From assembly GCF_001995095.2 (NCBI RefSeq), contig NZ_MTSD02000001.1, forward strand, positions 868,001 to 932,000: 64,000 bases of DNA, given 5' to 3'. Below are positions 1 to 64,000 of this stretch, piece by piece. Origin of the DNA: Oceanospirillum linum (GTDB taxonomy: Bacteria > Pseudomonadota > Gammaproteobacteria > Pseudomonadales > Halomonadaceae). Position 1 is the stretch's first letter; each line of letters starts with the position of its first letter. Below the pieces are notes generated by a model that made no database searches, was not told the origin of the DNA, and worked only from the letters and a program-made list of their open reading frames with translations. The position numbers and the translations under genes are program-made.

Positions 1-249
1 CAAGTTCCTCCCCGTCAGCTGGCTAAGCTCTGGTTTATATGTGAAGAGATGTCTGAAACCAACCTGCTGACTAAATTTAATAAGTTAGTGCCTGCGCCTA
101 TGCGGGAAAAACTAAAGCCTGCCAAACCGCAACAGATTACGCCTGCCGATGCACGTAAAACAGCTCAACTGGTCATCGAAGTGGTCAAAGCACTGCAGAA
201 AAAGAAGACCTCTGCACCCACAAAAACCTCTGGCCCAATCCTTGTTTAA
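1..249 (+). CDS. C-terminal part of an unrecognised protein (5' end outside window)
   Basis: The frame is open from the first base to a TAA at 247-249, giving 82 visible residues. The first in-frame ATG (49) has an AAGAG purine run directly against it, too close to be a normal ribosome site. I therefore read this as the tail of a gene starting left of the window rather than a 66-residue protein. The visible part is basic, with a Pro/Lys-rich stretch (PAPMREKLKPAKPQQ) followed by a short helix rich in Ala/Val/Lys and a Lys/Thr/Pro-rich end. No domain is recognisable. The next gene starts 33 bases downstream on the same strand, so the two are probably co-transcribed. Confidence 0.45.
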   Translation, partial: QVPPRQLAKLWFICEEMSETNLLTKFNKLVPAPMREKLKPAKPQQITPADARKTAQLVIEVVKALQKKKTSAPTKTSGPILV

Positions 250-282
250 TTGAGCTGTACTGGTTTTATCAGGAGTAACCGC

Positions 283-756
283 ATGAGTTTTGAAGTATTC
301 ACACTGGGTGAACATCGCTATAAAGTCAGTAAAGATTTCTACTCTGTTCAGCTGGAACTGATCCATGCTATAGAACTGATTTCCAAACTGGATGAACAAC
401 TGGGTCTGAATCCGCCCCAGTCACAGGGTGAGCCGAACTTTATCCACCTTGGCCGAAAACTTCTGTCCACGCTAACCCATATGGATAGCAAAAGTATGCA
501 AATGCTGATGCATACTGCCTCACGTGATCAATTAGTGGATATTATGCGTACAGTTAAGGGCAGCAAACTGGAAAACCGCCTGATGACTCATACCACCAAG
601 CGCAACCGACAGGCAATCCAAACTGACGTACTCTACAACCAGCCCATCAAACCGGTAGAAGCCCTGCGCGCTTATACTGATTTCTTTGCACTGGTGGAAC
701 GCCTGATTGAAGCGGAGCAAATCACTCTGGTTGATCCTGATGGCGAATATTACTGA
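283..756 (+). CDS. Stand-alone FliG C-terminal-domain-like protein
   Basis: 157 residues from the ATG at 283, which has AGGAG seven bases upstream; the frame is open further 5' but lacks a better site. Residues about 60-157 align by eye, without large gaps, with the C-terminal (stator/FliM-facing) domain of FliG. The shared features are a D-x-x-S-x-Q-x-L turn (DSKSMQML), a helix ending in KRNRQAIQTDV in place of FliG's (S/K)RAADILRDDL, and a final helix plus acidic tail (LVERLIEAEQITLVDPDGEYY). FliG's N and middle domains are absent and no other flagellar gene is adjacent. Several charged positions of the FliG torque helix are changed, so a motor role is uncertain; it could be an adaptor that borrowed the fold. 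The function is not established; the resemblance is an inference from reading. Confidence 0.7.
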   Translation: MSFEVFTLGEHRYKVSKDFYSVQLELIHAIELISKLDEQLGLNPPQSQGEPNFIHLGRKLLSTLTHMDSKSMQMLMHTASRDQLVDIMRTVKGSKLENRLMTHTTKRNRQAIQTDVLYNQPIKPVEALRAYTDFFALVERLIEAEQITLVDPDGEYY

Positions 757-774
757 GTTTAAAGCTGAGGCTAA

Positions 775-811
775 AAATAACCCCTAATACTGGATATCCA
801 ATGATTAGGGG
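775..811 (-). terminator. Rho-independent terminator downstream of der
   Basis: An 8-bp perfect inverted repeat (CCCCTAAT 781-788, ATTAGGGG 804-811) is followed on the minus strand by TTATTTTT. The T-run lies only on the minus-strand side, so it ends the der transcript; it may also slow transcription from the plus-strand gene that stops at 756. Confidence 0.8.
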
Positions 812-879
812 TCTCTCGGAAATTACCTTTTCCCAGCTACAAACACGTACCTTTTCTTACCGCACGAACACGTAAAGTA

Positions 880-2301
880 TCAGCGACGGCTCTTACGTTC
901 GGTACGTGCTTCTTTTGTCAGATTCAACTGACGATCTTTCGCTTTCTGACGATCATCCTTATCGCTGTTATCGTAAGGGTTGTGGCCTGAACGGAACTCA
1001 AAACGAATCGGCGTCCCTTTAACCTTTAAAACCTTACGGAAAGTGTTGGTCAGATAACGCTTATAACTTTCAGGGATAGAGTCCGTCTGGCTACCATGCA
1101 CAACAATAATTGGCGGGTTTTTGCCACCCTGGTGCGCATAACGCAACTTGATACGACGACCACGAACAATCGGGGGCTGATGCTCCTTAACCACATCTTC
1201 CAAAATTGTGGTCAGACGATTAGTCTGCCAGTGGCTCATGGCAGATTTAAAGGCGTTATTGATCGACTTATACAGATGTCCAACACCAGTACCGTGCAAT
1301 GCTGAGATAAAGTGCACATCAGCATAGTTCACAAAACCAAGACGACGATCTACATCCTCTTTGATTTTGTCTTTTACATCGACGTCCAGACCGTCCCACT
1401 TATTCACCGCAATGACCAGAGCCCGTCCACTTTGCAGCACAAAGTCCAGCAAATGCAGGTCCTGCTCCACAATCCCGGTACGGGCATCAATGACCATTAC
1501 AGCGACATTACACTCCCGAACAGCTTCCAATGTCTTGATAATAGAAAATTTTTCAGCTATCTCGGTCACATTTTTACGGCGCCGGATACCCGCTGTATCA
1601 ATAAGAGTATATTCCTGCCCATCCCTTTCGAACGGGATAGAGATCGCATCCCGTGTTGTTCCAGGCTGGTCATAAACAACCACCCGTTCCTCACCCAGAA
1701 TGCGATTAACCAATGTCGATTTACCTACATTCGGGCGACCAATCACCCCAATGCGCACACCTTTATGTTTAAGCTGATCATGCAGCTCATCCTCTTCCTC
1801 ATTTGGCTCGGGGAAGGGTTCAAGAATATGCTGGATCATTGCTGTGACGTTACGACCATGGGCCGCTGCAATTGCAATCGGACTGCGCTCCATTCCCAGA
1901 GCATAGAACTCAGCAACAATTACATCAGGGTCAGCACCATCGGTCTTGTTGACGATCAGCCAGGCGTCCTTACCCTTTTCACGTAAATGCTGCGCGATCA
2001 TCTGGTCTGCAACGGTTAAGCCCGCGCGTCCATCCACCAGAAACAAGACGATATCGGCCTCTTCAATCGCCAGTAAGGACTGACCGGCCATCGCCGAGTC
2101 GATACCATTTTCATCGCCACTGATACCGCCTGTATCAATTACAATATAAGGCTTACCACCGACTTTACCCTCACCATATTTGCGGTCACGGGTCAGGCCT
2201 GCAAAGTCAGCAACCAGTGCATCACGGCTACGGGTCAGACGGTTAAACAGTGTTGATTTGCCCACATTAGGGCGGCCCACCAGGGCAATAACAGGATTCA
2301 T
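880..2301 (-). CDS. der: Ribosome-assembly GTPase Der (EngA)
   Basis: 473 residues, normal length. Der is an essential GTPase with two tandem G domains that helps mature the 50S subunit. Both P-loops read GRPNVGKST, one near residue 8 and one near residue 190. Each is followed by switch motifs ([15 protein letters not shown]) and NKxD specificity motifs (NKTDG; NKWDG). The C-terminal KH-like domain (about 365-440) ends in a very basic tail ([10 protein letters not shown] region), typical of the family. Der closes the gene series rodZ-ispG-hisS-yfgM-bamB-der and has a terminator about 70 bases after its stop codon. Nothing unusual. Confidence 0.98.
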
Positions 2302-2402
2302 TCAGGTATCTTCAGTTCTTCAACAAGTGTGCCAGGCACACAAAAAATGTCACGCTGCTGCGCTATAAGCCACAGCCAGGGAAGGCCCGAAGCCTCCCGT
2401 TT

Positions 2403-3545
2403 TTACTGGCGTTCAATCGCCATAAGGCGACCGTTAACCGCTACAGCGTATAATGTTTTTTCTGTGGCAACCAGAGGCTGCTCAATACCGCTGGCATCGG
2501 CCGCAATACGCCCGACTACATGACCTTTTGTCAGGGAGATAAGATGAATATAGCCATCATAATCTCCTACAGCCAGGGTATCCCCCCAGATGACAGGCGC
2601 TGTCAGTCTGCGGCCACTCAGCGCATCCTGATTCCAAAGTACACCACCAGTACGTGCGTCCAGTGCGACAATATTACTGCCTTCATCAACATAGAGAACA
2701 TTACCAAAGCCCTCTACGGCCGGATAAAAGCTTGAGTCTTTCCGCTCCCAGATGCCGCGACCACTGGACGGATCCAGTGCAATCAGACGCCCCTGGTAGC
2801 TGGTCACCACCAACATTCCCTTACTTGTCAGCAGTGGCTGAGCATCAACATCAACCAGGCGTTCAATATCGGTGCGCCCGGTTGGCACTGCCGCCCGAAC
2901 ATCCCAGGCTAACTGGCCATTGCGATTATCCAGTGCGACAACACGCCCATTTGCGAAACCCGCAAACGTTGCGGAAGGCACAACTAAAGGGGTCGCTGTA
3001 CCATGGAGCGTCAGCAGGGGTTCCGAGCTTTCGTAGTTCCAAAGAATACGCCCTGTCAGCTCATCCAAAGCTGAAACCTTGCCACCGGCGGTCTGAACAA
3101 TCAGTTGTCGGCTGGCGTTATTCACCTGCGGCGGTGTCATAATCTGCGTAGTAAGGCGAGTACGCCACAATACCTCACCGCCACTAGCCGAAAGTGCAAT
3201 GACCTCACCATTCTGAGTGCCAAAATAAAGCTGCCCCTGATTGTAACTCAGACCAGAGCTGGCCCCCGCATCAAGGTCTGCGGCCCAAAGGAGTGTTCCT
3301 GTCTCAGCCTCCCAGGCCTTAAGGTTACCCTCACGGTCAATCGCATAAATATTTCCACCGGAAACAACAGGTGGCAGCATATAACCCAGCTCACCGGGCC
3401 CCTTCCCCGCAAAGTCTTGCCAGACAATATCCAGCTCAACCTGCTCATCAAAATCAGTCAGATCCTTAGGTGGGTACTGAGGCTCAGGCAAACTGCCGCA
3501 AGCAGTCAGGAGTAAAGCCAGAACCGGTGTCAGCCAGCGCAACAT
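2403..3545 (-). CDS. bamB: Outer-membrane assembly lipoprotein BamB
   Basis: 380 residues. The N terminus is a lipoprotein signal peptide ending in the lipobox LTAC (Cys about residue 16), with Gly-Ser after the Cys, which favours outer-membrane sorting. The rest is an eight-bladed PQQ-type beta-propeller: repeated units of the type A-x-D-x-x-x-G-x-x-x-W (for example ALDELTGRILWNYE and ALDNRNGQLAWDVR). BamB binds BamA in the beta-barrel assembly machine at the periplasmic face of the outer membrane. Its ATG lies one base past the end of yfgM, indicating a tight operon. The length and order match E. coli and Pseudomonas. Confidence 0.97.
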   Translation of the reverse strand: MLRWLTPVLALLLTACGSLPEPQYPPKDLTDFDEQVELDIVWQDFAGKGPGELGYMLPPVVSGGNIYAIDREGNLKAWEAETGTLLWAADLDAGASSGLSYNQGQLYFGTQNGEVIALSASGGEVLWRTRLTTQIMTPPQVNNASRQLIVQTAGGKVSALDELTGRILWNYESSEPLLTLHGTATPLVVPSATFAGFANGRVVALDNRNGQLAWDVRAAVPTGRTDIERLVDVDAQPLLTSKGMLVVTSYQGRLIALDPSSGRGIWERKDSSFYPAVEGFGNVLYVDEGSNIVALDARTGGVLWNQDALSGRRLTAPVIWGDTLAVGDYDGYIHLISLTKGHVVGRIAADASGIEQPLVATEKTLYAVAVNGRLMAIERQ

Positions 3546-3546
3546 A

Positions 3547-4191
3547 TCAGGCTCCCAGATCTGCCAGTTTCATATCAATAACCGGGCGTGCAACACCAGA
3601 TGCATTGAAAGCAGCTTTAGCTTTCTCATAAGCAATCCGGGCCGCATCTTTGTCATCCATTTCGGTCAGAATATCGCCTTTCAACTCTTCAGCATTACCC
3701 GTATAAGCCTCTGTTTTCAGCGTGCTCAGAAGATCCAGGGCTTGCTGGTTTTCGCCTTGCTGCCAAAGAACCTGGGCCTGGCGAACACCTGAGATTTCCT
3801 TAATCAGCACACTTTCAGTTTCAGTATTCAGCTTTCTCAATACAGCCGCTGCCGCATCATACTGCTGATCATCAACCAGAATTTTGGCTTCAAAAAGAGC
3901 CGCGTAATCAGCATACAGAGAGCCATCATGTTCTGCCTGCAGAGTGACAGCCAAATGCTTAGCAGTGGCACGCTCCTCATCTGTCATTTCAGGCTTGTTC
4001 ATCACATCAATCAACTGTTCATAGGCAGAAGATGCAGCCTCAGCTTTTGACTGCTGATCCGCTTGCCACCACTTCCAGCCACCAACTACTGCAACGGCCA
4101 GAACCAGGCCGGCAATGAGGGATTTTCCATTATCCGCCCACCATCTTTTCATCAATTCAATCTGTTCTTCTTCGGTACGTAATTCAGACAC
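3547..4191 (-). CDS. yfgM: YfgM, ancillary SecYEG translocon / TPR protein
   Basis: 214 residues, starting at a GTG with AGGAG seven bases upstream. It has an N-terminal cytoplasmic stretch starting MSELRTEEEQIELMKRWW, one membrane segment (about 24-44, SLIAGLVLAVAVVGGW), then a periplasmic alpha-helical TPR-like region with Ala/Gln-rich helices. In E. coli YfgM associates with the Sec translocon and PpiD and assists periplasmic chaperone hand-over. It sits between hisS and bamB, as in most gammaproteobacteria, 84 bases after hisS and one base before bamB. The family call is firm; the function is taken from the E. coli homologue. Confidence 0.95.
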   Translation of the reverse strand: MSELRTEEEQIELMKRWWADNGKSLIAGLVLAVAVVGGWKWWQADQQSKAEAASSAYEQLIDVMNKPEMTDEERATAKHLAVTLQAEHDGSLYADYAALFEAKILVDDQQYDAAAAVLRKLNTETESVLIKEISGVRQAQVLWQQGENQQALDLLSTLKTEAYTGNAEELKGDILTEMDDKDAARIAYEKAKAAFNASGVARPVIDMKLADLGA

Positions 4192-4275
4192 CGGATATCT
4201 CCTGTGACAATGTCATCCTGAAATCAACTCCAAACCCAACGGGTTCAGACTAGGTCGAAAATTATTAGCAGGGAA

Positions 4276-5553
4276 TTACAGCCCGGCTCCCTGCAAAAAC
4301 TCAATCAGACCTGAAAGGCTAACGGTTTCCTGATCCCGGGCTTCGCGCATAAACTTAACAGCCACTTCGCCGTTGGCAACCTCACTCTCACCAAGAATCA
4401 GTGCAATCACGGCGCCGCTCTTGTCTGCTTTTTTGATTTGACTCTTAAAGCTACCACCACCGCAGTGCATCTGGGTGCGATAGCCCGTTTTTTCCCGCAG
4501 CATTTCACCCAACAGAAGACCGTGAGTTGCCATGCCTTCCCCAACAGCCGCAATAAAGATCTGTGGCTGACTACTGACATGATCCGGGATTACATCCAGA
4601 GTCTGCAACATCAGAATCAGACGCTCGATACCCATGGCGAAACCAACTGCAGGGGTCGCACGACCACCCAGCTGTTCAACCAAACCATCGTAACGCCCAC
4701 CTGCACAGACAGTACCCTGCGAGCCCAGTTCCGTTGTTGTCCATTCAAATACGGTTTTACAGTAGTAATCCAGGCCACGAACCAGACGTGGGTTCAGCTT
4801 ATATTCAATGCCTGCGGCATTCAGCATGCTACAGAGCTGCTCAAAATGTTCTTTCGATTCCTGATCGATGTAATCATCGAATACAGGCGCACCATTCAAT
4901 AACTCCTGGGTATTTGGATCTTTACTATCCAAAATACGCATCGGATTGCTTTCCAGGCGACGCTGACTATCATCATCCAGCTGGTCTTTACGGGCTGACA
5001 GGAACTCAACCAGCGCAGCCCGGTACTCCGAGCGGGCCTCGGCAGACCCCAGAGAGTTCAGCTCCAGGGTTACTGAGTCATAGATACCCAGCTCTTTCCA
5101 CAAGCGGGCACTGAGAATAATCAGTTCAGCATCAATATCGGGGCCTGCCATACCAAAGGTTTCCACACCGACCTGATGAAACTGACGATAACGGCCTTTT
5201 TGCGGACGCTCATGCCTGAACATCGGCCCTTGATACCAAAGACGTTGTATCTGGTTATACAGCAAGCCATGCTCTTCCCCGGCCCGCACACAACTAGCCG
5301 TACCTTCGGGGCGAAGCGTCAGACTGTCGCCATTTCGGTCATCAAAGGTATACATCTCCTTTTCGACAATATCTGTTACTTCACCGATGGAACGTTTAAA
5401 CAGAGCCGTTTGCTCAACAATCGGCATACGGATCTCCTGATAGCTATAACGCTTCAGGAGACTCTCGACGGTGGATTCCAGATACTGCCAGATGGCACTT
5501 TGCTCCGGCAGAATGTCATTCATCCCACGGATAGCCTGAATTTTCTTAGCCAA
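4276..5553 (-). CDS. hisS: Histidyl-tRNA synthetase
   Basis: 425 residues of a class II aminoacyl-tRNA synthetase that charges tRNA-His. The N terminus ([16 protein letters not shown]) matches the family start and is encoded by TTG with AGGAAA just upstream; no in-frame ATG fits. Visible motifs are [12 protein letters not shown] (ATP/active site), [16 protein letters not shown] (motif 2), the histidine-specific loop [24 protein letters not shown], and GFAMGIERL (motif 3). A C-terminal anticodon-binding domain occupies about 330-425. It is the third gene of the series ispG-hisS-yfgM-bamB. The TTG start may keep expression modest. Confidence 0.98.
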
Positions 5554-5713
5554 AATCGTTTCCTAAATACTGTCTTTTATCTTTAAAAGGGTCTGACAAC
5601 GTGTTGAATCAGAGACTACGTCATCAGGATATTGGTTTGCTCTCCCAGAGCATTTCTTTAGCTGATGCCAAAAGAGGCTACGTACACAACTTAAACTCTC
5701 ATTCAGACAGAAA

Positions 5714-6823
5714 TCAGCTTTTGGCGATCAGCTGCGCATCGGCCTCTTCTTTGAGGCGGGCCTGCTCACGAATCATCTGTTCAAGCTCAGCCGCAAGATT
5801 ATCATTACTTAATTTCTGCGCAGGTTTACCATCGATATAAACCAGGTTTGGCGAGCCGCCGGTCAGCCCCAGGGATACTTCTTTGGCTTCACCCGGGCCA
5901 TTAACCACACAACCAATCACCGCAACATCAATCGGAGTTCGTACATCTTCCAGCCGGGTTTCCAGTTCGTTCATTACGCCAATCACATCAAAGTTCTGGC
6001 GGGAACAGCTCGGGCAGGCGATAAAGTTAATGCCATTGCTGCGCAGTTTAAGACTTTTCAGAATATCAAAGCCGACTTTAATCTCTTCAACAGGGTCCGC
6101 TGCCAGAGAAACACGCACAGTATCTCCGATACCATCCATCAGCAGCATCCCCAAACCAACGGAAGACTTGACAGTTCCCGACCGCAAACCACCAGCCTCA
6201 GTAATCCCCAGGTGCAATGGCTGCTCAATCTGGCTGGCAATTTTACGATATGCGGCCACGGTCATAAAGACATCGGAAGCTTTCAGGCTCAGTTTAAACT
6301 CCTGAAAGTTAAGCCGATCCAGAATATCAATATGGCGCATAGCCGATTCCACCAACGCATCCGGTGTTGGCTCACCGTATTTTTTCTGCAGCTCTTTCTC
6401 CAAAGACCCGGCATTCACACCAATGCGGATTGGAATGCCATGATGACGGGCAGCATCAACCACCTGGCGAACACGGTCATCGCTGCCAATATTGCCCGGA
6501 TTAATTCGTAGGCAATCTACTCCCAGTTCAGCTACTTTTAGCGCAATACGGTAGTCAAAATGGATATCTGCCACCAAAGGCAAATTAACCTGTTGACGGA
6601 TTTTACCGAAGGCCTCTGCTGCCTCCATCGAGGGTACAGAGACACGCACAATATCTGCACCAGCCTCTTCAAGGCGACGAATTTGTCCGACAGTAGCGTT
6701 CACATCACAGGTTTCTGTGTTCGTCATACTCTGAACGGAGATCGGTGCATCACCACCAACGGGGACATTACCCACCATAATCTGGCGGGACTTACGGCGC
6801 TTGATCGGGGATTCAAAATGCAC
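5714..6823 (-). CDS. ispG: 4-hydroxy-3-methylbut-2-enyl diphosphate synthase IspG
   Basis: 369 residues starting at GTG ([18 protein letters not shown]) with an AGAGAGG ribosome site. It catalyses the next-to-last step of the non-mevalonate isoprenoid pathway, reducing MEcPP to HMBPP with a [4Fe-4S] cluster. The N-terminal TIM barrel starts with [14 protein letters not shown]. The C-terminal cluster domain has its three Cys in CPSCSRQ and [10 protein letters not shown]. Its dependence on an Fe-S cluster is notable beside the reduced isc operon in this window. It follows rodZ, as in E. coli and Pseudomonas. Confidence 0.98.
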
Positions 6824-7022
6824 GAAATTGCCTCTCTCTTTAACAAATGGCCGTACTCAATACTCTAAGCCGCACTCAACACTCTATACTGCCTTACAAA
6901 ACGGATAAGGCCTGCTCTACAAACAGCAAAGCTCCGGCCAATAAATTGACCAGAGCCTGACCGGAAAAGGAGCACAAGTGCCCCTATTTTAGATCTGATA
7001 TCGCTCGTTCTGCACTCAGCAT

Positions 7023-8006
7023 TTACTCGCCTAAGGTGAAACGCGCAATATTGTTGCGATTGGTGTGAGGTTTAAGATCAACCTCTTCACCCTGGTAACT
7101 CACCACAGCACCGGTAGCATTGCCGATCATCAGTTTAAACGGCGGAACCCCTTCAACCAGGGATTCATCACCAGCCTGTTTGAGATTTGAAACAACCTGA
7201 ATACCTCGGCCATCAGTTATCTCAACCCAGCACTCTTCCGTATAAGTGATCATCAGCCGCGCCTGAACTGAAACAGCCTGACCAATTTCCTCTGGCGTTG
7301 GTTCGACGGAAACAGCCTCGGGCTCAGGCTCAGAAACACCACCGTCAGTAACTGATTCCTGAGTCAAAGGAAGCTCTTCAGCTGTCTCTTCAGCTGTATT
7401 TTCAGTGATAACCGGAGCCTCTTCCGATATAGCCCCATCGCTTGTATCACCCGGTTCTTCTGTCAGCCCTTCATCCTCGGTATCTGACAGATCCATCTGG
7501 GCAATAATCGTTTCTCCCTCGGACGTCTCAACTGTGACCGTATCACTCTGCACCAGACTCAGCGGTTCAGAACCATTTCGGCTTTGCCACCAAATAATTG
7601 ACAGGGCAATCAGTGCAGCGACAACCGCGATGGTCGTATATTTAATCAGAGGGTCAGATGAGCTTCTCTGAGGTTTAATAACCTCAACTGGCTTATAACG
7701 CTCCTCAGGCTTAGGCTCTTCATTGAAATGTGTATTATAAATATCTATCAGAGCCTCAGCGTCAACCCCAACCAGTTTTGCGTATGCACGCAGATAACCG
7801 CGAATAAAGGTTGTACCAGGTAAAGCGCTGTAATTGTCTTCTTCAATCTGAGTAACAAAGGAGTGCTTCAGATTAAGTTTTTCAGATACTTCACGGGTTG
7901 TGAGCTGCATACGCTCACGGCCTTTTTTTAGCTGTTCTCCGGGCATATTCTCCGGAAGCTGGGCATCAGACTGAGTATCATCATGAGTGGCAACGGTATC
8001 GGTCAT
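7023..8006 (-). CDS. rodZ: Cytoskeletal membrane protein RodZ
   Basis: 327 residues. The N-terminal helix-turn-helix (about 28-95, with LKKGRERMQLTTREVSEKLN and FIRGYLRAYAKLVGVD) binds MreB in homologues. One membrane helix lies at about 126-145 (YTTIAVVAALIALSIIWW). A long acidic Glu/Thr/Ser-rich periplasmic linker (about 155-245) leads to a C-terminal DUF4115 beta domain with the conserved ECWVEITDGRG motif. It links MreB to the cell-wall elongation machinery. Upstream is pilW and downstream ispG, the usual order. The low-complexity linker is normal for the family. Confidence 0.96.
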   Translation of the reverse strand: MTDTVATHDDTQSDAQLPENMPGEQLKKGRERMQLTTREVSEKLNLKHSFVTQIEEDNYSALPGTTFIRGYLRAYAKLVGVDAEALIDIYNTHFNEEPKPEERYKPVEVIKPQRSSSDPLIKYTTIAVVAALIALSIIWWQSRNGSEPLSLVQSDTVTVETSEGETIIAQMDLSDTEDEGLTEEPGDTSDGAISEEAPVITENTAEETAEELPLTQESVTDGGVSEPEPEAVSVEPTPEEIGQAVSVQARLMITYTEECWVEITDGRGIQVVSNLKQAGDESLVEGVPPFKLMIGNATGAVVSYQGEEVDLKPHTNRNNIARFTLGE

Positions 8007-8064
8007 GATCGGATAAGTTCCTTGCGGTCTCGGTTCTGTATCGGTGTTTTAGCGTTTTGGTCTT

Positions 8065-8826
8065 TTAGTCCGCTTCTTTCAGCCGGGATAACTCAAGTAA
8101 AAAACGGCTGTGTTCTGCGCTTTCGCCCAACTGCTCGGCCAGTCGGATGCCTAACATTAAACTCCGCCCAGATGCTTTGGCAACTTTCAAATGTTGCTTT
8201 AAGTAACCCCAAGCACCTTGTGGGTGATTTTGCATCTCTTTAATAGATGCTAACTCTAACAGGGCTCGCGCGGAGTTACGATCTAATTGCAGAGCTCTTT
8301 TAAAAGAAGTTTCCGCTTGAGTGACCTGATTCAGCTGAAGCTGGCACAACCCCAGATTCTCAAATGCCAATCGCCGTTTTACATACAGGGTATCTTCTAC
8401 GGTGATTTCAAGCTGATGACAGGCTTCAGAATAACGCTGTTGGCTGTAAAGAAAAGCCGCATAGTTATTCCTCGCCACTGAAAACGAGCCACCCGCCCTT
8501 AATGCCGTTTTAAAATACTCTTCAGCCAGCTCAAATTCACCTTCCTTCTGATAGATAAGCGCCATTCCATGCACCGCATCATAGGCTTTATCATCAAAGT
8601 TAAGGGCTTTTAAAAAAGCGCGCTTGGATCGCTCAATATTGTCACGTTCAAGATAAGCAAAGCCAAGCTGGGTATAAGAATAGACACTTTGCTGAATAGC
8701 AGATGGACTCGATCTGGGCTGTTCCGGTTGCGCGGAACAGCCCTGCAATGACCACATAAATATCATCATCCAATAAGCAGAAAAACAAACTCTGCTCTTT
8801 AGCTTCAGCACAAACTGCAATGCCAT
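8065..8826 (-). CDS. pilW: Type IV pilus biogenesis lipoprotein PilW (PilF)
   Basis: 253 residues from the ATG at 8826, chosen because AGGGAAGG lies just upstream; a TTG seven codons earlier is less likely. The signal peptide ends in the lipobox LQGC (about residue 30), then a Ser/Pro/Gln linker, then six or so TPR repeats (AYLERDNIERSKRAFLKAL, VHGMALIYQKEGEFELAEEY and so on). The family is an outer-membrane lipoprotein pilotin needed for PilQ secretin assembly. It sits between rlmN and rodZ, as in Pseudomonas. No other pilus genes are in the window. Confidence 0.93.
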   Translation of the reverse strand: MALQFVLKLKSRVCFSAYWMMIFMWSLQGCSAQPEQPRSSPSAIQQSVYSYTQLGFAYLERDNIERSKRAFLKALNFDDKAYDAVHGMALIYQKEGEFELAEEYFKTALRAGGSFSVARNNYAAFLYSQQRYSEACHQLEITVEDTLYVKRRLAFENLGLCQLQLNQVTQAETSFKRALQLDRNSARALLELASIKEMQNHPQGAWGYLKQHLKVAKASGRSLMLGIRLAEQLGESAEHSRFLLELSRLKEAD

Positions 8827-8915
8827 GGCCTTCCCTATGCCTGCCAATGATAGAGCCTAAAACAGTCCAAATTTCACACAAAACTCAATACTAGCTGAAT
8901 ATATGTTCAAATCTA

Positions 8916-10064
8916 TCAGACAGCGTCCTGATTCTGACCCGCGTCAACAATCTGGACCGAATCAATCAGATTTTCTGCATATTTCGCACTACGGCGCGTT
9001 CTATCCATCACCTGCCCAACCAGCTGACCACAGGCAGCGTCAATATCATCACCACGGGTACTGCGCACAGTGACCACATAGCCGGAATCGATCAGGGCAT
9101 CCCGAAAACGCATGATAGCATTGCGACTTGGGCGCATATAATCGTTGTTAGGGAAAGGGTTAAATGGGATCAGATTGATTTTGCAGTCCAGCTTACGCAG
9201 CACTTTGGCTAACTGAGCCGCCTGCTGCGGCTGATCATTAACACCGGCAATCAGAGTGTACTCAATCGTTATAGACCGGTTATCCCCCAGGGTATCCAGA
9301 TAGCGCTGACAGGTATCCAGCAGCATATGAATCGGATACTTTTTGTTGATGGGCACCAGTTCGTTACGCAGCTCGTCATTTGGCGCATGCAGTGAAATGG
9401 CCAAGGCAACATCAATTTGACCGATCATCTTCTCCAGCTGAGGCACCACACCGGAGGTACTTAACGTCACACGACGCTTAGACAGGCCGTAACCCATATC
9501 ATCAAGCATCAGGCGCATAGAGGACATTACCGGCTCAAAATTCATCAGCGGTTCGCCCATGCCCATCATCACAACATTCGTCACAGGGCGCTGTTTAGTG
9601 TCGGTCCGTGGGCCGAAGGAGCGCTGGGCCACCCAAACCTGGCCAATAATTTCTGCCGGAGTCAAATTTCGTTGAAAGCCCTGCTTACCGGTAGAGCAAA
9701 AACTACAATCCAAAGAGCAGCCTACCTGGGAAGAGACACACAAAGTACGGCGTTTCTCATCCATTGGAATCAGCACAGTTTCAATGCAGCTGCCACCATC
9801 AACCTTCAGAACCCATTTCCGGGTGCCATCATCAGAGAAGTCCTGGTAAACAATTTCCGGTCCACGCACTTCTGCAACATCTTTCAGCTTTGCCCGCAGG
9901 GCTTTGCTCAAATTAGTCATCTCATCAAAGTTATCCACACCGTAATGGTGAATCCACTTCATCACCTGAGCGGTACGGAAACGCTTCTCACCGATAGAAT
10001 CGAAAAAAGCCTCCATCTGAGGTGTTGTTAAACCCAGTAGATTGGTTTTTGTTTGCTCGCTCAT
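8916..10064 (-). CDS. rlmN: 23S rRNA A2503 / tRNA A37 C2-methyltransferase RlmN
   Basis: 382 residues of radical-SAM enzyme. The cluster motif [11 protein letters not shown] (C-x3-C-x2-C) is at about residue 116-126. The SAM-binding GEPL motif appears in [12 protein letters not shown], and the Cys that forms the methyl-enzyme intermediate lies near the C terminus (DIDAACGQL). It methylates C2 of A2503 in 23S rRNA and A37 in some tRNAs, tuning translation fidelity. It lies between ndk and pilW, the normal order. It is another Fe-S enzyme in the same block as the reduced isc genes. Confidence 0.98.
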
Positions 10065-10218
10065 ATCGTTATACCGGTAAAAAAAGAGAAGGGGTTATCT
10101 GGCGAAGGTTTCTGTCAGTTACTCATCAGTATAACTAGCAGCAAACATCACAGAAAAACCTGAAAGACGTTAAAATTCCTTTGTAAACAATGACCTGAAA
10201 CACCGAATACAAAACCAC

Positions 10219-10243
10219 AAACAGCCACTCTAGGTGGCTGTTT
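10219..10243 (-). terminator. Terminator downstream of ndk
   Basis: A 10-bp perfect stem (AAACAGCCAC 10219-10228, GTGGCTGTTT 10234-10243) with a 5-nt loop lies 55 bases after the ndk stop. On the minus strand it is followed by GTGGTTTTG. It separates ndk from rlmN. Confidence 0.75.
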
Positions 10244-10297
10244 GTGTTTGGCCTGATCTGCACGGCAACACCGCTCAGTTCAGTCCCGCATCAGAAA

Positions 10298-10726
10298 TTA
10301 ACCCCGTGGGCAGATTTCATCAGCGTTGAAGAAGTAAGCTACTTCACGCTCTGCAGAAGCTGCAGAATCAGAACCGTGAACGGCGTTCGCATCGATAGAC
10401 TCAGCGAAGTCACGACGGATAGTGCCTTCAGCCGCTTCTTTAGGGTTAGTTGCACCCATCAGGTCACGGTTAGTCAGAATTGCGTTTTCACCTTCCAGAA
10501 CCTGTACAACAACAGGGCCAGAAGTCATAAATGCAACCAGGTCGCCGAAGAAAGGACGCTCTTTATGCTCAGCATAGAAGCCCTCAGCCTGCTCTTGAGA
10601 CAGGTGAACCATTTTAGCTGCAACAACCTGCAGACCTGCGTTTTCAAAACGTGCAATGATCTGACCAACAACATTCTTAGCGACTGCATCAGGCTTGATA
10701 ATAGAAAGAGTACGTTCAACTGCCAT
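10298..10726 (-). CDS. ndk: Nucleoside diphosphate kinase
   Basis: 142 residues from the ATG at 10726 ([15 protein letters not shown]), the family's usual start, with GGAGA eight bases upstream; an ATG six codons earlier lacks such a site and is rejected. It transfers the gamma-phosphate from ATP to NDPs through a phospho-His, here the His of NAVHGSDS. The substrate loop [13 protein letters not shown] is intact. In Pseudomonas, ndk follows iscX at the end of the isc operon; here it follows iscA directly, after a 237-bp gap that probably holds its own promoter. Confidence 0.97.
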
Positions 10727-10963
10727 TGGATATTTCTCCAGCATATGTTCTGTGAAAAGTGTGAACAGTGAAAAAAGTGAACATTACTACGTAAGACATT
10801 TTTCATGTTCTGCCATAAAAACCCGCGAAGTATACGCAGATTGTTGGCAAATTAGTATGTCAAGCCGTGATTTTCTGGCAAAAAAACGTAAAAAAACCAA
10901 CGTATATTTTAACACTGATCAAATCGACAATGATTCATCAACCCCACACGGGCAAACATGTCA

Positions 10964-11287
10964 TCAGACATTAAAGCTTTCGCCACAACCACACTCATCT
11001 TTCACATTTGGGTTGTTAAAACGGAAAAAACTGTTCAGACCCTGAGTGACATAATCAACCTCACTGCCATCCAGAATATCGAGCGCCTCAGCATCGACAA
11101 TCACCTTTACATCATGCTGCTCGAATACATGATCTTCAGAGGCCACTTCATCGGCAAAATCCAGTACATAAGAGTAACCGGAGCAACCGCTTGGTTTTAC
11201 CTTAACCCGAAGGCCTTCGCCTTTGCCACGATCAGCCAGGCACTTACGAATATGACCCGCTGCTGATTCTGTAATTGTAACCGCCAT
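10964..11287 (-). CDS. iscA: A-type Fe-S carrier protein IscA
   Basis: 107 residues from the ATG at 11287 (MAVTITESAAG), preceded by AAGGAG six bases upstream; the ATG seven codons earlier has no such site. The three cluster Cys are present: SGCSGYSYVLDF and the C-terminal ECGCGESFNV. It closely resembles E. coli IscA (NPNVKDECGCGESF shared). The family carries iron or Fe-S clusters to apo-proteins. Upstream is iscS with a 166-bp gap; the scaffold gene iscU that normally lies between is missing, as are hscB, hscA, fdx and iscX downstream. Confidence 0.95.
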   Translation of the reverse strand: MAVTITESAAGHIRKCLADRGKGEGLRVKVKPSGCSGYSYVLDFADEVASEDHVFEQHDVKVIVDAEALDILDGSEVDYVTQGLNSFFRFNNPNVKDECGCGESFNV

Positions 11288-11453
11288 AACGGACTCCTTA
11301 ATAATCACCTCTGCCTTACGACAGAAACAGGTTCATAAATTTCAAAAAAATAACACTCTGTCTGCTTAACCGCCAAAATATCCACAACCACCTAAGGCTT
11401 GGACAAGGCTCAGGCCAACAGGTTCTGTCTCGCCACAGCCTTACCTATCATAC

Positions 11454-12599
11454 CTAACTGCGCAGCGCTGAAACCGCACGTTTAACACTGGTCACCGCCT
11501 GTCCGATCTCATCCAAAGTGCTAAAGCGCCCCCAGCTAAATCGCAGAGAACTCAGTGCCAGATTCCGGCTTAACCCTATACCACTCAACACATAGGAAGG
11601 GTCAACACTGGCTGAGTTACAGGCAGAACCCGTAGATACCGCCACATCTTTTAAAGCCATTAGCAGTGACTCACCATCGACACCAGAAAAACAAACATTG
11701 AGAATACCTGGGTAACCGGACTCCAGGTCGCCATTAACCGAAACACCATCCAGTTCAGATATCCCCTGCCAGAACTGCAAACGAAGACGGGTCAAATGCT
11801 CATGGTCCTTTTCCAAACGATCAACGGCAATCTTCATCGCTTCTGCCATACCGATAATCTGATGAGTCGGCAGAGTACCTGACCGCATACCTCTTTCATG
11901 CCCACCGCCATGCATCTGCGCAGCAACTTTCAGCGCCGGATCACGCCGGACATAAAGAGCCCCCATTCCTTTCGGGCCATAAAACTTATGCGCACTGAAA
12001 GAGATCAGGTCTATCGGCATGTGAGCAAGATCCATTGCTATTTTCCCGCCCGCCTGGGCTGCATCAACATGAAATATTACGCCGTTTTCACGCAGCAGAC
12101 TGCCGATCTCCAGCACCGGATTAATACTTCCCAGTTCATTATTCACCCACATAAAAGAAGCCAGGATCGTATCATCACGCAGGGCATCAGCAACCTGACC
12201 AACAGAGATCACCCCCTTGCTGTCCGGCTTAAGGTAGGTTACGTCAAAGCCCTGAGTTTCAAGCCAGCCACAGGTATCCAGTACAGCTTTATGCTCAATG
12301 GCAGAGGTAATAATATGACGCCCCTGAGACTGACGCGCCTCAGCGACCCCTTTCAGTGCCAGATTGTTCGACTCCGTAGCACCAGATGTCCAGACAATCT
12401 CTCTCAGATCACAACCAATCGACTTAGCAATAACCTGCCGCGCCTCTTCAACGGCCTGCTCTGCAAACCAACCCAGCATATGCGCGCGGGAGGCCGGATT
12501 GGCAAAACAACCGTCAGGGGTCAGATACTGCATCATTTTTTCTGCAACAAGAGGGTCAACCGGTGTGGTTGCAGCATAATCCATATATAAGGTTTGCAT
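11454..12599 (-). CDS. iscS: Cysteine desulfurase IscS with shortened C terminus
   Basis: 381 residues. This PLP enzyme releases sulfur from cysteine as an enzyme persulfide. Motifs are TSGATESNNLALKG, EHKAVLDTC, HVDAAQAGGK, the PLP Lys in SFSAHKFYGPKG, and the catalytic-Cys loop STGSACNSAS. It aligns with E. coli IscS but ends at the helix KRAVSALRS. The final 20 or so residues of E. coli IscS (the LSPLWEMY...EWAHH tail, which contacts IscU) are absent. It follows iscR by 161 bp. A plausible reading is a desulfurase specialised for partners other than IscU. No strong ribosome site is visible before the ATG. Confidence 0.95.
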   Translation of the reverse strand: MQTLYMDYAATTPVDPLVAEKMMQYLTPDGCFANPASRAHMLGWFAEQAVEEARQVIAKSIGCDLREIVWTSGATESNNLALKGVAEARQSQGRHIITSAIEHKAVLDTCGWLETQGFDVTYLKPDSKGVISVGQVADALRDDTILASFMWVNNELGSINPVLEIGSLLRENGVIFHVDAAQAGGKIAMDLAHMPIDLISFSAHKFYGPKGMGALYVRRDPALKVAAQMHGGGHERGMRSGTLPTHQIIGMAEAMKIAVDRLEKDHEHLTRLRLQFWQGISELDGVSVNGDLESGYPGILNVCFSGVDGESLLMALKDVAVSTGSACNSASVDPSYVLSGIGLSRNLALSSLRFSWGRFSTLDEIGQAVTSVKRAVSALRS

Positions 12600-12714
12600 T
12601 GTTTCGATACCAGTTCATGCCACGACAGCAGTGGCTGATTAGCAACAAAAAAGAGAGAAAGGCTTATGTAAGCTGAGCTGTCGAAGACCCGCATTATATA
12701 GCGCTCAGACGACA

Positions 12715-12736
12715 AAGCCAGACCGAGGTCTGGCTT
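12715..12736 (-). other. Hairpin between iscR and iscS
   Basis: A 9-bp perfect stem with a 4-nt loop (AAGCCAGAC 12715-12723, GTCTGGCTT 12728-12736) lies 25 bases after the iscR stop. The minus-strand tail has only TTTGTC, a weak T-run, so it may act as a leaky terminator or as a 3' stabiliser of the iscR message. In E. coli the iscR and iscS parts of the message have different stability; the same may hold here (inference). Confidence 0.55.
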
Positions 12737-12760
12737 ATCAGGCGCGGCCTCAATGCCGGA

Positions 12761-13234
12761 TTACATCATCGCAATCTGGATTTTATTGCTGTCCTCTTCA
12801 CCTTTAAGGCCACAAGCCTCACGCCCGGAATCTTCATGCTGACGCACCAGCTCACCCAGGCTGATACCATTCAGGAAGTTGTGGATCTGATCACTCAGCT
12901 GGCACCACAAATGATGGGTCAGACACTCGCGACCATCTTTACAGTCACCCTGTCCCTGACAGCGGGTTGCATCGACCGATTCATTAACAGCATCAATTAC
13001 CTGAGCAACGAAGATATCATCACTTGCGCGACTTAACTGATAACCGCCACCCGGACCCCGAACACTACTGACCAGCTCATTACGGCGCAACTTGGCAAAA
13101 AGCTGTTCAAGATAGGAAAGTGAAATTTCCTGCCGCTTTGAAATATCAGCCAGGCTCACCGGCCCCTCAGTAGCATGTAACGCCAGATCCAGCATCGCTG
13201 TTACTGCATAACGCCCTTTGGTCGTTAGCCGCAT
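12761..13234 (-). CDS. iscR: Fe-S cluster regulator IscR (Rrf2 family)
   Basis: 157 residues. The winged helix starts [20 protein letters not shown] and contains [11 protein letters not shown]-like and [10 protein letters not shown] motifs, nearly as in E. coli. All [2Fe-2S] ligands are present: three Cys and one His in [19 protein letters not shown]. Holo-IscR represses the isc promoter; apo-IscR activates suf and others. Its own promoter carries a type-1-like IscR site (13367-13393). The C terminus differs from E. coli, as is usual. The intact cluster ligands show that sensing is kept although most of the isc operon is gone. Confidence 0.97.
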
Positions 13235-13360
13235 TGTGTTATCCCCAATAGTTCAGATAAGTCCCAGGCAACTGCAGCCTGCTATCCGACATCAAACAAA
13301 CCCTGACATCAAACAAATAAATCAGCAGTAAAGACTTTAGTTTACCCTTGTTGTTCAGGC

Positions 13361-13393
13361 ATTATGATAACACCTACTGTTTTGGTCAAGTAT
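13361..13393 (-). promoter_or_regulatory. iscR promoter with type-1-like IscR binding site
   Basis: On the minus strand, -35 TTGACC (13389-13384), a 17-bp spacer and -10 CATAAT (13366-13361). Overlapping the -35 is ATACTTGACC-AAAA-CAGTAGG (13393 down to about 13372), which matches the left half and centre of the known type 1 site (ATAxxxGACTxxxxxAGTCxxxTAT) with a weaker right edge. This arrangement fits negative autoregulation by holo-IscR. Confidence 0.7.
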
Positions 13394-13464
13394 TGAACAG
13401 TAAAAGCAGACCGATCTCAGCCAGAGCCTGAAACAAGCTTGATAAGCGACCTGATCATCCGATG

Positions 13465-14280
13465 CTATTTTTTCTGTTGCAGTCCGGCTGCTTTTTCTGT
13501 TGCCGTCAGAATGCCACGCAGAATATTCAGCTCTGTCTGATCCAGCCGGGCACGCTGATAAAGCCTGCGTAAACGCTGCATCAGATTACGGGGATTATCC
13601 GGGTCATAGAAATCCAGACCCATCAGAACCTGTTCCAGATGAAGATAGAAACGCTCAACATCGGCTGCATCTGCCCAGTCCACATCCCAGTCATCCCTCC
13701 AGTCAGGTAAGGTTTTGTTCTGCAGCTCAAGCCATTTAACTCTTAACTCGTAAACTAAAACCTGAACCGCCGCTGCAACATTCAATGAACTAAAGCTCTC
13801 ATCTGTCGGGATATTGACATGAAAGTGGCAAAGAGCCAGTTCTTCATTGGTTAAGCCTCGATCCTCCCGCCCAAATACCAGAGCGATCTGTGCGCCCGGT
13901 TGCGTGATAACGGCCTGAGCCACTTCATCTGCCATCTGCCTTGGAGTGATCAGTGGCCAGCATAGATTACGCTGGCGAGCACTGGTTCCAATCACTAACT
14001 GGCACCCCGAGATTGCCGACTCCAGATTCTCAAAGGTAACGGCCTGATCCAGAATCTCATCAGCCCGGGAGCTTCGGGCATAGGCATCTTCATCAGGTTG
14101 TTTTTTTGGTGCGACCAGTGCCAGGTTCGATAATCCCATATTTTTCATCGCACGGGCTGCGGCACCAATATTGCCGGTATGAGTGGTATTGACCAATACA
14201 ATACGAACATTCTGCAACAGCCCCTGAACACCTTCTGCCAGATCATTTACATTTGTCGGCATGACTCCAATCATCTCCAT
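13465..14280 (-). CDS. trmJ: tRNA (cytidine/uridine-2'-O-)-methyltransferase TrmJ
   Basis: 271 residues of SPOUT (trefoil-knot) methyltransferase that modifies Nm32 in tRNA. The family signature is clear: RIVLVNTTHTGNIGAAARAMKNMGL, then LVFGREDRGLTNEELALCHFHVNIPT and SLNVAAAVQVL at the knot. The C terminus has the extra helical domain typical of TrmJ. The N-terminal 15-20 residues are longer than in many homologues and the start is uncertain: ATG codons occur at 14280, 14274 and 14262, none with good spacing. It lies between suhB (divergent) and iscR, as in Pseudomonas and E. coli. Confidence 0.95.
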   Translation of the reverse strand: MEMIGVMPTNVNDLAEGVQGLLQNVRIVLVNTTHTGNIGAAARAMKNMGLSNLALVAPKKQPDEDAYARSSRADEILDQAVTFENLESAISGCQLVIGTSARQRNLCWPLITPRQMADEVAQAVITQPGAQIALVFGREDRGLTNEELALCHFHVNIPTDESFSSLNVAAAVQVLVYELRVKWLELQNKTLPDWRDDWDVDWADAADVERFYLHLEQVLMGLDFYDPDNPRNLMQRLRRLYQRARLDQTELNILRGILTATEKAAGLQQKK

Positions 14281-14636
14281 TATTTCAATTATCCGGACCC
14301 TGTTGACACCCAGCTCCGATCGAAGCTGACGACAAAGGTGCTACCGCTAAAACAGGAAAGCGTAAAAATTTCATTCCAGAATCATGCGGCCCATTTGTTG
14401 GGAGGGGTACTCTGCAAAGGAGCAACATCCGGCGAATATTTTACTTTAAACTCAATAAACTAGGGCTACCTTATCATCTGTTTAAAGCTGACAACATCTC
14501 CCCTCTGTGAGCCAGGCATAAGACTGACACAACCCTGCCTCCCTTGCTCTAAAGAAAACAGCCCTCGATTTCCGCTTTTTTTCTGGTATCATGCGCGCCT
14601 TCGTTCTTTAACAATGTTTCATCTGACGGTAATCGC
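14281..14636. other. trmJ-suhB divergent intergenic region
   Basis: 356 bases without a gene. It holds a plausible extended -10 for suhB (TGG-TATCAT, TATCAT at 14587-14592) about 45 bases before its ATG, with an AT-rich stretch upstream. A trmJ promoter must lie here too, but I see no convincing -35/-10 pair. No hairpin or repeat of note. Confidence 0.5.
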
Positions 14637-15431
14637 ATGCATCCAATGGTTCAATTGGCGCTGCGCACTGCGCGTAGTGCTGTGCAAAATTTTCAGCGTA
14701 TCAACGAGCGTCTTGAATTTGCTCGTGAAGACAACAAAATCGAACAACTCCTTGATGATACAGCCCGCTCTGTAGAAGGCTACATCATCAATCAACTGCG
14801 TCGAGCTCATCCCGAACACAGCTTCAAAGGCCAATATGAACGGCTAAGCTCCGGTGAAGGAGAGGGAAAAGACGTACTTTGGAATGTACAGCCGACTCAC
14901 GGATGGAACAACCTGGCTCGCTCTATCCCTCAGAGTGCGGTCTCTATCAGTATTGAAATCAAAGAAAAAATTGAGCACGTGGTTGTTATCAACCCGTTTA
15001 CCGGTGATGAGTTCTACGCATCCCGTGGACGCGGTGCTCAGTTAAATGGCCGCCGTATGCGCGCCAGCAACCAGCGCTCCCTTGATGCCGGAAAATACGC
15101 ACTACCTCTTCCGGGTCTGAGCACGCGCGCACGCAATTTCCCTATTTACATGGCGATGACACAACAGCTGGGCCAGGTAGCTGAAAGCTTCCACGCCAGT
15201 GGCTGTGTCTTACTTGACCTGCTAAGCACTGTGTCCGGCCACACTGATGCCTGTGTTGCCTTTGGTGCTAAAGATCAGGAGATGCGCATCGCAGCCGTCT
15301 TCGCAAAAGAAGCAGGCTCACTCATTGGAGCCATTGACGGCAGCCCTAACCTGCCGCAGGATGGTAACCTTATCGTTGCCAATCCTAAGATGTATAAGGT
15401 TCTGTTGCAGATTACTAAAGCACACCTGTAA
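14637..15431 (+). CDS. suhB: SuhB homologue with degenerate inositol-phosphatase active site
   Basis: 264 residues, collinear with SuhB from its start (MHPMVQLALRTARSA) through SRGRGAQLNGRRMR, SGCVLLDLLSTVSGHTD and LIVANPKMYKVLL. The metal-binding residues of the family seem lost. The motif WVIDPLDGTTNF reads WNVQPTHGWNNL, so both Asp are replaced. The Glu-Glu-(S/G)G loop before it reads YERLSSG. The N-terminal V-D-R/K-A-A-E reads TARSVE, and the later W-D-x-A-A-G reads QEMRIAA. In E. coli SuhB also acts in rRNA transcription antitermination, and that role does not need phosphatase activity. This protein may keep only that role (inference). The reading frame is clean, and position next to trmJ is the ancestral one. 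Confidence 0.9.
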   Translation: MHPMVQLALRTARSAVQNFQRINERLEFAREDNKIEQLLDDTARSVEGYIINQLRRAHPEHSFKGQYERLSSGEGEGKDVLWNVQPTHGWNNLARSIPQSAVSISIEIKEKIEHVVVINPFTGDEFYASRGRGAQLNGRRMRASNQRSLDAGKYALPLPGLSTRARNFPIYMAMTQQLGQVAESFHASGCVLLDLLSTVSGHTDACVAFGAKDQEMRIAAVFAKEAGSLIGAIDGSPNLPQDGNLIVANPKMYKVLLQITKAHL

Positions 15432-15476
15432 CCGCACTCTCATCACGGTTTAGCTTTCTTTCTCTACGAAAGCCAA

Positions 15477-15508
15477 CGCCCCGGCCTGATAAGGCCGGGG
15501 CGTTTTTT
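15477..15508 (+). terminator. Terminator downstream of suhB
   Basis: A 10-bp GC-rich perfect stem (CGCCCCGGCC 15477-15486, GGCCGGGGCG 15493-15502) with loop TGATAA, followed by TTTTTT. A textbook intrinsic terminator. Confidence 0.92.
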
Positions 15509-15652
15509 ATTGCCCTGCATTCTATTGAGCTATTGAGGAAAACTTCTCCTCCGGGAAAACCTCACTCATTGCACAGAAACCAAAAAACCGGCCACTTCAC
15601 TCATTTAAGAAAAGTGCCGGCTTACAAAACAAAGACCCGGAAGCGGTGCTAG

Positions 15653-16576
15653 CTAAGGGCGATCATCCTCAACTTCACCTTCTTTCTCCGGCGCCATGAG
15701 ATCTTCGCGGTCAACCTTCAAGGCCAGCAGTACATTCGCCGCGACATAGATCGATGAGTAGGTACCGACCAGCACGCCAGCGAGTAAAGCGATGGCAAAA
15801 TTGTGGATCAACTCACCACCAAAGAAAAAGAGTGCAAGCAGCACTAACAAGGTAGTCAAAGAGGTGATCAGGGTACGGCCTAGCGTCTGATTCAGAGAAA
15901 CATTGACGATATCCTCCGGTGTGCCCGTACGCAAACGGCGGAAATTCTCACGAATACGATCCGAAACCACAATCGTATCATTCAGGGAATAACCAATTAC
16001 AGCCAGGACAGCAGCCAGAACAGTCAGGTCAAAATCCAGCTGAAGAATAGAAAACAATCCCAGCATAATGATCACATCATGCGCCAGCGCCGTAACCGAA
16101 GCGACAGAGAACTTCAGCTGGAAACGAAACGCAACGTAAACCATTACCAGTCCCAGCGCCAACAACATGCCAAGACCGCCCTGATCGCGTAGCTCTTCAC
16201 CCACCTGCGCACCAACAAACTCTGCACGCTTCAGCTCCACATCGTAAGATGAATTGCTTTGAATAGCGGCCAGAACATCATTCCCGACAGTAGGGGAGAA
16301 ACCCTGCGCCAGCCTGACCAAAATATCCAGATCGCTACCGAAGTTCTGTACGGTAACATCCTCAAAGCCAGCATTTTCCAGCTCACTGCGCAGATCATTC
16401 AGTACAGGCGGTTGCTGAAAGCTGACTTCCACCAATGTACCACCAGTAAAGTCCAAGCCCAGTTTGAGTTGATTTACTGCCAACGATGCCAACGACAGCA
16501 GCACCAGTGCAACAGAGATAAATCCAGCAATTTTACGCTTGGCCATAAAATCGATGGAGCGATTGATCCGTGACAT
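15653..16576 (-). CDS. secF: Protein translocase subunit SecF
   Basis: 307 residues from the ATG at 16576 (MSRINRSIDFMAKRK), preceded by GGGA at good spacing; a GTG four codons earlier is possible. It has six membrane helices with a periplasmic P1 domain between the first and second. Family motifs visible are LGLDFTGGTLVEVSF after TM1, AFRFQLKFSVASVTALAHDV and IGYSLNDTIVVSDRIREN. With SecD it forms the proton-driven complex that pulls secreted proteins through SecYEG. It is separated from secD by about 100 bp on the same strand. Confidence 0.97.
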   Translation of the reverse strand: MSRINRSIDFMAKRKIAGFISVALVLLSLASLAVNQLKLGLDFTGGTLVEVSFQQPPVLNDLRSELENAGFEDVTVQNFGSDLDILVRLAQGFSPTVGNDVLAAIQSNSSYDVELKRAEFVGAQVGEELRDQGGLGMLLALGLVMVYVAFRFQLKFSVASVTALAHDVIIMLGLFSILQLDFDLTVLAAVLAVIGYSLNDTIVVSDRIRENFRRLRTGTPEDIVNVSLNQTLGRTLITSLTTLLVLLALFFFGGELIHNFAIALLAGVLVGTYSSIYVAANVLLALKVDREDLMAPEKEGEVEDDRP

Positions 16577-16673
16577 ACGTATTCCCACTTTATAGGGTTT
16601 TCCACTTTATCAGGCGGCGAATACCGCCCGACACGATCAGAGACTTCTGATACAACAAAAGACGCTCAAATCG

Positions 16674-18524
16674 TCAGATCGATAACTTTTTCACCTGGCG
16701 GCCACCATAAACAATATTCACCAGCGCACGGGTCACCATAATTGCGGTAAACATAGAGGTGATGATCCCCAGTGACAGCGTCACTGCAAAGCCTTTAACC
16801 GGGCCAGTCCCGACGGCAAACAGAATGACCGCTACCAGTAGCGTTGTCAGATTGGCATCAAAAATGGTGACAAAGGCACGCTCAAAACCTGCATGAATCG
16901 CCATCTGAGGCGAGGCGCCATTCTGCATCTCTTCTTTAATACGTGAGAAGATCAACACATTAGCATCCACAGCCATCCCGAGAGTCAGGACGATACCTGC
17001 AATACCCGGCAAGGTCAGCGTAGCAGACATCAACGACATCAGGGCAGCCAATAAAACCAGGTTCGCCGTTAACGCCACATTAGCGATAAGACCAAATACC
17101 CGATAGAACGCCAGCATAAAGATTACAACCATCGCCATACCAATCTGGACAGAAGTAACCCCTAACTCGATATTTTCTTTACCCAGGCTCGGGCCGATAG
17201 TGCGTTCTTCGACAAAGTAGATAGGCGCTGCCAAAGAACCCGCACGCAGCAGCAGTGCCAGCTCAGAGGATTCACTGGGTGAGTCCAGACCGGTAATACG
17301 GAAGCTGTTACCCAGTGCGCTCTGAATAGTCGCAAGCGAGATAATATGCTTTTCAACAAAAGGCACACGTTTCTCGATCCTTTCGCCCTCGGCCTCAACG
17401 ATATGCGTCTTAACCTTATGCTCCACAAACAACACAGCCATACGGCGACGGATGTTGTTACGGGTTGCACGATTCATCAGCTTACCGCCCTGGGTATCCA
17501 GATCGATATTTACCTGAGGACGACCGTTCTCATCAAAAGCAGACTGCGCATTAGAAACACTGTTACCTGTGATAATGATGTCACGCTCAAGTGTTGCCCG
17601 ACGGGCCTCATTATCACGGAACGGATACTCTTCGGTATCGAGAACGCCAGCATCTGAACTCGCTTCCAGACGAAATTCAAGATTCGCGGTTGCCCCCAGA
17701 ATACGTTTGGCTGCAGCGGTGTCCTGAACACCCGGCAACTCAATCACAATACGGTTACGCCCCTGGCGCTGAACCAGAGGCTCAGAGACACCCAGCTCAT
17801 TCACACGATTACGCAGCGTTGTTAAGTTCTGTTTAACAGCATAATCTTCAATATCACGGGCTGCTTGCTCCGACAATGTCAGGTCAAGAAACAGATCATC
17901 GCCTTCCGAGCGCTCTGTCTGAACAAAATCAACAAACTCTTTTCGCAAAAGAGATTTTGCTTTATCCAGGTACTCGTCATTAGTAAAACGAATACTGATC
18001 ACACCCTCATCACGGGTGATACGGCGATAACGCAAACGCTCACTACGCAGCAAGGTTTTCATTTCGCTGATATAAACTTCATTACGCTGAGCCAGTGCTT
18101 CTTTCATATCCACTTCCATCAGGAAGTGCACACCACCGCGCAGATCCAGCCCAAGTTTCATAGGGCCAGCCCCCAGATCCATCAGCCATTGCGGTGTGGT
18201 CGGGGCAAGATTCAAAGCAACAACAAAGTCCTGACCCAGAGTACCCTGAATCAAAGTCTTCGCTTTCAGCTGATCTTCATCATGTTTAAAACGAATGATA
18301 CCGTTATTGTTCTCAATCTCTTCACCAAAGTATTCGATACCCGCTTTATCAAGAGCACGGGTAACCTGGCTAAGATGTCGTTCGCTAACCTGTACTGAGC
18401 CGCGTTGGGGCGTCAGCTGCACTGCAGGATCATCCGGATACAGGTTTGGCAACGCGTAAACAACGCCCATTGCCACAACCACAAGAATCAGCAGATATTT
18501 CCAGAGAGGATATTTATTGATCAT
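16674..18524 (-). CDS. secD: Protein translocase subunit SecD
   Basis: 616 residues, the usual length. TM1 is at about 8-25, followed by the large periplasmic P1 domain with LGLDLRGGVHFLMEVD, repeated beta-alpha units and VIELPGVQDTAAAKRILGATANLEFR. Five more membrane helices lie in the C-terminal third, with GMAVDANVLIFSRIKEE, the conserved family motif. It works with SecF and YajC. Operon order yajC-secD-secF follows queA and tgt, the common gammaproteobacterial arrangement. Confidence 0.98.
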   Translation of the reverse strand: MINKYPLWKYLLILVVVAMGVVYALPNLYPDDPAVQLTPQRGSVQVSERHLSQVTRALDKAGIEYFGEEIENNNGIIRFKHDEDQLKAKTLIQGTLGQDFVVALNLAPTTPQWLMDLGAGPMKLGLDLRGGVHFLMEVDMKEALAQRNEVYISEMKTLLRSERLRYRRITRDEGVISIRFTNDEYLDKAKSLLRKEFVDFVQTERSEGDDLFLDLTLSEQAARDIEDYAVKQNLTTLRNRVNELGVSEPLVQRQGRNRIVIELPGVQDTAAAKRILGATANLEFRLEASSDAGVLDTEEYPFRDNEARRATLERDIIITGNSVSNAQSAFDENGRPQVNIDLDTQGGKLMNRATRNNIRRRMAVLFVEHKVKTHIVEAEGERIEKRVPFVEKHIISLATIQSALGNSFRITGLDSPSESSELALLLRAGSLAAPIYFVEERTIGPSLGKENIELGVTSVQIGMAMVVIFMLAFYRVFGLIANVALTANLVLLAALMSLMSATLTLPGIAGIVLTLGMAVDANVLIFSRIKEEMQNGASPQMAIHAGFERAFVTIFDANLTTLLVAVILFAVGTGPVKGFAVTLSLGIITSMFTAIMVTRALVNIVYGGRQVKKLSI

Positions 18525-18599
18525 GAGCTGTTACGTTCCTTAAAACACCCGCTCGCAAAACCAACACTGCCGGCAAATGCCGGCAGTATCTGGATCTAC

Positions 18600-18929
18600 T
18601 TAGATGGACTTGATGGTGCCTTTAGGCAATACCGCTACGACAGAGGCTTTCTGTACGTTAACTTCGGTGCCTTCTGCGATTTCCATCACAACAAACTCAT
18701 CAGCGACTTTTGTGATACGGCCCACCAGGCCACCACCAACAACAACTTCATCACCTTTTGAGATACCTGCTACCAGTTCACGATGCTCTTTGGCACGCTT
18801 ACTTTGCGGACGCCATAACATAAAGTAGAAAATGACAACAAAACCGACCAGAAGGAAAATCTGGCTCATTGCGCTTGGATCAGCGGCTGCGCCACCTTCA
18901 GCAAAAGCTGGAGAGATAAAAAAGCTCAT
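18600..18929 (-). CDS. yajC: Preprotein translocase subunit YajC
   Basis: 109 residues. One N-terminal membrane segment (about 22-40, IFLLVGFVVIFYFMLWRPQ) carries the FYFMLWRPQSKR signature, followed by a cytoplasmic beta domain (GDEVVVGGGLVGRITKVADEFV). YajC associates with SecDF. The ATG has GAGGAC upstream. It lies 75 bases ahead of secD. Confidence 0.96.
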   Translation of the reverse strand: MSFFISPAFAEGGAAADPSAMSQIFLLVGFVVIFYFMLWRPQSKRAKEHRELVAGISKGDEVVVGGGLVGRITKVADEFVVMEIAEGTEVNVQKASVVAVLPKGTIKSI

Positions 18930-19233
18930 TGATGAGTCCTCTATTATTTTTTCAAATGTTTAGAATTGCTAACGTTCAGATTACTAACGTTTTCAAACTG
19001 TTTACAGGCAACTGACTGGTAATATCCACATACTTGCAAGAGATGCGGTCAATTTCAGCAATTACAAGGGAATGCCCTTACCACCGCTACGGGCCGCATG
19101 CCGGGTATACCAAACTGCGACCTTGCCAGATGAAATACCAACATAGCTAATATAAAGTACCAACATATGGCTCAACCGGTATCGGACACGACACTTGACG
19201 ACGAGTTCCTGCAGACTTGCCGTCACCAGAGAA
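18930..19233. other. tgt-yajC intergenic region
   Basis: 304 bases without a gene. It contains two AACGTT elements near 18970-18995, a small AAGGG/CCCTT hairpin near 19067-19080 and a repeated TACCAACATA near 19135-19170. A promoter for the yajC-secDF operon probably lies here but cannot be placed with confidence. Confidence 0.35.
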
Positions 19234-20400
<1,167 letters not shown>

Positions 20401-20520
20401 TTACTGGGTGTCCGGCTGGTTTTAAACACCAACCGCAAAGCGCTGGCTTAGCTGCTATGTCACCTCGCAGAAAGCCAGTCGCAGCTAAAATTTGCTACGC
20501 AACACAATCAACCTTACCGC

Positions 20521-21588
20521 TTAAGCAGCACTTGGCGGCAGATCGGGCTGAGTATTTTGAGAAATAAACATAGCATCGCCATAACTAAAAAAACGATACT
20601 CCTGTTCCACAGCTTCTTTATAAGCCTGCATCATAGTGCTATAGCCAGCTAAGGCACTGACCAGCATCAAAAGCGTGGATTCCGGCAAATGAAAGTTCGT
20701 CAGCAGTGAATCAACCACCTGAAAACGATAACCCGGATAAATAAAAATATTAGTATCAGTCTGAACCGGCTCAATCTCACCGGGTATACTGCTTAACTTC
20801 GCTGCAGTTTCCAGGCAACGGACACTGGTTGTGCCCACAGCAATCACTCGATTACCACGCGCCTTAGTCTCTTTAACCTGCTGGCAAACAGCAGCACTCA
20901 CCTGCACAAATTCCGAGTGCATGTGATGTTCGAAAATATTGTCAGCCTTTACCGGCTGAAACGTACCGGCACCAACGTGTAGTGTCACAAAGGCCGTTTT
21001 GACCCCTTTATCTGCCAGAGACTGCAGTAACGCTTCATCAAAGTGTAAACCAGCCGTTGGGGCTGCCACAGCTCCAGCATTTTTGCCATAAACCGTCTGA
21101 TAACGTTCACGGTCTTCCAGCTCATCTTCCCGGTCTATATAAGGAGGCAACGGCATATGACCAATTTTCTCCAACAGCTCCAGTAGATCAGCCTGCGGAT
21201 CAAATTGAATCTCAAACAAAGCATCCTGGCGACCCAGCACTTCAACCTCAGAGTCATCCTGCAGAATCAGTTTTGCTCCCGCTTTGGGCGAACGACTGGA
21301 TCTTATATGCGCCAACGCCCTGTTATCTTCCTGCAGGCGCTCCAGCAGAATTTCTATTTTTCCACCGGACTCCTTACGACCAAACAAGCGCGCCGGTATC
21401 ACACGGGTATCATTAAACACCATGAGATCTCCCGGCTGAACCAGATCCAGAATATCGGTAAACTGACCATGGCTTAGGACACCGGACTCACCATCAACCT
21501 GTAGTAAACGACTGGCAGTGCGTTCTTTTGTGGGGTAACGGGCGATCAGGGATTCGGGCAGATTAAAAGTAAAATCAGTTCGTAGCAT
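20521..21588 (-). CDS. queA: S-adenosylmethionine:tRNA ribosyltransferase-isomerase QueA
   Basis: 355 residues. It builds epoxyqueuosine on tRNA by transferring the ribosyl part of SAM to preQ1. The start [19 protein letters not shown] and the motifs [45 protein letters not shown] and [16 protein letters not shown] are characteristic. It is the first gene of queA-tgt-yajC-secD-secF. Its 5' end is close to the divergent tRNA-Leu promoter (21656-21683). Confidence 0.98.
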
Positions 21589-21655
21589 TGGGAGTCTTAG
21601 GTTATCTGCAGGGAAAAGAAGACAGGAATATTATCGGAAACTAGCAATGAAGTCA

Positions 21656-21683
21656 TTGACGGCGCAGGAGATTCTTTTATAAT
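21656..21683 (+). promoter_or_regulatory. tRNA-Leu promoter
   Basis: -35 TTGACG (21656-21661), 16-bp spacer, -10 TATAAT (21678-21683), then a GC-rich GCGCC discriminator of the kind seen on stringently controlled stable-RNA promoters. It ends about 60 bases before the tRNA. Confidence 0.85.
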
Positions 21684-21743
21684 GCGCCTCACGTTTGTAC
21701 AGATACTTCTACACACGAGTGTGTCACCTGTATTACAAACTGT

Positions 21744-21828
21744 GCCAGTGTGGTGAAATTGGTAGACACGTCGGATTCAAAATCCGATTCCTTCGGGAGT
21801 GCCGGTTCGATTCCGGCCACTGGTACCA
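21744..21828 (+). tRNA. tRNA-Leu (anticodon CAA)
   Basis: 85 nt with encoded CCA. The anticodon arm is TCGGA-TTCAAAA-TCCGA, giving CAA for UUG codons. The long class II variable arm contains TTCCTTCGGGAGT and the T-arm GCCGGTTCGATTCCGGC. The acceptor strands GCCAGTG and CACTGGT pair fully but close with a G-T(U) pair at position 1-72, unusual for tRNA-Leu. A likely cause is that the 3' end was rebuilt by an integrated element: the displaced 3' copy at 26412-26456 ends CTGGC-ACCA, which would give a normal G-C pair. Confidence 0.97.
21781..21817 (+). repeat. attL core: 37-nt direct repeat inside tRNA-Leu
   Basis: This stretch, covering the anticodon 3' side to the T-arm, is identical to 26412-26448. 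It is the left member of the pair bounding the island. Integration into the 3' half of a tRNA-Leu gene is a standard tyrosine-recombinase target. Confidence 0.85.
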
Positions 21829-21838
21829 CTTATTCTTT

Positions 21839-21877
21839 CAACAAAAGCTCACAGAGATGTGGGCTTTTGTTGTTTTT
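21839..21877 (+). terminator. Terminator downstream of tRNA-Leu
   Basis: A stem CAACAAAAGC (21839-21848) with GCTTTTGTTG (21863-21872), extended inward by CAC/GTG-type pairs, followed by TTTTT. It was brought in by the island, since the older terminator lies at 26464. Confidence 0.82.
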
Positions 21878-22261
21878 ACCTCTCATAAATGCTCTCTCCC
21901 TGATCTCCTGTCTATTTCCGGGTCATCTGTGCCTTTTTTGTGCGCATTGATATCCTTAAATCCGGTACTAATATCCAGAACTCTCAAAGACTTAACTCAT
22001 CAACACAGCATTGCCAGCAGACCGGAAACTCCGGTTTTCCGGGTCGTCTCCGTGTCGTTTCCTGATTTTTAGGGTGTACCGAAGCTGAATGCGTCAACTT
22101 GCATTAGCAATAAGAAGTGTTAATAAGTTAGAATTAAACTGGTAATTTTAAGGTGAGACATGGAAGGTCGAACTCTTCTTACAAAGGGACTAAATCACTC
22201 CCCCTCTATAGAAGTTCGCTTTCCCTTGCTGGCATCGTGTTTATGACATCAGGGCTGAACA
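21878..22261. other. Gap between tRNA-Leu terminator and island protease gene
   Basis: 384 bases with no convincing gene. An ATG at 22160 preceded by AAGGTGAG opens a 28-codon frame ending at 22246, just before the protease gene; it could be a leader peptide, but nothing else supports it. The AT-rich stretch 22100-22150 is the likely promoter zone for the protease, with no clear -35/-10. Confidence 0.35.
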
Positions 22262-23971
22262 ATGGATAGTGACAAACGCTTTACAAAGATCTCTTCAGGT
22301 ATTGTTTCCGACAATCAAACTGGTCTGCAGTGGACAACATTTGTTATCGGCCAAAAGAAAAATGAGTCAGGTGTCTTTTCTGGTGATGCAAAAGCCTTCT
22401 CTTGGCGGCAACTTAATGCACTACTTAAAAAGCTCAATACCGAAAAAGGATATGCAGGCTACCAAGACTGGCGTATTCCCTCTGCTAAAGAAGTTCAAGA
22501 ACTGTTTACAGCGGACTGTAACTCGGAGGTAATCTCTAGTGATGATGATTCAGTATTCTGGACGTCCACCCGTGACAGCGAAGGCATGGCCTTCTCCGCC
22601 CAAAAGTCTTTGGTAAGAATTCAAAGTATGCCGTCTACGGAAAAGTTAGCCGTTAGACTCGTCAGGTTGCAGCAAAGTAAAACTGCAGATTCAAATAATG
22701 TTAGGATTCCGCAAGTTGAAGGGACAGATGTTATTTCGAGTCTAAAGAGCAATGTAAATCAGGCTATCAAACAAACGGCAGTTGATGCAGAAGCACTTCG
22801 CGATAGAGGAGTCGCGAAGTTTAAAGAAGCAGGGCTGGATCAAAAGTTACAGAAGGCTCGGGATAAGGTCGATGAGTTAGCCCCTAAAGGGCAGAAAATC
22901 CTTAAAGACAAGATCGCACAGCTTACAGAGGATACCGAGGAACAATCAGGGTTTCTTGCGCGATACGATAAAAAAACGAAGCGGATACTTTACTTATATC
23001 TCGCGATGGTTTTCCTGTCTGGTTTCTTCTTTATCTATATCTTACAGATCATCCTCTACATCATAAGCTTGTTCAGTGACAGTTCTCAGGGCATGAGTTT
23101 CTTCGGCACAGTATTCCCCTTCTTTGACTGGGAATACTACAAAGCCTCGTATTACACGACCCTGTTCCTAACACCTGTCATCCTGCTTGGTTCTCTTTTT
23201 GCTTGGTTCCGTAACTCAAACGGTCGTGCTGTAGCAAAAGCCTTTAATGGCAAGGAGTTAATACCAGGTCACATCAAGAACAAGAAGCTCCAAAAACTTG
23301 ATCTGATGGTTGAGAAAATGGCAAAGCAGGCCAATATACGAAAACCCGCTGTGTTCATCATTAAAGACTCTTCAGTAAATGCCTTTGCAGCAGGGAAGTC
23401 TGAAGATGACTCTATCATTGGTGTTACAACAGGACTGCTTCAACGATTTGATCAGCAAGAAATTCAAGCTGTCGTTGCCCATGAGTTCGGTCATATCATC
23501 AACAAAGACGTCAAAATTAGTATGCTTGCTATGGCTGCCGTATTTGGCTTTTCATCAATCGCTGTTGTTGCCTTAGCAATTTGGATGTCTCGTAACCTAT
23601 TATCCGATGGCAGTACACAAGCCCGAGCACAACTTGCATTATGGTTTGGGGTGCTAGCACTTCTTGTTCTTCTAGTGGGAGGCATCATGGCTCTCTGTGG
23701 GTTCTTAATGCAGAAAGCAATTTCTAGGCAGCGTGAATTTTTTGCAGATGCAGAGTCTGTAAAGCTTACAGGGTCGAATAAGGGCTTAATATCAGCATTA
23801 GAGAAAATAAGGGATAACACCTACCCAACAGCAGTCGAAAATAAGATGAGCCTACAGTTTTCACATGCCTTCATTTTCGGCAGTAAGATTTTCAATCTGC
23901 TTGATACTCACCCTCCGCTTGATGAGCGAATTGAAAGGCTCAAGTCTGAAGATGCCCAAAACGACTTATAG
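22262..23971 (+). CDS. DUF1566 (Lcl) domain fused to HtpX-like M48 membrane metalloprotease
   Basis: 569 residues in two parts. Residues about 5-140 form a DUF1566/Lcl-type domain: DNQTGLQWTTF, W-R-Q-L-N-A-L, then GYQDWRIPSAKEVQELF and the closing VFWTSTRD. A charged helical linker (about 155-235) leads to two membrane helices (about 242-265 and 290-312). The M48 peptidase domain has the zinc motif HEFGH at about 406-410, the third-ligand motif REFFADAES near 491 and the THPPLDERI C-terminal signature. Further membrane helices lie between the zinc motifs, as in HtpX, a membrane-protein quality-control protease. The fusion is unusual. It is the first gene of the island and the substrate is unknown. 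Confidence 0.85.
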   Translation: MDSDKRFTKISSGIVSDNQTGLQWTTFVIGQKKNESGVFSGDAKAFSWRQLNALLKKLNTEKGYAGYQDWRIPSAKEVQELFTADCNSEVISSDDDSVFWTSTRDSEGMAFSAQKSLVRIQSMPSTEKLAVRLVRLQQSKTADSNNVRIPQVEGTDVISSLKSNVNQAIKQTAVDAEALRDRGVAKFKEAGLDQKLQKARDKVDELAPKGQKILKDKIAQLTEDTEEQSGFLARYDKKTKRILYLYLAMVFLSGFFFIYILQIILYIISLFSDSSQGMSFFGTVFPFFDWEYYKASYYTTLFLTPVILLGSLFAWFRNSNGRAVAKAFNGKELIPGHIKNKKLQKLDLMVEKMAKQANIRKPAVFIIKDSSVNAFAAGKSEDDSIIGVTTGLLQRFDQQEIQAVVAHEFGHIINKDVKISMLAMAAVFGFSSIAVVALAIWMSRNLLSDGSTQARAQLALWFGVLALLVLLVGGIMALCGFLMQKAISRQREFFADAESVKLTGSNKGLISALEKIRDNTYPTAVENKMSLQFSHAFIFGSKIFNLLDTHPPLDERIERLKSEDAQNDL

Positions 23972-24041
23972 ATAATCCCGTAACTAACCGCTTTTCAAAC
24001 ATACATTATTTCTCTGATATCCATTCTGTCGGAGAAGGAGT

Positions 24042-24401
24042 ATGAAAAAACGGTTTCGTTTCACCAATGACAAAATTCGCGCCTTACCCCCGAACCCGCC
24101 GGATGCCCGTGGTACGGATTTGGAGTTCTCGGACACCGACGTCATGGGGCTGAAGTGTCTGGTGGGCAAGTCGGGTAACAAGCGTTGGTTGCTGCGCTAT
24201 CGAAGTCCATCTGGTAAACGTCGAAGCATTGCTTTAGGTCGGTTCCCGGATATGGATGTGGCGTTAGTGCGTAAAGCCACCCGAAAGTTATCTTCCTATG
24301 TCAGCTCTTTTATGCTTCCGATTACAGATAATCCTCCCTCACCTTTACCCTACTCATCCAGCGGACAGCCCCCAGAAGCAAGCGGCCACGTCGCCCGTTG
24401 A
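24042..24401 (+). pseudogene. Truncated tyrosine-recombinase integrase (N-terminal arm-binding domain only)
   Basis: The ATG at 24042 has GGAG upstream. Residues 1 to about 85 are the arm-type DNA-binding domain of P4-like integrases (DUF4102): FRFTNDKIRALPPNPPDARGTDLEFSD, then GLKCLVGKSGNKRWLLRYRSPSGKRRSIALGRFPDMDVALVRKATRKL. After that the frame runs into unrelated sequence and stops at residue 119. The core-binding and catalytic (R..HxxR..Y) domains are missing. Full members are about 400 residues. The break point is near base 24290. It is the fossil of the element's integrase. Confidence 0.82.
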
Positions 24402-24534
24402 GTGCAGCGTATGGGAGGAGGCTGCAGGTGCTGTGCTGCGAATAAGTGGTATGAAATCTTCTTAAAAGATTTACCGGTATGCACCCCAATCTAATGATCA
24501 TGATGTCAGCTGCCTGCACAACGGTAATCCTAGA

Positions 24535-24580
24535 TATTTTGGATCGCCAAAATACGACAAAATTGTTTTTCGGCTAAAAT
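24535..24580 (+). promoter_or_regulatory. Candidate operator and promoter of the ImmA/IrrE-DUF4411 pair
   Basis: A perfect inverted repeat with 8-bp arms TATTTTGG (24535-24542) and CCAAAATA (24547-24554) around ATCG lies upstream of a possible -10 TAAAAT (24575-24580), at the place where the -35 would fall. Regulators with an Xre-type domain commonly repress their own operon through such a site; the link is inferred from position. Confidence 0.45.
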
Positions 24581-24639
24581 AACCACTGTTAGACTGTTAG
24601 TTATGTTGAAATTCCATCTGTACCTTAAGGTTCTCTAAA

Positions 24640-25779
24640 ATGGCTATAGCAAATATTAATACAGAAATGCTGATTTGGGCGCGTGAGCGCTCAGGCTTCT
24701 CTGTATCTGAGTTCGCTAGGAAGTGCCAGGTTACAGAGGAAAAGCTTGTAGAGTGGGAGTCTGGTGCAAAAGAGATTACATTTAATCAGGCTATGACGTA
24801 TGCCAACAAAGCTCATATTCCCTTTGGCTACCTCTTTCTGGATAAACCACCTATCGAAGAGCTGCCAATACCGGATTTACGCACCGTCGAAAGCCGGGCA
24901 CTTGATAAAGCAAGTCCAGAGTTGATCGAAGTGACAAAACTAATGTTGCAAAGGCAAGAGTGGTACAAGGAGTATCTCAGGCAACATTTCTCTGCCCCAT
25001 GTCAGGTTGTAGGGCGCTTTTCTGTTGAAGATAGTGTTATGAAGATCGTTTCTGATATGAGAAGTAAACTTTCAGTCGGAGCCCATCCTGATAGAGGGAC
25101 ATGGGAAGATTACTATCGTGATTTAGTAAAGCGCATAGAAGAGAATGGGATTCTTGTTATGCGCCAAGCAGATCTTGGGCATCATACCAGACCGTTAAAA
25201 GTGGAAGAGTTCAGAGGTTTCGCAATTGTAGATGAACTGGCTCCAATTATTTTTGTTAACCATGCTGACTCCCCTGGAGCCAGGCTTTTTACATTAATAC
25301 ACGAACTATGTCACATCTGGATTGGACAGTCTGGTATTTCTGACGGAAATCCATCTACTCACAGGAAAGAAGAAGTGCTCTGCAATAGTGTCGCGGCAGA
25401 GTTTCTGGTCCCTGAAGCTGAGTTCAGTGATTTGTGGTCACATGCTGTTGATGACTGGACTGAAAATTTAGTGATTTTGGAAGGGCACTTCCATGTTAGC
25501 CGATGGGTTCTCGCTCGCAGAGCATTAACTCTCAGCTATATCCATAGTGATGAGTATGCAAGCTTTATTGCAGAAGAAAAAGCCAGGTATACAAAGCAGA
25601 CTGGCAACGGTGGGCCCACATATTACAAAACAAAAAAGTCTCAAATTAGCCAGCTCTTCTCAAAAGCAGTTGTCAGTCAAGCTATGGCTGGACAGCTCCT
25701 CTTACGTGAAGCAGGCCAGTTATTGGGTGGAATGAAGCCGGGAAACATCGCTAACTTTGCTGAGGAGCTGGGCATTTGA
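24640..25779 (+). CDS. Xre-HTH / ImmA-IrrE metallopeptidase regulator (antitoxin-like)
   Basis: 379 residues. Residues about 5-65 form an Xre-type helix-turn-helix (MLIWARERSGFSVSEFARKCQV, then VEWESGAKEITFNQAMTYANK). The middle holds an ImmA/IrrE-type zinc peptidase domain with HELCH at 221-225 and a downstream Glu-rich stretch (CNSVAAEFLVPEAEF) typical of the family. It overlaps the next gene by four bases (TTGA). Such two-domain proteins are often encoded directly ahead of DUF4411 proteins. The likely role is autorepressor and neutraliser of the downstream product, but the direction of control is inferred. Confidence 0.88.
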   Translation: MAIANINTEMLIWARERSGFSVSEFARKCQVTEEKLVEWESGAKEITFNQAMTYANKAHIPFGYLFLDKPPIEELPIPDLRTVESRALDKASPELIEVTKLMLQRQEWYKEYLRQHFSAPCQVVGRFSVEDSVMKIVSDMRSKLSVGAHPDRGTWEDYYRDLVKRIEENGILVMRQADLGHHTRPLKVEEFRGFAIVDELAPIIFVNHADSPGARLFTLIHELCHIWIGQSGISDGNPSTHRKEEVLCNSVAAEFLVPEAEFSDLWSHAVDDWTENLVILEGHFHVSRWVLARRALTLSYIHSDEYASFIAEEKARYTKQTGNGGPTYYKTKKSQISQLFSKAVVSQAMAGQLLLREAGQLLGGMKPGNIANFAEELGI

Positions 25780-26273
25780 GATATTTGTTGGATGCAAATA
25801 CTTATATTCAGGCAAAAAACCAGTATTACGGTATGGATATCTGTCCCGCATATTGGGAGTGGTTAGATCAGCAGTGTGATGCCGGTATTGTTGGTAGTGT
25901 GGACATGATTGGCCGAGAACTGAAAGACGGAAATGATGAGCTTGCACAGTGGGCCAAAGACCGCTCGCAGCACTTTATAGAAAATGATGATCAGGCGACC
26001 CAAGCAGAGTTTATGAATATTCTTCAGTTTGTAATGGCTGGAGATTATAACCAAAAGAACAGGGATGATTTTCTCGCCAAGGCCGATCCTTGGATTATTG
26101 CTAAAGCAAAAACCATTGGTGCAACAGTTGTTACTCATGAGGCATTACTCGCTCCTCAAACCAGAAAAGTGAAAGTTCCCAATATCTGCAATCGATTCGG
26201 AGTTCCGTGTATAGATACCTTCAGCTTTTTGAGAAAACTAAAAGCGAAGTTTGTTCTATCCGCTGGGATCTGA
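25776..26273 (+). CDS. DUF4411 PIN-like protein (putative toxin)
   Basis: 165 residues starting at TTG (25776), four bases inside the preceding gene, with GAGGAG eight bases upstream. Starting here is needed to include the first beta strand with its acidic residue (RYLLDANTYI). PIN-fold acidic positions are visible: Asp in LLDAN, Glu in MIGRELKD, Asp in ADPWIIAKAK, then VVTHE. DUF4411 proteins are PIN-like predicted ribonucleases found next to Xre/ImmA proteins. A toxin role is predicted by context, not shown. Confidence 0.85.
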   Translation: MRYLLDANTYIQAKNQYYGMDICPAYWEWLDQQCDAGIVGSVDMIGRELKDGNDELAQWAKDRSQHFIENDDQATQAEFMNILQFVMAGDYNQKNRDDFLAKADPWIIAKAKTIGATVVTHEALLAPQTRKVKVPNICNRFGVPCIDTFSFLRKLKAKFVLSAGI

Positions 26274-26411
26274 ATAAATTATGCGGGTTTTAGCTATCAG
26301 GCTATCCAACAACAACCAAAGCTCTACAGCACAAACCAAGACCAAAAAAGAATCAATACCTGTATATTCAAAGAGTTACCAATGATAGCCACCACCCTTC
26401 CAAAGATTCAG

Positions 26412-26456
26412 AATCCGATTCCTTCGGGAGTGCCGGTTCGATTCCGGCTGGCACCA
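26412..26456 (+). repeat. attR: displaced 3' end of tRNA-Leu
   Basis: 26412-26448 repeats 21781-21817 exactly (37 nt); a further GATTCA matches 6 bases upstream with one intervening mismatch. The copy continues TGG-CACCA, a near tRNA end missing three bases relative to the functional gene. No 5' half is present, so it is not a tRNA gene. It marks the right boundary of the island. Confidence 0.88.
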
Positions 26457-26463
26457 ACGAAAA

Positions 26464-26502
26464 AAGCCGGAAACAGACATATCCATTTCCGGCTTGCAGT
26501 TT
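26464..26502 (+). terminator. Original tRNA-Leu terminator, now behind attR; also faces the hydroxylase gene
   Basis: A 10-bp stem AAGCCGGAAA (26464-26473) and TTTCCGGCTT (26486-26495), then GCAGTTTTTTT. It starts eight bases after the displaced tRNA end, the typical spacing for a tRNA terminator. Confidence 0.85.
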
Positions 26503-26518
26503 TTTTCTTAACCCTGGC

Positions 26519-28453
26519 TTAGTGTTGTTCAATCATAAAATGATCGAAGAACTTAGCCAGTTCATCATGGGCGGTGACCGGCAGGATGGTGGCGACATGC
26601 TGGTCAGGGCGCACCACGACTACACAGCCATTTTTACGATCTACGCCGCGCAGATCAAAAATGTCATTGCCAACCTGAGACTGAAAAACTTTCTCGTAAT
26701 CGTGCAGGCCATACTTGCCTTTAGCCGGCCACAAGTATGGGTGCAGGTCGTGCATGGACAGATCCTGCTGCTGGAAGACAGCATAGGTATCAATGACAGA
26801 ATCAATATCGGTGCCTTTTGGGGTGTATCTCTGCACCGGGGAGGCGGCATCATTGGCCAGAAAATCGATCAGTTTATAAACATCTGATGATGCCTCGGCG
26901 GGGTTTTGCTCTCCGCCAAAGACAAACAGTCGCCAACGGCCATCGGCTTTGACCAGATGCCCCAGGTGCTGAATACGGCCATCAGCTGTGCGCTGAGCCT
27001 CAGCAGAGTGAAAGCGCTGACCAATTTTAAAGCCCGGAGCCAGACTCTGATGCACCTGTCCCGTACAGATATAGGATGGGAAATATTCAATTGCAGTACC
27101 TGATACAAAGCCGCTCTGTCGCTTCATAAAGGCTTCAATCTTAGCGGTATCGACCCGAGCCTGATCAGAGCTATCCTCTGTAGCAGGACGTGTTGCCACC
27201 AGTTTCGACAGTTCGCGATCAGCATCAATCAGCTGCTGAGCAACTTTACGGCGCTCTGTTTCATAGGTGTGCAACAGCTTAGGATCGGACTTGCCTTGCA
27301 GAACAGAAGCCAGCTTCCAACCCAGATTAAAGGTATCCGGCAGAGAGGTATTCAGCCCCCAACCACCTTTCGGGCTATGGGTATGGCAGGCATCACCGGC
27401 GACAAAAGCCCGAGGGATCACACTCTCAGGACTGCCTGCAGGTCGATTATCAAAGCGTTCAGCGATACGTTGACCTACTTCGTAGATTGACCACCAGGCC
27501 ACTTCTTTAACATCCAGTGTGTAGGGATGGAAAATCTGTTGCGCTTTAGCCACAAGGTCTTTTTCGGTCAGTTTGACATCTCTGGCACGTTTATCTTTAG
27601 CCAGCTGATCCAGTTCAACATAAAAACGGCACAGATAACCGCCTTCACGGGGAATGGTCATAACGGCGCCATGATCTTTGGATTGAATAAAGCTCTTCAC
27701 GCGGATATCAGGAAAATCAGTGTTGAGCAGAATATCCATGACACCCCAGGCCTTATTCGCAGAGTCGCCCTGCAGCTCAATCCCCATGCTTTTTCGTACG
27801 CGACTGCGGCCACCATCACAACCCACCACATAGCGGGCTTTAACGGTTTCAACCTTGCCGTTGCCCTCATCATCTGAGCGCTTAAAGGTCGCCGTAATCG
27901 GGTAAGCAGCCGGGTCCTGCGTCAGGTTGTCATCGATTTCAAGATCGACCAACTCACGGCTGTAGTGGGGTTCGAGATTGGTGATCGAATGTCTCATGCC
28001 ATCGATCAGTAGCTCATGCAGACGTGCCTGATTGACAATACTATGGGTAAACTCTGACAGCCCACCACGGGCATCCGATATTTTCTCTGTCCGCTTGATG
28101 TTTTGCGGGTTATCCGCATCAGGTTCCCAGAAGGTGTTCTGCTTCAGCTGGTAGGCTTCTTTCACGACCATCTCACCGCTATTGAACGCCTCCATAATTT
28201 CTATCGTGCGGCAGGAGATACCGTCAGCACGACCAAAAAGCAGCGGACCCGGGGCCATGTCAACAATACAGGTTTTAATATCATCGAACTCGGACATTTG
28301 CCGCGCCATGGTCAAACCTGCGGGGCCTGTACCAATGATCAGGACATCAACCTGAGTGGGCAGATCCAAAACAGGAGGGTTCGGATAAGGTTTCCGTGCC
28401 GCGTCAGGAATCTGATAGTTACCGGGCTTAAAGCCATTGAGGTGATATTGCAC
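26519..28453 (-). CDS. mobA: FAD-dependent aromatic hydroxylase, 3-hydroxybenzoate 4-monooxygenase type
   Basis: 644 residues starting at GTG with AAAGGAG seven bases upstream. It belongs to the group A flavoprotein monooxygenases: dinucleotide motif LIIGTGPAGLTMARQ (about 38-52), a GD motif in FVAGDACHTHSPKGGWGLN and the NADPH/FAD DG motif in VVGCDGGRSRVRKSMG. It carries the C-terminal thioredoxin-like domain of phenol hydroxylase relatives (about 460-640). Length, the MQYHLNGFKPG start and overall order resemble Comamonas 3-hydroxybenzoate 4-hydroxylase, which makes protocatechuate. Phenol-type substrates cannot be excluded. It stands alone next to the island edge, with no ring-cleavage genes nearby. 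Confidence 0.8.
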   Translation of the reverse strand: MQYHLNGFKPGNYQIPDAARKPYPNPPVLDLPTQVDVLIIGTGPAGLTMARQMSEFDDIKTCIVDMAPGPLLFGRADGISCRTIEIMEAFNSGEMVVKEAYQLKQNTFWEPDADNPQNIKRTEKISDARGGLSEFTHSIVNQARLHELLIDGMRHSITNLEPHYSRELVDLEIDDNLTQDPAAYPITATFKRSDDEGNGKVETVKARYVVGCDGGRSRVRKSMGIELQGDSANKAWGVMDILLNTDFPDIRVKSFIQSKDHGAVMTIPREGGYLCRFYVELDQLAKDKRARDVKLTEKDLVAKAQQIFHPYTLDVKEVAWWSIYEVGQRIAERFDNRPAGSPESVIPRAFVAGDACHTHSPKGGWGLNTSLPDTFNLGWKLASVLQGKSDPKLLHTYETERRKVAQQLIDADRELSKLVATRPATEDSSDQARVDTAKIEAFMKRQSGFVSGTAIEYFPSYICTGQVHQSLAPGFKIGQRFHSAEAQRTADGRIQHLGHLVKADGRWRLFVFGGEQNPAEASSDVYKLIDFLANDAASPVQRYTPKGTDIDSVIDTYAVFQQQDLSMHDLHPYLWPAKGKYGLHDYEKVFQSQVGNDIFDLRGVDRKNGCVVVVRPDQHVATILPVTAHDELAKFFDHFMIEQH

Positions 28454-28831
28454 GATATGCTCCTTTTAGAGGCACTTGATCGGTATTATTATTTTAAAGT
28501 AGTTAACATGTTAATTTGATTCAAGTCAACCAGGTTAAGATCTATGCCCTGGCGAAGCGCCAGCTATCGCGGATACAGCAGAAGAACCGCCAACCTATAA
28601 GTTTTCCTCATAGATTAATGAATTATTACCATTTTTTTTCATTAATGAATCTCAGTATAACTGCACCTGTTATCAACTTAATTCCACTTCGCCTCTGGCA
28701 CCCGGCACCCGGAAGATGCGAAGTACACCCAAAAAATAGCCTGACTGAAGGCGTCTGATAAGAGCATCGACCGCTCCGGACAAAACCAAATATTCAGATC
28801 ATCTTTCAACGCATTCGGATACCAGACTGAC
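28454..28831. other. Divergent region between the hydroxylase and mesX
   Basis: 378 bases without a gene. A 10-bp direct repeat ATTAATGAAT occurs at 28614-28623 and 28641-28650, on one face of the helix if 27 bp is counted as about 2.5 turns, so spacing does not favour cooperative binding. No SAM-type riboswitch fold was recognised. Promoters for both divergent genes are expected but not placed. Confidence 0.35.
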
Positions 28832-29815
28832 ATGAACAACGTATTCAAATTTGATATCAACAGAATTACTTTCGACGAGAATTATCACCCTTCGGAAGGC
28901 ACACGTTTAACCACGAATTTTGCCAATTTAGCCCGGGGTGAAAGCCGCAAAGAGAACCTGAGCAATGCCCTTGAGATGATTAATAATCGTTTTAATGCGC
29001 TGGCTGATTGGGATAACCCGCAGGGCAATCGCTTCTCAGTGGAACTGGAGATTGTTTCTGTTGATATGGATATCAACCATCCGGAGTCCGGAGAAAAATT
29101 CCCGGCTATTGAGATTTTAAAAACCAGCATTGTGGATCATAAGACCAACAAACGTATTGAAGGCCTGGCGGGCAACAACTTCTCATCGTACGTGCGCGAT
29201 TATGATTTCAGTGTTTTGCTTCTCGATCACAATAAGGGCCGAAGTGAATTTTCTGTTCCTGACAATTTCGGCGACCTGCACGGCAAGCTTTTCCAGAGTT
29301 TTATCCATTCAGAAGCTTACCAAGCTCAGTTCGAAAAGCCACCGGTCATCTGCCTGAGTGTCTCCGATAGCAAAACCTACTACCGTACTGACAACCAGCA
29401 TCCGGTGCTGGGCTTTGAATATACCCCCAACGAATCCTCTTTAACTGAACAGTATTTTAAGAAAATGGGTATGGAGGTGCGCTACTTTATGCCGCCTAAG
29501 AGTGTGGCTCCACTCGCTTTCTATTTTTTTGGCGACTTGCTGAATGATTACAGCAATCTTGAGCTGATCGGCACCATCAGCACCATGGAAACATTCCAGA
29601 AGATCTATCGCCCAGAGATTTACAACGCCAACGCCGCAGCGGGTCAGCATTACAAACCTAACCTGAAAAACAGGGATCACTCATTAACTCAGATCGTTTA
29701 TGACCGAGAAGAACGGGGCCAACTGGCCGTTAAACAGGGCCACTTCACTGAAGAGAGCTTTATCAAGCCCTATGGTGATCTGCTTGAGAAGTGGGCAGAT
29801 CAATACGCCCTGTAA
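28832..29815 (+). CDS. mesX: MesX (DUF1852), partner of folate-independent methionine synthase
   Basis: 327 residues of the DUF1852 family. The start MNNVFKFDINRITFDENYHPSEGTR and the segment FANLARGESRKENLSNALEMI are family-typical. No transmembrane segment or signal peptide. DUF1852 genes are regularly paired with short MetE-like genes; published genetic work named this pair MesX and MesD and found both necessary for methionine synthesis in aerobic bacteria. Here it lies 37 bases ahead of mesD on the same strand. The reaction it takes part in is not readable from sequence. Confidence 0.88.
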   Translation: MNNVFKFDINRITFDENYHPSEGTRLTTNFANLARGESRKENLSNALEMINNRFNALADWDNPQGNRFSVELEIVSVDMDINHPESGEKFPAIEILKTSIVDHKTNKRIEGLAGNNFSSYVRDYDFSVLLLDHNKGRSEFSVPDNFGDLHGKLFQSFIHSEAYQAQFEKPPVICLSVSDSKTYYRTDNQHPVLGFEYTPNESSLTEQYFKKMGMEVRYFMPPKSVAPLAFYFFGDLLNDYSNLELIGTISTMETFQKIYRPEIYNANAAAGQHYKPNLKNRDHSLTQIVYDREERGQLAVKQGHFTEESFIKPYGDLLEKWADQYAL

Positions 29816-29852
29816 TGCCACAAATAATATAATTAAGAGATAAACATCAGCT

Positions 29853-30887
29853 ATGAAACAACTATTACCTACATCCACTGCGGGCAGTCTGCCTAAACCT
29901 TCCTGGCTTGCGGAGCCGGAAAAGCTCTGGTCCCCCTGGAAGCTTCAGGGTGAAACACTAACCGAAGGTAAAGAAGATGCACTGCGTGTGGCCTTACAGG
30001 AACAGCAGCAGGCCGGTATCGATATTGTCAGTGATGGTGAACAAACACGTCAGCACTTCGTCACAACCTTTATCGAGCACCTGAGTGGTGTCGATTTTGA
30101 AAACCGCAAAACGGTCAGAATCCGTGATCGCTACGATGCAAGTGTACCAACGGTTATCGGCCCGGTGGCTCGTCAGAAACCTGTGTTTGTTGATGATGCA
30201 AAATTTCTTCGCCAACAGACCGACAAACCGATCAAGTGGGCTCTGCCCGGCCCGATGACTATGATCGATACACTCTACGATGATCATTACAAAAGCCGGG
30301 AAAAGCTGGCCTGGGAGTTTGCCAAAATTCTGAATCAGGAAGCAAAAGAACTGGAAGCAGCGGGTGTGAATATTATCCAGTTTGACGAACCCGCCTTTAA
30401 CGTCTTCTTCGATGAGGTGAACGCCTGGGGAATCGCTTGCCTGGAAAGAGCCATTGAAGGGCTGAAATGCGAAACAGTGGTCCACATCTGTTACGGCTAC
30501 GGTATTAAAGCGAATACAGACTGGAAGAAAACACTGGGCTCTGAGTGGCGTCAGTACGAAGAGGTCTTCCCTAAACTGCAGCAATCCAGTATCGACATTA
30601 TCTCTCTGGAGTGTCAAAACTCGCACGTTCCCATCGAGCTACTGGAACTGATTCGGGGTAAGAAAGTGATGGTGGGGGCCATTGATGTTGCCACCAACCG
30701 GATAGAAACAGCGGAAGAGGTTGCCGATACGTTGCGAAAAGCCCTGCAGTTCGTTGATGCAGACAAGCTTTACCCCTGCACAAACTGCGGTATGGCTCCT
30801 CTATCCAGAAAAGTAGCACGAGGTAAACTTAAGGCCTTAAGCGCAGGGGCAGACATTATCCGCAAAGAGCTGGCCGCGGGCAAATAG
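29853..30887 (+). CDS. mesD: Short MetE-like methionine synthase MesD
   Basis: 344 residues, corresponding only to the C-terminal catalytic half of MetE; the N-terminal folate-binding half is absent. Zinc ligands are visible: His-x-Cys in VVHICYGYG, Glu in ISLECQNSH and the final Cys in CTNCGMAPLSR. Also seen are TAGSLPKPSWL near the start and FDEPAF. It methylates homocysteine from a donor that is not methyl-folate; the donor is not known from sequence. It forms an operon with mesX and is followed by a terminator. Confidence 0.9.
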   Translation: MKQLLPTSTAGSLPKPSWLAEPEKLWSPWKLQGETLTEGKEDALRVALQEQQQAGIDIVSDGEQTRQHFVTTFIEHLSGVDFENRKTVRIRDRYDASVPTVIGPVARQKPVFVDDAKFLRQQTDKPIKWALPGPMTMIDTLYDDHYKSREKLAWEFAKILNQEAKELEAAGVNIIQFDEPAFNVFFDEVNAWGIACLERAIEGLKCETVVHICYGYGIKANTDWKKTLGSEWRQYEEVFPKLQQSSIDIISLECQNSHVPIELLELIRGKKVMVGAIDVATNRIETAEEVADTLRKALQFVDADKLYPCTNCGMAPLSRKVARGKLKALSAGADIIRKELAAGK

Positions 30888-30946
30888 CCATCCGCTCAAT
30901 GGCGCTTTTTTTAGAAACACGCCTTTATAAGCAAATCCCCCTCTGC

Positions 30947-30982
30947 AAACAAAGAGAGCCCTCATCAGGGGGCTCTTTGTTT
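30947..30982 (+). terminator. Terminator downstream of mesD
   Basis: Arms AAACAAAGAG (30947-30956) and CTCTTTGTTT (30973-30982), with further GCCC/GGGG pairing and a CATCA loop, about 60 bases after the mesD stop. The 3' arm itself provides the T-rich end. Confidence 0.75.
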
Positions 30983-31053
30983 ATCAGTGGTACTGGTTTA
31001 TCAGTGGTGCTATTTTCAGCCCAACAGGTGCTGGCAAAACCGAACAACCTGCA

Positions 31054-31551
31054 TTAATACAGCGCTTTCTGCTCAGCTTCCTGCCAGGTCAGCATAAGCC
31101 TCAGATCGAGTTCCAGCTGAAAATAATCCGGCTCCATATGTTGGCAAAGCTGATAAAAGCTCTTGTTGTGCTCCCGCTCCTTCAGGTGGGCCAGTTCATG
31201 TACCAGAATCATTCTGAGAAAAGCTTCAGGACACCGCTTAAAGCAAGGGTCGATGCGAATCTCATGGCTGGCTTTTAACTTGCCACCATGGGCGCGGGTG
31301 ATATGTGCATTTAACCCCAAGGCATGATGAATCACACTTACCTTGGGGTCGAAGGTAATTCTTTTTAAAGGTGGAGACTTCTTCATGTAGCGCTGTTTAA
31401 GCTCCAGCCCATACCGATAGAGCTGATCATTGCTGCTGTACTGATGGCACTTAGGGTAGCGCTGTAACAGATGCTTATGCAGGCACTTTTGTTCCAGCAG
31501 CTCTTTAGCCCTCTGCTGGATACCTGCTGGGTAGCCTTTCAGATAGATCAT
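31054..31551 (-). CDS. ygjP: YgjP-like metal-dependent hydrolase (DUF45)
   Basis: 165 residues closely resembling E. coli YgjP along its length: MIYLKGYPAGIQQRAKELL, LYRYGLELKQRYMKKSPPL, ALGLNAHITRAHGGKLKASHEIRI, and the zinc motif HELAHLKEREHNKSFYQL with HExxH followed by His. Soluble, no signal peptide. The fold is of the SprT/WLM minigluzincin type; the substrate is unknown. It is alone between mesD and the FecR-domain gene. Confidence 0.9.
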   Translation of the reverse strand: MIYLKGYPAGIQQRAKELLEQKCLHKHLLQRYPKCHQYSSNDQLYRYGLELKQRYMKKSPPLKRITFDPKVSVIHHALGLNAHITRAHGGKLKASHEIRIDPCFKRCPEAFLRMILVHELAHLKEREHNKSFYQLCQHMEPDYFQLELDLRLMLTWQEAEQKALY

Positions 31552-31595
31552 AGACGGGGGTTAACCTCTGGCCGTTACCACCTGCTCATTTCAGG

Positions 31596-32234
31596 CTATA
31601 ACCGGGTTGATTCCATAGCCTGCCGGAGCTTCCGGTCCGGCCAGGGTTTTGCGGCAGGTGGTGCTATTCTTTCCTGCACAGTTACTCCATAGCCTTTCTG
31701 GGTGATCTCTGTCATCCCGAGGGCATTACGGATGTAAACACCTTTACCTCTGAACATGGCTACATCCAGATCGCCGTTAAAGATAAAGCCACCCCAGAAG
31801 TCTGTCCCCCGAATACCTATGGTTGCAACAGGAGTTTCAACCTCAAACTGCGGATCAGACTGCTGACCAATCGCCCCGGTAATCGCCCTGAACGCCCCTG
31901 TTACCAGCTTAAACTGAGCATCTGACGTTCCGGCAACCGGATCAAACCGATAACGTTTAATCTCAAACTCTGTTGTATTCGCCAGTAGAATTCTTGAGTT
32001 ATCTCTCATTCTCAAGCCAACGCGGCCAGAAGAGGCCGTTATTACACGATCCCCCTCCTGCAGAATAGTGTGCTCTTTGAGCTGCTCTATCTTGCCTGAC
32101 CTGAACAACTGAACACGCCCCTGAATCTGAATGATATTGCCAACCATAGGTTGAGAATCATCCTCCGCATAGGCCACAGGATCAAAGCAACAGCAAACCA
32201 GCAAAATTAAACTAAGGTACTTTAAGGAGTGCAC
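31596..32234 (-). CDS. Exported FecR-domain protein
   Basis: 212 residues from the GTG at 32234, chosen because GAGGGGG lies just upstream and a signal peptide follows directly (HSLKYLSLILLVCCCFDPVAYA, cleavage after AYA). An upstream GTG at 32285 would put 17 extra residues ahead of the signal. The mature protein contains a FecR-type beta domain: GNIIQIQGRVQLFR, LQEGDRVITASSGRVGLRMRDNSRILL, ETPVATIGIRGTDF. No anti-sigma N-terminal helix, so it is not a sigma-factor regulator. Such periplasmic proteins often precede or follow sensory genes; here a chemoreceptor lies just upstream. Confidence 0.8.
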   Translation of the reverse strand: MHSLKYLSLILLVCCCFDPVAYAEDDSQPMVGNIIQIQGRVQLFRSGKIEQLKEHTILQEGDRVITASSGRVGLRMRDNSRILLANTTEFEIKRYRFDPVAGTSDAQFKLVTGAFRAITGAIGQQSDPQFEVETPVATIGIRGTDFWGGFIFNGDLDVAMFRGKGVYIRNALGMTEITQKGYGVTVQERIAPPAAKPWPDRKLRQAMESTRL

Positions 32235-32370
32235 ACGGAGCCCCCTCTGTTGGCAAAGTGACAGCCTGAGATTAAACAGACTCACTCTGTATGATTATGA
32301 TTGACTCAATATTTACCCTTATTTAATCAGAAGGCGATGGCGCCGGCTATCATTAGTCTGACGAATAGCC

Positions 32371-34287
32371 CTATGGGTCGAGCCGGAACTGCCCCACCAG
32401 GCCCTGAAGTTTCTCAGCCTGACCCCGCAATGCACTACTCTCCTCTGCAAGCAAAGATGCGGCCTGGGTATTCTGTTCAGAGCTGTCGCTGATTTGGACA
32501 ATATGCGAGTTAATTTCCCTGGTGACACTGGACTGCTCTTCCGTCGCCGTCGCCACCTGAATATTGAGTTCAGAGATCTGTCGTATATCAACCTGAATCG
32601 CTTCCAGTGCCTGGCAGGCCTGCTCAGCAGCCTCGACACTCTGTCGGGTATATCGCCCGGACTGCTCAACTTTATCTACAGCACTTTTAGCTTCATGTTG
32701 CAGCTCATCAATCATAATCTGGATTTCATCTGTCGAGTCACTGGTTCGCTGAGCTAAGTTACGTACCTCGTCAGCAACAACCGCAAAACCCCGGCCCTGC
32801 TCACCTGCCCGAGCAGCTTCAATGGCAGCATTCAGAGCCAGAAGGTTTGTCTGCTCTGAAATACCCCGTATCACTTCCAGGACAGAACCAATGCTGTCAC
32901 TCTTTTCTGCCAAGCGGGCAATAACCTGGGCCACACCTTCCATCTCCCCTTCCATAGAAGAGCTTTGTTGCTGAGCCTGGCTAACAACATGGCGCGCAAG
33001 ATCCGTATGCTCCACCACCTTCTCAGTTGCACCTGCTGCTGCCGCAGCATTCTGAGCAATTTCGGCCGTGGCAGCACCCATTTCATGAATCGCCGAAGCA
33101 ACCCAAGTGGTCTTATCCTGCTGGGATTGGCTGGAGTTTCGGGTCTGCTCAGAGTTGGCGGAAACGTCCACTGAGGTCTGTTTCACGCCCTGAGCCGTAA
33201 CGGAGACCTCACTCAAAACGTTATGAATATTGCCAATGAAGGCATTAAAACCTCTGCCCACACGGGAGATTTCTGAATCACCTTTATCATCTAACCTCTG
33301 ACAAAGATCACCGCCGCTATCACCCATCTTCTGAAAAAGTGCAGCCAGATCATTCAGTGGCCGAGAAAGAGAGCGGGCCAACCAGATACCAATAACACCA
33401 AAAATCACGACGATAATCAGGATCGTCGCCATCGCCTTATATTCAGCGCGGTCAAGCTGAGCATAAAGCTCCGACTCAGGCACCTGTGCAATGACGTACC
33501 ATTTCAGGCTGGGGATATAACTTGCTGCAACCAGATAGTCACCAGAGCGGATAAAAGCAAAGTCCTGCTGCTGCAGCAATGACTGGACATTGGCCTGAGG
33601 ATACATTTGCGCAAGCCGGCGCGAGTTATTGTATGACGCATCAAAATGGATCTGTACAACACCATCCCCATCCGCCAGATAAACAAAGCCGCTATTCTCT
33701 AACCGGAACTCCTTTAAATAGGCCGCCAACTCATCAAAAGAACGTGACGCTCCGGAGGAGCCGCGCCCATTCACCTGTTGATAGTTAACAAAAACATCTA
33801 TATTGCCTTCCGGATAGGTATAAGTGCTGGCAGACTCTGCCTGGCCACTGTCTCTGAAACGAAAAAACCAGCCATCGAGCTGCCCCTCTTGCAAGACCCG
33901 CAAAAAGCCATCCTGATTCCAGTAACGGGCTGTGTCCCGGTCAACAAAAGAGGCATTGCTGAGGTTATTCTGTTCAGCCACATTCCTCAGATACTGAATC
34001 AGCTCCTGCTCTCCCTCCGCATCAGCTCCTTTCTCAAGCCAGCTAAGCACAAAGCTGTTTTCTGCAATACTGCGAGTCAGTACCTGCATGCTGGTAATTT
34101 CTTTATCGATCGCATTACGGATTCGCTTTACCACATTAGGCAGTTCAGAGGACTCAAGGCGATCCACCAGCACTTTTCGCGCCTCGGTATGCCCAATCCA
34201 GCCGGTGATACAGGCTGAGGCCAGAACAGCAATGATCAGAGTCATCAACAGACGATTCTGGATTGACAATTGACGGAAGGTCTTCAT
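32371..34287 (-). CDS. Methyl-accepting chemotaxis protein with periplasmic Cache-type domain
   Basis: 638 residues. TM1 is at about 12-30 and the periplasmic ligand domain at about 35-285, with Cache features (FVYLADGDGVVQIHFDAS, DYLVAASYIPSLKWYVIAQVPESEL). TM2 lies at about 290-308 and the HAMP domain at about 309-362. The cytoplasmic signalling domain has the hairpin tip [37 protein letters not shown]. It feeds CheA/CheW at the cell pole in homologues. No C-terminal pentapeptide tether. Ligand unknown. It is transcribed away from the flagellin gene next door. Confidence 0.95.
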   Translation of the reverse strand: MKTFRQLSIQNRLLMTLIIAVLASACITGWIGHTEARKVLVDRLESSELPNVVKRIRNAIDKEITSMQVLTRSIAENSFVLSWLEKGADAEGEQELIQYLRNVAEQNNLSNASFVDRDTARYWNQDGFLRVLQEGQLDGWFFRFRDSGQAESASTYTYPEGNIDVFVNYQQVNGRGSSGASRSFDELAAYLKEFRLENSGFVYLADGDGVVQIHFDASYNNSRRLAQMYPQANVQSLLQQQDFAFIRSGDYLVAASYIPSLKWYVIAQVPESELYAQLDRAEYKAMATILIIVVIFGVIGIWLARSLSRPLNDLAALFQKMGDSGGDLCQRLDDKGDSEISRVGRGFNAFIGNIHNVLSEVSVTAQGVKQTSVDVSANSEQTRNSSQSQQDKTTWVASAIHEMGAATAEIAQNAAAAAGATEKVVEHTDLARHVVSQAQQQSSSMEGEMEGVAQVIARLAEKSDSIGSVLEVIRGISEQTNLLALNAAIEAARAGEQGRGFAVVADEVRNLAQRTSDSTDEIQIMIDELQHEAKSAVDKVEQSGRYTRQSVEAAEQACQALEAIQVDIRQISELNIQVATATEEQSSVTREINSHIVQISDSSEQNTQAASLLAEESSALRGQAEKLQGLVGQFRLDP

Positions 34288-34417
34288 GGTCGCAGCATCT
34301 CAAAGTTAAACTAAAGGTTAATAGATAAATTATTCTAGACCTTTTACTCAAATTACCAAAGAAAAAACTCAGTGAGTTACACACTAAAAGAACAGTTATC
34401 TTTCTTTACAAAAATAT

Positions 34418-34444
34418 TTAAGTTTATTAAAAACAAGCCGATAT
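34418..34444 (+). promoter_or_regulatory. Sigma-28 (FliA) promoter of flagellin
   Basis: TTAAGTTT (34418-34425), exactly 11 bases, GCCGATAT (34437-34444). The consensus is TAAAGTTT-N11-GCCGATAA; seven of eight bases match in each element. It lies about 78 bases before the flagellin ATG. Confidence 0.9.
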
Positions 34445-34521
34445 CAGGTCTGCTACAGCTCAGTACGAATGGAACTCGAACTTTCTACTTTACGGATTAA
34501 TTTCTTCTCAAGGATGTCGAC

Positions 34522-35718
34522 ATGGCCCTGTTTGTAAACACTAACATCGCCGCTTTAAGTGGCCAGAAGCATCTGTCTAACGTTGTTTCGCGCATAAACA
34601 GCTCTTATGAAAAGTTATCTTCCGGCAGCCGTATCAATAGCGCCAAAGATGACGCTGCAGGTCTACAGATATCCAATCGTCTGGAAACCCAAATTACAGG
34701 TCTGAATCAGGCAACCCGGAATGCCAATGATGCGATCTCCATTGCGCAGATTGCAGAAGGTGCCATGGGAGAGATTACCAATAATTTTCAAAGGGTCCGT
34801 CAGCTGGCTGTCCAGGGGGGTAACCGTACGCTCTCTTCGGATGATCGTATTTCCCTCGGCCAGGAATTTGGAGAACTACTCACCACGAATGACGAGATCG
34901 CTGAGCGTACGTCCTTTGGTAAGATTAAGCTGCTGAATAGTGAATCCCCTACTTCAGGTTTTCAGATTCAGACAGGGGCAAATGCAGGCGAGCAGAGTGA
35001 AATTACTACAGGTAACGCAACCCTTTCTGCACTTTTCGGAAAAATCCTTGAAAATGAGGGTGTTGGTGATCAGGTTTTTTCTGCCATGTCCAATACTAAC
35101 CTTGATGACTACGGAACCTTAGGCAAAGTGGTTGCCGCCTATATCGGCACAGGTAACGCCTCAACGGTGGATAACGCAGTGCTGGAGCTTTTCGGAGCTA
35201 ATGCTGGTATTAGTGCCGTTAAAAACCTGGGTGAGAAGGCCGTAGGGACGGTTCAGTTCAATGTTGAAAATTTCACAAAAATTTTAACGACCGAGTTACC
35301 GGACAACTCTGTCGGGGCCGCCATTCTGGATAATGCAGATCTGGATTGGGCAACGCTACTTCCGTCAGGCACACTGAACGAGGCCAGCATTGTTGCACGG
35401 GGCTTTACCGGCGATGAGATCAAGAGTCTTCACGGGTTTGCCACCGATACCCTTCTCGATTCCATGTCAGGTATGATCACACAGATTGGCCGCCAGCGCT
35501 CTAAATTAGGTGCAGAACAGAATGGCATCACCTCTCTGATCCGCAGTAACAATACGATGGCCATGAATGTCGCAGCATCCAGATCCCAGATAACAGACAC
35601 TGATTTTGCTTACGAGACGGCGGAACTCACCCGTAACCAGATTATTCAGCAAGCATCATCGACTATTCTCTCCCAGACAAACCAGTTACCGCAGATTGCA
35701 CTGTCGCTTCTGCGTTAA
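34522..35718 (+). CDS. fliC: Flagellin
   Basis: 398 residues. The conserved N-terminal D0/D1 helices (MALFVNTNIAALSGQKHLSN, SSGSRINSAKDDAAGLQISNR) and C-terminal D1/D0 helices (NVAASRSQITDTDFAYETAELTRNQI, then QIALSLLR) form the filament core. The central 140-300 region is variable and is the surface-exposed part. A start at 34522 follows AAGGATGTC. It is an orphan: no flaG, fliD, fliS or basal-body genes are next to it. It is driven by a sigma-28 promoter and ends in a terminator that overlaps the convergent merR gene. It may be one of several flagellins. Confidence 0.96.
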   Translation: MALFVNTNIAALSGQKHLSNVVSRINSSYEKLSSGSRINSAKDDAAGLQISNRLETQITGLNQATRNANDAISIAQIAEGAMGEITNNFQRVRQLAVQGGNRTLSSDDRISLGQEFGELLTTNDEIAERTSFGKIKLLNSESPTSGFQIQTGANAGEQSEITTGNATLSALFGKILENEGVGDQVFSAMSNTNLDDYGTLGKVVAAYIGTGNASTVDNAVLELFGANAGISAVKNLGEKAVGTVQFNVENFTKILTTELPDNSVGAAILDNADLDWATLLPSGTLNEASIVARGFTGDEIKSLHGFATDTLLDSMSGMITQIGRQRSKLGAEQNGITSLIRSNNTMAMNVAASRSQITDTDFAYETAELTRNQIIQQASSTILSQTNQLPQIALSLLR

Positions 35719-35725
35719 CAAACCT

Positions 35726-35770
35726 CAGATACCGTAGCGCCTACACGGGTCGATACGGTATCTGTATTTC
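35726..35770 (+). terminator. Terminator of flagellin inside the 3' end of the MerR gene
   Basis: An 11-bp perfect stem CAGATACCGTA (35726-35736) and TACGGTATCTG (35754-35764), then TATTTCTG. The right arm is within the coding sequence of the convergent regulator, which ends at 35741. Confidence 0.75.
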
Positions 35771-36547
35771 TGTCAGATACTCCTCCTGACGATCTGTTTC
35801 GTGAATATCCAACCTGTAAATCTCTATCGCCGGGCCTGACGCGATCAGCTGCTTTTCATCCATATACGCCTGCAGCCGCCGATACTCCTGCGTAATAGTT
35901 TCCGGACTTTCCCCCCGATAATAAAGGCAAAGATAATCACCTGCAGGCAAACACTCCTCCCCTTGCTCATCAAAAATAAAAACCTGTTTGTATGTTTGGT
36001 AATCTCCTTGCTCAAAAGCATCCTGCCCCAAAAAAACGCCCGCTTTACCCCAGGCAAAATAGGTAATTTTCTGATCAGCCATCTGACTCTCCAGCTCTTT
36101 GTGGATTCTGTCCACCTCCCAAAAGCTACTGGTTTCAGCCGATGAAATCCGCACCCGGCGTTCAGGTATCACCTGGTGACGAATCCCGCCACTAACATCA
36201 ATCCTCCGAGTCTGCTGCAGGTAAGCACGACGCCTAGTAAGCTCGTCTTCAAGCAGCTCCAACTCACGTTTTTTCTCCGTGATCGTAGCTAATTGCAAAT
36301 CCAATAAATCTGCACTGCTGTCCAGTGTACGATCCTGTATAAAGCGAGCGATATCGCTTAAGCCTATATCCAACTTACGCAGGGTTCTGATCAGATTCAG
36401 CCGCCAGATCTGGCGGCTGTCATAGTAACGGTAGCCACTATCCGTTACTTTGGATGGCAGCAGCAGCCCCTGTTTTTCATAGTGCCTCAGGGTTTCTACA
36501 CTTATACCGTAAAGTTTGCTGACCTGACCGATGCGATACAGCTTCAT
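35741..36547 (-). CDS. MerR-family regulator with GyrI-like effector domain
   Basis: 268 residues. The winged-helix DNA-binding domain is at 1-70 (YRIGQVSKLYGISVETLRHYEKQGLLLP, SGYRYYDSRQIWRLNLI), then the long dimerisation coiled coil (about 75-120), then a GyrI/BmrR-like small-molecule domain (about 130-268) with the family-like YLCLYYRG. The layout matches BmrR, a multidrug-sensing activator. It is divergent from a MATE exporter, and the shared 149-bp spacer holds a promoter with a 19-bp spacer of the MerR type. It probably activates the exporter on binding hydrophobic cations. Confidence 0.9.
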   Translation of the reverse strand: MKLYRIGQVSKLYGISVETLRHYEKQGLLLPSKVTDSGYRYYDSRQIWRLNLIRTLRKLDIGLSDIARFIQDRTLDSSADLLDLQLATITEKKRELELLEDELTRRRAYLQQTRRIDVSGGIRHQVIPERRVRISSAETSSFWEVDRIHKELESQMADQKITYFAWGKAGVFLGQDAFEQGDYQTYKQVFIFDEQGEECLPAGDYLCLYYRGESPETITQEYRRLQAYMDEKQLIASGPAIEIYRLDIHETDRQEEYLTEIQIPYRPV

Positions 36548-36634
36548 CTTTGCCCCCTGTAAATCATTTTCTGAGTCTCTGCCTTATTTCTCTTACCTGC
36601 CACCGCATGCTCAACCCGATATGCACCAAGGGCA

Positions 36635-36665
36635 TTGACTCTGTAATAGCTTGAGACTTTAAACT
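36635..36665 (+). promoter_or_regulatory. MerR-type long-spacer promoter of the MATE gene
   Basis: -35 TTGACT (36635-36640), 19-bp spacer, -10 TAAACT (36660-36665). The spacer contains a partial dyad (ACTC near its left end, GAG near its right end). A 19-bp spacer is too long for plain sigma-70 use and is the hallmark of MerR-family activation by DNA twisting. Confidence 0.65.
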
Positions 36666-36696
36666 GTTAATACGACCCAAAACAAGAGTAAACATT

Positions 36697-38031
36697 GTGT
36701 TAACAGCGGAAACAACATCTGCCGATCAAGTGGGAAAAACCCTGCTTCGGTTCGCCCTACCCTCCATTGCATCCGTCTGGGTATTTAGTCTGTACGGCAT
36801 TATTGATGGCATTTTTGTCGGCCAGGGTGTCGGTGCAGAGGCTTTGGCAGCCGTTAATTTAAGCCTGCCCTTTGTGGGAATTCTATTTGCTGTCTCTATT
36901 GTTATCAGCATCGGAGCTGCCACTGCAGCGGGAGTCCAGCGCGGGGCCGGTCGGCTCGGAGCCGCAAACCGTATTTTTTCATGTGCTGTTTACAGCCTAC
37001 TGGCCTTCGGCCTTCTTGCCTGCTCTCTCAGCTTTATCTTTTTGGATCAGATCGCCTGGTTGCTGGGTGCCCGGGGCGAAATGGTTGATCGTGTCAGCGA
37101 ATACCTGTCGGTACTCCTGTTTTTTAACACAGCCTACCTAGTCTCCTATGCCCTGGAAGTATTCTGCAAGGTAGACGGCTTTCCCGGCCGTGAACTGTTT
37201 GCCATCTGCCTTGCTGCATTAACCAACATCCTGCTGGATTACCTGTTTATTATTGAGCTGGAGATGGGGCTAACCGGGGCGGCACTGGCAACCGGCATCG
37301 CTCAGTCAACAAGCCTGCTTGTCTTGCTGCTGCATTTTATGGGCCTGCTAGGTAACCGCGGCAGCCTAAAATTGGTTGCAATGACTCCCCGCTGGTCACA
37401 ACTGATCCGATTTATTCGCACAGGGCTGCCGGACGGCATTACCGAAATGTCGATGGGACTGATCTTATTGGCCTTTAACAATGCCATTGCACTTTATTTA
37501 GGAATCCCCGCACTGGCTGCTTTTAGCGTTATCGGCTATATCAGTATTATGATGCTGCAAACCTTTTTAGGCTTAACTCAGGGTATGCAGCCCTTAGTCA
37601 GTTTTTTAAATGGCCAGGGCGAAACTCAGCTATTGCGCCGGGTACTGCATTTAACCTTAGGCGCAGCGCTCATTTTAGGAATAAGCGCCTACAGCCTGAT
37701 CTACTGTTTTGGTAACTCAGTGGCAGGTTTTTTTCTGGATGATACAGATCTCATCCACCTGTCACATCAGCTCATGATGCTCTTTTGCCTTGGCTTTATT
37801 GTCATGGGGCTCAATGTTGTCAGCGCGGGCTACTTCACCGCACTGGAAAAACCTCTGCTGGCAGGCAGTATCTCTCTGTCCCGTGGTGGAGTCCTGGTAG
37901 CCATTCTGCTGCTTATTATTCCACTGATCTGGAGTGTGGACAGTATCTGGTTGATTCCGCTGATCAGCGAAACGATAGTATTGATGCTAAGTATTGCACT
38001 GCTGAAGTACTACCAGCCTACAGGTGTCTAA
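36697..38031 (+). CDS. MATE-family efflux transporter
   Basis: 444 residues starting at GTG (no in-frame ATG fits; AAGAG upstream). Twelve membrane helices in two similar halves, with the family pattern FALPSIASVWVFSLYGIIDGIFVGQGVGAEALAAVNL at the start and GLTQGMQPLVSF in the second half. MATE proteins export cationic drugs or metabolites using a Na+ or H+ gradient. It is divergent from the MerR regulator that probably controls it. The position suggests a drug-responsive pair. Confidence 0.93.
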   Translation: MLTAETTSADQVGKTLLRFALPSIASVWVFSLYGIIDGIFVGQGVGAEALAAVNLSLPFVGILFAVSIVISIGAATAAGVQRGAGRLGAANRIFSCAVYSLLAFGLLACSLSFIFLDQIAWLLGARGEMVDRVSEYLSVLLFFNTAYLVSYALEVFCKVDGFPGRELFAICLAALTNILLDYLFIIELEMGLTGAALATGIAQSTSLLVLLLHFMGLLGNRGSLKLVAMTPRWSQLIRFIRTGLPDGITEMSMGLILLAFNNAIALYLGIPALAAFSVIGYISIMMLQTFLGLTQGMQPLVSFLNGQGETQLLRRVLHLTLGAALILGISAYSLIYCFGNSVAGFFLDDTDLIHLSHQLMMLFCLGFIVMGLNVVSAGYFTALEKPLLAGSISLSRGGVLVAILLLIIPLIWSVDSIWLIPLISETIVLMLSIALLKYYQPTGV

Positions 38032-38120
38032 AAAACACCTAAAAAGCACTCTCTTTTAGTCTTTTTTTTCAAAAAAGCGACCTGATTTAGCAATTTTTGT
38101 TTATATGACGCCCCTATAAA

Positions 38121-38148
38121 TTGATATTGCCTAGACCAAGGATAATAT
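38121..38148 (+). promoter_or_regulatory. Probable promoter of the YjiH-family gene
   Basis: -35 TTGATA (38121-38126), 16-bp spacer, -10 TAATAT (38143-38148), about 64 bases before the ATG. Confidence 0.55.
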
Positions 38149-38211
38149 ACTCCTCCACCTTAAAATAATGCGGACTAATTCCGATAACAATAACGATTGA
38201 GGGTAACGCGT

Positions 38212-39576
38212 ATGTCGAATGACGCCTTAGCAGCGGACGCGACGAAGAGAAAAAGCAGCATCTGGAAATTTATTATCCCATCTCTGCTCGGTCTGCTGCT
38301 CTTTATGACACCGGTAGCCTACGATGGTAGTGTTACAATCCCGGTGGCCGTATTGGCCGGCATGTTCAAGAGCTTGCTCGGTGATCAGGCCCCGTTAGTC
38401 GTCACGGGACTGATCTGTATTGCTGCAATCCTGTCTGTCGTAACGACATTTTTCAAACCTTTGCATAATCATAAACTGATAAAAACTTTATTCCTGACCA
38501 GTTATCCCTGGCTGGTAATGCGTGTACTCGGTGCTGTTTTTGCAATTATGACCATCAACGAGCTAGGTCCCGGTATGATCTGGCATGAGTACACAGGTGC
38601 TCTGGTTCTGAAAGAACTGATGCCAACCCTACTGGCTGTATTTCTCTTTGCAGGATTGTTGCTGCCGCTACTGCTGGATTTTGGTCTGCTTGAACTAACC
38701 GGAAGCCTGATGAGTAAGATAATGCGTCCGTTATTTAACCTACCCGGCCGCTCTGCAATTGACTGTACAACCTCATGGTTAGGCGATGGCACTGTAGGCG
38801 TCATGCTGACCAGTCAGCAATATGAGCAAAAAATGTACACCAAACGGGAAGCTGCAGTTATTGCCACGACCTTCTCAGCAGTATCCATCAGTTTCGCGCT
38901 GGTCGTTATTGCACAGGTAAAGCTGGAACACCTGTTTATTCCATTTTATCTGGCCGTTTCTCTGGCCGGTTTTGTTGCTGCATTAATTATCCCAAGACTC
39001 CCACCGCTACGCTGGAAGTCAAACCAATACGATGATGGCACAGAAGCAGAAAACTGCGAGCTTGCAAAGAAACCCATCTCTGAACTCTTTACCCTCGGCA
39101 TAAGACAAGCCATTGCACGGGCAGAAAAAAGTAAAGGCTTTAAGGCTGTTCTGGCGGATGGTAGTAAAAATGCAGCGGAGATGGTGTTCTGTGTACTGCC
39201 AGTCGTTATGGCGGTAGGTACGATTGCACTGGTAATTGCCGAGAATACATCTTTCTTCAGTATTCTGGGCACCCCTTATGTCCCTTTACTGGAGCTACTG
39301 CATATCCCTGAAGCGACAAAAGCATCGGAAACCCTGGTCGTAGGTTTTGCGGATATGTTCATCCCTTCAATCATGGCCACGTCCATTGAAAGCGAGATGA
39401 CCCGGTTTGTGATTGCGGCGGTGTCCATCACCCAGTTAATCTACCTGTCAGAGGTCGGAGCCTTAATTCTGGGCAGCAAAATTCCGGTTAATATTTTTGA
39501 GCTATTTATCATCTTTATTTTGCGCACCCTTATCACGTTACCTGTGATTGCCGGCGTTGCGCATCTGGTATTCTGA
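38212..39576 (+). CDS. yjiH: YjiH-family membrane protein (nucleoside-recognition/Gate domain)
   Basis: 454 residues from the ATG at 38212, with GAGGG nine bases upstream; an earlier TTG is ignored. About ten membrane helices. Segments such as LFNLPGRSAIDCTTSWLGDGTVGVMLTSQQYEQKMYTKREAAVIATTFSAVSISFALVV carry the Gate (nucleoside recognition) domain seen in spore-maturation and concentrative transport proteins. Family members are predicted transporters of unknown substrate; E. coli YjiH is uncharacterised. Transcribed alone, with its own promoter and terminator. Confidence 0.85.
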   Translation: MSNDALAADATKRKSSIWKFIIPSLLGLLLFMTPVAYDGSVTIPVAVLAGMFKSLLGDQAPLVVTGLICIAAILSVVTTFFKPLHNHKLIKTLFLTSYPWLVMRVLGAVFAIMTINELGPGMIWHEYTGALVLKELMPTLLAVFLFAGLLLPLLLDFGLLELTGSLMSKIMRPLFNLPGRSAIDCTTSWLGDGTVGVMLTSQQYEQKMYTKREAAVIATTFSAVSISFALVVIAQVKLEHLFIPFYLAVSLAGFVAALIIPRLPPLRWKSNQYDDGTEAENCELAKKPISELFTLGIRQAIARAEKSKGFKAVLADGSKNAAEMVFCVLPVVMAVGTIALVIAENTSFFSILGTPYVPLLELLHIPEATKASETLVVGFADMFIPSIMATSIESEMTRFVIAAVSITQLIYLSEVGALILGSKIPVNIFELFIIFILRTLITLPVIAGVAHLVF

Positions 39577-39588
39577 CCAGATAACCTC

Positions 39589-39636
39589 GCCCCTTAACTG
39601 CGGCGACTTTGTATCGCTGGGGTTAAAGGGGCTTTT
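39589..39636 (+). terminator. Terminator of the YjiH-family gene
   Basis: GCCCCTTAAC (39589-39598) pairs with GTTAAAGGGGC (39622-39632) with one bulged base, followed by TTTT. The 23-base interior can form a second small stem. Confidence 0.7.
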
Positions 39637-39830
39637 CAGAAGTGGTGCTTGATAAGCTCACACTCAACAAGTTCGGCTTTACCCGAAAAAAGCTGCTGAG
39701 TCATTGCTGCGCAGGGCGCTCCCTGTGTCAGGCAAACACGACAGGGTATTTCTCCGCCCGCATCCTGCATCTGCTTTTTATTACGGCAAACAACCTCCGC
39801 TTTAGCCGCAGGCTTTTTCTGCTTCATCAT
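39636..39830 (-). CDS. Small cysteine-rich protein, unrecognised
   Basis: 64 residues from the ATG at 39830, with GAGAG just upstream; the longer open frame begins only with a TTG. It has five Cys, including a CRVC pair and a nearby PC (EIPCRVCLTQGAPC), suggesting a small zinc-binding or redox module. The N terminus is Lys/Ala-rich. It ends at the T-run of the convergent YjiH-gene terminator. No family recognised. Confidence 0.5.
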   Translation of the reverse strand: MMKQKKPAAKAEVVCRNKKQMQDAGGEIPCRVCLTQGAPCAAMTQQLFSGKAELVECELIKHHF

Positions 39831-40104
39831 GGCCGCTCTCAAATAAGCCAAGACTACAATGTTGAAACCGGCCTCACCAGCAATGAAATGGAACAATTTC
39901 TGACATGATGAAAGACAACAGGAAAAAAATTTAAAACCGTTTAATTATCTCACCCTGAATGCAGTACCAGGACACACCTCATTTCATTCACTTACATTTA
40001 TCAGGGAAAAGCCTACAGAACAGATCCATATCCGCCTCTAGAATGCCCATAATTTTTTGACGGATATACCGCTCAAACATCATGGACTAAAAAGAGATCA
40101 CACC

Positions 40105-40272
40105 ATGCCCCACAGCACCACGAGCAAACGCCTGCAGAAAACATCTCTTCTTTGTGATGAACTTGCACTGACGATGGCTGAAATTCAGTCTCGCCTTGAA
40201 AACCGTCGTAGCAGGATGAGAGACAACATGGAGCGCATGGCAAAAGGTCTAAAAATCCAGGGGCGCTTTTAG
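40105..40272 (+). CDS. Small basic helical protein, unrecognised
   Basis: 55 residues from the ATG at 40105, with AGAG upstream. A single amphipathic helix is likely (DELALTMAEIQSRLENRRSRMRDNMERMAKGL), rich in Arg and Met. A longer frame from a TTG at 40057 is less likely. No membrane segment or known family; possibly a small regulator. Flanked by long non-coding stretches. Confidence 0.45.
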   Translation: MPHSTTSKRLQKTSLLCDELALTMAEIQSRLENRRSRMRDNMERMAKGLKIQGRF

Positions 40273-40800
40273 CCCGCCAGACCTCTGCATGGCGCCGACC
40301 AACACATCAGAGTCTGCCTTTCTTTACAACTCAATACTCCGCAAGATCTGCAACACCATTCGCCCCCTCCTGAGAGAAAAACCAGAGCCTTCCTCAAAAG
40401 TATAAGGCTCTGCTCCTCCGAACAGAGCCACAATCCTGGAAAAAGCCCCCGAAAGCAAGCTATGGGAAAGTGCTGCTTGAGGCAGCACTCAGTCTCTCGC
40501 TTACCTTTAAAAAACAGGCAAAACATAAAGCGATACACTTTGATGTTTTGCATTTTAAAAAACGTGTCATATAATAAAGCATCTGAGATAAGAATTGGGT
40601 AATGCAGCTTTACTGCTTTGCCTATTATTCAAACTGGCACGCATCCTGTCGTATAGAAGGGGTGCGTTCTGATTTGCTGCAACCTGCCTGCACCAAAGAC
40701 ATGACTTGTTGAAACTTTAAGTTGATACATAAATCGTCTACCACTGAGTCAAATCAGTTACATGGCTTGGCAGATAATAAAAAGATCGGAGAGCATAGAT
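40273..40800. other. Non-coding region and leader ahead of paaA
   Basis: 528 bases. A hairpin with arms GCAAAACAT (40518-40526) and ATGTTTTGC (40543-40551) may end the small upstream gene. A promoter TTGCAT (40548-40553), 16-bp spacer, TATAAT (40570-40575) overlaps its right arm and would give a leader of about 220 bases before paaA. The leader holds a second hairpin, ACGCATCC (40639-40646) with GGGTGCGT (40660-40667). No riboswitch class recognised. Confidence 0.5.
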
Positions 40801-41742
40801 ATGACGCCCGAAGAACAAAATTTCATGCGTAAGATCGAAGCAGAAGAAAAGATCGAGCCAAAAGACTGGATGCCTGCGCAATACCGGAAAAACCTGATTC
40901 GTCAGATTTCGCAGCACGCACACTCTGAGGTGATCGGCATGCAGCCGGAAGGTAATTACATTACCCGCGCACCATCACTGCGTCGCAAGGCCGTACTGAT
41001 CTCTAAAGTACAGGATGAAGCGGGTCATGGCCTGTACCTGTACAGTGCGGCAGAAACACTGGGCATATCACGCTCAGAGATGATCGAGCAGCTGCAAAGT
41101 GGTAAAGCCAAATACTCCTCCATCTTCAACTACCCGGTACTGACCTGGGCTGATGTTGCGGCGATTGGTTGGCTGGTTGATGGCGCCGCTATTGTCAATC
41201 AGGTATCCCTGCAGCGTACCTCCTATGGCCCTTATTCCCGGGGCATGATCCGTATCTGTAAAGAAGAGTCTTTCCACCAGCGTCAGGGTTATAAAGCGAT
41301 GCTTTCCCTGGCCAAAGGCTCTCCTGAGCAAAAAGCGATGGCTCAGGATGCACTGAACCGTTTCTACTGGCCTGCACTGATGATGTTTGGCCCCCATGAC
41401 TCTGACTCTGCACATTCCCAAAAATCGATGGAGTGGAAGATCAAGCGTGAAACCAACGACGACCTGCGTCAGAAGTTTGTAGACCAGACGGTTAAGCAGA
41501 TCGAAGTACTGGGCCTTGAGCACCCGGATCAGGCGATCAAATGGAACGAAGAGCGTGGTCACTACGATAGCTCTGACCTCAACTGGGATGAGTTCTGGAG
41601 CGTTATCAACGGTAACGGTCACTGTAACCGTCAGCGCGTTGAACACCACATTGCTGCTCACGACGAAGGTGAGTGGGTACGTGATGCCATCACTGCATAC
41701 AACGAAAAGAAAAGAGCTAAGAAAGCTCAGCACGCAGCGTAA
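40801..41742 (+). CDS. paaA: Phenylacetyl-CoA 1,2-epoxidase, catalytic subunit PaaA
   Basis: 313 residues from the ATG at 40801, with GGAGAG nine bases upstream; an earlier in-frame ATG at 40762 has no good site. This is the di-iron oxygenase subunit that epoxidises phenylacetyl-CoA. Iron-ligand motifs are [13 protein letters not shown] (Glu and His) and [13 protein letters not shown] (Glu and His). It starts the cluster paaABCDE; the complex is (PaaA-PaaC)2-PaaB plus PaaE. The usual signature [20 protein letters not shown] is intact. Confidence 0.97.
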
Positions 41743-41756
41743 AGGGGATATCAACC

Positions 41757-42050
41757 ATGTCTGTTATTACTGAAAAACTTGAGTTATTCGAAGTATTCAT
41801 CCGCTCCAAACGTGGCCTCGACCACAAGCATGTTGGTAGCCTGCACGCTGAAGATCAGGAACAGGCTCTGGAATACGCACGAGACTGTTACACCCGTCGC
41901 AGTGAAGGTGTCAGCATCTGGGTTGTTAAGTCTTCTGATATCTGTGCCTCCCAGGAAGACGATGCGGATAGCTTCTACGACCCTAACGATGACAAGCCAT
42001 ACCGTCATGCCACTTATTACGTTCTGCCTGACCCTGTGAACAATATGTAA
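41757..42050 (+). CDS. paaB: Phenylacetyl-CoA epoxidase subunit PaaB
   Basis: 97 residues, the usual size. The family pattern is clear: LFEVFIRSKRGLDHKHVGSLHAEDQEQALEYARDCYTRRSEGVSIWVV, ending FYDPNDDKPYRHATYYVLP. PaaB bridges the PaaAC core and is needed for activity. It starts 14 bases after paaA. Confidence 0.97.
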   Translation: MSVITEKLELFEVFIRSKRGLDHKHVGSLHAEDQEQALEYARDCYTRRSEGVSIWVVKSSDICASQEDDADSFYDPNDDKPYRHATYYVLPDPVNNM

Positions 42051-42108
42051 TCACGTCTACGTACCAGTACGTGAACATAACCGGGTAAAAGGTGAGGAGA
42101 AAAAAATA

Positions 42109-42873
42109 ATGAGTGAAGCAATAAAAGCGGCAACGCTTGAATACACCACCCGCCTGGGTGACGACTCAGTGGTACTGGGTCACCGCATTTCAGAGTGGAT
42201 CAGCTATGGTCCTTTCCTGGAAGAAGATATCGCCTACGGCAACGTATCCCTCGACTACATCGGTCGTGCGCGCATGTTCTACACCTATGCGGCAGAGCTG
42301 GCTAACGATGGCCGTGACGAAGACGATTTCGCTTACATGCGTAATGATCGTGAATACCGCAACCTGCTGCTGATGGAGATGCCGAAAGGTGACTTCGCCT
42401 ATTCACAGGTTCGTCAGCTGTTCGCCGATGTCTACTACACCTATCTGCTGCCTGAGCTGCTGAAATCCAAAGACGAAACCCTGTCTGCGATTGCAGCTAA
42501 AGCGATCAAGGAAACCAAATATCACCTGCGCCGCAGCCGTGATTGGGTTCTGCGTCTGGGTGACGGCACTGAAGAGAGCCACAAGCGCACTCAGAAAGCG
42601 GTTGATGCTCTGTGGGGCTACACCCATGAGCTGTTCGATATGGACGAAACTGAACAGCTGCTGGCTGACGCAGGTATCGGCGTTGACGTATCTAGGTTGC
42701 GTGATGCGTGGCTGGCAAAAGTAACCGAAATCCTGACGGAAGCAACCCTGACGTTACCAACTGAAGAGTGGGCCGTCCGTGGGGGACGTATCGGTTATCA
42801 CACTGAGAACCTGGGCCATATGCTGACCGAAATGCAGATCGTGCATCGTTCCTTCCCAGGCTGCAAGTGGTAA
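42109..42873 (+). CDS. paaC: Phenylacetyl-CoA epoxidase structural subunit PaaC
   Basis: 254 residues with GAGGAG upstream. A ferritin-like helical protein related to PaaA that forms the heterodimer and stabilises it; the helices include YTTRLGDDSVVLGHRISEW, GNVSLDYIGRARMFYTYAAEL and KETKYHLRRSRDWVLRLGDGT. It ends with the family motif GHMLTEMQIVHRSFPGC. The order and length match other paa clusters. Confidence 0.97.
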   Translation: MSEAIKAATLEYTTRLGDDSVVLGHRISEWISYGPFLEEDIAYGNVSLDYIGRARMFYTYAAELANDGRDEDDFAYMRNDREYRNLLLMEMPKGDFAYSQVRQLFADVYYTYLLPELLKSKDETLSAIAAKAIKETKYHLRRSRDWVLRLGDGTEESHKRTQKAVDALWGYTHELFDMDETEQLLADAGIGVDVSRLRDAWLAKVTEILTEATLTLPTEEWAVRGGRIGYHTENLGHMLTEMQIVHRSFPGCKW

Positions 42874-42978
42874 CAACGGCTGCACCTGTTCGTGGATAAA
42901 TTGCCACGAAACTGTGACAACTGAGTCTCTGATGCCTGCCTGAAGGCAGCGCATCAGCCCATTTGAGGTACTCGTGCC

Positions 42979-43518
42979 ATGACAGAAATCCCATTAATGC
43001 CGGTTGAGCAGTACGAGCGACTACAGCTGCGCAGCGATGAAGCGGTTAAGGATCTCTGGGATCTGCTGGATGCAGTGAAAGACCCGGAAGTTCCGGCACT
43101 CAGTCTCTGGGATCTGGGCGTGCTGCGTGATATCAAGCGTAACGGTAAACAGATTGTCGTGACCATCACGCCAACCTACTCCGGCTGCCCTGCCATGAAC
43201 GCGATGGCAGAAGATATCACTCAGGCACTGAATGATGCCGGTTTTTCGGATGTCGAGATCAAAACCAGTCTGGCCCCAGCCTGGAGTTCAGAATGGATGA
43301 CTCAGGAAGGCCGTCGTAAGCTCAGAAATTATGGTATAGCGCCTCCGGAAGATGCTGAGCTGGACGAAGATGGCTTAACACCGGATGCCCATGCCCTGTG
43401 CCCGCATTGCAGTTCACGAAATACCCGCCGGATCAGTGAGTTTGGCTCTACCGCCTGTAAAGCCCTGTTCCAGTGCAACGACTGCAATGAGCCTTTTGAC
43501 TACTTTAAGAAGATCTGA
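42979..43518 (+). CDS. paaD: PaaD, epoxidase maturation protein (SufT/MIP18-like)
   Basis: 179 residues. An N-terminal DUF59/MIP18 domain (LWDLLDAVKDPEVPALSLWDLGVLRDI, ITPTYSGCPAMNAMAEDI) and a C-terminal zinc-ribbon-like domain with CPHCSSRNTRRISEFGSTACKALFQCNDCNEPFDYF. PaaD is thought to help insert the Fe-S cluster of PaaE or to mature the complex. The MIP18-type domain again touches Fe-S assembly. It follows paaC by 105 bp. Confidence 0.95.
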   Translation: MTEIPLMPVEQYERLQLRSDEAVKDLWDLLDAVKDPEVPALSLWDLGVLRDIKRNGKQIVVTITPTYSGCPAMNAMAEDITQALNDAGFSDVEIKTSLAPAWSSEWMTQEGRRKLRNYGIAPPEDAELDEDGLTPDAHALCPHCSSRNTRRISEFGSTACKALFQCNDCNEPFDYFKKI

Positions 43519-43689
43519 AACAAGAACCCTGAGACAAAACACGCTGATTCAGGATGATCTGGCCGGTCAAAAACAGCACAGAGTGTGGAACTACAAAAAT
43601 AATCAGAGAACCCGCACCGGATATCTCATTTCCAGTGCCGGTTCCGGCGAGGCTCCCACTGAGTCAGCCAACAGGATATAGGTGACATC

Positions 43690-44787
43690 ATGTCTGACAC
43701 CCAGTTTTACACACTAAAAATCGCGGATGTACAGCCGGAAACGGACACCGCGATCTGTGTAACCTTCGATGTTCCTGCGGAACTGAAAGAGAAATTTAAT
43801 TTCATTCAGGGTCAGTTCCTGACTCTGCGCGCCATGATCAATGGTGAAGACGTTCGTCGTTCTTACTCCATCTGCTCCGGCGTAACGGATGGTCACATGC
43901 GTGTGGGCATCAAGCGTGTTGATGGCGGTCGTTTCTCTAACTACGCCAACGACGCGTTCAAGCCGGGTATGGATATTGAAGTGATGCCACCTCAGGGTAG
44001 CTTCTACTCCGAGCTGAAGGCAGATAACGCCAAAAATTATATGTGCATCGCGGCAGGTTCCGGTATCACGCCGATGATCTCCATCATGAAGTCCGTACTG
44101 GATATCGAGCCAAACAGTAAAGTTACCCTGATCTATGGTAACCAGCGCAGTAACACTGTGATGTTTAAAGATGAGCTGAACTTCATCAAAAACCGTTACA
44201 TGAGCCGCTTCCAGTGGATTAACGTCATGGATTATGAAGATCAGGGTGCCGACCTACTGAACGGTCGAATCGACAACAAGAAAGGCTATGCCCTGCAGAA
44301 AGCCGGCCTGATCGATATTAAGAGCACCGACGAAGCCTTCATCTGTGGCCCTGAAGCCATGATGACTGAAGTTTCCCGCGGCTTCCGGATGGAAGGTCTG
44401 AGTGATGATCAGATCCACTATGAACTGTTCGCCAGCTCCTCTGCCGATGCAGAAGCAACCCTGGCTAAAGCACACGCCCGTGTTGAACAGTATGGCGAAA
44501 ACAAAACCTCTAAAGTAACCGTTATCGCCGATGGGCGTTCAGTGATGTTTGACCTGGCAACTGTGGGTCAGAATATTCTGGATGCCGGAATGGAGGTGGG
44601 CATGGATCTGCCATATTCATGTAAAGGCGGCGTTTGCTCCACCTGCAAATGTAAGCTGACAAAAGGTGAAGTGGAGATGGATATCTCCCACGGCCTGGAA
44701 CAACACGAGATAGATGCCGGTTATGTTCTGAGCTGTCAGGCGCACCCGATCTCTGACGAAGTGGTACTGGATTTCGATCAACGTTAA
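43690..44787 (+). CDS. paaE: Phenylacetyl-CoA epoxidase reductase PaaE
   Basis: 365 residues. It passes electrons from NADPH to PaaA. N-terminal FAD domain (RRSYSICSG), NAD(P) domain (CIAAGSGITPMISIMKSVL, then FICGPEAMMTEV) and C-terminal plant-type [2Fe-2S] ferredoxin with four Cys in CKGGVCSTCKC and LSCQAHP. Domain order and length are usual. It is the last gene of the cluster, after a 171-bp gap, and ends at a strong bidirectional terminator. Confidence 0.97.
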   Translation: MSDTQFYTLKIADVQPETDTAICVTFDVPAELKEKFNFIQGQFLTLRAMINGEDVRRSYSICSGVTDGHMRVGIKRVDGGRFSNYANDAFKPGMDIEVMPPQGSFYSELKADNAKNYMCIAAGSGITPMISIMKSVLDIEPNSKVTLIYGNQRSNTVMFKDELNFIKNRYMSRFQWINVMDYEDQGADLLNGRIDNKKGYALQKAGLIDIKSTDEAFICGPEAMMTEVSRGFRMEGLSDDQIHYELFASSSADAEATLAKAHARVEQYGENKTSKVTVIADGRSVMFDLATVGQNILDAGMEVGMDLPYSCKGGVCSTCKCKLTKGEVEMDISHGLEQHEIDAGYVLSCQAHPISDEVVLDFDQR

Positions 44788-44807
44788 CCTCGTACCGGGT
44801 TCGTTCA

Positions 44808-44840
44808 CTAAAAAGCCCTGATTTTATCAGGGCTTTTTAG
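44808..44840. terminator. Bidirectional terminator between paaE and the YebC/YeeN gene
   Basis: A perfect 15-bp stem with a TTT loop, CTAAAAAGCCCTGAT (44808-44822) and ATCAGGGCTTTTTAG (44826-44840). T-runs on both strands, serving the convergent transcripts. Confidence 0.9.
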
Positions 44841-44885
44841 TATTTGAGATCTGAGATAATCGCGTCAGCATATTCTGCCGATCAC

Positions 44886-45605
44886 TCAATACTCAGCATT
44901 GTGGTAAACATTCTGTACATCATCCAGGAAGTTCAGCATATCCAGGAATTTGTCCATGGTTTCCACATCGTCACCGGAGATAGCGGTCATGTTGTGCGGT
45001 ACAAACTGGATCTCATCCACTTCCAGCTCAACATCTTCACCAACCAGAGCGGTTATAGCCGTCTTAGCTTTAGCATAGTCCGTGTGTGGAGCAAATACCG
45101 TCAGCTTACCATCCTCATTCTCGATATCGGTCACATCAACATCGGCTTCCATAAGGGCTTCCAGCACCGCTTCTTCGTCTTCATAAGCGAAAACAAAGAT
45201 CGCGCTGTGGTCGAACATATGACTGACACTGCCCTGACCACCAATTTTGCATTTGGCTTTGTTAAAGCATGTGCGCACATCACCAAAGGTACGGTTTGGG
45301 TTATCGGTCAGACAATCGACAATCACCATAGTGCCGCCCGGACCAAAGCCTTCGTAGCGTGCCGTTGAAAAATCTTCTCCGCCGCCGCCTTTTGCTTTAT
45401 CCAGAGCTTTATCGATAACGTGTCCGGGTACCTGATCTTTCTTTGCCCGATCAATCAGGCTCCGCAGAGACAAGTTACCATCAGGCTCAACGCCACCAGC
45501 TTTGGCACAGACATAGATCTCACGGCCATATTTACTGTACAGCTTAGCTTTGGCGTCCGACGTTTTAGCCATGGACTCTTTTCGGTTTTGAAAGGCTCTG
45601 CCCAT
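44886..45605 (-). CDS. yeeN: YebC/PmpR-family protein, YeeN subgroup
   Basis: 239 residues. The start [21 protein letters not shown] and the motifs [34 protein letters not shown] and [19 protein letters not shown] mark the family. Details such as [17 protein letters not shown] place it with E. coli YeeN rather than YebC. Family members were long called transcription regulators; recent work links YebC to relief of ribosome stalling at polyproline. Which role this one has is open. Transcribed alone. Confidence 0.92.
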
Positions 45606-45884
45606 ACCATTATCCCGTTTTATTGGTTTAAAACACGGATTTTACCCCTAAGCGCGAAGCGTTAAAACTATCGGCTGAGATTCCTGCCCAAGATAAGGGC
45701 TCAACCTGCAATGTTTCTGTGAACAGCAACACCTTAACCAGCGATAAGCCAGATAGAAAAATTAAGTATAGCGACTCCACTAAAGCACACCTCAATGTAA
45801 AACTCTGCAATATCCTGTAACATTAGCGTTACCAATAAAAAAAATAGATCTTATTACTCCCCTATTCAATGTAAGGGTACAGAT

Positions 45885-46973
45885 ATGTGGTTTAACAACG
45901 GACTGAAAACAGAAAATGAGGCTCTGAAACAGGAGCTTATGCAGCTTAAACAGCAGTACAAAAGCGAAGTACAACAGCTGCAGGAAGTCATTGAAGAGAA
46001 AGAGAGTCATATCCGCTATATTCAACAGGCATCAGAAGATTTTTCCAACATTATGCCCTGTGTTCTTCAGGGCGGAGATATGCTGGATACCATACGGGAT
46101 GGACTGGCTTCCAGCGCTGAAGCGCTTATTGAAGAACGTAAAGCCCAGAAGCAGATGAACGATGTTTTTGCTGAAACCCGGGATGCCTTAGCTCGCCTTG
46201 AAAGTCGGGCTCACTTTATCAGTGAACATGCCGGTAAAAGTATGACTGCGGTTTCCGTGCTGGATAAAACCGCTGTAGGAATCAGTAAACTGGTTTCAGC
46301 TATTCAGGAGATCTCAGATCAGACTAATTTATTAGCCCTGAATGCAGCAATTGAAGCCGCCAGAGCCGGTGAGGCAGGTCGTGGCTTTGCAGTAGTCGCC
46401 GATGAGGTGCGCCAGTTAGCAGCCAAGGCCCATGAGGCCAGCAGTCAGATTGAATCTCTGATCAGCCAGGTTATCTCTCAGACCAATAGTATTAAGATCA
46501 TGGTAAGTGAGAACCAGCAAAGCACTGAAGAGATCTCAGCATCGTCATCTCAAATTGATCATGTGGTTGAGCACGTTCTGGAGCGCTCCACACATATGCA
46601 AACCGTGATCAGCCAGTCCACAACGTCAGCGTTCCTGAACACAGTGAAACTGGATCATGCAGTCTGGAAGAATCATGTCTATCGACTGATCGACAAGCAA
46701 CAGTTCAGCAGCAGCGTAAACGCCCATACAGAATGCCGTTTAGGTAACTGGTATTTTAACGGCTATGGGGCAAAACATTACAGCCATCTGCAAAGTTTTA
46801 AAGACCTGGATCGTCCACATAAGCAGGTACATGACTGTGGCAGATCCGCTTTAAAAGCCGGGGCCGATGGTGATACCCATGCAATGCTGAAGCACCTTCA
46901 GTGTATGGAGGATGCCAGTCTTGAAGTAACTCAATGCCTTGACCGGCTGATGCAGGACGCCAATAAGCTTTAA
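45885..46973 (+). CDS. Soluble methyl-accepting protein with C-terminal CZB (zinc-binding) domain
   Basis: 362 residues with no membrane segment. The N-terminal coiled coil is at about 7-50 ([26 protein letters not shown]). The MCP signalling hairpin tip is [43 protein letters not shown]-terminal chemoreceptor zinc-binding domain (about 250-355) has His in LDHAVWK, Cys in ECRLGNWY, His in [10 protein letters not shown] and a later His. CZB domains sense hypochlorous acid or zinc in known cases. The shortened signalling domain suggests it may drive a c-di-GMP or non-classical pathway. Confidence 0.92.
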
Positions 46974-46994
46974 CTGATGATCATCCCCACCTGA

Positions 46995-47033
46995 AAAAAT
47001 ACCGTTGGAGCTTATCTCTGCAACGGTATTTTT
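46995..47033. terminator. Bidirectional terminator between CZB receptor and frmB
   Basis: A perfect 13-bp stem, AAAAATACCGTTG (46995-47007) and CAACGGTATTTTT (47021-47033), with T-runs on both strands, serving the two convergent genes. Confidence 0.9.
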
Positions 47034-47053
47034 ATCCCAACACCAGATATCAT

Positions 47054-47890
47054 TCAGCTCAGATAACGACTATGGAACCTGAGATGCTCTTCAATAAAGC
47101 TAGCGATAAAGTAATAGCTATGGTCATAGCCTTCCTGCATACGTAACTGCAGTGGATAACCTGACGCTTTCGCCGCCGCGACAAGATTCTCTGGCTTTAA
47201 CTGACTCTGTAGAAAATCATCCCCATCACCCTGATCAACTAAGATAGGCAGATGCTCCTTCGCCTGTCGGATTAGCTCACAGCTATCATAAGCTTTCCAG
47301 GCCTCTCGATTATCCCCTAAATATGCGGTAAAGGCTTTCTCACCCCACGGCACATTGACAGGATTAACGATAGGGCTGAACGCTGAAACCGAGCAAAAAT
47401 GCCCTGTGTTTTTCAGTGCCAGTGTTAGAGCACCATGTCCGCCCATCGAATGCCCGGAAATAGCACGTTTGTTCGTCACAGGAAAAACCGACTCAATCAA
47501 CTCCGGCAACTCTTTGAGTACGTAGTCTTCCATGCGGTAATGCTGCGCCCAGGGTTCCCGGGTTGCATTCAGATAAAAGCCGGCCCCTTGGCCCAGATCA
47601 TAGCCATCATCATCGGCAACGCCTTCCCCCCGAGGACTCGTATCCGGTGCCACAATAGCGATGCCCAGTTCTGCCGCCATACGTTGAGCACCGGCTTTTT
47701 GCATAAAGTTTTCATCGGTACAGGTCAGACCCGACAACCAATAGAGTACAGGTACGGGCTCTGTTGCTGCCTGGGGTGGTAAATAGATGGCAAAACGCAT
47801 ATCGCAGCCTAAGGCATCAGAACGGTGACGATACTGCTTGTGCCAACCGCCAAAACTGCGGTTACGGCTGATATTTTCCAAAGGTTCCAT
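47054..47890 (-). CDS. frmB: S-formylglutathione hydrolase
   Basis: 278 residues of esterase-D type alpha/beta hydrolase. It cleaves S-formylglutathione to formate and glutathione, step two of formaldehyde detoxification. The nucleophile Ser is in [11 protein letters not shown]; Asp and His follow in [10 protein letters not shown] and GYDHSYYF. The oxyanion segment is [17 protein letters not shown] with GGAGAG upstream. Located 92 bases after frmA on the same strand, an operon. Confidence 0.96.
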
Positions 47891-47982
47891 AAAACTCTCC
47901 TACTGAAAGCCGGGCAACCTCCCTTTAAAACAAGGGGCCCGACTTTGTCATAACATCAGCTCAATCGCTTTTGAGATTCCGT

Positions 47983-49155
<1,173 letters not shown>

Positions 49156-49253
49156 TTACAGAGAAAAGCATAATCACTAAAAATATAAAATCACTCTTAC
49201 CAGTATGTAATAATCAGATATTCATCTAAGACGGAAAAAAGAAGGGCTGCCGA

Positions 49254-50117
49254 ATGAACTGGGAAGGCGTGAATGAATTTGTTGCCGTTTATGAAACCGG
49301 AGGCTTTACCTCCGCAGCCCAACAGTTGAGCTGCTCGACGGCACAGGTCAGCCGACAGATTGGAAAGTTAGAAAATCGTCTGGGCAGTAAGCTTTTCTAT
49401 CGAACAACCCGCAAGGTTTCCGCCACTGAAGCAGGTCAGATCTACTACCAGCACTGCCGCCAGATTCTGGATGCCCTGGACGATGCGGAACGTGCTCTTA
49501 CGGATCTGCAGGCCAGCCCCAGAGGCAGGCTGAAAATCACGGCACCTGTAGCCTATGGCGAGAGTCATATCACGCCCTTGCTTAATAATTTTATGCAACA
49601 CTACCCGGAACTGGAGCTACAGTGCCTGCTGACAAACCAGACGATAGACCTGATTACCGACAGCTACGATCTGGCAATTCGGTTGGGACGATTGAGTGAC
49701 TCCAGCATGATCGCCCGGCGCCTCTCAAGTCGCAGGCTCTATGTATGTGCATCACCAGACTATATCCATCGACATGGCGAACCCCATACCTTATCTGAAC
49801 TCAGTCATCACATCTGTTTGCAGGGCACCCTGGATTACTGGCGCTTCCGAACAGATGGTCAGGAGCGCAGTCTGCGTATTCAGGGTCGTATTCGCTGCAA
49901 CAGTGGCCACGCTTTACTGGATGCCGCGCTGAAAGGACTGGGCATCGTCCAGCTACCAGATTATTACGTTGAACACGCCTTGAAAGAGAAGACCCTGGTT
50001 AGCTTACTGGAAAGCTATCAGTGTGAAGATGAAGGTATCTGGGCGCTTTACCCGCAAAACCGACTGCTATCACCAAAGGTTCGACTGTTAGTGGACTACC
50101 TGATAGAAAATTTCTGA
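49254..50117 (+). CDS. LysR-family transcriptional regulator
   Basis: 287 residues. The N-terminal winged HTH (VNEFVAVYETGGFTSAAQQLSCSTAQVSRQIGKLENRLGSKLFYRTTRKVSATEAGQIYYQHC) is typical of the AaeR/PecT-like subgroup that starts MNW. The effector domain follows from about 90 (RGRLKITAPVAYGESHITPLL). Divergent from frmA with a 146-bp spacer, so it may control formaldehyde detoxification. The ligand is unknown. Confidence 0.9.
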   Translation: MNWEGVNEFVAVYETGGFTSAAQQLSCSTAQVSRQIGKLENRLGSKLFYRTTRKVSATEAGQIYYQHCRQILDALDDAERALTDLQASPRGRLKITAPVAYGESHITPLLNNFMQHYPELELQCLLTNQTIDLITDSYDLAIRLGRLSDSSMIARRLSSRRLYVCASPDYIHRHGEPHTLSELSHHICLQGTLDYWRFRTDGQERSLRIQGRIRCNSGHALLDAALKGLGIVQLPDYYVEHALKEKTLVSLLESYQCEDEGIWALYPQNRLLSPKVRLLVDYLIENF

Positions 50118-50389
50118 AGCCCTGCGAACGCCTGTCACCCGGCTGGAACCCAGTATGAACGAGCATCTGGCCGGATAGGTATCAAAAAAATAGAACTTTT
50201 AATGTATAGAGTTTCAAATAAACATTTAAAAGTAATATATTTTAGCTACACTGATACTAACTGTTACAGTCATGCCCTAGACAAATAAATACAGCTATAT
50301 CCGGGATGACAATTACTCAGGCAAAGCCACCTTTACGTATACGATGGGCCTGATTTTTCAGATTTTTGACATCGCCAGGATGCACTTGC

Positions 50390-51457
50390 ATGAAAAAACT
50401 CTTTGCCACTCTTCGTACCTCAACGCTGATATCGCGCGTCCTGTCTTCTGTAATTCGCAGACAGGTTTCCCTGGTGCTGGTATGCAGCACACTACTGATC
50501 AGCCAGTTTGGACTGGCAGCCACAAAAGATGATGTGGTCAGAAACGGTGATCTCAATTGTGGCGTATTCCCGGATGACCCGGGCCGGAGTGCTATTAATG
50601 ACAAGGGTCGCTGGGAAGGTTTTTATGTTGACTTCTGCCGGGCAACGGCAGCTGCAGTACTGGGCAACCCAGAGTTTGTAAATTTCATTGAGGTTGGTGC
50701 CAAAACCCGCTTCACAACACTAATGAAACGACAAACAGATGTCGTGATGTACAGTTCTACCTGGACCCTGGGACGGGAGAATAAATACCAGATTGAGTTT
50801 CCGGCAATTTATCTGCTGGATGGGCAAGGTTTTATGGTACGCAGAAGCTCAGGTATACGCAGGCTTTCTGACCTCCAGGGCAAACGGATCTGCGTCACGG
50901 CAAATACCACTACCCACAATAACCTGGTCGATACGTTTAACGCTATGGGCTACGACAGCCATATTATCTTTGCAAATGGTGATAGCTTCTTTCGCGGCAG
51001 TTGTGATGCCTACACCGCTGACCGTATGAACCTCGCCACGAATCGTGCTAACCGGGCAGACAACCCTAAAGACTATATCGTATTACCTGAAATGATCTCC
51101 CGTGAACCAATCGGCCCAAAGGTCCGTAACGATGACCCCGAGTGGTCCCGAATCATTCGCTCTGTCGTTCATGCGGTTATTCTGGCTGAAGAGAAGGGTA
51201 TTACCTCCGGGAACATTGACCAGGTACTAAAAACCACCACGGATGTAGAAGTCATGAACCTGCTGGGTAAAACCAGCAACATTGGCACTGAACTCGGCCT
51301 GGACCAGCAGTGGGCGTACCGGGTGATTAAAGCTGTTGGCAACTATGGCGAAATTTACAATCGCCACTTTGGCCTGGGAACCCCCATCAATATGGAACGT
51401 GGACTAAACCGTCTCTGGAACCAGGGTGGCGCACTGTTTGCACCACCATTTAAATAG
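50390..51457 (+). CDS. Solitary amino-acid-type periplasmic binding protein (AapJ/BztA family)
   Basis: 355 residues from the ATG at 50390, with AGGA nine bases upstream. An unusually long, basic signal region precedes a cleavage point near GLAA. The mature part is family-typical: VVRNGDLNCGVFPDDPGRSAINDKGRWEGFYVDFCRATAAAVLG, LQGKRICVTANTTTHNNL, CDAYTADRMNL. The AapJ family binds L-amino acids for ABC import, but no permease or ATPase gene is present. The next gene, 47 bases on, is a membrane diguanylate cyclase with a large periplasmic region, so the protein may serve as its ligand sensor (inference). Confidence 0.88.
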   Translation: MKKLFATLRTSTLISRVLSSVIRRQVSLVLVCSTLLISQFGLAATKDDVVRNGDLNCGVFPDDPGRSAINDKGRWEGFYVDFCRATAAAVLGNPEFVNFIEVGAKTRFTTLMKRQTDVVMYSSTWTLGRENKYQIEFPAIYLLDGQGFMVRRSSGIRRLSDLQGKRICVTANTTTHNNLVDTFNAMGYDSHIIFANGDSFFRGSCDAYTADRMNLATNRANRADNPKDYIVLPEMISREPIGPKVRNDDPEWSRIIRSVVHAVILAEEKGITSGNIDQVLKTTTDVEVMNLLGKTSNIGTELGLDQQWAYRVIKAVGNYGEIYNRHFGLGTPINMERGLNRLWNQGGALFAPPFK

Positions 51458-51504
51458 TACAGATTCCAGACGTTAACTTAAGCCCACAGATTAAGAGTTC
51501 TTTT

Positions 51505-53196
51505 ATGGGTCATCTTGGACGTTTTTCCGGCAAAATCATCAGAAGCATCGGCTTTCGCCTAACTCTGTTTCTGGTTATTGGTCTTGCATTATATCTGGTA
51601 ATGGCAGCACTGAGCATTCAGGCTCTGGTCCAGCAGACAGATGGCCTGAAAGAGTTAAGCGGCCTGCACTATGAACGGGCATTAACCGCAGCAGAGCTTT
51701 CCCGTGATGCAGAAGTGATCGCAGCTCAGACCTTCGAAAGTATTCTAAGTACCAACCGAAGTGTCAGCCAGGAAGGTGCCATCGATCAGGATCTGATGGA
51801 GCTCTATCATTACGTCCGCAAACAGCTGACCGCCACCAATGAAGAGGAGCAAGGCTACCTGGATGAGATAGACCTCTGGCAGAAGCCTTTCTTCGCTAGC
51901 CTGGAGAAGCTGGCACAGCGCATGGAAGAAGAGCGTTTGTTAATGGGGCAAGAGCAAGCGCTACTTAACCAGCTGCAAAGTGCAGCCCAGGAACGGCCAC
52001 CGGGAACTGCGCCCCTCAAGGCACAGCTGATTAGCCAGCAGGTGATCAGTACTCTGCTGATTGCTTTAAAATCGGAAAGAAATGGTCAGCTACATCGCCT
52101 GCAGAGAAGTGCAGAAAGCTCCCTGGAGCAGCTGGTAGACTACCCTAAACAACTGGCAAAGCTGCAGCCATTAGTCAGCCGAACCTTTGAACTGCGCAGA
52201 CCGGTCATTTTAAGTCACCGGGCAACACTTGCTTCAGCAAGAAAATCAAGGCTCTACTCACAGCGACTGACCACCAGTGGTTATAATTATTTCCAGAGCC
52301 TTAAAAAAACGGCTCATCATGCTGCCAAAGCCTATGAGGCATCTGCGCAACAAGCCGTTATTGTAGTCGGTGTTTTCAGTATCGTTTTCCTATCCAGTAT
52401 TCTTGCCATGGTGATATTCATTCGCCGCCAATTAGTAGAGCGCCTGAATCATCTGAGTGATGTCATGAGCGCCCATGTTGCCGGTAGTCCAAGAAAAATC
52501 CCCACCAACGGTGATGATGAAATTTCTGTCATTGGCCAGGCCTTTGAAGTTTTTGTCGATGCCCGTAATACGGCAGAGCAGCGATTAAATCAGGCTCAGG
52601 AAGAAACCGAGCAAGCCAATCAGCAGCTGCGCAAACTGAACCGTCAACTATTGGTTCTGAGTGAAACGGATCCCCTGACCGAAGTTGCTAATCGTCGCTA
52701 TTTCGACCAGAAACTACAGGACTACTGGCAGATGTGCATGAATTTGGAGCAACCTTTGGCCCTGATCATGTGCGATATTGACCATTTCAAAACCTATAAC
52801 GACCGTTTTGGGCATCAGGCTGGCGATCTTTGTCTGAAAAAAGTAGCATCCGCGCTCGATAAAACCGTCCACCGCTTATCTGATACCTTGCTCGGGCGCT
52901 ATGGAGGGGAGGAGTTTATTCTGCTCCAGGCTAATACCTCTCAGGAACAGATTTATGAACTGGCAGAAACAATGAGACAAGCAGTTGCAAAAATGCAGCT
53001 AAAACACCCGGATTCAGAGCAAGGTATTATTACTCTGAGCCTTGGGATTGCAGTGCTTCTGCCAGATGGTAAAAACTCCGTTGATCAGCTGATCAGAATA
53101 GCAGATGACATGCTCTACAAGGCTAAAGATCAGGGGCGTAACTGCACATTACAGACAGTCCCTTCCGAAGATATCAAGCTCAGGCCCAGTGATTGA
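51505..53196 (+). CDS. Membrane diguanylate cyclase (GGDEF)
   Basis: 563 residues. TM1 is at about 14-36, a helical periplasmic region at about 37-285, TM2 at about 288-310 and a HAMP-like segment to about 365. A coiled coil (QAQEETEQANQQLRKLNRQLL) leads to the GGDEF domain at about 390-545. The active site reads GGEEF (RYGGEEFILL), with the metal Asp in CDIDHFKTYNDRFGHQAGD. A potential inhibitory RxxD (RLSD) lies one residue further upstream of GGEEF than usual, so product inhibition is doubtful. Makes c-di-GMP. Co-transcribed with the binding protein. Confidence 0.93.
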   Translation: MGHLGRFSGKIIRSIGFRLTLFLVIGLALYLVMAALSIQALVQQTDGLKELSGLHYERALTAAELSRDAEVIAAQTFESILSTNRSVSQEGAIDQDLMELYHYVRKQLTATNEEEQGYLDEIDLWQKPFFASLEKLAQRMEEERLLMGQEQALLNQLQSAAQERPPGTAPLKAQLISQQVISTLLIALKSERNGQLHRLQRSAESSLEQLVDYPKQLAKLQPLVSRTFELRRPVILSHRATLASARKSRLYSQRLTTSGYNYFQSLKKTAHHAAKAYEASAQQAVIVVGVFSIVFLSSILAMVIFIRRQLVERLNHLSDVMSAHVAGSPRKIPTNGDDEISVIGQAFEVFVDARNTAEQRLNQAQEETEQANQQLRKLNRQLLVLSETDPLTEVANRRYFDQKLQDYWQMCMNLEQPLALIMCDIDHFKTYNDRFGHQAGDLCLKKVASALDKTVHRLSDTLLGRYGGEEFILLQANTSQEQIYELAETMRQAVAKMQLKHPDSEQGIITLSLGIAVLLPDGKNSVDQLIRIADDMLYKAKDQGRNCTLQTVPSEDIKLRPSD

Positions 53197-53257
53197 AGTC
53201 ATCAGCTGTCGACAAATTCAAATCATTGTCAAAAGCTAACAAAAGTCCGGAATAGCA

Positions 53258-53323
53258 ATAGAGCATGCCTATCATAACAATCAGCGTAATCAATTATCTC
53301 ACCCTGATGTAACCCCCTATAAT
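53258..53323 (+). promoter_or_regulatory. OxyR-type operator and promoter of ahpC
   Basis: ATAG-N7-CTAT (53258-53272), N7, ATCA-N7-CAAT (53280-53294): four quarter-sites with the spacing of the OxyR tetramer site, the first two perfect in the outer bases and the last two weaker. A -10 TATAAT follows at 53318-53323, with a poor -35 (TATCTC at 53295) directly abutting the operator, the layout of an OxyR-activated promoter. Confidence 0.75.
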
Positions 53324-53416
53324 TCTCCTGACTTGAAAGAAAAGGGCTGACAAAAAGCTCTTTTTAAAACATTAAATTGTTCACCAACTTTTTATATGAA
53401 TATCAGGAGCACTAAG

Positions 53417-53983
53417 ATGCCACAAGCAATCAATACTGAGATCAAACCATTTGCAGCAACCGCTTTTAAACAAGGCGAGTTCGTAGAGATCACAGAAGCA
53501 GACGTTAAAGGCAAATGGGCGGTATTCTTCTTCTACCCTGCAGACTTCACTTTCGTATGCCCGACTGAGTTGGGTGACGTTGCAGACAAATATGAAGAAC
53601 TGCAAAAGCTGGGTGTTGAAGTATTCTCTGTTTCCACAGACACCCACTTCACACACAAAGCATGGCACGATAGTTCTGACACCATCGGCAAGATCAACTA
53701 CTACATGGTTGGCGATCAGTCTGGCAACATCACCAACAACTTCGATGTTATGCGTGAAGGTGTTGGCCTGGCAGACCGCGCTACTTTCCTGATCGACCCT
53801 GAAGGTGTGATTCAGGCGATGGAGATCACCGCTGAAGGTATCGGCCGTGACGCTGACGACCTGCTGCGTAAAATCAAAGCGGCTCAGTATGTTGCAGCAC
53901 ACCCGGGCGAAGTTTGCCCTGCGAAGTGGAAAGAAGGTGAAGCGACTCTGGCTCCTTCTCTGGATCTGGTTGGCAAAATCTAA
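53417..53983 (+). CDS. ahpC: Alkyl hydroperoxide reductase subunit AhpC
   Basis: 188 residues from the ATG at 53417 ([12 protein letters not shown]), with AGGAG nine bases upstream. A two-Cys peroxiredoxin: peroxidatic Cys in [16 protein letters not shown], resolving Cys in [14 protein letters not shown]. It reduces H2O2 and organic peroxides, recycled by AhpF. Activated by OxyR in relatives, and its promoter here has an OxyR-type site. Followed by two hairpins and then ahpF. Confidence 0.98.
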
Positions 53984-54008
53984 GTCTTCCGACCCAAAGC
54001 ACTTGGTT

Positions 54009-54035
54009 TATGGAGTGCCACCCTGACACTCCATA
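54009..54035 (+). terminator. First hairpin between ahpC and ahpF
   Basis: A 9-bp perfect stem TATGGAGTG (54009-54017) and CACTCCATA (54027-54035), about 25 bases after the ahpC stop, without a strong T-run. A partial terminator or 3' stabiliser of ahpC mRNA. Confidence 0.55.
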
Positions 54036-54038
54036 TCC

Positions 54039-54068
54039 TTCAGAATCTGCCATCCGGCAGGTTCTGAA
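54039..54068 (+). other. Second hairpin between ahpC and ahpF
   Basis: TTCAGAA-x-CTGCC (54039-54051) pairs with GGCAG-x-TTCTGAA (54056-54068), interrupted by one mismatch. It stands three bases after the first hairpin. No U-run follows. Confidence 0.55.
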
Positions 54069-54282
54069 CGCCTGATCCATCAGCGATACAGGCACAGGCA
54101 GACCGAATACCCTGTTCTGACATTTAACCCTCAGTTCTGCTTTAACCATCAAAAGCAGACTACGGTGCCCTTATGCCTGAATGTTCACTCAGCGTAACGC
54201 CAAAGGGATCGATAACAGACGAATCAGAACAGATCACCGTAAACAAGACGGATAACTTTTTAACTAAGTGGGTGAAATAACC

Positions 54283-55833
54283 ATGCTTGAAGCGAATCTG
54301 AAACAACAGCTGGATGCCTATCTGCAACGCCTCGTTAATCCGATCGAGTTGACGGTATCCGTAAATGGCACAGCAAAATCCGATGAATTGCTGGACCTGG
54401 CCCGTGACATTGAAGGCCTGAATGACAAGATTTCTCTGACGGTCGATGAAACCTCAACGGGCCGTGCGCCCCAGATGGTCATCGCCCCTGAAGGTGAAAA
54501 AGGCCGCGTAACCTTTGCCGGCATCCCTATGGGCCACGAGTTTACCTCCCTCGTTTTGGCGCTGCTGCAGGCCGGGGGTTACCCGTCTAAAGAAGAGCAA
54601 GCCCTGCAGGAACAGGCAAAAGGCCTGACCCGAGAACTGAACTTTGAAGTTTATGTATCCCTTTCCTGCCATAACTGCCCGGACGTGGTTCAGGCAGTTA
54701 ATCTGATGGCGATCCTGAACCCGAACATTACCGCCACCATGATCGACGGCGGCGTGTTTCAGGATGAAGTGAAAGAGCGTGAGATCATGGCCGTACCTTC
54801 CGTGTACCTGAACGGAGAGCTGTTCGGTAACGGTAAGATGACCCTGGCTGAGATTCTGAACAAAGTCGATGACGAGGCGGATGCCAAAGCCGCTGCGGCA
54901 CTGGCCAATAAAGAAGCTTACAACGTACTGGTCGTTGGCGGTGGCCCTGCAGGCGCATCATCTGCCATTTACTCCGCCCGTAAAGGTATCCGTACCGGTG
55001 TTATCGCTGAACGCTTCGGCGGCCAGGTGGCCGATACGGTGGGTATCGAGAACTTTATCTCTGTCTCTTATACCGAAGGCCCCAAACTGGTTGCTCAACT
55101 TGAAGAGCACGTTAAAGAATACGACGTCGATATTATGAAGGCCCAGCAAGCAGTTGCTCTGAGGGAAGGTGCCGACGGCCTGAAAGAGGTCGAGCTGGCC
55201 AACGGTGCCGTACTGAAAGCCAAGTCCGTGATTCTGGCTACCGGCGCTCGCTGGCGAGAGATGAATGTACCGGGCGAAGCCGAGTACAAAGCAAAAGGTG
55301 TCTGTTTCTGCCCGCACTGCGATGGTCCGTTGTTTAAAGGCAAGCCGGTAGCGGTGATTGGTGGAGGCAACTCCGGTATTGAAGCCGCTATTGATCTGGC
55401 CGGTATCGTAGAACAGGTCACCGTTCTGGAGTTTGGTGATAGCTTACGGGCGGATGATGTTCTGGTGAAAAAAGCGGAGTCTCTGCCAAACGTGAAGATC
55501 ATCAAACAAGCGATGACCACCGAAGTGTTGGGCGATGGCAAAAAGGTTACCGGCCTGACCTATAAAGACCGCGCCACCGATGAGGTTCACACGGTCAATG
55601 TGGACGGTATCTTTGTCCAGATCGGCCTGGTACCAAACAGTGACTTCCTGAAAGATACGCTGGAACTGAGCAGCCGTGGCGAGATCGAAGTAGACCCTCG
55701 GGGGCAAACCAGTATGCCCGGTGTCTTTGCCGCTGGTGACGTGACCACAGCCCCTTACAAGCAGATCATTGTTTCCATGGGTTCCGGTGCAACGGCAGCC
55801 CTCGGAGCTTTTGATTACCTGATCCGCTCATAA
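54283..55833 (+). CDS. ahpF: Alkyl hydroperoxide reductase subunit F
   Basis: 516 residues from the ATG at 54283 ([14 protein letters not shown]), with GGGTGA upstream. The N-terminal double-thioredoxin-fold domain has the CHNC disulfide ([12 protein letters not shown]). FAD and NADH domains follow, with [20 protein letters not shown] and [14 protein letters not shown]. The redox disulfide CPHC is in [11 protein letters not shown]. It passes electrons from NADH to AhpC. 299 bp separate it from ahpC. Confidence 0.98.
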
Positions 55834-55993
55834 AGGTCAGACCCACTACAGAATGATAAGCGGTATATCCGGCAGCGCCATCAAACACCGCCGGTCAGAA
55901 AGTGTTCCATTTACTTGATCGCCGTCTGGTTTATGACGGAGTTCCAACCAATACGACTCTATGCGCCTGAACCGCAGACTATCGTATTGTTTT

Positions 55994-56034
55994 ACCGAAG
56001 GGCTTTTCCACAGAAGAGTTCCTTCGGTTTTTTT
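55994..56034 (+). terminator. Terminator downstream of ahpF
   Basis: ACCGAAGG (55994-56001) pairs with CCTTCGGT (56021-56028), followed by a run of seven T. About 160 bases after the ahpF stop; inner pairing extends the stem. Confidence 0.85.
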
Positions 56035-56075
56035 GTCCGCTATTAATCAAACAGCATTAATATATGCAACCATAC

Positions 56076-56102
56076 TAAATTTTCACAGCCAATAGCCGAT
56101 AT
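56076..56102 (+). promoter_or_regulatory. Sigma-28 (FliA) promoter upstream of the unknown gene at 56212
   Basis: TAAATTTT (56076-56083), exactly 11 bases, GCCGATAT (56095-56102); consensus TAAAGTTT-N11-GCCGATAA, seven of eight matches in each element. The -10 is identical to that of the flagellin promoter in this window. About 110 bases before the ATG at 56212. Confidence 0.8.
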
Positions 56103-56211
56103 CATTTTCAGTTCACATTTTATTTATACCAGCTAATCTTAATAAGCAAAATGTGATAGGGATAGCATCACAGATTTGTCGAATCTGTCATTACCACAAG
56201 GAAGTCAGACC

Positions 56212-58149
56212 ATGTTGAATACCAGCCATTATTTCGGCCGTTTTTTTAACACCTCAAACACCGCCACGACCGGAACGCAAAACCCCTCATCACCTTCTGA
56301 GTCTGTTCAACAGGCAGTACAGAGCGCCCGAGAAAACACCAAAGTACAAGTCCGGGAACTCGGTATTGAAGATGGTGCCAAGTTAGTGCCTATTGAACAG
56401 GCAACCTATAACGACCTTTTTCATGGCGAACAGAAAGTCAAAGCCGATGCCTTACTGGCGCGACTATCACCGGAACAACGGGACGTCATAATCAGTAATA
56501 TCCGTGATTACGAGGACTTACTGAAAGGGGATGATATTTTCCAGTTGGCGGAAAATCTCAGCGACGAAGAGCTGTCCCAGTTCACCGATATTATGATTGC
56601 CATGCAATCGGAGGGTCACTATGGTTATCTCTATCCAAAAAGCTATGATCTTCAGAATCTTATCCACATTCGGGATGTAATGCAGACTCTGGCTGACAGC
56701 GATCCAGCACTGCGTCAACAGATTCTCGACCAAGCCCATGCCTATGCTGAGCAGGTGCAGCCCTACACAGAACAGGTTCAACCAAGAGAAAAGCCGGACA
56801 CCTACAGCCGAAAAGAACTGTTTCGCCTACCCCAAAACAAAAACAGCTCAATAGATAACCTGAGCACATTTCTGAATGCCCTGCAAAACACCAAAGACCA
56901 TCAGAGCCTGATGAACAATCTGGACAGTGTTGACGAGACGCAAAAAATCCCCTTAATGCAGGTTTATATTCTGGATGAAGAGTTAGGGGTACGCAGCTAC
57001 GAAATGCTGAAAAACAAAGCGTTCTCACCGGAAGCAAAAGAGGGATTACTGCAATTTATTGCTGAGACCGCTGATAAAACCAGGCACATGCTTGACCTAA
57101 AAATAAAAGCCGATAACAACAGCAACCTGAATGACGGCACAGCAGCCAACGTGGCTTGGCTGGATAATCACAGCTACTCCATTGGACGAGATATGGTTAA
57201 AGATACGCTGGACCTGCTGGATAACTATGAATTCAGCGATGAGCAGTTGTTGAATATGACCGGCACGCTAAACAATCTGGACCGTAGTAACCAACGCGCT
57301 TATCTGGAAATTACCGTGCAGGGTATGGAACACCTGTTTGGCAGTGATTATCTCGAACCGCTTGATCTGACAGAACACAGCGATGCTTTGGCTGCTATTG
57401 ATGCGGTAAGAAACAACGCAGAGGCCCGAGACCTAGTTTTTATGTCCCGAATGGGCGATCTCTCTCGGCCAGCCGGAAAAACAAGTGATGCCATGTACTT
57501 CCAGAAAGAAAAAGGAGCTGATCCCTACAAAGATATGGCAGAAACAGCGGAGGTACTGGTCGCCAATGCCTGGATAGGGCAGCGTAAACTGGACTCGGAT
57601 ATCTGGCCACCTAAAAATGACGAGTATGAAATCCCGCCATTAAATCAAGATACACTGAATATGGTACGCCAGCTTAATCTCTTATCCGCCAAAGAGCGCG
57701 ACCTTAGTGTGGACCGTCTGTATGCTTTTGGTGATCTGACCCGAGGCGCGCTGGATGTGCGCCAGCACGGCGTGCAAACCTTATTCAGGTCAGAGAGCTG
57801 CATACAGAAAAGGGCCACTAGAGCGGCCCTTTTTTCTATCTGGTGGTTACTGTCAAATTCCATTTTTTATCCGGCAACCTTCTCTTCGCTGTTAAATTCG
57901 ATCATCAGATCACTACCCAGTGCCTCAATGGCTTCTTCCACCTGGGGCAGAGTCACACTGCCGGGCACCGTCAGAACCATATCAGCCTTAAACAACATCT
58001 CCGAGCTCATCGGTGCAGGCTCGCAACAGGTATCTAACTCTTTAACGTTCACCTGCAGACGGCTCAAAACCTGTGACACCTCTTTCACAATACCCGGCTT
58101 ATCGTTACCCACCACAGACAGCGAAACAGCAGAACCTGAAATCACATGA
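56212..58149 (+). CDS. Large unrecognised helical protein under a sigma-28 promoter; 3' end apparently lost
   Basis: The ATG at 56212 has AAGGAAG nine bases upstream. The frame is 645 residues, but only about the first 530 (to near 57795) look native. Beyond that it reads through a terminator hairpin and then, antisense, through about half of gcvR, so the original stop seems lost by deletion or frameshift. The native part is soluble, mostly alpha-helical and acidic, with no signal peptide. It has recurring units such as LSPEQRDVIISNI, LSDEELSQFTDIMIAM and FSDEQLLNMTGTLNNL, and a short repeat EQVQP. No family recognised. The FliA-type promoter suggests a flagellum- or chemotaxis-related role. 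Confidence 0.55.
   Translation: MLNTSHYFGRFFNTSNTATTGTQNPSSPSESVQQAVQSARENTKVQVRELGIEDGAKLVPIEQATYNDLFHGEQKVKADALLARLSPEQRDVIISNIRDYEDLLKGDDIFQLAENLSDEELSQFTDIMIAMQSEGHYGYLYPKSYDLQNLIHIRDVMQTLADSDPALRQQILDQAHAYAEQVQPYTEQVQPREKPDTYSRKELFRLPQNKNSSIDNLSTFLNALQNTKDHQSLMNNLDSVDETQKIPLMQVYILDEELGVRSYEMLKNKAFSPEAKEGLLQFIAETADKTRHMLDLKIKADNNSNLNDGTAANVAWLDNHSYSIGRDMVKDTLDLLDNYEFSDEQLLNMTGTLNNLDRSNQRAYLEITVQGMEHLFGSDYLEPLDLTEHSDALAAIDAVRNNAEARDLVFMSRMGDLSRPAGKTSDAMYFQKEKGADPYKDMAETAEVLVANAWIGQRKLDSDIWPPKNDEYEIPPLNQDTLNMVRQLNLLSAKERDLSVDRLYAFGDLTRGALDVRQHGVQTLFRSESCIQKRATRAALFSIWWLLSNSIFYPATFSSLLNSIIRSLPSASMASSTWGRVTLPGTVRTISALNNISELIGAGSQQVSNSLTFTCRRLKTCDTSFTIPGLSLPTTDSETAEPEIT
57808..57835. terminator. 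Terminator hairpin downstream of gcvR
   Basis: AAAAGGGCC (57808-57816) pairs with GGCCCTTTT (57825-57833). T-run of six on the plus strand and TTTT on the minus strand. It can end gcvR transcripts (minus) and marks where the plus-strand gene should have ended. Confidence 0.8.
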
Positions 58150-58391
58150 CTGCCGGCCTTAGCGGCCGTAACCGTCAGTCCAAAATGTTCCAAAGCGACC
58201 AAGTCAGCGACCAGGGCATCCGCCTGATCATCGGCTACCGCAACGGTCAGTATACCGGCAAACTTATCCGCCAGATGGGACATACGGCTTTCCAGCCAGT
58301 TACCATGGTGCTGAGCGATCGTTTCAGAAACTTTTTCCACAAGACCGGGCTTGTCATCACCGATCAGGGTTAATACCAGTTGTTGTGACAT
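57867..58391 (-). CDS. gcvR: GcvR-like ACT-domain protein
   Basis: 174 residues with two ACT domains: about 5-75 (LVLTLIGDDKPGLVEKVSETIAQHHGNWLESRMSHLADKFAGIL) and about 88-165 (AVSLSVVGNDKPGIVKEVSQVL). In E. coli GcvR binds GcvA to repress the glycine-cleavage operon; similar proteins here may act on other partners. It overlaps, on the opposite strand, the 3' run-off part of the unknown gene. It is a genuine gene: uniform ACT sequence and intact start. Confidence 0.88.
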   Translation of the reverse strand: MSQQLVLTLIGDDKPGLVEKVSETIAQHHGNWLESRMSHLADKFAGILTVAVADDQADALVADLVALEHFGLTVTAAKAGSHVISGSAVSLSVVGNDKPGIVKEVSQVLSRLQVNVKELDTCCEPAPMSSEMLFKADMVLTVPGSVTLPQVEEAIEALGSDLMIEFNSEEKVAG

Positions 58392-58569
58392 AGCCTTTCT
58401 CCGCTCTGCTTTTATTATGATCTGTGGCTACCCTGCCGTATTTAGAAGGCAGTCACAGCTAAACTATCCTTTAGAAATAGCATGCTTTGGTATGCTTTCA
58501 AATCACTTTTTATGGCAAAACAAGTTGTTAGATAACCTATGATCTGGCGTAGTGCATCGTAGAACACAT

Positions 58570-59466
58570 TCAGAGCAAATCTTTCATTACATCCCGTATA
58601 CAGCTGACCACTTCACGCACGCAGGTCATCCGGGAGTAGTTCGGCCGGATCAGCAGAGAGATATTTCGGGTTGGCTCAGGAGTCTTAAACCGGATATAAC
58701 GAATACGGTGGGTATCTTCCAGGTTATGTGTTGCCAGCCTTGGCAACATTGTCATACCGATACCGCTGGCGACCATATAACGCAGGGTTTCCAGGCTTGT
58801 GGCCTGAAAACGGTGATCTTCTTTTGCTCCGGCAGTAAAGCAATAACCCAGAGCCTGATCTCTGAGACAGTGACCATCTTCCAGTGTCAGTAGCTGTTGA
58901 TTATTCAGGTCATCAAAGGTCACCTGAGTTTTGTTTGCCAGCGAATGCTGAGGCGATACAGCAAGATCCAAAGGCTCTTCAAACAGGTCATAACGTTCAA
59001 CCCCTTGCATATCCTCCAACCAGGGCAAAATCAAAAGATCCAACTTGCCTTCATTCAACTCCTGCATCAACACTTTAGTCTGTTTCTCATGCAGATAGAA
59101 ACTGACCTTAGGCAGGCGCTCATTCAGAGGCTCCATAACATAAGGCAACAAATAAGGTGCCAGAGTCGGAATCATTCCCACATGCAGATCCCCTGCCAAA
59201 GGGTCCAGCAATGTACGGGCTGTTTCTTCAAATACATGTGCAGCGCTAAGTACGTTACGGGCTTCCTTTACCAGCTGTTCCCCTGCAGGAGTTAACATTA
59301 CATTTCTTCGATGACGCTCTACCAACTGTAGATTCAATTGCTCTTCCAGCTTCATAATCTGCCCACTTAGCGTAGGCTGACTCACAAAACAGGCCTCTGC
59401 AGCCCTACCAAAATGTTTAAAGCGGTCAATTGCGTCCAGGTACTCCAGATCCCTTAGCTTTACCAT
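58570..59466 (-). CDS. oxyR: Peroxide-sensing regulator OxyR
   Basis: 298 residues, LysR family. HTH near 18-40 (RAAEACFVSQPTLSGQIMKLEEQL). The two redox Cys are in LEDGHCLRDQALGYCFTAGA, the E. coli OxyR disulfide motif (Cys199 and Cys208 positions). It activates peroxide defence; a matching operator lies before ahpC about 5 kb away in this window. Not in an operon with its targets. Confidence 0.96.
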   Translation of the reverse strand: MVKLRDLEYLDAIDRFKHFGRAAEACFVSQPTLSGQIMKLEEQLNLQLVERHRRNVMLTPAGEQLVKEARNVLSAAHVFEETARTLLDPLAGDLHVGMIPTLAPYLLPYVMEPLNERLPKVSFYLHEKQTKVLMQELNEGKLDLLILPWLEDMQGVERYDLFEEPLDLAVSPQHSLANKTQVTFDDLNNQQLLTLEDGHCLRDQALGYCFTAGAKEDHRFQATSLETLRYMVASGIGMTMLPRLATHNLEDTHRIRYIRFKTPEPTRNISLLIRPNYSRMTCVREVVSCIRDVMKDLL

Positions 59467-59735
59467 AGGCTTCCCCTTACTTATGAGCTATTTATTTTTA
59501 GGTTTTACCTATCTTAGGTTGACCAAACCACGCCTGCAATGACCTGAGGAAACACAAGCTTCGAATAAGATACAAATAATAACCATGATAACTAATCCAG
59601 CATCTTGATTTATATCTGATATAGATCAAAATACCGCCCCCCAGATAACACAAAGCGACACAAAAGTAACAATAAGAAAAAAAGGTTATTTGGCAGGCGG
59701 CAATAAATACTTCATAGATCACCATCAGGATCATC

Positions 59736-59969
59736 ATGGCAATATCAGGCTTACAAACCGCGAAGAAAACAAAACGCAGCTATAAAACAGCACAAGTACC
59801 AACTCCATCTGTGAAGAGAGATCAGAGCCTGGACAATAAGTTAGCAAATGCCCTAAAGCTGGAAACGGCCATGCTTGAGCTGCAAAAAGAGTTCCGTAAT
59901 CGCAGTAAAAGTATCTCTCATCATGTAGGGGAGCTTGGGCAACTGTTAGGGCTGAATCACGCTACCTGA
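59736..59969 (+). CDS. Small basic protein, unrecognised
   Basis: 77 residues; ATG at 59736 with AGGA upstream. Very basic N terminus (AKKTKRSYKTAQ) followed by a long amphipathic helix (DNKLANALKLETAMLELQKEFRNRSKSISHHVGELGQLLGL). No membrane segment or known family. Stands alone between oxyR (divergent) and putA (convergent). Confidence 0.5.
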   Translation: MAISGLQTAKKTKRSYKTAQVPTPSVKRDQSLDNKLANALKLETAMLELQKEFRNRSKSISHHVGELGQLLGLNHAT

Positions 59970-60086
59970 GAAATACATGAACAAAGTATGCCGGAGTGTA
60001 CAGGGAAGGCCTAGCATCGTTAGGGCTAAGGATCTGTCGGCAGAAGACTGTGGTGGGCCAGGAAAGAACGCGTCTGTATCTACGGT

Positions 60087-60126
60087 AAAAACGGACAGGG
60101 CCATTGGCACGCGAATGACCCTGTCC
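60087..60126 (-). terminator. Terminator downstream of putA
   Basis: On the minus strand GGACAGGG (60126-60119) pairs with CCCTGTCC (60100-60093), followed by GTTTTT. About 35 bases past the putA stop. Confidence 0.85.
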
Positions 60127-60159
60127 AAAAGTTTTACTATGTTATGTGATTGAGTGTTC

Positions 60160-63100
60160 TCAGTTCGTGGAAGCGATCAGGCTTGCATTACCACCAGCAG
60201 CGGTTGTATCCACGCACAGGTGACGTTCATGGACAAAGCGCTCAGGCAGATGAGCTTCTGTCAGTAACGGCAGTAAAACACCATCTCGCTTAGCCAATAC
60301 ATTACGATATGCTGTCAGCACCTCGGTGTTAGCATTGCTGGCAATACCATCAATCCCGGTCAGTCCTTGCAATACAGAAGCCTCAACTGCACCATCCAAC
60401 CCAACCACAGGAAGGCCAGCTTCAGCCAGCTGATCCGCCAGTGCTTTAATACCCGGCGCAACCACTACGACCTGATTCCCCTGAGCCAGTGCAACAGCCG
60501 CTTGTTGAGTTGCACTTTCCATATCAGGGCCTACGCACAGAACAAGTCCCCGAGCGTGGAAACTCAGGCGGTTTAACTCTCCCGTCGGCCCCGGCATTTC
60601 TCGGGTAACCAATAAATCGGATCTCACATGAGAAGCCAGAGCACCCAGCTGCTGTTCAACCAGCTCAGTTGCTTTGTCCGATTCAGGCACTGCCAATTTC
60701 AGTGCGCTGTTAACAGCTTCCTGAAGTACCGCTTCGGATACCGCATCACCCTGCAGGGGCTCTGCCCGGTTCTCACCGGCAATATTCTTAAAACGACGTA
60801 CATACAGTGGACCACCGGCTTTAGGCCCGGTACCGGACAAACCTTCACCACCGAAGGGCTGAGAACCCACAATGGCACCAATCTGATTACGGTTCACATA
60901 GCAGTTACCCACATGAACACGCTCAGTTACGTAGTCGATACGGGAATCCATACGGGTGTGCAGACCAAAAGTCAGACCATAGCCACGACCGTTGATATCG
61001 GCGATCACCTGATCCAGCTCACTGGATTCAAAGGTGCAGACATGCAGGACAGGGCCAAAGATCTCTTCTTCCATCTCATTAATGCTGTCCAGCTTGATCA
61101 CGGTTGGCGGTACAAAAGTGCCGGTTGTTGGCACTTCATAGGTTTTCAGGCAGCGACCTTGCTCTTTAAAGGCGTTGATGTGCGCCATGATCTTGTCCTG
61201 AGCCAGCTTGTCGATAACAGGCCCTACATCAGTGCTGATCAACCAGGGGTTACCCACGGTCAGCTCATCCATAGCGCCGTAAAGCATCTCTAGTAGGTGC
61301 TCGGCAATATCTTTCTGTACATAGAGTACACGCAGTGCGGAACAACGCTGACCGGCACTCTGGAAAGAAGATGCCAGTACATCACGGATCACCTGCTCAG
61401 GCAGGGCGGTAGAATCCACAATCATGGCATTCATACCACCAGTTTCCGCAATCAGCGGTGCTTCCGGTGACATATTGGCGGCCATAGAGCGGTTGATGTG
61501 TTGTGCTGTTGGCGTAGAGCCGGTGAAGCAAACACCCTTGATACGGGAATCAGAGGTCAGGGCTGCACCTACAACGGCACCCGCCCCTGGCAACAGCTGA
61601 ATAACATCTTTCGGTATACCGGCTTCATGCATTAGTTCAACAGCACGGGCAGCCATTAGAGCGGTTTGCTCTGCAGGCTTAGCCAGAACCGCATTACCAG
61701 CTGCCAGAGCAGCACAGATCTGACCGGCAAAAATCGCCAACGGGAAGTTCCACGGAGAGATACAAGTGATCAGGCCCCGGGCTGTACCATCAGCACTGTG
61801 CAGTTCCGCTTCATCCGGGTAGTAAAGTGCAAAATCCACGGCTTCACGGATCTCAGCAATACCATCCAACAGAGACTTACCCGCCTCACGGGTCGCCAGT
61901 GCAAACAGCTCCCCGGCATTCGCCTCCATCAGATCGGCGAATTTACGGATGCGGGCACCACGCTCTTCAACCGACAGCGCTTCCCAGGCTTTTTGGCCAC
62001 TTTGTGCGGCAACGATAGCGGTTTCGATATCTTTTTCAGAGGCTTCACGCACCTCACCCACTATATCCTGGTGATTGGCCGGGTTGATGACCGTTTTGGT
62101 GTTCGCACCTTCAACATCACCGGCAATCATAGGTCCTGCCTGCCACTTATGACTCAGGTAGGCTCCGCGCTCTTTATCCAGCTGTTCAACAGTACGAGCA
62201 TCAGTGATATCCCAGCCAATAGAGTTACGACGGGTTTCACCACGCTCTTTATTGCTAAACAGGTCAGCAGAACGGGTAATAACAGGGTTAGAAATACTGT
62301 CCAGTGCCATTACCGTGTCAAACGGATCACGGGCAATATCAGCCGGTGCAATATCATGATCAACAATCTGGTTTACAAAAGAGCTGTTCGCACCATTTTC
62401 CAGTAGGCGGCGTACCAGATAAGCCAGCAGATCCTGATGTGCTCCCACAGGGGCATAGATTCGGCAACGTACTTTACTTTCCTGCACAACCACATCGTGC
62501 AGAGACTCACCCATGCCGTGCAGGCGCTGGAATTCAAATTTATCCAGATCATCCGCCAGATTCATAATTGCAGCCACAGAGTGTGCGTTGTGAGTCGCAA
62601 ACTGCGGGTAGATGCGGTCAGTCATTTTCAGCAACTTAGTAGCACAAGCCACATAAGACACATCGGTGTTCACTTTGCGGGTGAATACCGGGAAGCCTTT
62701 CAGGCCCATCACCTGAGCACGCTTGATCTCTGCATCCCAGTAGGCACCTTTCACCAGACGCACCATGATCTTACGATCCAGTTTCTCAGCGGTGGCGTAC
62801 AGCCAATCAAGGACAAAAGGTGCACGCGGGCCAAAGGCCTGAACCACCACCCCAAAACCATCCCAGCCCGCCAGTTCAGGGCGTGCCAGTACCGCGCCAA
62901 TGACATCCAGCGACAGGTCCAGACGATCCGCTTCTTCCGCATCGATGTTAAAGCCCATATTGGCTTCTTTCGCCATCAGCGCCAACTGGAAGGTACGCTC
63001 AACCAGAGTATCCATTACACTGTCGTATTTACCGAATTCATAACGCGGATGCAGAGCTGACAGTTTTACCGAGATGCCGGGATTTTTACGGATATCATCA

Positions 63101-63819
63101 TATTTGCAGGCCGATGCGATTTTAGCTATCGCTTCAGAATATGCGCGATGATAACGCAGTGCATCAGCATCAGTACGTGCCGCTTCACCCAGCATATCGT
63201 ACGAATAGTTGTAACCACGGGCCTGTTGCTTCTTACCGTTTTTGGTGGCTTCTTCAATGGTGCGGCCCAGTACAAACTGACGCCCTAGCTCCTTCATCGC
63301 TTGTTTAACGGCGGTACGAACCACAGGCTCACCCAAACGCTTAATCATGCCACGTAGAGTCTTGGTCAGGCCCTTTTCATCAGGAGACGCAATCAGTTTT
63401 CCGGTCACCATCAACCCCCAGGTGGAGGTGTTGATCAGTGCTGATTCCGACTGCCCCAGATGCTCCTGCCATTTACCAGGAACAATTTTATCCTCAATCA
63501 GCTCATCAATGGTTTCAGCATCCGGTACACGTAATAGTGCCTCTGCAAGACACATCAGAGCGACACCCTCTTTTGTGGTCAGACCATATTCCGCAAGAAA
63601 ATTTTCCATCATCGAAGGTTTTGCAGATGTGCGAACGCGGGTAATCAATTTTGCCGCTTCATTTGAGATCTGCTGTCGTGTTTCGGCAGACAAGCCTGCC
63701 ATCTCAACCAATGCATTAACCGAATGGGTTTCATCTGCCAAGTAATGGTCACGCATCGCTTCACGGATAGCGGTCGTGGTCATAGCGGCATTTGTTATCG
63801 TCTTCATTGCCTGAGTCAT
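60160..63819 (-). CDS. putA: Bifunctional proline dehydrogenase / P5C dehydrogenase PutA
   Basis: 1219 residues from the ATG at 63819 (MTQAMKTITNAAM), with AAAGGTG upstream; an in-frame start 13 codons earlier is less likely. The N-terminal proline dehydrogenase domain is at about 170-470 (ISVKLSALHPRYE, MVRLVKGAYWDAEIKRAQ). The aldehyde dehydrogenase domain is at about 560-1010 (ISPWNFPLAIFAGQICAALAAGN, catalytic Cys in SAGQRCSALR, GPVLHVCTFE), followed by a C-terminal ALDH-like domain. Oxidises proline to glutamate. It has no N-terminal ribbon-helix-helix domain, so it does not repress itself. A trailing AT-rich region to 64000 holds its promoter. Confidence 0.96.
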   Translation of the reverse strand: MTQAMKTITNAAMTTTAIREAMRDHYLADETHSVNALVEMAGLSAETRQQISNEAAKLITRVRTSAKPSMMENFLAEYGLTTKEGVALMCLAEALLRVPDAETIDELIEDKIVPGKWQEHLGQSESALINTSTWGLMVTGKLIASPDEKGLTKTLRGMIKRLGEPVVRTAVKQAMKELGRQFVLGRTIEEATKNGKKQQARGYNYSYDMLGEAARTDADALRYHRAYSEAIAKIASACKYDDIRKNPGISVKLSALHPRYEFGKYDSVMDTLVERTFQLALMAKEANMGFNIDAEEADRLDLSLDVIGAVLARPELAGWDGFGVVVQAFGPRAPFVLDWLYATAEKLDRKIMVRLVKGAYWDAEIKRAQVMGLKGFPVFTRKVNTDVSYVACATKLLKMTDRIYPQFATHNAHSVAAIMNLADDLDKFEFQRLHGMGESLHDVVVQESKVRCRIYAPVGAHQDLLAYLVRRLLENGANSSFVNQIVDHDIAPADIARDPFDTVMALDSISNPVITRSADLFSNKERGETRRNSIGWDITDARTVEQLDKERGAYLSHKWQAGPMIAGDVEGANTKTVINPANHQDIVGEVREASEKDIETAIVAAQSGQKAWEALSVEERGARIRKFADLMEANAGELFALATREAGKSLLDGIAEIREAVDFALYYPDEAELHSADGTARGLITCISPWNFPLAIFAGQICAALAAGNAVLAKPAEQTALMAARAVELMHEAGIPKDVIQLLPGAGAVVGAALTSDSRIKGVCFTGSTPTAQHINRSMAANMSPEAPLIAETGGMNAMIVDSTALPEQVIRDVLASSFQSAGQRCSALRVLYVQKDIAEHLLEMLYGAMDELTVGNPWLISTDVGPVIDKLAQDKIMAHINAFKEQGRCLKTYEVPTTGTFVPPTVIKLDSINEMEEEIFGPVLHVCTFESSELDQVIADINGRGYGLTFGLHTRMDSRIDYVTERVHVGNCYVNRNQIGAIVGSQPFGGEGLSGTGPKAGGPLYVRRFKNIAGENRAEPLQGDAVSEAVLQEAVNSALKLAVPESDKATELVEQQLGALASHVRSDLLVTREMPGPTGELNRLSFHARGLVLCVGPDMESATQQAAVALAQGNQVVVVAPGIKALADQLAEAGLPVVGLDGAVEASVLQGLTGIDGIASNANTEVLTAYRNVLAKRDGVLLPLLTEAHLPERFVHERHLCVDTTAAGGNASLIASTN

Positions 63820-64000
63820 ATCGACACCTTTCGTTATTATGGGAATAATGCTCTGCATTCTAGCTTTTGACGAATAGACTTATTCTCTATTTTTTTTTCA
63901 TATTTAAAACTTTGTTTTATTTTTCAACCAAAAAACAAACCGAATATTAAAAATAAGTCTATTTATTTAGTTAATTAGACTATAGAGTTCTAATAAACTA

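Follow-up and report, generated by a model that had tools for sequence, protein, structure and literature searches.

A gene of Oceanospirillum linum that is preceded by a conserved FliA (sigma-28) promoter box probably encodes a protein of the FliA-controlled class that leaves the cell through the flagellar type III apparatus and works like the Fed and FspA proteins of Campylobacter, a reading to which we attach a probability of about 0.55. The gene lies in a window of 64,000 nucleotides, meaning the whole stretch of DNA analysed here. It comes from a contig of 1.13 Mb, and the draft genome amounts to 3.78 Mb in 285 contigs. The family to which the gene belongs has a conserved promoter box, nearly no cysteine, a characteristic N-terminal composition, low dN/dS and a history of lateral exchange of the coding sequence; from this we infer transcription by FliA, export, and a target outside the cell, such as a host surface, a competitor, a grazer or a phage. 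The narrowing to flagellar type III export in particular is suggested by the composition of the protein and by its N-terminus.

The gene and its 3' end

Translation likely starts at the ATG at 56212, which is common to O. maris, and the mechanically delimited open reading frame begins at a TTG at 56176. The conserved part extends approximately over 56212-57774 (Table 1), because the nearest homologue, the second of two tandem copies in O. maris (hereafter Om1 and Om2), stops after residue 521. The original prediction had placed the end of the gene at about 57800, which did not hold, since no stop occurs near there and the frame runs for 124 residues beyond residue 521, through a terminator-like hairpin (57812-57829, followed by a T-run) and opposite the coding strand of a gcvR-like gene, to reach 58149. 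The window allele may be defective, because no in-frame stop precedes this hairpin; alternatively, the tail may be translated or the draft may be wrong at the 3' end. The gene adjoins ahpF and is not inside a flagellar cluster.

The gcvR-like gene (ACT domain; window 57867-58391) lies between the gene under study and a LysR gene and has no match in the O. maris genome. Its product is 93% identical to that of the genome G004, where the gap of about 380 bases between ahpF and gcvR holds no copy of the family gene.

Table 1. Features of the window that are discussed in the text (position 1 is the first base of the window).
Feature	Position	Strand	Remarks
FliA (sigma-28) promoter box, TAAATTTT-N11-GCCGATAT	56076..56102	+	14/16 against the consensus, spacing 11
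FliA box of the window's flagellin (gene 34522-35718), for comparison	34418..34444	+	TTAAGTTT-N11-GCCGATAT, 14/16
Ribosome-binding-like AAGGAAG	56198..56204	+	7 bases before the ATG; read from the sequence
Conserved coding part, residues 1-521	56212..57774	+	open frame formally continues to 58149 (645 residues)
Proposed export signal, residues 1-64, S/T/N/Q-rich start	56212..56403	+	inferred from composition; pLDDT <50 throughout
Stretch exchanged with the O. maris lineage	56193..57746	+	identity with Om2 of 94.3%, not extending into either flank
Terminator-like hairpin and T-run	57812..57835	.	from the sequence; between the gene and the convergent gcvR-like gene, inside the open frame

Distribution and sequence of the protein family

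Clear relatives turned up in two genera only: Oceanospirillum (4 of 6 genomes, that of the window included) and a genus from another taxonomic family of the same order (g36; 7 of 48 genomes). Within the taxonomic family of the window, members occur in 4 of 275 genomes. Samples of 390 genomes of the order, 369 of the class and 398 of the phylum gave nothing beyond the two genera except weak, chance-like matches. The tandem copies of O. maris belong to strain DSM 6286; within g36, the genome G218 has two copies, G238 has an intact copy plus two remnants, a single copy is present in each of G773, G772 and G764, and the copies of G766 and G760 are split in two frames. The remnants of G238 (C32:251775-251918 and 259379-259753; L042 and L040) lie near its intact copy and look like signs of repeated gain and decay. 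In the alignment of the family, the ten other rows share 20-93% identity with the window protein.

Matches in eleven genomes of other genera (G344, G505, G621, G134, G221, G281, G316, G385, G840, G945 and G1013; E 0.0007-0.01) were taken as chance; the two of these that were inspected by eye resembled glutamine synthetase (L030 of G505) or fell within an open reading frame resembling a sugar-phosphate enzyme (G344). A mobile origin was also discarded, since no relatives were present in 72,556 plasmid records searched with the window protein, in 50,697 phage records searched with a g36 protein, or in viral contigs searched with a profile.

The view that the protein resembles no known family was sustained for Pfam, NCBIfam, PHROGs and PDB sequences, which gave nothing convincing for the family; the best matches were weak and were taken as chance (PHROG E 0.061; PDB E 0.41; Pfam E 0.0081, to CdvA in 2 of 11 members). 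Flagellar Pfam domains were absent from the window protein at E up to 10 and from 11 members at E up to 1, including the Flagellin_N/C, FliD, FlgK and FlaG domains, and by domain content the protein is not a flagellin or a hook-associated protein. Among the titles and abstract openings listed in a literature search, none concerned this protein. The helical nature of the protein, also proposed originally, was recovered in low-confidence models only (mean pLDDT of 32.5 for a single sequence and 41.9 for three sequences, both poor). As for the recurring LSxEQ units, LSxEQ-like motifs do occur four times, at residues 85, 116, 341 and 491, and an internal repeat found no support, the best profile self-match covering 69 columns with an hhalign probability of 4.3%.

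The FliA-type promoter

The box reads TAAATTTT CACAGCCAATA GCCGATAT and sits upstream of the ATG at 56212; the FliA consensus, TAAAGTTT/GCCGATAA with a spacing of 11, is the yardstick for all box scores given here. The predicted match was confirmed and lies above chance in shuffles and in a reversed control: the pattern originally proposed has one match in the window and none in 100 shuffles, and a scan of the 3.78-Mb draft genome with the strict pattern TAAANNTT-N11-GCCGATA yields four matches, with none for the reversed control. The three strict sites other than that of our gene are located upstream of LPP20/FlgT-domain genes (presumably flgO/P/T), of flgM and of a flagellin of a tandem array. 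Within the window, the only other site scoring at least 13/16 at spacing 11 is the box of the flagellin gene (34418), and both promoters have the -10 element GCCGATAT, in agreement with the earlier claim that it is shared. That flagellin (identified by Pfam) is solitary, has its own FliA box and lies far from the array, with a MATE-family gene and an MCP gene as neighbours. The array itself consists of eight flagellin-like genes in a row, followed by FlaG and FliD (L063:10391-19793 and L064:29-1255, at about 760-771 kb of C109); the starts of the eight are nearly identical, and one of them was profile-tested.

The strict pattern passes over true-looking sites, such as those of the window's flagellin and of FlaG, and a looser test was also applied (at least 14/16, spacing 11, at most 250 bases upstream of the start). 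Among 140 control ORFs of the same genome (ATG-started, at least 120 residues, drawn from 184 kb), three were positive, namely two flagellins and FlaG, while no positives were obtained among 70 controls from related genomes (some entered twice, two of the six stretches overlapping by 8 kb) or in 3000 simulated regions. Pooled, the controls therefore gave a box in 3 of 210 regions, all of them flagellar.

The presumed leader (window 56113-56187) contains the inverted repeats CACATTTT...AAAATGTG and ACAGATT...AATCTGT, and its hairpins showed no extra stability when compared to shuffles (z-score -0.27; 79 of 200 shuffles fold equally well).

The original prediction named conservation of the promoter with orthologues as its own test, and a box proved to be kept even in another taxonomic family. 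A 14/16 box with the exact spacing of 11, at most 250 bases upstream, precedes 10 of the 13 family copies, the two G238 remnants not being counted: those of the window, Om1, G218 (both, a and b), G238 (intact copy, G238a), G773, G772, G764, G766 and G760. The remaining three have no good box, their best scores at spacing 11 being 9 (Om2), 9 (G005) and 10 (G001); G001 retains GCCGATAT and a fitting -35 element is absent. Om2 starts 216 bases behind Om1 with a terminator-like hairpin between them, and it might be read from the Om1 promoter, the hairpin notwithstanding. In the g36 copies, the box begins 59-71 bases before the ATG. Local alignment scores separate the ten boxed upstream regions into at least five groups (window; Om1; G218a and G238a; G218b, G773, G760, G772 and G764; G766), with scores of at most 15 between groups and of 18-111 within them. 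Since the upstream surroundings do not align across groups, the box has been kept or regained while its surroundings diverged. Besides, the variants GCCGCTAA and GCCGTTAA of the g36 copies resemble the variation found before the flagellins of that genus (GCCGTTAA, GACGATAA, GTCGATAA), where a site of at least 12/16 was present in 13 of the 28 flagellin-domain loci examined; loci matching later domains or lying inside arrays were often without a site. The occurrence of the box in 10 of 13 copies, together with the position of the gene at one of the four strict sites of its genome, makes late flagellum-linked regulation well supported. The predicted late flagellar or motility link thus stands as one of regulation, and nothing in the present analysis points to chemotaxis.

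Features suggestive of export

One cysteine was counted in 6162 letters (one of them a stop sign) across 11 homologues, which are not independent cases because the proteins are related; in this count the window row ends at residue 521, excluding a tail with three cysteines, and split copies and remnants are left out. For comparison, the cysteine content is 0.96% in ORFs of at least 300 residues of the same genome outside the stretches L063 and L064. In the same genome, 73 ORFs reaching 300 residues were compared (our gene counted with its tail). Cysteine is missing from 21 of them, and 14 of these 21 are flagellar axial proteins: nine flagellins (seven named by matching N-termini only), FliD, FlgK, FlgL, FlgE and FlgJ. 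The other seven are not type III axial proteins (FlgI, SecD, SecF, an M48 peptidase, a sigma factor and two that were not profile-tested), and the absence of cysteine is therefore no proof of export.

The first 45 residues after the initial methionine of the window protein have an S/T/N/Q fraction of 0.53, which exceeds all 132 controls. Of the 13 members nine were tested in this way, and six lie above every control; G001 and G766 are matched by one control each and G218a (0.36) by 12 of the 132. The eleven controls ranking highest are all flagellar axial proteins. Additionally, no membrane helix was detected in the six members tested, which have no 19-residue stretch with a mean hydropathy above 1.09. 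Judged by composition and hydropathy, the S/T/N/Q-rich start, free of hydrophobic stretches, may represent an N-terminal type III signal, with G218a not exceptional. Taken together, the near-absence of cysteine and the S/T/N/Q-rich start are indirect signs that agree with the promoter.

Lateral exchange and selection

The window copy and Om2 are separated by a dS of 0.205, which is far below the values of neighbouring genes in the same two genomes (ahpC 1.15, putA 1.52, ahpF 2.86; the LysR and GGDEF genes were too saturated to compute), and the coding sequence was therefore exchanged between the lineages, recently. The exchange with Om2, in the form that this copy now has in O. maris, did not include the promoter or the 3' flank: Om2, the exchange partner, lacks a FliA box. 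The dN/dS ratio ranges from 0.10 to 0.28 in the six family pairs computed and is 0.16 for the window copy and Om2. A protein that is selected for, yet duplicated, swapped and often lost, would fit an outward-facing role.

The tandem copies of O. maris (L002:4213-7566) appear to be mosaics that are alike in the core and differ towards the ends: blocks within residues 65-278 of Om1 are 77-93% alike with Om2, and the flanking blocks are 33-57% alike, except for one of 83%.

Proposed function and alternative explanations

FlgM leaves the cell once the hook is complete. With the hook complete and FlgM gone, FliA would transcribe the gene alongside flagellin, FlaG and flgM. The product, probably helical, cysteine-free and of some 500-600 residues, would not be a known part of the flagellum; its S/T/N/Q-rich N-terminus would direct it through the flagellar type III apparatus, and the exported protein would act outside the cell, either released or bound to the filament. 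Not all observations favour this reading, as Om2, G005 and G001 have no good box, the N-terminus of G218a is unexceptional, cysteine-free proteins that are not axial exist, nothing resembling a chaperone gene was noticed among the neighbours, the window allele reaches the hairpin without a stop, and the copies of G760 and G766 are split. These last irregularities raise the question of whether the window allele is itself defective, the exchange or a later 3' change having removed the stop from a gene heading to loss, which we consider somewhat short of an even chance and which is compatible with any of the functions discussed here. The missing stop, the end of the similarity with Om2 at 57746, the split copies or remnants in G760, G766 and G238 and the absence of a copy from G004 agree with decay; however, the other 521 codons are open, their dN/dS against Om2 is low, the tail may be translated and the assembly is a draft.

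FliA boxes drive cytoplasmic proteins too, and a FliA-controlled cytoplasmic protein that tunes the motor, the export gate or chemotaxis would explain why neither a Sec signal nor a membrane helix is present. We hold this to be doubtful, considering the near-absence of cysteine and the axial-protein-like N-terminus, the tandem copies, mosaicism and lateral exchange, which would be unusual for a core motor part, and the absence of the gene from most genomes searched (e.g., 41 of 48 in g36). The same signs of export also speak for an accessory structural protein of the filament (a coat, cap-associated or length-control protein) that is exported and kept on the flagellum, and FlaG, which is described as a filament-length factor (PMC12445086), likewise has a FliA box and lacks cysteine; nevertheless, the family has no flagellin, FliD, FlgK or FlaG domain and its presence is patchy within genera, making such a role less probable still. 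That the box is coincidental and the gene unrelated to the flagellum could be argued from the three copies without a good box and from the location beside ahpF, outside a flagellar cluster, but a box was recovered in 10 of 13 copies, whereas only 3 of 210 controls (each of them flagellar) and none of 3000 simulations have one, which renders this very improbable.

Within the preferred reading of a FliA-class exported protein, we tentatively raise a wider possibility, which we would not yet expect to be correct: marine free-living bacteria may use their flagella to bring to the cell exterior a family of mosaic proteins that is exchanged rapidly and serves as an effector or decoy aimed at hosts, grazers, phages or competitors, a family with no described counterpart. 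Copies in tandem, gene conversion and the swapping of entire coding sequences among species, downstream of FliA promoters already in place, would all be part of that arrangement.

Relation to known systems and implications

In Campylobacter jejuni, FspA has a sigma-28 promoter and is described as small, and the Feds (flagellar co-expressed determinants) are described as co-expressed with flagella and dispensable for motility (PMC9856085); FedB is reported to exit via the flagellar apparatus and to disappear from the supernatant when fliJ is mutated (PMC12445086). The window gene resembles these in its FliA box and export-like features, but it belongs to another bacterial group and encodes about 520 residues in contrast to the small FspA. 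It may work like Fed/FspA proteins but is not filed here as a member. The phospholipase YplA of Yersinia enterocolitica is cited as a protein that is not flagellar yet takes the flagellar type III route out of the cell (PMC8306008), with an export signal placed within its first 20 residues (PMC2764114). The same route is predicted for the window protein, although YplA is an enzyme of known activity, whereas the window protein has no Pfam domain. Flagellin, FlaG and the hook-associated proteins share with the family the lack of cysteine and the S/T/N/Q-rich start, and flagellin and FlaG also the FliA box, but none of their domains is present in the family.

If this reading is true, these proteins would constitute a new family of flagellum-exported proteins. 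The examples of non-flagellar export by the flagellum given in the parts of the cited papers considered here all come from animal-associated bacteria, and the present family occurs in marine genera. Besides, the signature described (a FliA box, no cysteine, an S/T/N/Q-rich start and no flagellar domain) could be used in the search for further cases. A review asks whether non-flagellar export is common among flagellated bacteria (PMC8306008), and a family of which O. maris DSM 6286, a type strain that can be cultured, carries two copies would make this question directly testable.
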